The notes beneath the pieces were generated by a model that was not told where the DNA came from, did no database searches, and was given only the letters and a program-made list of their open reading frames with translations. Shown one piece after another: positions 1 to 9,868 of a stretch of 9,868 bases of DNA. The position numbers were made by a program, and so were the translations under genes. Position 1 is the stretch's first letter, and the number at the start of each line of letters is the position of its first letter. The stretch comes from Burkholderiales bacterium (GTDB taxonomy: Bacteria > Pseudomonadota > Gammaproteobacteria > Burkholderiales > Burkholderiaceae): assembly GCA_947371645.1 (NCBI GenBank), contig CANBQJ010000138.1, positions 1-9,868 of the forward strand, given 5' to 3'.

Positions 1-3000
1 TGCGACAGCTGCCACAAGGGTGGCTACACCGCCTGGAACCCGGGGCAGTTCCACGCCAACTTCAGCGTCAGCACCTCGTGCACCACCTGCCACACCGGCA
101 CCTTCAACGGGCCCGATGGCAAGAGCAGCAACCACATCCCCTTTGCCAGTGTGACGGCCTCGGCCAGCGCCGGTTGCGAGACCTGCCACAAGGGCAGCTT
201 CACCAGCTGGGCCACGGGGAAGTTCCACGCCAACGTCACCACCAGCACCCAGTGCGCCAGCTGCCACCTGACCAGCGCCTTCGGGGCCACAGCCAAGTCC
301 ACCGACACGCTGCACAGCACGGTGACGGGCAACTGCGAGTCCTGCCACAAGAGCACGGTGGCATGGGCCAGCGGTGCCCAGGTGGACCACAGCACCTTCA
401 CCTCGGCCACCAACTGCGCCACTTGCCACGACGGCAGCAGCGCCACCGGCAAGACGTCCACCCACATCCCCACCACGGTCAACTGCTTCAGCTGCCACAA
501 CGTCACCGCCTGGACGCCCACGAAGTGGAACCACACGCAGACCACCGTCAAAGGCGTGTGTTCCACCTGCCACTCCGGCAGCTTCCCACCGGCCGATGGC
601 AAGACCGCTGACCACATCCCCTATGCGTCGGTCTCGGTGAGCGCCTCGGCCAATTGCGACAGCTGCCACAAAGGTGGCTACACCGCCTGGAACCCGGGAC
701 AGTTCCACGCCAACTTCAGCGTGGCCACGTCCTGCGCCACCTGCCACACCGGCACCTTCAACGGGCCCGATGGCAAGAGCAGCAACCACATCCCCTTTGC
801 CAGCGTGACGGCCTCGGCCAGCGCCGGCTGCGAGACCTGCCACAAGGGCAGCTTCACCAGCTGGGCTACGGGGAAGTTCCACGCCAACGTCACCACCAGC
901 ACCCAGTGCGCCAGCTGCCACCTGACCAGCGCCTTTGGCGCCACGGCCAAACCCAATGACAGCACCCACACCGGCGTGACGGGCAACTGCGAATCCTGCC
1001 ACTCCAGCACGTCGGCATGGGCCAGCGGCACGCGGGTGGACCACAGCGGCTTCACCTCGGCCACCAACTGCGCCAATTGCCACAACGGCAGCAGCGCCAC
1101 CGGCAAGACATCGACCCACATCCCCACGTCGGTCAACTGCTTCAGCTGCCACAACGTCACCGCCTGGACGCCCACGAAGTGGAACCACACCCAGACCACG
1201 GTCAAGGGTGCCTGTTCCACCTGCCACTCCGGCAGCTTCCCTCCGGCGGACGGCAAGACCGCTGACCACATCCCTTACGCGTCGGTCTCGGTGAGCGCAT
1301 CGGCCAACTGCGACAGCTGCCACAAAGGTGGCTACACCGCCTGGAACCCGGGGCAGTTCCACGCCAACTTCAGCGTGGCCACGTCCTGCGCCACTTGCCA
1401 CACCGGCACCTTCAATGGCCCGGACGGCAAGGTCGGCAACCACATCCCCTACGCCAGCGTCACCGCCTCGGCCAGCGCCGGCTGCGAGACCTGCCACAAG
1501 GGCAGCTTCACCAGCTGGGCCACGGGCAAGTTCCACGCAAGCGTCACGACCAGCGCCCAGTGCGCCTCCTGCCACCTCACCACCGCCTTTGGCTTGACCG
1601 CCAAGCCCACCAACTCACTGCACAGCGCGGTGACGGGCAACTGCGAGTCCTGCCACAAGAGCACGGCGGCCTGGGCCACCGGTGCCCAGGTGGACCACAG
1701 CACCTTCACCACCGCCACCAACTGCGGCAGCTGCCACGACGGCAGCAGCGCCACCGGCAAGACGTCCACCCACATCCCGACGTCGGTCAACTGCTACAGC
1801 TGCCACAACGTCACCGCCTGGACGCCAACGAAGTGGAACCACACCCAGACCACCGTCAAGGGTGCCTGCTCCACCTGCCACTCCGGCAGCTACCCGCCCG
1901 CTGACGGCAGGCCTGGGAATCACATCCCCTATGCGTCGATCTCGGTGAGCGCATCGGCCAACTGCGACAGCTGCCACAAGGGCGGCTACACCAGCTGGAA
2001 CCCGGGCATGTTCCACGCCAACTTCAGCGTGGCCACGTCATGCACCACCTGCCACACCGGCAGCTACCTGGGCCCTGACCCCAAGCCCAGCAACCACATC
2101 CCCTATGCCAGCGTGACGGCCTCGGCCAGCGCCGGTTGCGAGACCTGCCACAAGGGCAGCTTCACCAGCTGGGCCACCGGCCAGTTCCACAGCAACGTGA
2201 CCACCAGCACCCAGTGCGCCTCGTGTCACCTCACGACCGCCTATGGCCTGACCGCCAAACCCAATGACGCCACGCACGCCAGCGTGACGGGCAATTGCGA
2301 GTCCTGCCACAAGAGCAGCGCCTCATGGACCAGTGGCACCAAGGTGGACCACACGGCCTTCACGTCGGCCACCAACTGCGGCAGCTGCCACAACGGCAGC
2401 GCGGCCACTGGCAAGACGTCCACCCACATCCCGACGACGGTGAACTGCTTCAGCTGCCACAACGTCACCGCCTGGACGCCCACCAAGTGGAACCACACGC
2501 AAACCACGGTGACCGGTGCGTGCTCGACCTGCCACACCGGCAGCTATGCACCGGCCGACGGCAAGCCGGGCAACCACATCCCTTACGCGTCGATCTCGGT
2601 GAGCGCATCGGCCAACTGCGACAGCTGCCACAAGAGCGGCTACACCAGCTGGAACCCGGGCATGTTCCACGCCAACTTCAGCGTGGCCACGTCCTGCGCC
2701 ACCTGCCACACCGGCAGCTACCTGGGCCCCGATGGCAAGGTCAGCAACCACATCCCCTATGCCAGCGTGACGGCCTCGACCAGCGCCGGCTGCGAGACCT
2801 GCCACAAGGGCAGCTTCACCAGCTGGGCCACCGGCAAGTTCCACAGCAACGTCACCACCAGCACCCAGTGCGCCAGCTGCCACCTGACCACGGCCTATGG
2901 CTTGACGGCCAAGCCAGCCAACTCGGTGCACAGCACGGTGACGGGCAACTGCGAGTCCTGCCACAAGAGCACGGCCGACTGGGCCAGCGGCGCCAAGGTG

Positions 3001-3420
3001 GACCACAGCACCTTCACCACCGCCACCAACTGCGCCAACTGCCACAACGGCAGCGCGGCCACCGGCAAGACGTCCACCCACATCCCCACCACGGTCAACT
3101 GCTACAGCTGCCACAACGTCACCGCCTGGACGCCCACGAAGTGGAACCACACCCAGACCACCGTCAAGGGTGCCTGCTCCACCTGCCACTCCGGCAGCTA
3201 CCCGCCTGCCGACGGCAAGCCGGGCAACCACATCCCCTATGCCGCCGTGTCGGTGAGCGCATCGGCCAACTGCGACACCTGTCACAAGAGCGGCTACACC
3301 AGCTGGAGCCCTGGCCAGTTCCACCTCAACGTCAGCGCCAGCACGCAATGCGCCACCTGCCACACCGGCAGCTACCTGGGCCCATCGGGCAAGGTGAACA
3401 ACCACATCCCGTACACCAGC
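1..3420 (+). repeat. Tandem 654-bp octaheme repeats (5 full copies plus a leading partial)
   Basis: Full copies lie at 151-804, 805-1458, 1459-2112, 2113-2766 and 2767-3420, each exactly 654 bases (218 codons, 8 CxxCH). Bases 1-150 are the final 150 bases of an earlier copy and differ from 655-804 at 9 positions by hand count. The 38-base block at 175-212 recurs identically at 829, 1483, 2137, 2791 and 3445. Copies 1 and 2 differ at about 19 of 218 residues. Neighbouring copies resemble one another most: the leading partial and copies 1-2 share TGTFNGPDG, while copies 3-5 share TGSYLGP. This suggests step-wise local duplication. No indel breaks the period. The array could contract or expand by recombination and is a risk for short-read assembly. 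Confidence 0.97.
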
Positions 3421-4032
3421 ATCGCGGCCACAGCATCGGCTGGTTGCGAGACCTGCCACAAGGGCAGCTTCACCAGCTGGGCCACGGGGAAGTTCCACGC
3501 TTACGTCACCGTCACCTCGCAATGCACCACCTGCCACACGGGCGCCTACCTCGGCCCTGACCCCAAGCCCAGCAACCACATCCCTTATGCCAGCGTGACG
3601 GCATCCGCCAGCGCCGGTTGCGAGGCCTGCCACAAGAGCACCACCACCTGGACCACAGGCCAGTTCCACACCAACGTCAAGGTCACCGGCCAGTGCAACG
3701 TTTGCCACAACAGCAGCGCATATGGGCAGACGATCAAACCGAGCAACCACATCCCGCTGGCCCAGCTGATGAACGGCACCAGCATGGATTGCAGCGCCTG
3801 CCACACCGTGACCACGTCCGGCGGCTTCGCCACGGCCACCATGAACCACAACAACAGCCAGGGCAATGGCTCAGGCTGGTGCTACGCCTGCCACAACACA
3901 GGCACGTCCTACCTGGGCAACATGACCCGCAACTCGCTCACGCACAACAAGAGAACGGGCGTCACCGACTGCTCGCAGTCCGGGTGCCACCGTCCGCTGG
4001 GCAGCCGCGGCACCGCCTACAAGAGCTGGTGA
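1..4032 (+). CDS. Giant tandem-repeat multiheme c-type cytochrome (5'-partial)
   Basis: The frame is open from base 1 to the TGA at 4030-4032, so the start and any signal peptide lie upstream; the GTG at 151 is an internal Val of the repeat, not a credible start. The visible 1343 residues contain 48 CxxCH covalent haem motifs and one CX4CH near the C-terminus (about residues 1322-1328). I also count 48 non-motif histidines, in contexts such as FHAN, VDH, THIP, WNH and NHIP, giving one possible distal ligand per CxxCH haem. Haem density is about one per 27 residues, as in small class III/c7-type and tandem multiheme cytochromes. The protein is rich in Ser, Thr, Asn and Gly, with no transmembrane segment in the visible part, which suits a periplasmic or extracellular electron carrier. 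The outer-membrane-type protein and the ccm genes downstream fit this role. The family type is near certain; the electron donor, acceptor and cellular location are inferred. Confidence 0.96.
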   Translation, partial: CDSCHKGGYTAWNPGQFHANFSVSTSCTTCHTGTFNGPDGKSSNHIPFASVTASASAGCETCHKGSFTSWATGKFHANVTTSTQCASCHLTSAFGATAKSTDTLHSTVTGNCESCHKSTVAWASGAQVDHSTFTSATNCATCHDGSSATGKTSTHIPTTVNCFSCHNVTAWTPTKWNHTQTTVKGVCSTCHSGSFPPADGKTADHIPYASVSVSASANCDSCHKGGYTAWNPGQFHANFSVATSCATCHTGTFNGPDGKSSNHIPFASVTASASAGCETCHKGSFTSWATGKFHANVTTSTQCASCHLTSAFGATAKPNDSTHTGVTGNCESCHSSTSAWASGTRVDHSGFTSATNCANCHNGSSATGKTSTHIPTSVNCFSCHNVTAWTPTKWNHTQTTVKGACSTCHSGSFPPADGKTADHIPYASVSVSASANCDSCHKGGYTAWNPGQFHANFSVATSCATCHTGTFNGPDGKVGNHIPYASVTASASAGCETCHKGSFTSWATGKFHASVTTSAQCASCHLTTAFGLTAKPTNSLHSAVTGNCESCHKSTAAWATGAQVDHSTFTTATNCGSCHDGSSATGKTSTHIPTSVNCYSCHNVTAWTPTKWNHTQTTVKGACSTCHSGSYPPADGRPGNHIPYASISVSASANCDSCHKGGYTSWNPGMFHANFSVATSCTTCHTGSYLGPDPKPSNHIPYASVTASASAGCETCHKGSFTSWATGQFHSNVTTSTQCASCHLTTAYGLTAKPNDATHASVTGNCESCHKSSASWTSGTKVDHTAFTSATNCGSCHNGSAATGKTSTHIPTTVNCFSCHNVTAWTPTKWNHTQTTVTGACSTCHTGSYAPADGKPGNHIPYASISVSASANCDSCHKSGYTSWNPGMFHANFSVATSCATCHTGSYLGPDGKVSNHIPYASVTASTSAGCETCHKGSFTSWATGKFHSNVTTSTQCASCHLTTAYGLTAKPANSVHSTVTGNCESCHKSTADWASGAKVDHSTFTTATNCANCHNGSAATGKTSTHIPTTVNCYSCHNVTAWTPTKWNHTQTTVKGACSTCHSGSYPPADGKPGNHIPYAAVSVSASANCDTCHKSGYTSWSPGQFHLNVSASTQCATCHTGSYLGPSGKVNNHIPYTSIAATASAGCETCHKGSFTSWATGKFHAYVTVTSQCTTCHTGAYLGPDPKPSNHIPYASVTASASAGCEACHKSTTTWTTGQFHTNVKVTGQCNVCHNSSAYGQTIKPSNHIPLAQLMNGTSMDCSACHTVTTSGGFATATMNHNNSQGNGSGWCYACHNTGTSYLGNMTRNSLTHNKRTGVTDCSQSGCHRPLGSRGTAYKSW
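3421..3768 (+). repeat. Two shortened diheme repeats after the octaheme array
   Basis: After the fifth octaheme copy the pattern changes. Bases 3421-3594 (58 codons) hold CETCH and CTTCH. The first half matches haems 1-2 of the octaheme unit, and the second half (TGAYLGPDPKP then NHIPYAS) matches haem 8. This looks like a fusion of module 1 with module 4 by internal deletion or unequal exchange. Bases 3595 to about 3768 hold a more diverged diheme copy (CEACH, CNVCH) about one codon shorter. Both keep the conserved Trp, the FH histidine eight residues before the second haem motif, and the NHIP histidine. Confidence 0.85.
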
Positions 4033-4056
4033 GGCTCACCTTCGTCCACTTCTCCT

Positions 4057-4073
4057 GCGGCCCTGGTGGCCGC
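4057..4073 (+). other. Small GC-rich inverted repeat between cytochrome and OM-protein genes
   Basis: The 50-base gap after the cytochrome stop contains a perfect 6-base stem, GCGGCC and GGCCGC, with a five-base loop. It ends nine bases before the ATG at 4083. No T-run follows, so it does not look like a complete intrinsic terminator. It could partially attenuate transcription, protect an mRNA end or reduce initiation at the next gene, but a stem this short can occur by chance in GC-rich DNA. Confidence 0.3.
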
Positions 4074-4082
4074 GTTGAGCCC

Positions 4083-6614
4083 ATGAAACTTGCCCTGATT
4101 CCTCGCCTGCTGGCGCCGCTGATGCTCGTGACGCTGACAGCACACGCCGAAGTGGTGGACGACATCGATGTGCGCCGTGAGGGGGCCAATGCGGTCGTGC
4201 AGATCCACCTGGCCATGCCCATCAACTTCGTGCGGGCCACCTCGTCTCGGACCAACGACCTGACGCAGGCTTACTACCGCGTGCGCCCCAGCCTGTCGGA
4301 CAAGCCGGCCTATGTGCCCGGTGAGCGCCGGGTGATCGAGATCAAGGGCCTGCCGGTCATCACCATCGAAGACGAACCCGTCCAGACCGGCTTCCTGCAA
4401 GACGCCAACCGCCGCCTCGTGATGGCCCTGGGACAGCCCACCAGGTTCAAGGTGCGCAGTGGCAAGGGCGACCGCACCATCGACCTCGTGCTGGAAGGCC
4501 TGGCCAGCAAGGTGCCTGACGACACCGGCTTCCTGAAGATGTCGTCCGCCGCACTCGGCCCCGATCAAAACTACGTGATTGCGCTGTTGCGCTCCAGCTC
4601 ACCCAAACTGAGCATGGACCTGCCGGTGCCCCAATCCCTGCAGCAGTACCAGGTCTTCACCTCGCGCCGCCTGGTGCAAGGCAAGCAGGTGCACGAGATG
4701 GACCTGGGCTACTTCAGCACCCTGGCCGAGGCCGAAGCCGCGCTGAAGCAGATCCGGAGCCGCTACCCGGAATCCGTGATCGTCCAGTTGCAAAACCAGG
4801 CCACGGCACCGACTGTCGAAGCCGATGTGTTGCCGCTCAAGAGCGCCACGGCCCTGCAAGACAGCGACTCGCAGGCGCGCAGCCTGCTGGAGCAAGGCCG
4901 ACAGCAATTCGAACAGCGCCAGTTTGACGATGCACTGAACACCCTGAACCAGGCACTGACCCTGCCCGTGACCGCCATCACCCCGGACACCCACGAGTTG
5001 CTGGGCCAGGTGCTGGCCGCCATGGGCGAAAACGGCCGCGCCGAAGCCGAGTTCAATGCCTACCTGAAGCAATACCCGGAAGGCCCTGGCGCCCAGCGCG
5101 TGCGCGACGCCCTGGCCGCGCTCAAGCCACCCTTGGTCATCACCGGCACCGCCATCGACGGCAGCAAGAAGCCCGAAGAGACCTCATCGGTCACCGGCTC
5201 GGTCTCGCAGTACTACTACGGCGGCAAGCTGACCTCCGACCAGAAGGCGCAGCGCCTGGTCGAAGGCACGCCCCTGACGGCCGACGAGATCGCCAACAAC
5301 AGCAAGCTGCCGCTGACGCAGGACGCGCAGAGGCTGCTGTCCACCAACGCCGATGCCACCTGGCGCACGCGCAACAGCGAGCGCGAGATGAAGATGGTGG
5401 TGCGCGACCAACTGGACTACAACCTGCTTGGCCGCGACGTGCTCAGGGACAAGAGCCGCTACCGCAACCGCCTGACGGCCGCCTACTTCGACTACATGGG
5501 CCTGACGGCCTCGCGCCTGCGCGGACGCCTGGGCCGCCAGAACGCCAGCTGGGGCGGCGAAGGCCGCTACGACGGCGCATCTGGCAGCTACACCTTCAAA
5601 CCCAAATGGAAGGTCTCCGGCGCCACCGGGGTGCCCGTGGACGGCGTGGCGGACAGCAACCGCTACTTCGCCGGTGCTTCCTTGGACGCCGACGCCATCA
5701 CGCCGAATTTCGGCGCTTCCACGTTCGTGCTGCAGCGCATGATCGACGGCGAAGTCGACCGCCGCGCCATGGGCATGGACCTGCGCTACTTCGCCGGCCC
5801 CGGCTCGGTCATGGGCTCGGTGGACTACGACGTGCTGTACCGCAAGCTCAATGGCGCCAGCCTGCAGGGCATGTACCTCAGCGAAGGCAACACCACGATC
5901 AACTTCCTGTCGGAACGCAGGGCGCTGGTGCCGGTGTCCTTGAGCCAGACCCTGTTCTTCCAGTACGCAGACTTGCAGAGCAACGGCATCCAGCCGCGCA
6001 ACATCAAGGACCTGAAGAACTTCTACACCACCCAGCAACTGCGGGATTTCGTGCGCAGCAATGCCTCGTATTTCACCCACACGATGGTGTCTGCCACGGT
6101 GCCCGTCACCACGCAATGGCAGCTGGGATCGGACTTCCACCTCAACAATGTCGGCGCCATCGCCCCCAACGAGGCCATCGGCAACATGGGGCAGGCGGCG
6201 ACCGGCCAGGTGCGTTCGCTGGGCGTGCAAGCCATCGGCACCAACCTGTACTCGCCCCGCGACACCCACGTGTTCGGCCTGAACACCAGCCGCGGCCGCA
6301 TCAACCGCAGCAACCAGTTCAACTACAACAACATGACCTCGCTGGACGACCAGTGGGAACTCGACCCCAGCTTCCACTGGGTGCGCAGTGTGACCCTGGA
6401 CAATGCGGGTGCAATCCAGAGTACCACCGTGGCTTACGGCCCCGGAATCAGGGCATCATTCAAGCCCAAGCCGTCCATCACCCTGGAAACCAACCTCAGC
6501 GTCGACCGCACCAACACGGTCAACATCACGACCGTGAACACCCCGGGTGACACCGCCACCACCAGCAAGAGCAACCTGTTCACTTACTACCTTGGCTACC
6601 GGTACGAGTATTGA
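4083..6614 (+). CDS. Outer-membrane protein: AMIN-like, SPOR-like, TPR-like and beta-barrel regions
   Basis: The ATG at 4083 is chosen because it starts a clear signal peptide (MKLALIPRLL then a Leu-rich core) with an AHA cleavage site after residue 22. The open frame upstream only overlaps the cytochrome gene. The Shine-Dalgarno is weak. The product is 843 residues. Residues about 23-140 form a beta-rich AMIN-like region. Residues about 185-235 (YQVFTSRRL, then LGYFSTLAEAEAALKQI) resemble a SPOR peptidoglycan-binding fold. Residues about 265-345 look like TPR helices (FEQRQFDDALNTLNQAL). From about 370 to the end there are alternating polar/hydrophobic stretches, many Tyr, Asn and Arg, and a final aromatic-rich strand ending YRYEY, typical of an outer-membrane barrel. 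I found no cysteine, so it should not bind haem c itself. TPR plus barrel also occurs in polysaccharide exporters such as PgaA and BcsC, so a transport role is possible. From its neighbours I infer a partner, anchor or conduit for the giant cytochrome. The overall family is not recognised. Confidence 0.85.
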   Translation: MKLALIPRLLAPLMLVTLTAHAEVVDDIDVRREGANAVVQIHLAMPINFVRATSSRTNDLTQAYYRVRPSLSDKPAYVPGERRVIEIKGLPVITIEDEPVQTGFLQDANRRLVMALGQPTRFKVRSGKGDRTIDLVLEGLASKVPDDTGFLKMSSAALGPDQNYVIALLRSSSPKLSMDLPVPQSLQQYQVFTSRRLVQGKQVHEMDLGYFSTLAEAEAALKQIRSRYPESVIVQLQNQATAPTVEADVLPLKSATALQDSDSQARSLLEQGRQQFEQRQFDDALNTLNQALTLPVTAITPDTHELLGQVLAAMGENGRAEAEFNAYLKQYPEGPGAQRVRDALAALKPPLVITGTAIDGSKKPEETSSVTGSVSQYYYGGKLTSDQKAQRLVEGTPLTADEIANNSKLPLTQDAQRLLSTNADATWRTRNSEREMKMVVRDQLDYNLLGRDVLRDKSRYRNRLTAAYFDYMGLTASRLRGRLGRQNASWGGEGRYDGASGSYTFKPKWKVSGATGVPVDGVADSNRYFAGASLDADAITPNFGASTFVLQRMIDGEVDRRAMGMDLRYFAGPGSVMGSVDYDVLYRKLNGASLQGMYLSEGNTTINFLSERRALVPVSLSQTLFFQYADLQSNGIQPRNIKDLKNFYTTQQLRDFVRSNASYFTHTMVSATVPVTTQWQLGSDFHLNNVGAIAPNEAIGNMGQAATGQVRSLGVQAIGTNLYSPRDTHVFGLNTSRGRINRSNQFNYNNMTSLDDQWELDPSFHWVRSVTLDNAGAIQSTTVAYGPGIRASFKPKPSITLETNLSVDRTNTVNITTVNTPGDTATTSKSNLFTYYLGYRYEY

Positions 6615-7230
6615 TGCGCGCACACCGCCAGCTGCCACCTTCGCCTTGCAGACCCAGGACCTGGGCTGTCAGCGGGGCGGCCGGCTGCTGTTCGCACACC
6701 TGAACCTCACCGTGTCCCCAGGTGAGGCCGTGTGGGTGCGTGGCCCCAACGGCCGTGGCAAGACCAGCCTGCTGCGCCTGCTCAGCGGCCTGTCCCACCC
6801 GGCCCAGGGGCAGGTGCAGCGCGGCCAACCCCTGGTGTTCATGGGCCACCAGCACGCCCTGAAAGAAGACCTCTCATCCCTGGAGGCGCTGCAGTTCCTG
6901 GCCCGGCTTCACGACGAGCCCAGCGACGACACCGTGCTGACCCAGGCCCTCACTCGCCTGGGCGTGGCCCACCGCCGCCGCGCCCTGGTGCGCACCCTGT
7001 CGCAAGGTCAGCGCCGCCGCGTTGCCCTGGCACGCCTGGCTTTGCCGGCCGCGCCCCGCACCTGGATCCTGGACGAGCCCTTCGATGCCCTGGACGACGA
7101 AGGCGTGGCCACGCTCAACGCCCTCATCGCCCAGCACTGTGCCAACGGGGGGGCCGCCGTGTTCACCAGCCACCAGGAGGTGAACCTGAACGGTTTGCGC
7201 ACCTTGTGGCTTGAAGCAGCGGGGGCCTGA
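6547..7230 (+). CDS. ccmA: Haem exporter ABC ATPase CcmA (start uncertain)
   Basis: CcmA is the ATP-hydrolysing subunit of the CcmABCD complex, which releases holo-CcmE after haem loading in System I cytochrome c maturation. With the GTG start, Walker A (GPNGRGKTS) lies at residues 66-74, the Q-loop at Gln102, the signature LSQGQ at 151-155, Walker B (WILDEP) at 173-178 and the switch His at 209. All are intact. The start is unclear. The GTG at 6547 gives 227 residues and overlaps the previous gene by 68 bases. In-frame TTG codons at 6592 and 6646 give 212 and 194 residues. The family usually has about 205, beginning close to the ALQTQDLGC segment. None of these starts has a good Shine-Dalgarno. 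The ATG at 6614 overlaps the upstream stop but is out of frame. Translation is probably coupled to the upstream gene. Function is secure. Confidence 0.93.
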   Translation: MTPPPPARATCSLTTLATGTSIDARTPPAATFALQTQDLGCQRGGRLLFAHLNLTVSPGEAVWVRGPNGRGKTSLLRLLSGLSHPAQGQVQRGQPLVFMGHQHALKEDLSSLEALQFLARLHDEPSDDTVLTQALTRLGVAHRRRALVRTLSQGQRRRVALARLALPAAPRTWILDEPFDALDDEGVATLNALIAQHCANGGAAVFTSHQEVNLNGLRTLWLEAAGA

Positions 7231-7235
7231 ACAGC

Positions 7236-7892
7236 ATGTGGCCCCTGATCCGGCGAGACTGGCAGCTCGCGGCACGACGCCGCGTCGAAGCGCTGCTGCC
7301 CCTGGTGTTTTTCGTCGTGGCCGCCAGCCTCTTCCCGCTGGGCGTGGGGCCGGAGCCGCAGGTGCTGCGCATCATCGCGCCCGGCGCCCTGTGGGTGTGC
7401 GCCCTGCTGGCGTCGCTGCTGTCGCTCACCAGCCTGTATGGCCCCGACCTGGCCGACGGCAGCCTGGAGCAGTTCCTGTTGTGCGGCCGTTCGCTGCCCG
7501 CACTGGCCCTGGGCAAAGCCTTTGCCCACTGGACGATCTTCGGCCTGCCCCTGGTGCTCACAGCCCCCCTGCTGGGCCTGATGTTCGATGTGCACGCCCC
7601 GGAACTCGCGACCCTCACCCTGGGTCTCTTGCTGGGCACCCCGGTGCTCAGCCTGCTGGGCAGCGTGGGGGCCGCCTTAACCCTGGGTTTACGTGCCGGT
7701 GGCATGCTCATCGTCCTGCTGGTGCTGCCCCTGGCCATTCCGGTGCTGATTTTCGGCGCTGGAGCGGTCAGCGCCGTCTCGGCAGGCCTGTCTCCTGAGG
7801 GACACTTGTCACTGTTGGCGGCACTGCTGCTGCTCACCCTGCTGGGGGCCCCCTGGGCCACCGGCGCCGCCCTGCGCATCGCGCTGGACTGA
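7236..7892 (+). CDS. ccmB: Haem exporter membrane subunit CcmB
   Basis: CcmB is the inner-membrane permease partner of CcmA in the CcmABCD complex. The 218-residue length matches the family (about 220). The N-terminus (RRDWQLAARRR) is the usual short basic cytoplasmic lead. About six hydrophobic helices follow, with the family-type segment SLYGPDLADGSLEQFLL at about residues 65-82. The ATG at 7236 lies 5 bases after the ccmA stop, so translation is probably coupled; there is no strong Shine-Dalgarno. The C-terminus (ATGAALRIALD) is typical, and no disruption was seen. Confidence 0.95.
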   Translation: MWPLIRRDWQLAARRRVEALLPLVFFVVAASLFPLGVGPEPQVLRIIAPGALWVCALLASLLSLTSLYGPDLADGSLEQFLLCGRSLPALALGKAFAHWTIFGLPLVLTAPLLGLMFDVHAPELATLTLGLLLGTPVLSLLGSVGAALTLGLRAGGMLIVLLVLPLAIPVLIFGAGAVSAVSAGLSPEGHLSLLAALLLLTLLGAPWATGAALRIALD

Positions 7893-7898
7893 CACACC

Positions 7899-8642
7899 AT
7901 GGCTGGATTGACCTGGACCACCTTCTCCGCGCCCTCGCGCTTCGAGCCCCTGGCGGCTCGCCTGATCCCCTGGCTGTGGGTGACGGCGATCGGCTTTGCG
8001 CTGGCCGCGCTTTACATGGGCTTCATCGTCGCGCCCACCGACTTCCAGCAGGGCCAGTCCTACCGCATCATCTTCATCCACGTGCCGGCGGCCTGGATGT
8101 CCATGGTGCTCTACATGGCGATGGCGTTCTGGGCCGGCATCGGCTGGGCGTTTCGCGTGCGGCTGGCCTCCATGCTGGCGCGGGCCATCGCCCCCACGGG
8201 CGCCCTGCTGACCTTCCTGGCGCTGTGGACGGGGGCCTTCTGGGGCAAGCCCACCTGGGGCACCTGGTGGGTGTGGGACGCGCGGCTCACGTCCGAGCTG
8301 ATCCTGCTCTTCCTCTACCTGGGCTTCATCGCTCTGGTCGAGGCCATCGACGACCCCCAGCGAGGTGACCATGCCGGCGCCTTGCTGGCCCTGGTCGGGG
8401 TGGTCAACGTGCCCATCATCTATTTTTCGGTGAAGTGGTGGAATACCCTGCACCAAGGCTCGTCGATCAGCATGACGGCTGCCCCGAAAATGGCGGCCAC
8501 GATGCTCACGGCCATGCTGCTGATGACCATCGCTTTCTGGGCCTACGCCTTCGCCGTCGTCTTCACCCGCACACGTGCCGTGGTGATCGAGCGCGAGCGC
8601 GACGCGCAATGGGTGCGCGCACTGGCCCAATCACAGCAGTAA
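7899..8642 (+). CDS. ccmC: Haem-handling membrane protein CcmC
   Basis: CcmC presents haem at the periplasmic face of the inner membrane and loads it onto CcmE. The 247-residue product has about six transmembrane helices. The tryptophan-rich WWD haem-binding segment is at about residues 115-127 (WGKPTWGTWWVWD). The two periplasmic histidines that ligate haem in this family are present: His61 in FIHVPAAW and His185 in NTLHQGSS. Length and residue positions agree closely with E. coli CcmC (245 residues, His60 and His184). The start is 6 bases after the ccmB stop. All key residues are intact, so it should be functional. Confidence 0.97.
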   Translation: MAGLTWTTFSAPSRFEPLAARLIPWLWVTAIGFALAALYMGFIVAPTDFQQGQSYRIIFIHVPAAWMSMVLYMAMAFWAGIGWAFRVRLASMLARAIAPTGALLTFLALWTGAFWGKPTWGTWWVWDARLTSELILLFLYLGFIALVEAIDDPQRGDHAGALLALVGVVNVPIIYFSVKWWNTLHQGSSISMTAAPKMAATMLTAMLLMTIAFWAYAFAVVFTRTRAVVIERERDAQWVRALAQSQQ

Positions 8643-8647
8643 GGTGA
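8642..8647 (+). promoter_or_regulatory. Shine-Dalgarno of ccmD
   Basis: AGGTGA sits four bases before the ATG at 8652 and overlaps the ccmC stop codon. It supports the start of the small ccmD gene and suggests that ribosomes finishing ccmC restart there. Confidence 0.6.
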
Positions 8648-8651
8648 TCTC

Positions 8652-8825
8652 ATGCAGCAATGGCAAAGCTGGTCGCAATTCTGGAACATGGACGGTTACG
8701 GCCTGTACATCTGGGGCTCCTATGGCGTGACCCTGGCGTGCATGGTGATCGAGCCCCTGCTGGCCGTGCGGCGCCGCCGCCAGGCCCTGACGCACGCGCT
8801 GCAGCAAGACGACGAGGCAATTTGA
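8652..8825 (+). CDS. ccmD: Small haem exporter subunit CcmD
   Basis: This 57-residue product begins [20 protein letters not shown]. It has one hydrophobic helix at about residues 17-39 ([19 protein letters not shown]), followed by an Arg-rich stretch (RRRR at 40-43) and a polar tail. Those are the hallmarks of CcmD: the MDGYG(x)YIW-type entry into the helix and the basic cytoplasmic end. CcmD is a short single-pass protein that is needed for holo-CcmE to leave the CcmABC complex. It lies in its standard place between ccmC and ccmE, 9 bases after ccmC and one base before ccmE. Confidence 0.93.
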
Positions 8826-8826
8826 C

Positions 8827-9288
8827 ATGACCCCAAGAAAGAAGCGGCTCTACCTGATCCTCGGCGGTGTCGCCGTGGTGGGCGTGGCCGTGGCCCTGGT
8901 GCTCCGCGCCTTCAACAGCAACATGGTGTTCTTCTACACACCCACCCAGATCGCCGCCAGAGAAGTGCCGATCGACCGCACCTTCCGCTTAGGGGGCATG
9001 GTCCGCACCGGCTCGCTGAGGCGTGACGGCGTGACGGTTCATTTCATCGTCACCGACACCGTCAAGGACGTGAACGTGAGCTATGAAGGCATCCTGCCCG
9101 ACCTCTTCAAAGAGGGCAAAGGCGTGGTGGCCCAGGGCAAGATCACCGAGCAAGGTCAGTTCGTGGCCCAGGAAGTCCTGGCCAAGCACGACGAAAACTA
9201 CATGCCGCCCGAAGCGGCCGAGGCGATGAAACGCGCCAAGGCCGCCAAGGCAGCCGTCACGGCCCAAACGGCCAAGGAGTCCCCATGA
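8827..9288 (+). CDS. ccmE: Periplasmic haem chaperone CcmE
   Basis: CcmE binds haem covalently through a histidine and carries it from CcmC to the CcmF/H ligase. The 153-residue product has a basic N-terminus (TPRKKR), one transmembrane anchor at about residues 8-26, and then the OB-fold beta domain ([39 protein letters not shown]). The haem-binding site [10 protein letters not shown] is intact, with His121 as the haem-attachment residue and the adjacent DENY Tyr. This is the usual His type, not the Cys variant of archaea and some bacteria. The C-terminal tail is rich in Ala and Lys, as is common. A GAGG at 8814-8817 is a plausible ribosome binding site. The stop overlaps the ccmF start (ATGA). 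Confidence 0.97.
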
Positions 9289-9868
9289 TCCCCGAGTTGG
9301 GCCAGTTGGCCCTGTTGCTGGCCCTGGCCGTGTCCCTGCTGCTGGGCACCGTGCCGATGTGGGGCGCCTACAAAGTGCGCCGCGACCTGATGGGCCTGGC
9401 CCGGCCCTTGTCCCGGGTGATGTCGGTGCTGGTGCTGGGTGCCTTCGTGCTGCTGGCGTCGTCCTTCATCCGCAACGACTTCTCCGTGCTGTACGTGGCG
9501 TCCAACTCCAACAGCGCCCTGCCCCTGGCTTACCGCGTTGCGGGCGTGTGGGGCGGCCATGAAGGCTCGCTGTTGCTGTGGGTGTCGATGCTGTCGCTGT
9601 GGATGCTCGCGGTGGCGCAGTTCAGCCGCCACCTGCCCGAGGTCATGGTGTCGCGCATCCTGGGCGTGATGGGCTGGATTGCCTTCGGCTTCCTGCTCTT
9701 CATGCTGAGCACCTCCAATCCCTTTGACCGCCTGCTGCCGGCCGCCATGGACGGCAACGACCTGAACCCCCTGCTGCAAGACCCGGGCATGGTGGCGCAC
9801 CCGCCCATGCTCTACATGGGCTATGTGGGCTTCTCGGTGGCCTTTGCCTTCTCGATCGCGGCCCTGCT
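9285..9868 (+). CDS. ccmF: Cytochrome c haem lyase subunit CcmF (3'-partial)
   Basis: The ATG at 9285 overlaps the ccmE stop by 4 bases and is preceded by a strong AAGGAG at 9274-9279. The frame stays open to the window edge, giving 194 residues of a family usually about 650 long. CcmF is the large multi-pass inner-membrane protein that takes haem from CcmE and, with CcmH (and CcmI where present), ligates it to CxxCH motifs. Visible hallmarks are [10 protein letters not shown] at about residues 90-99, NPFDRL, and the [20 protein letters not shown] stretch near the window end. The WWD segment and later helices lie beyond the window. No frameshift was seen. Confidence 0.96.

What the first reader, a model, noticed from the sequence alone, without database searches (positions are those of the whole stretch)
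1..4032. Cytochrome with at least 49 haem sites built from an exact 654-bp octaheme repeat
The visible portion alone has 48 CxxCH plus one CX4CH, and the gene continues upstream. Five in-phase copies of a 218-residue, 8-haem block plus a preceding partial copy make a regular array rather than an irregular multiheme protein. A repeating octaheme rod of this length would be a natural single-polypeptide electron wire, unlike filaments polymerised from small cytochromes such as OmcS or OmcZ. The wire function is inference; the repeat and the haem count are read directly.
Basis: partly seen in the sequence, partly recalled or inferred. Interest (0 to 1): 0.85.

Follow-up and report, generated by a model that had tools for sequence, protein, structure and literature searches.

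The report
Giant repeat-built PCC3-type cytochrome
A bacterial protein with at least 49 haem sites, built from a repeated eight-haem unit, that belongs to an already described class of giant electron-transfer cytochromes and is notable mainly for an uncommon repeat unit and for lying next to a set of haem-attachment genes.

Summary
Bases 1-4032 are one frame, cut by the contig's 5' end, with 48 CxxCH and one CX4CH; the period is exactly 654 bp over five copies without indels, but the copies are 84-91% identical, not exact. Each of the 48 intervals between motifs holds exactly one further histidine, a full set of candidate ligands.

Best reading: the extracellular cytochrome of a PCC3 porin-cytochrome cluster (He et al. 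2017), a known repeat-rich class with up to 85 haem sites and a published wire hypothesis. The next gene is a TPR protein with a predicted 22-strand barrel. In relatives with enough flank, the PCC3-type inner-membrane protein and a 21-27-haem cytochrome lie upstream (31 of 31, combining); both are outside this contig.

Less usual: an eight-haem repeat (best period in 6 of 120 listed homologs; six haems in 100), and ccmA-F directly downstream, recurring in many but not all relatives (39 of 61). The structural test of haem stacking failed (pLDDT 44.6). Wire function remains inference; published data do not support Fe(II) oxidation by PCC3 in ES-1.

The parts
1..4032 (+). giant multihaem cytochrome gene, 5' end missing (1343 codons visible, 48 CxxCH + 1 CX4CH)
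1..654 (+). octaheme repeat copy 1 (four diheme modules)
655..1308 (+). octaheme repeat copy 2
1309..1962 (+). octaheme repeat copy 3
1963..2616 (+). octaheme repeat copy 4
2617..3270 (+). octaheme repeat copy 5
3271..4029 (+). C-terminal region, 8 CxxCH and the terminal CX4CH (CSQSGCH), conserved at the C-terminus of many relatives
4083..6614 (+). TPR protein with predicted 22-strand outer-membrane beta-barrel (843 aa), candidate PCC3 porin
6547..7230 (+). ccmA reading frame (true start not settled; profile match begins at residue 33-34 of this frame)
   Evidence: NF010061, TIGR01189 above cut-off
7236..7892 (+). ccmB
7899..8642 (+). ccmC
8652..8825 (+). ccmD
8827..9288 (+). ccmE
9285..9868 (+). 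ccmF, 3' end missing (below the whole-protein cut-off because it is cut)

Best explanation
This is the extracellular multihaem cytochrome of a PCC3-type porin-cytochrome cluster of a Burkholderiales bacterium, nearest in sequence to Aquabacterium-like relatives. Proposed path: an inner-membrane protein with two b haems exchanges electrons with quinone; a 24-haem periplasmic cytochrome carries them across the periplasm; the TPR/beta-barrel protein (4083-6614) forms the outer-membrane passage; the giant cytochrome extends outward as a single-chain haem array that reaches an external donor or acceptor. The Ccm proteins encoded next door attach the haems. Shown: the motif array, one further histidine per CxxCH, the adjacent barrel gene and ccm genes, and the full cluster in relatives. 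Inferred: export, bis-histidine ligation, haem-to-haem contact, direction of flow, the substrate, and the presence of the two upstream genes in this organism.
For: 49 motifs in 1343 aa (27 aa per motif), rich in T, S, A and G, as in the published PCC3 description. One further His in 48 of 48 intervals and in 3920 of 4122 intervals of the 95 homologs that I judged complete among the 120 listed. ORF2 modelled as TPR plus 22-strand barrel, mean pLDDT 79.4, pTM 0.51, with matches to outer-membrane barrels over residues 363-843. A multihaem ORF lies directly upstream of the barrel in 68 of 78 loci; in 9 of the other 10 the barrel ORF runs off the contig's 5' end and in L078 it starts 122 bases from it. 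Of 31 loci whose upstream multihaem ORF starts inside the locus beyond base 3500, the script found the inner-membrane protein by its two WX3HX13H motifs in 29, a periplasmic-type 18-30-haem ORF in 28, and both in 26; the 2 missing inner-membrane proteins appear by tblastn and the 3 missing cytochromes (24 motifs each) in the ORF list. Aquabacterium sp. NJ1, named PCC3-bearing by He et al., has inner-membrane protein, 24-haem ORF, 40-CxxCH ORF, barrel and ccmA-F in a row, identified by the contig length 4,869,099 shared by P0140 and G173.
Against: The window holds neither the inner-membrane protein nor the periplasmic cytochrome, because the contig starts inside the giant gene. Location is predicted only. 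I did not compare with the type loci of Sideroxydans ES-1 or Leptothrix cholodnii SP-6, nor see He et al.'s supplementary list, so that NJ1's listed cluster is this one is inference. In five loci (L058, L066, L069, L070, L071) the inner-membrane protein and 24-haem gene lie downstream, so the order is not universal. In several loci (for example L007, L009, L010, L022, L026, L048) the giant gene is split over more than one ORF in the draft sequence. Published data do not support Fe(II) oxidation: both ES-1 clusters fell on Fe(II) (PMC8788666 passages), and Slit_1448 (extracellular cytochrome) is 0 in all listed proteome columns (PMC12016527 passage). The cytochrome model was unusable.
Confidence: 0.78

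Rival explanations
1. The protein is mainly an electron store (capacitor), periplasmic or surface-bound, rather than a directed wire.
For: PMC10138318 passages describe monomeric many-haem cytochromes such as GSU1996 as periplasmic electron reservoirs; the profile of this family matches GSU1996 best in the PDB (E=1.3e-8); Hoover et al. also raise a capacitor role for PCC3.
Against: Conserved neighbourhood of an outer-membrane barrel and a second, 21-27-haem cytochrome.
Confidence: 0.15
2. The extra length mainly serves surface reach or mineral or sheath binding, and only a few haems take part in turnover; repeat number drifts neutrally.
For: Motif count varies from 27 to 86 among 95 complete homologs, and repeat copies within the window are 84-91% identical, consistent with turnover by duplication.
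Against: One further His per CxxCH is kept in 48 of 48 intervals and in 3920 of 4122 intervals of homologs; dN/dS 0.18-0.37 between copies.
Confidence: 0.06
3. The repeat count is an assembly artefact (copies collapsed or chained).
For: The contig starts inside the array, as expected where an assembler breaks at a repeat.
Against: The five copies differ at 9-17% of bases and share no exact in-register run above 71 nt; homologs on long contigs have arrays of similar length.
Confidence: 0.05

Closest known systems
PCC3 extracellular multihaem cytochrome (He et al. 2017, PMC5566968)
   Same: Very many CxxCH (median 34, up to 85), median 26 aa per haem, repeats, rich in T, S, A and G, next to an outer-membrane barrel gene, with periplasmic cytochrome and inner-membrane protein in relatives
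   Different: Eight-haem repeat where most listed homologs have six; ccm operon next door, not mentioned in He et al.'s main text (0 occurrences of ccm, maturation or biogenesis)
GSU1996 dodecahaem cytochrome of Geobacter sulfurreducens (PDB 3OV0)
   Same: Repeated haem domains on one chain forming a haem wire; best PDB profile match (E=1.3e-8); NCBIfam nanowire_3heme model above cut-off (94.7 against 40 bits)
   Different: Triheme domains with one His-Met haem each, 12 haems, periplasmic; here diheme modules, at least 49 motifs, and only 6 Met in the visible 1343 residues
OmcS, OmcE and OmcZ filaments
   Same: Extended haem chains (passages)
   Different: Polymers of small cytochromes; no row of the 25 bears those names, which is not proof of unrelatedness
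MtrA/DmsE and MtrC/OmcA decahaem cytochromes
   Same: Partial profile matches and the same porin-cytochrome logic
   Different: Scores below the curated cut-offs (137.9 against 192.2; 107.9 against 209.3 bits)

Membership tests
PCC3 porin-cytochrome cluster | extracellular-type cytochrome with very many haem motifs, low aa/haem ratio and repeats | tested here: met
   49 motifs in 1343 aa, five repeats; definition
PCC3 porin-cytochrome cluster | adjacent outer-membrane beta-barrel protein | tested here: met
PCC3 porin-cytochrome cluster | periplasmic cytochrome with about 21 or more haem sites in the cluster | tested here: inconclusive
   outside the contig; in relatives 28 of 31 by script, the other 3 in the ORF list
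PCC3 porin-cytochrome cluster | inner-membrane protein with SGXXG and two WX3HX13H motifs | tested here: inconclusive
   outside the contig; in relatives 29 of 31 by motif, the other 2 by tblastn
PCC3 porin-cytochrome cluster | homology of the barrel to the type PCC3 porins | not tested
   type sequences of ES-1 and L. cholodnii SP-6 not fetched; a 56% identical protein is in Aquabacterium sp. NJ1
PCC3 porin-cytochrome cluster | extracellular location of the giant cytochrome | not testable with these tools
   predicted only
GSU1996-type triheme nanowire | triheme domains with one His-Met haem each | tested here: not met
   diheme modules, one further His after each of 48 CxxCH, 6 Met in all
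MtrA/DmsE decahaem (TIGR03508) | score above the curated cut-off | tested here: not met
   137.9 against 192.2 bits
OmcA/MtrC decahaem (TIGR03507) | score above the curated cut-off | tested here: not met
   107.9 against 209.3 bits

The most novel reading that the evidence does not exclude
A single-chain haem wire whose length is set by in-frame duplication of diheme modules (six-haem units in most relatives, eight-haem units here), inherited as one cassette with the outer-membrane passage and, in many lineages, with the genome's only System I haem-attachment operon, so that wire length and haem-attachment capacity evolve together.
Probability: 0.25. Interest if true: 0.6.

Novelty: new member of a known kind. 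Interest (0 to 1): 0.35.

Why it matters
Natural single-chain haem arrays of 50-86 motifs are good test cases for how far electrons can hop along one polypeptide, and this family offers a length series built from the same module (27 to 86 motifs in 95 homologs). PCC3 clusters are widespread but functionally untested according to the papers seen. The link to ccmA-F suggests a handle: in genomes with the ccm operon at this locus, deleting it may switch off the giant cytochrome while System II, where present, serves the others.

Tried and rejected
Haem stacking by structure: AlphaFold2 of residues 873-1343 with 37 sequences gave mean pLDDT 44.6 and pTM 0.25; not used, no fold search run on it.

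Counting octaheme units by spacing with a tolerance of 3 residues: not discriminating, since 85 of 120 homologs then have at least one such run (a six-haem unit preceded by the 25,32 end of the previous unit matches too). I rely instead on the best period in the same call (8 haems in 6 of 120, 6 haems in 100 of 120, others 14), which is a sequence-similarity measure on the best 120 of 787 hits only.

Novelty as a record haem count: rejected; He et al. report 85 and P0042 here has 86. Plasmid origin: no match on two searches of plasmids. Single-sequence PDB search: only one chance-level row (E=0.5). Absence of MtrB-like barrels in the VIA list says nothing, as that list is a capped second look.

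The second contig said to hold the same ORF2 protein (P0121) could not be fetched.

Ccm link as a general rule: not upheld. Of 61 loci with at least 6 kb downstream, 39 have one or more ccm hits within 7 kb, 32 have three or more, and 22 have none; one single CcmA hit (L048) may be an unrelated ABC protein. In the 299-genome sample, ccm lies beside the barrel in 11 of 22 (by eye), and 99 of 277 genomes without the barrel have CcmB too.
Full report
1. The observation. Bases 1-4032 form one frame open at the contig's 5' end. It has 48 CxxCH and one CX4CH in 1343 residues. The only period is 654 nt / 218 aa, and the spacing cycle 26,32,26,27,27,23,25,32 repeats five times without an indel. The copies are not exact: 83.5-91.1% identical in DNA and 81.2-92.2% in protein. 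Shuffling the residues 1000 times gave at most 3 CxxCH. Each of the 48 intervals between successive motifs has exactly one further histidine; the terminal CX4CH segment has none. This makes one candidate distal ligand per CxxCH and is the strongest sign that the array is functional. dN/dS between copies is 0.18-0.37.

2. Anatomy of the repeat. The blocks divide into four diheme modules of 58, 53, 50 and 57 residues. Of the 120 listed homologs, 100 have their best period at six haems and 6 at eight (P0001, P0003, P0018, P0022, P0037, P0085), the other 14 elsewhere. The common six-haem cycle is close to 26,27,27,23,25,32, so the window's unit reads as that cycle plus one diheme of 26,32; P0003 carries both kinds of unit. 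P0018's eight-haem unit (205 aa) has the extra pair elsewhere, which suggests that eight-haem units arose more than once. This is inference from spacing and period; no tree of modules was made. The window's blocks are 78-83% identical to P0003 and 71-78% to P0001, against 81-92% among themselves.

3. Homologs. 787 proteins at E <= 0.001 among 7995 scored candidates; the best 120 are listed. Named sources include Aquabacterium, Rubrivivax, Rhodoferax, Ideonella, Caenimonas and Pelomonas. I judged 95 of 120 complete: median 37 motifs, range 27-86, and 34 with 49 or more. They begin with a signal-peptide-like stretch and an FDH-type N-terminal cap, so the window's full protein probably exceeds 49 motifs; P0001, of the same kind, has 67.

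4. Neighbours. ORF 4083-6614 is a TPR protein modelled with a 22-strand C-terminal barrel that matches outer-membrane barrels. Then come ccmA, ccmB, ccmC, ccmD, ccmE and the start of ccmF.

5. Relatives. An alignment of ORF2 relatives found 78 loci in genome contigs. A multihaem ORF lies directly upstream of the barrel in 68 of 78; the others are at contig starts. Of 31 loci with enough upstream sequence, the script found an inner-membrane protein with two WX3HX13H motifs in 29, an 18-30-haem ORF in 28 and both in 26. The remaining 2 and 3 were then found by tblastn and in the ORF list. These motifs are those that He et al. give for the PCC3 inner-membrane protein (passages). In five loci these two genes lie downstream instead. 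Loci L053, L056, L059, L060, L064 and others have longer spacing per haem and lack the CX4CH terminus.

6. Identification. He et al. 2017 (section 15 read whole) define PCC3 as porin, extracellular and periplasmic giant cytochromes and inner-membrane protein, and name Aquabacterium sp. NJ1 as a bearer. P0140 is NJ1's ORF2 relative on a contig of 4,869,099 bases; G173's contig has that same length and carries inner-membrane protein, 24-haem, 40-CxxCH, barrel and ccmA-F genes in a row. That G173 is NJ1 is inferred from the contig length, and that this is the cluster He et al. counted is inferred too, as their supplement was not available. Later papers extend PCC3 to Sideroxydans and Leptothrix with 10-57 haems (passages: PMC10734462; PMC12442390; PMC13386937).

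7. Function. A conduit is the best reading, on the grounds of context and ligand regularity. Against a role in Fe(II) oxidation: both ES-1 PCC3 clusters fell on Fe(II) (PMC8788666 passages), and the extracellular cytochrome Slit_1448 is 0 in the listed proteome columns (PMC12016527 passage). In CL21, PCC3 genes are expressed above the mean and one inner-membrane gene rose with iron-oxidising ability (PMC12442390 passages). Haem stacking could not be tested.

8. The ccm link. In 16 genomes chosen from the loci, 14 have a single CcmB; its coordinates fall in the fetched locus in 15 of 16 (compared by eye; L041 is the exception, and G013 and G014 have a second copy elsewhere). ResB of System II is above cut-off in 10 of 16. 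In a sample of 299 genomes of one family, 22 have the barrel (E < 1e-100), and 20 of these have CcmB against 99 of the other 277 (Fisher p = 3.5e-7, no correction for kinship); in 11 of 22 the two are adjacent. I found no mention of the link: He et al.'s main text has no ccm, maturation or biogenesis; PCC3 with 'cytochrome c maturation' gives two papers, one of them a Pseudomonas paper whose passages do not make the link, the other (PMC3555230, on thylakoids) seen in the listing only; a third search gave nothing pertinent in its listing, and passages of one listed Leptothrix paper had no ccm. Papers outside the held library were not searched.

9. Verdict. A real, intact-looking, unusually regular member of the known PCC3 class, with an uncommon octaheme unit and an interesting maturation-gene neighbourhood. 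Not a new kind of wire.

Noticed in passing
window 6547-9868; L001-L006 and others: A ccmABCDEF operon follows the cytochrome-barrel pair and is the only CcmB of the genome in 14 of 16 genomes examined; System II (ResB) is also above cut-off in 10 of 16.
   Followed up: partly
L058, L066, L069, L070, L071: Rearranged clusters: inner-membrane protein and 24-haem gene lie downstream of the giant gene and barrel, with ORFs of roughly 480-565 and 760-780 aa between.
   Followed up: no
L053, L056, L059, L060, L064 and others: A second group of giant cytochromes (45-78 CxxCH in 2054-3036 aa in these five) with longer spacing and no CX4CH terminus beside the same barrel family.
   Followed up: no
P0018 and locus L003: An eight-haem unit of 205 aa whose extra diheme sits at another place than in the window, suggesting separate origins.
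   Followed up: partly
window 6595-6620: The ccmA frame has no ATG near its expected start: an ATT precedes the aligned region and the nearby ATG at 6614 is in another frame, so the start is unclear or rare.
   Followed up: no
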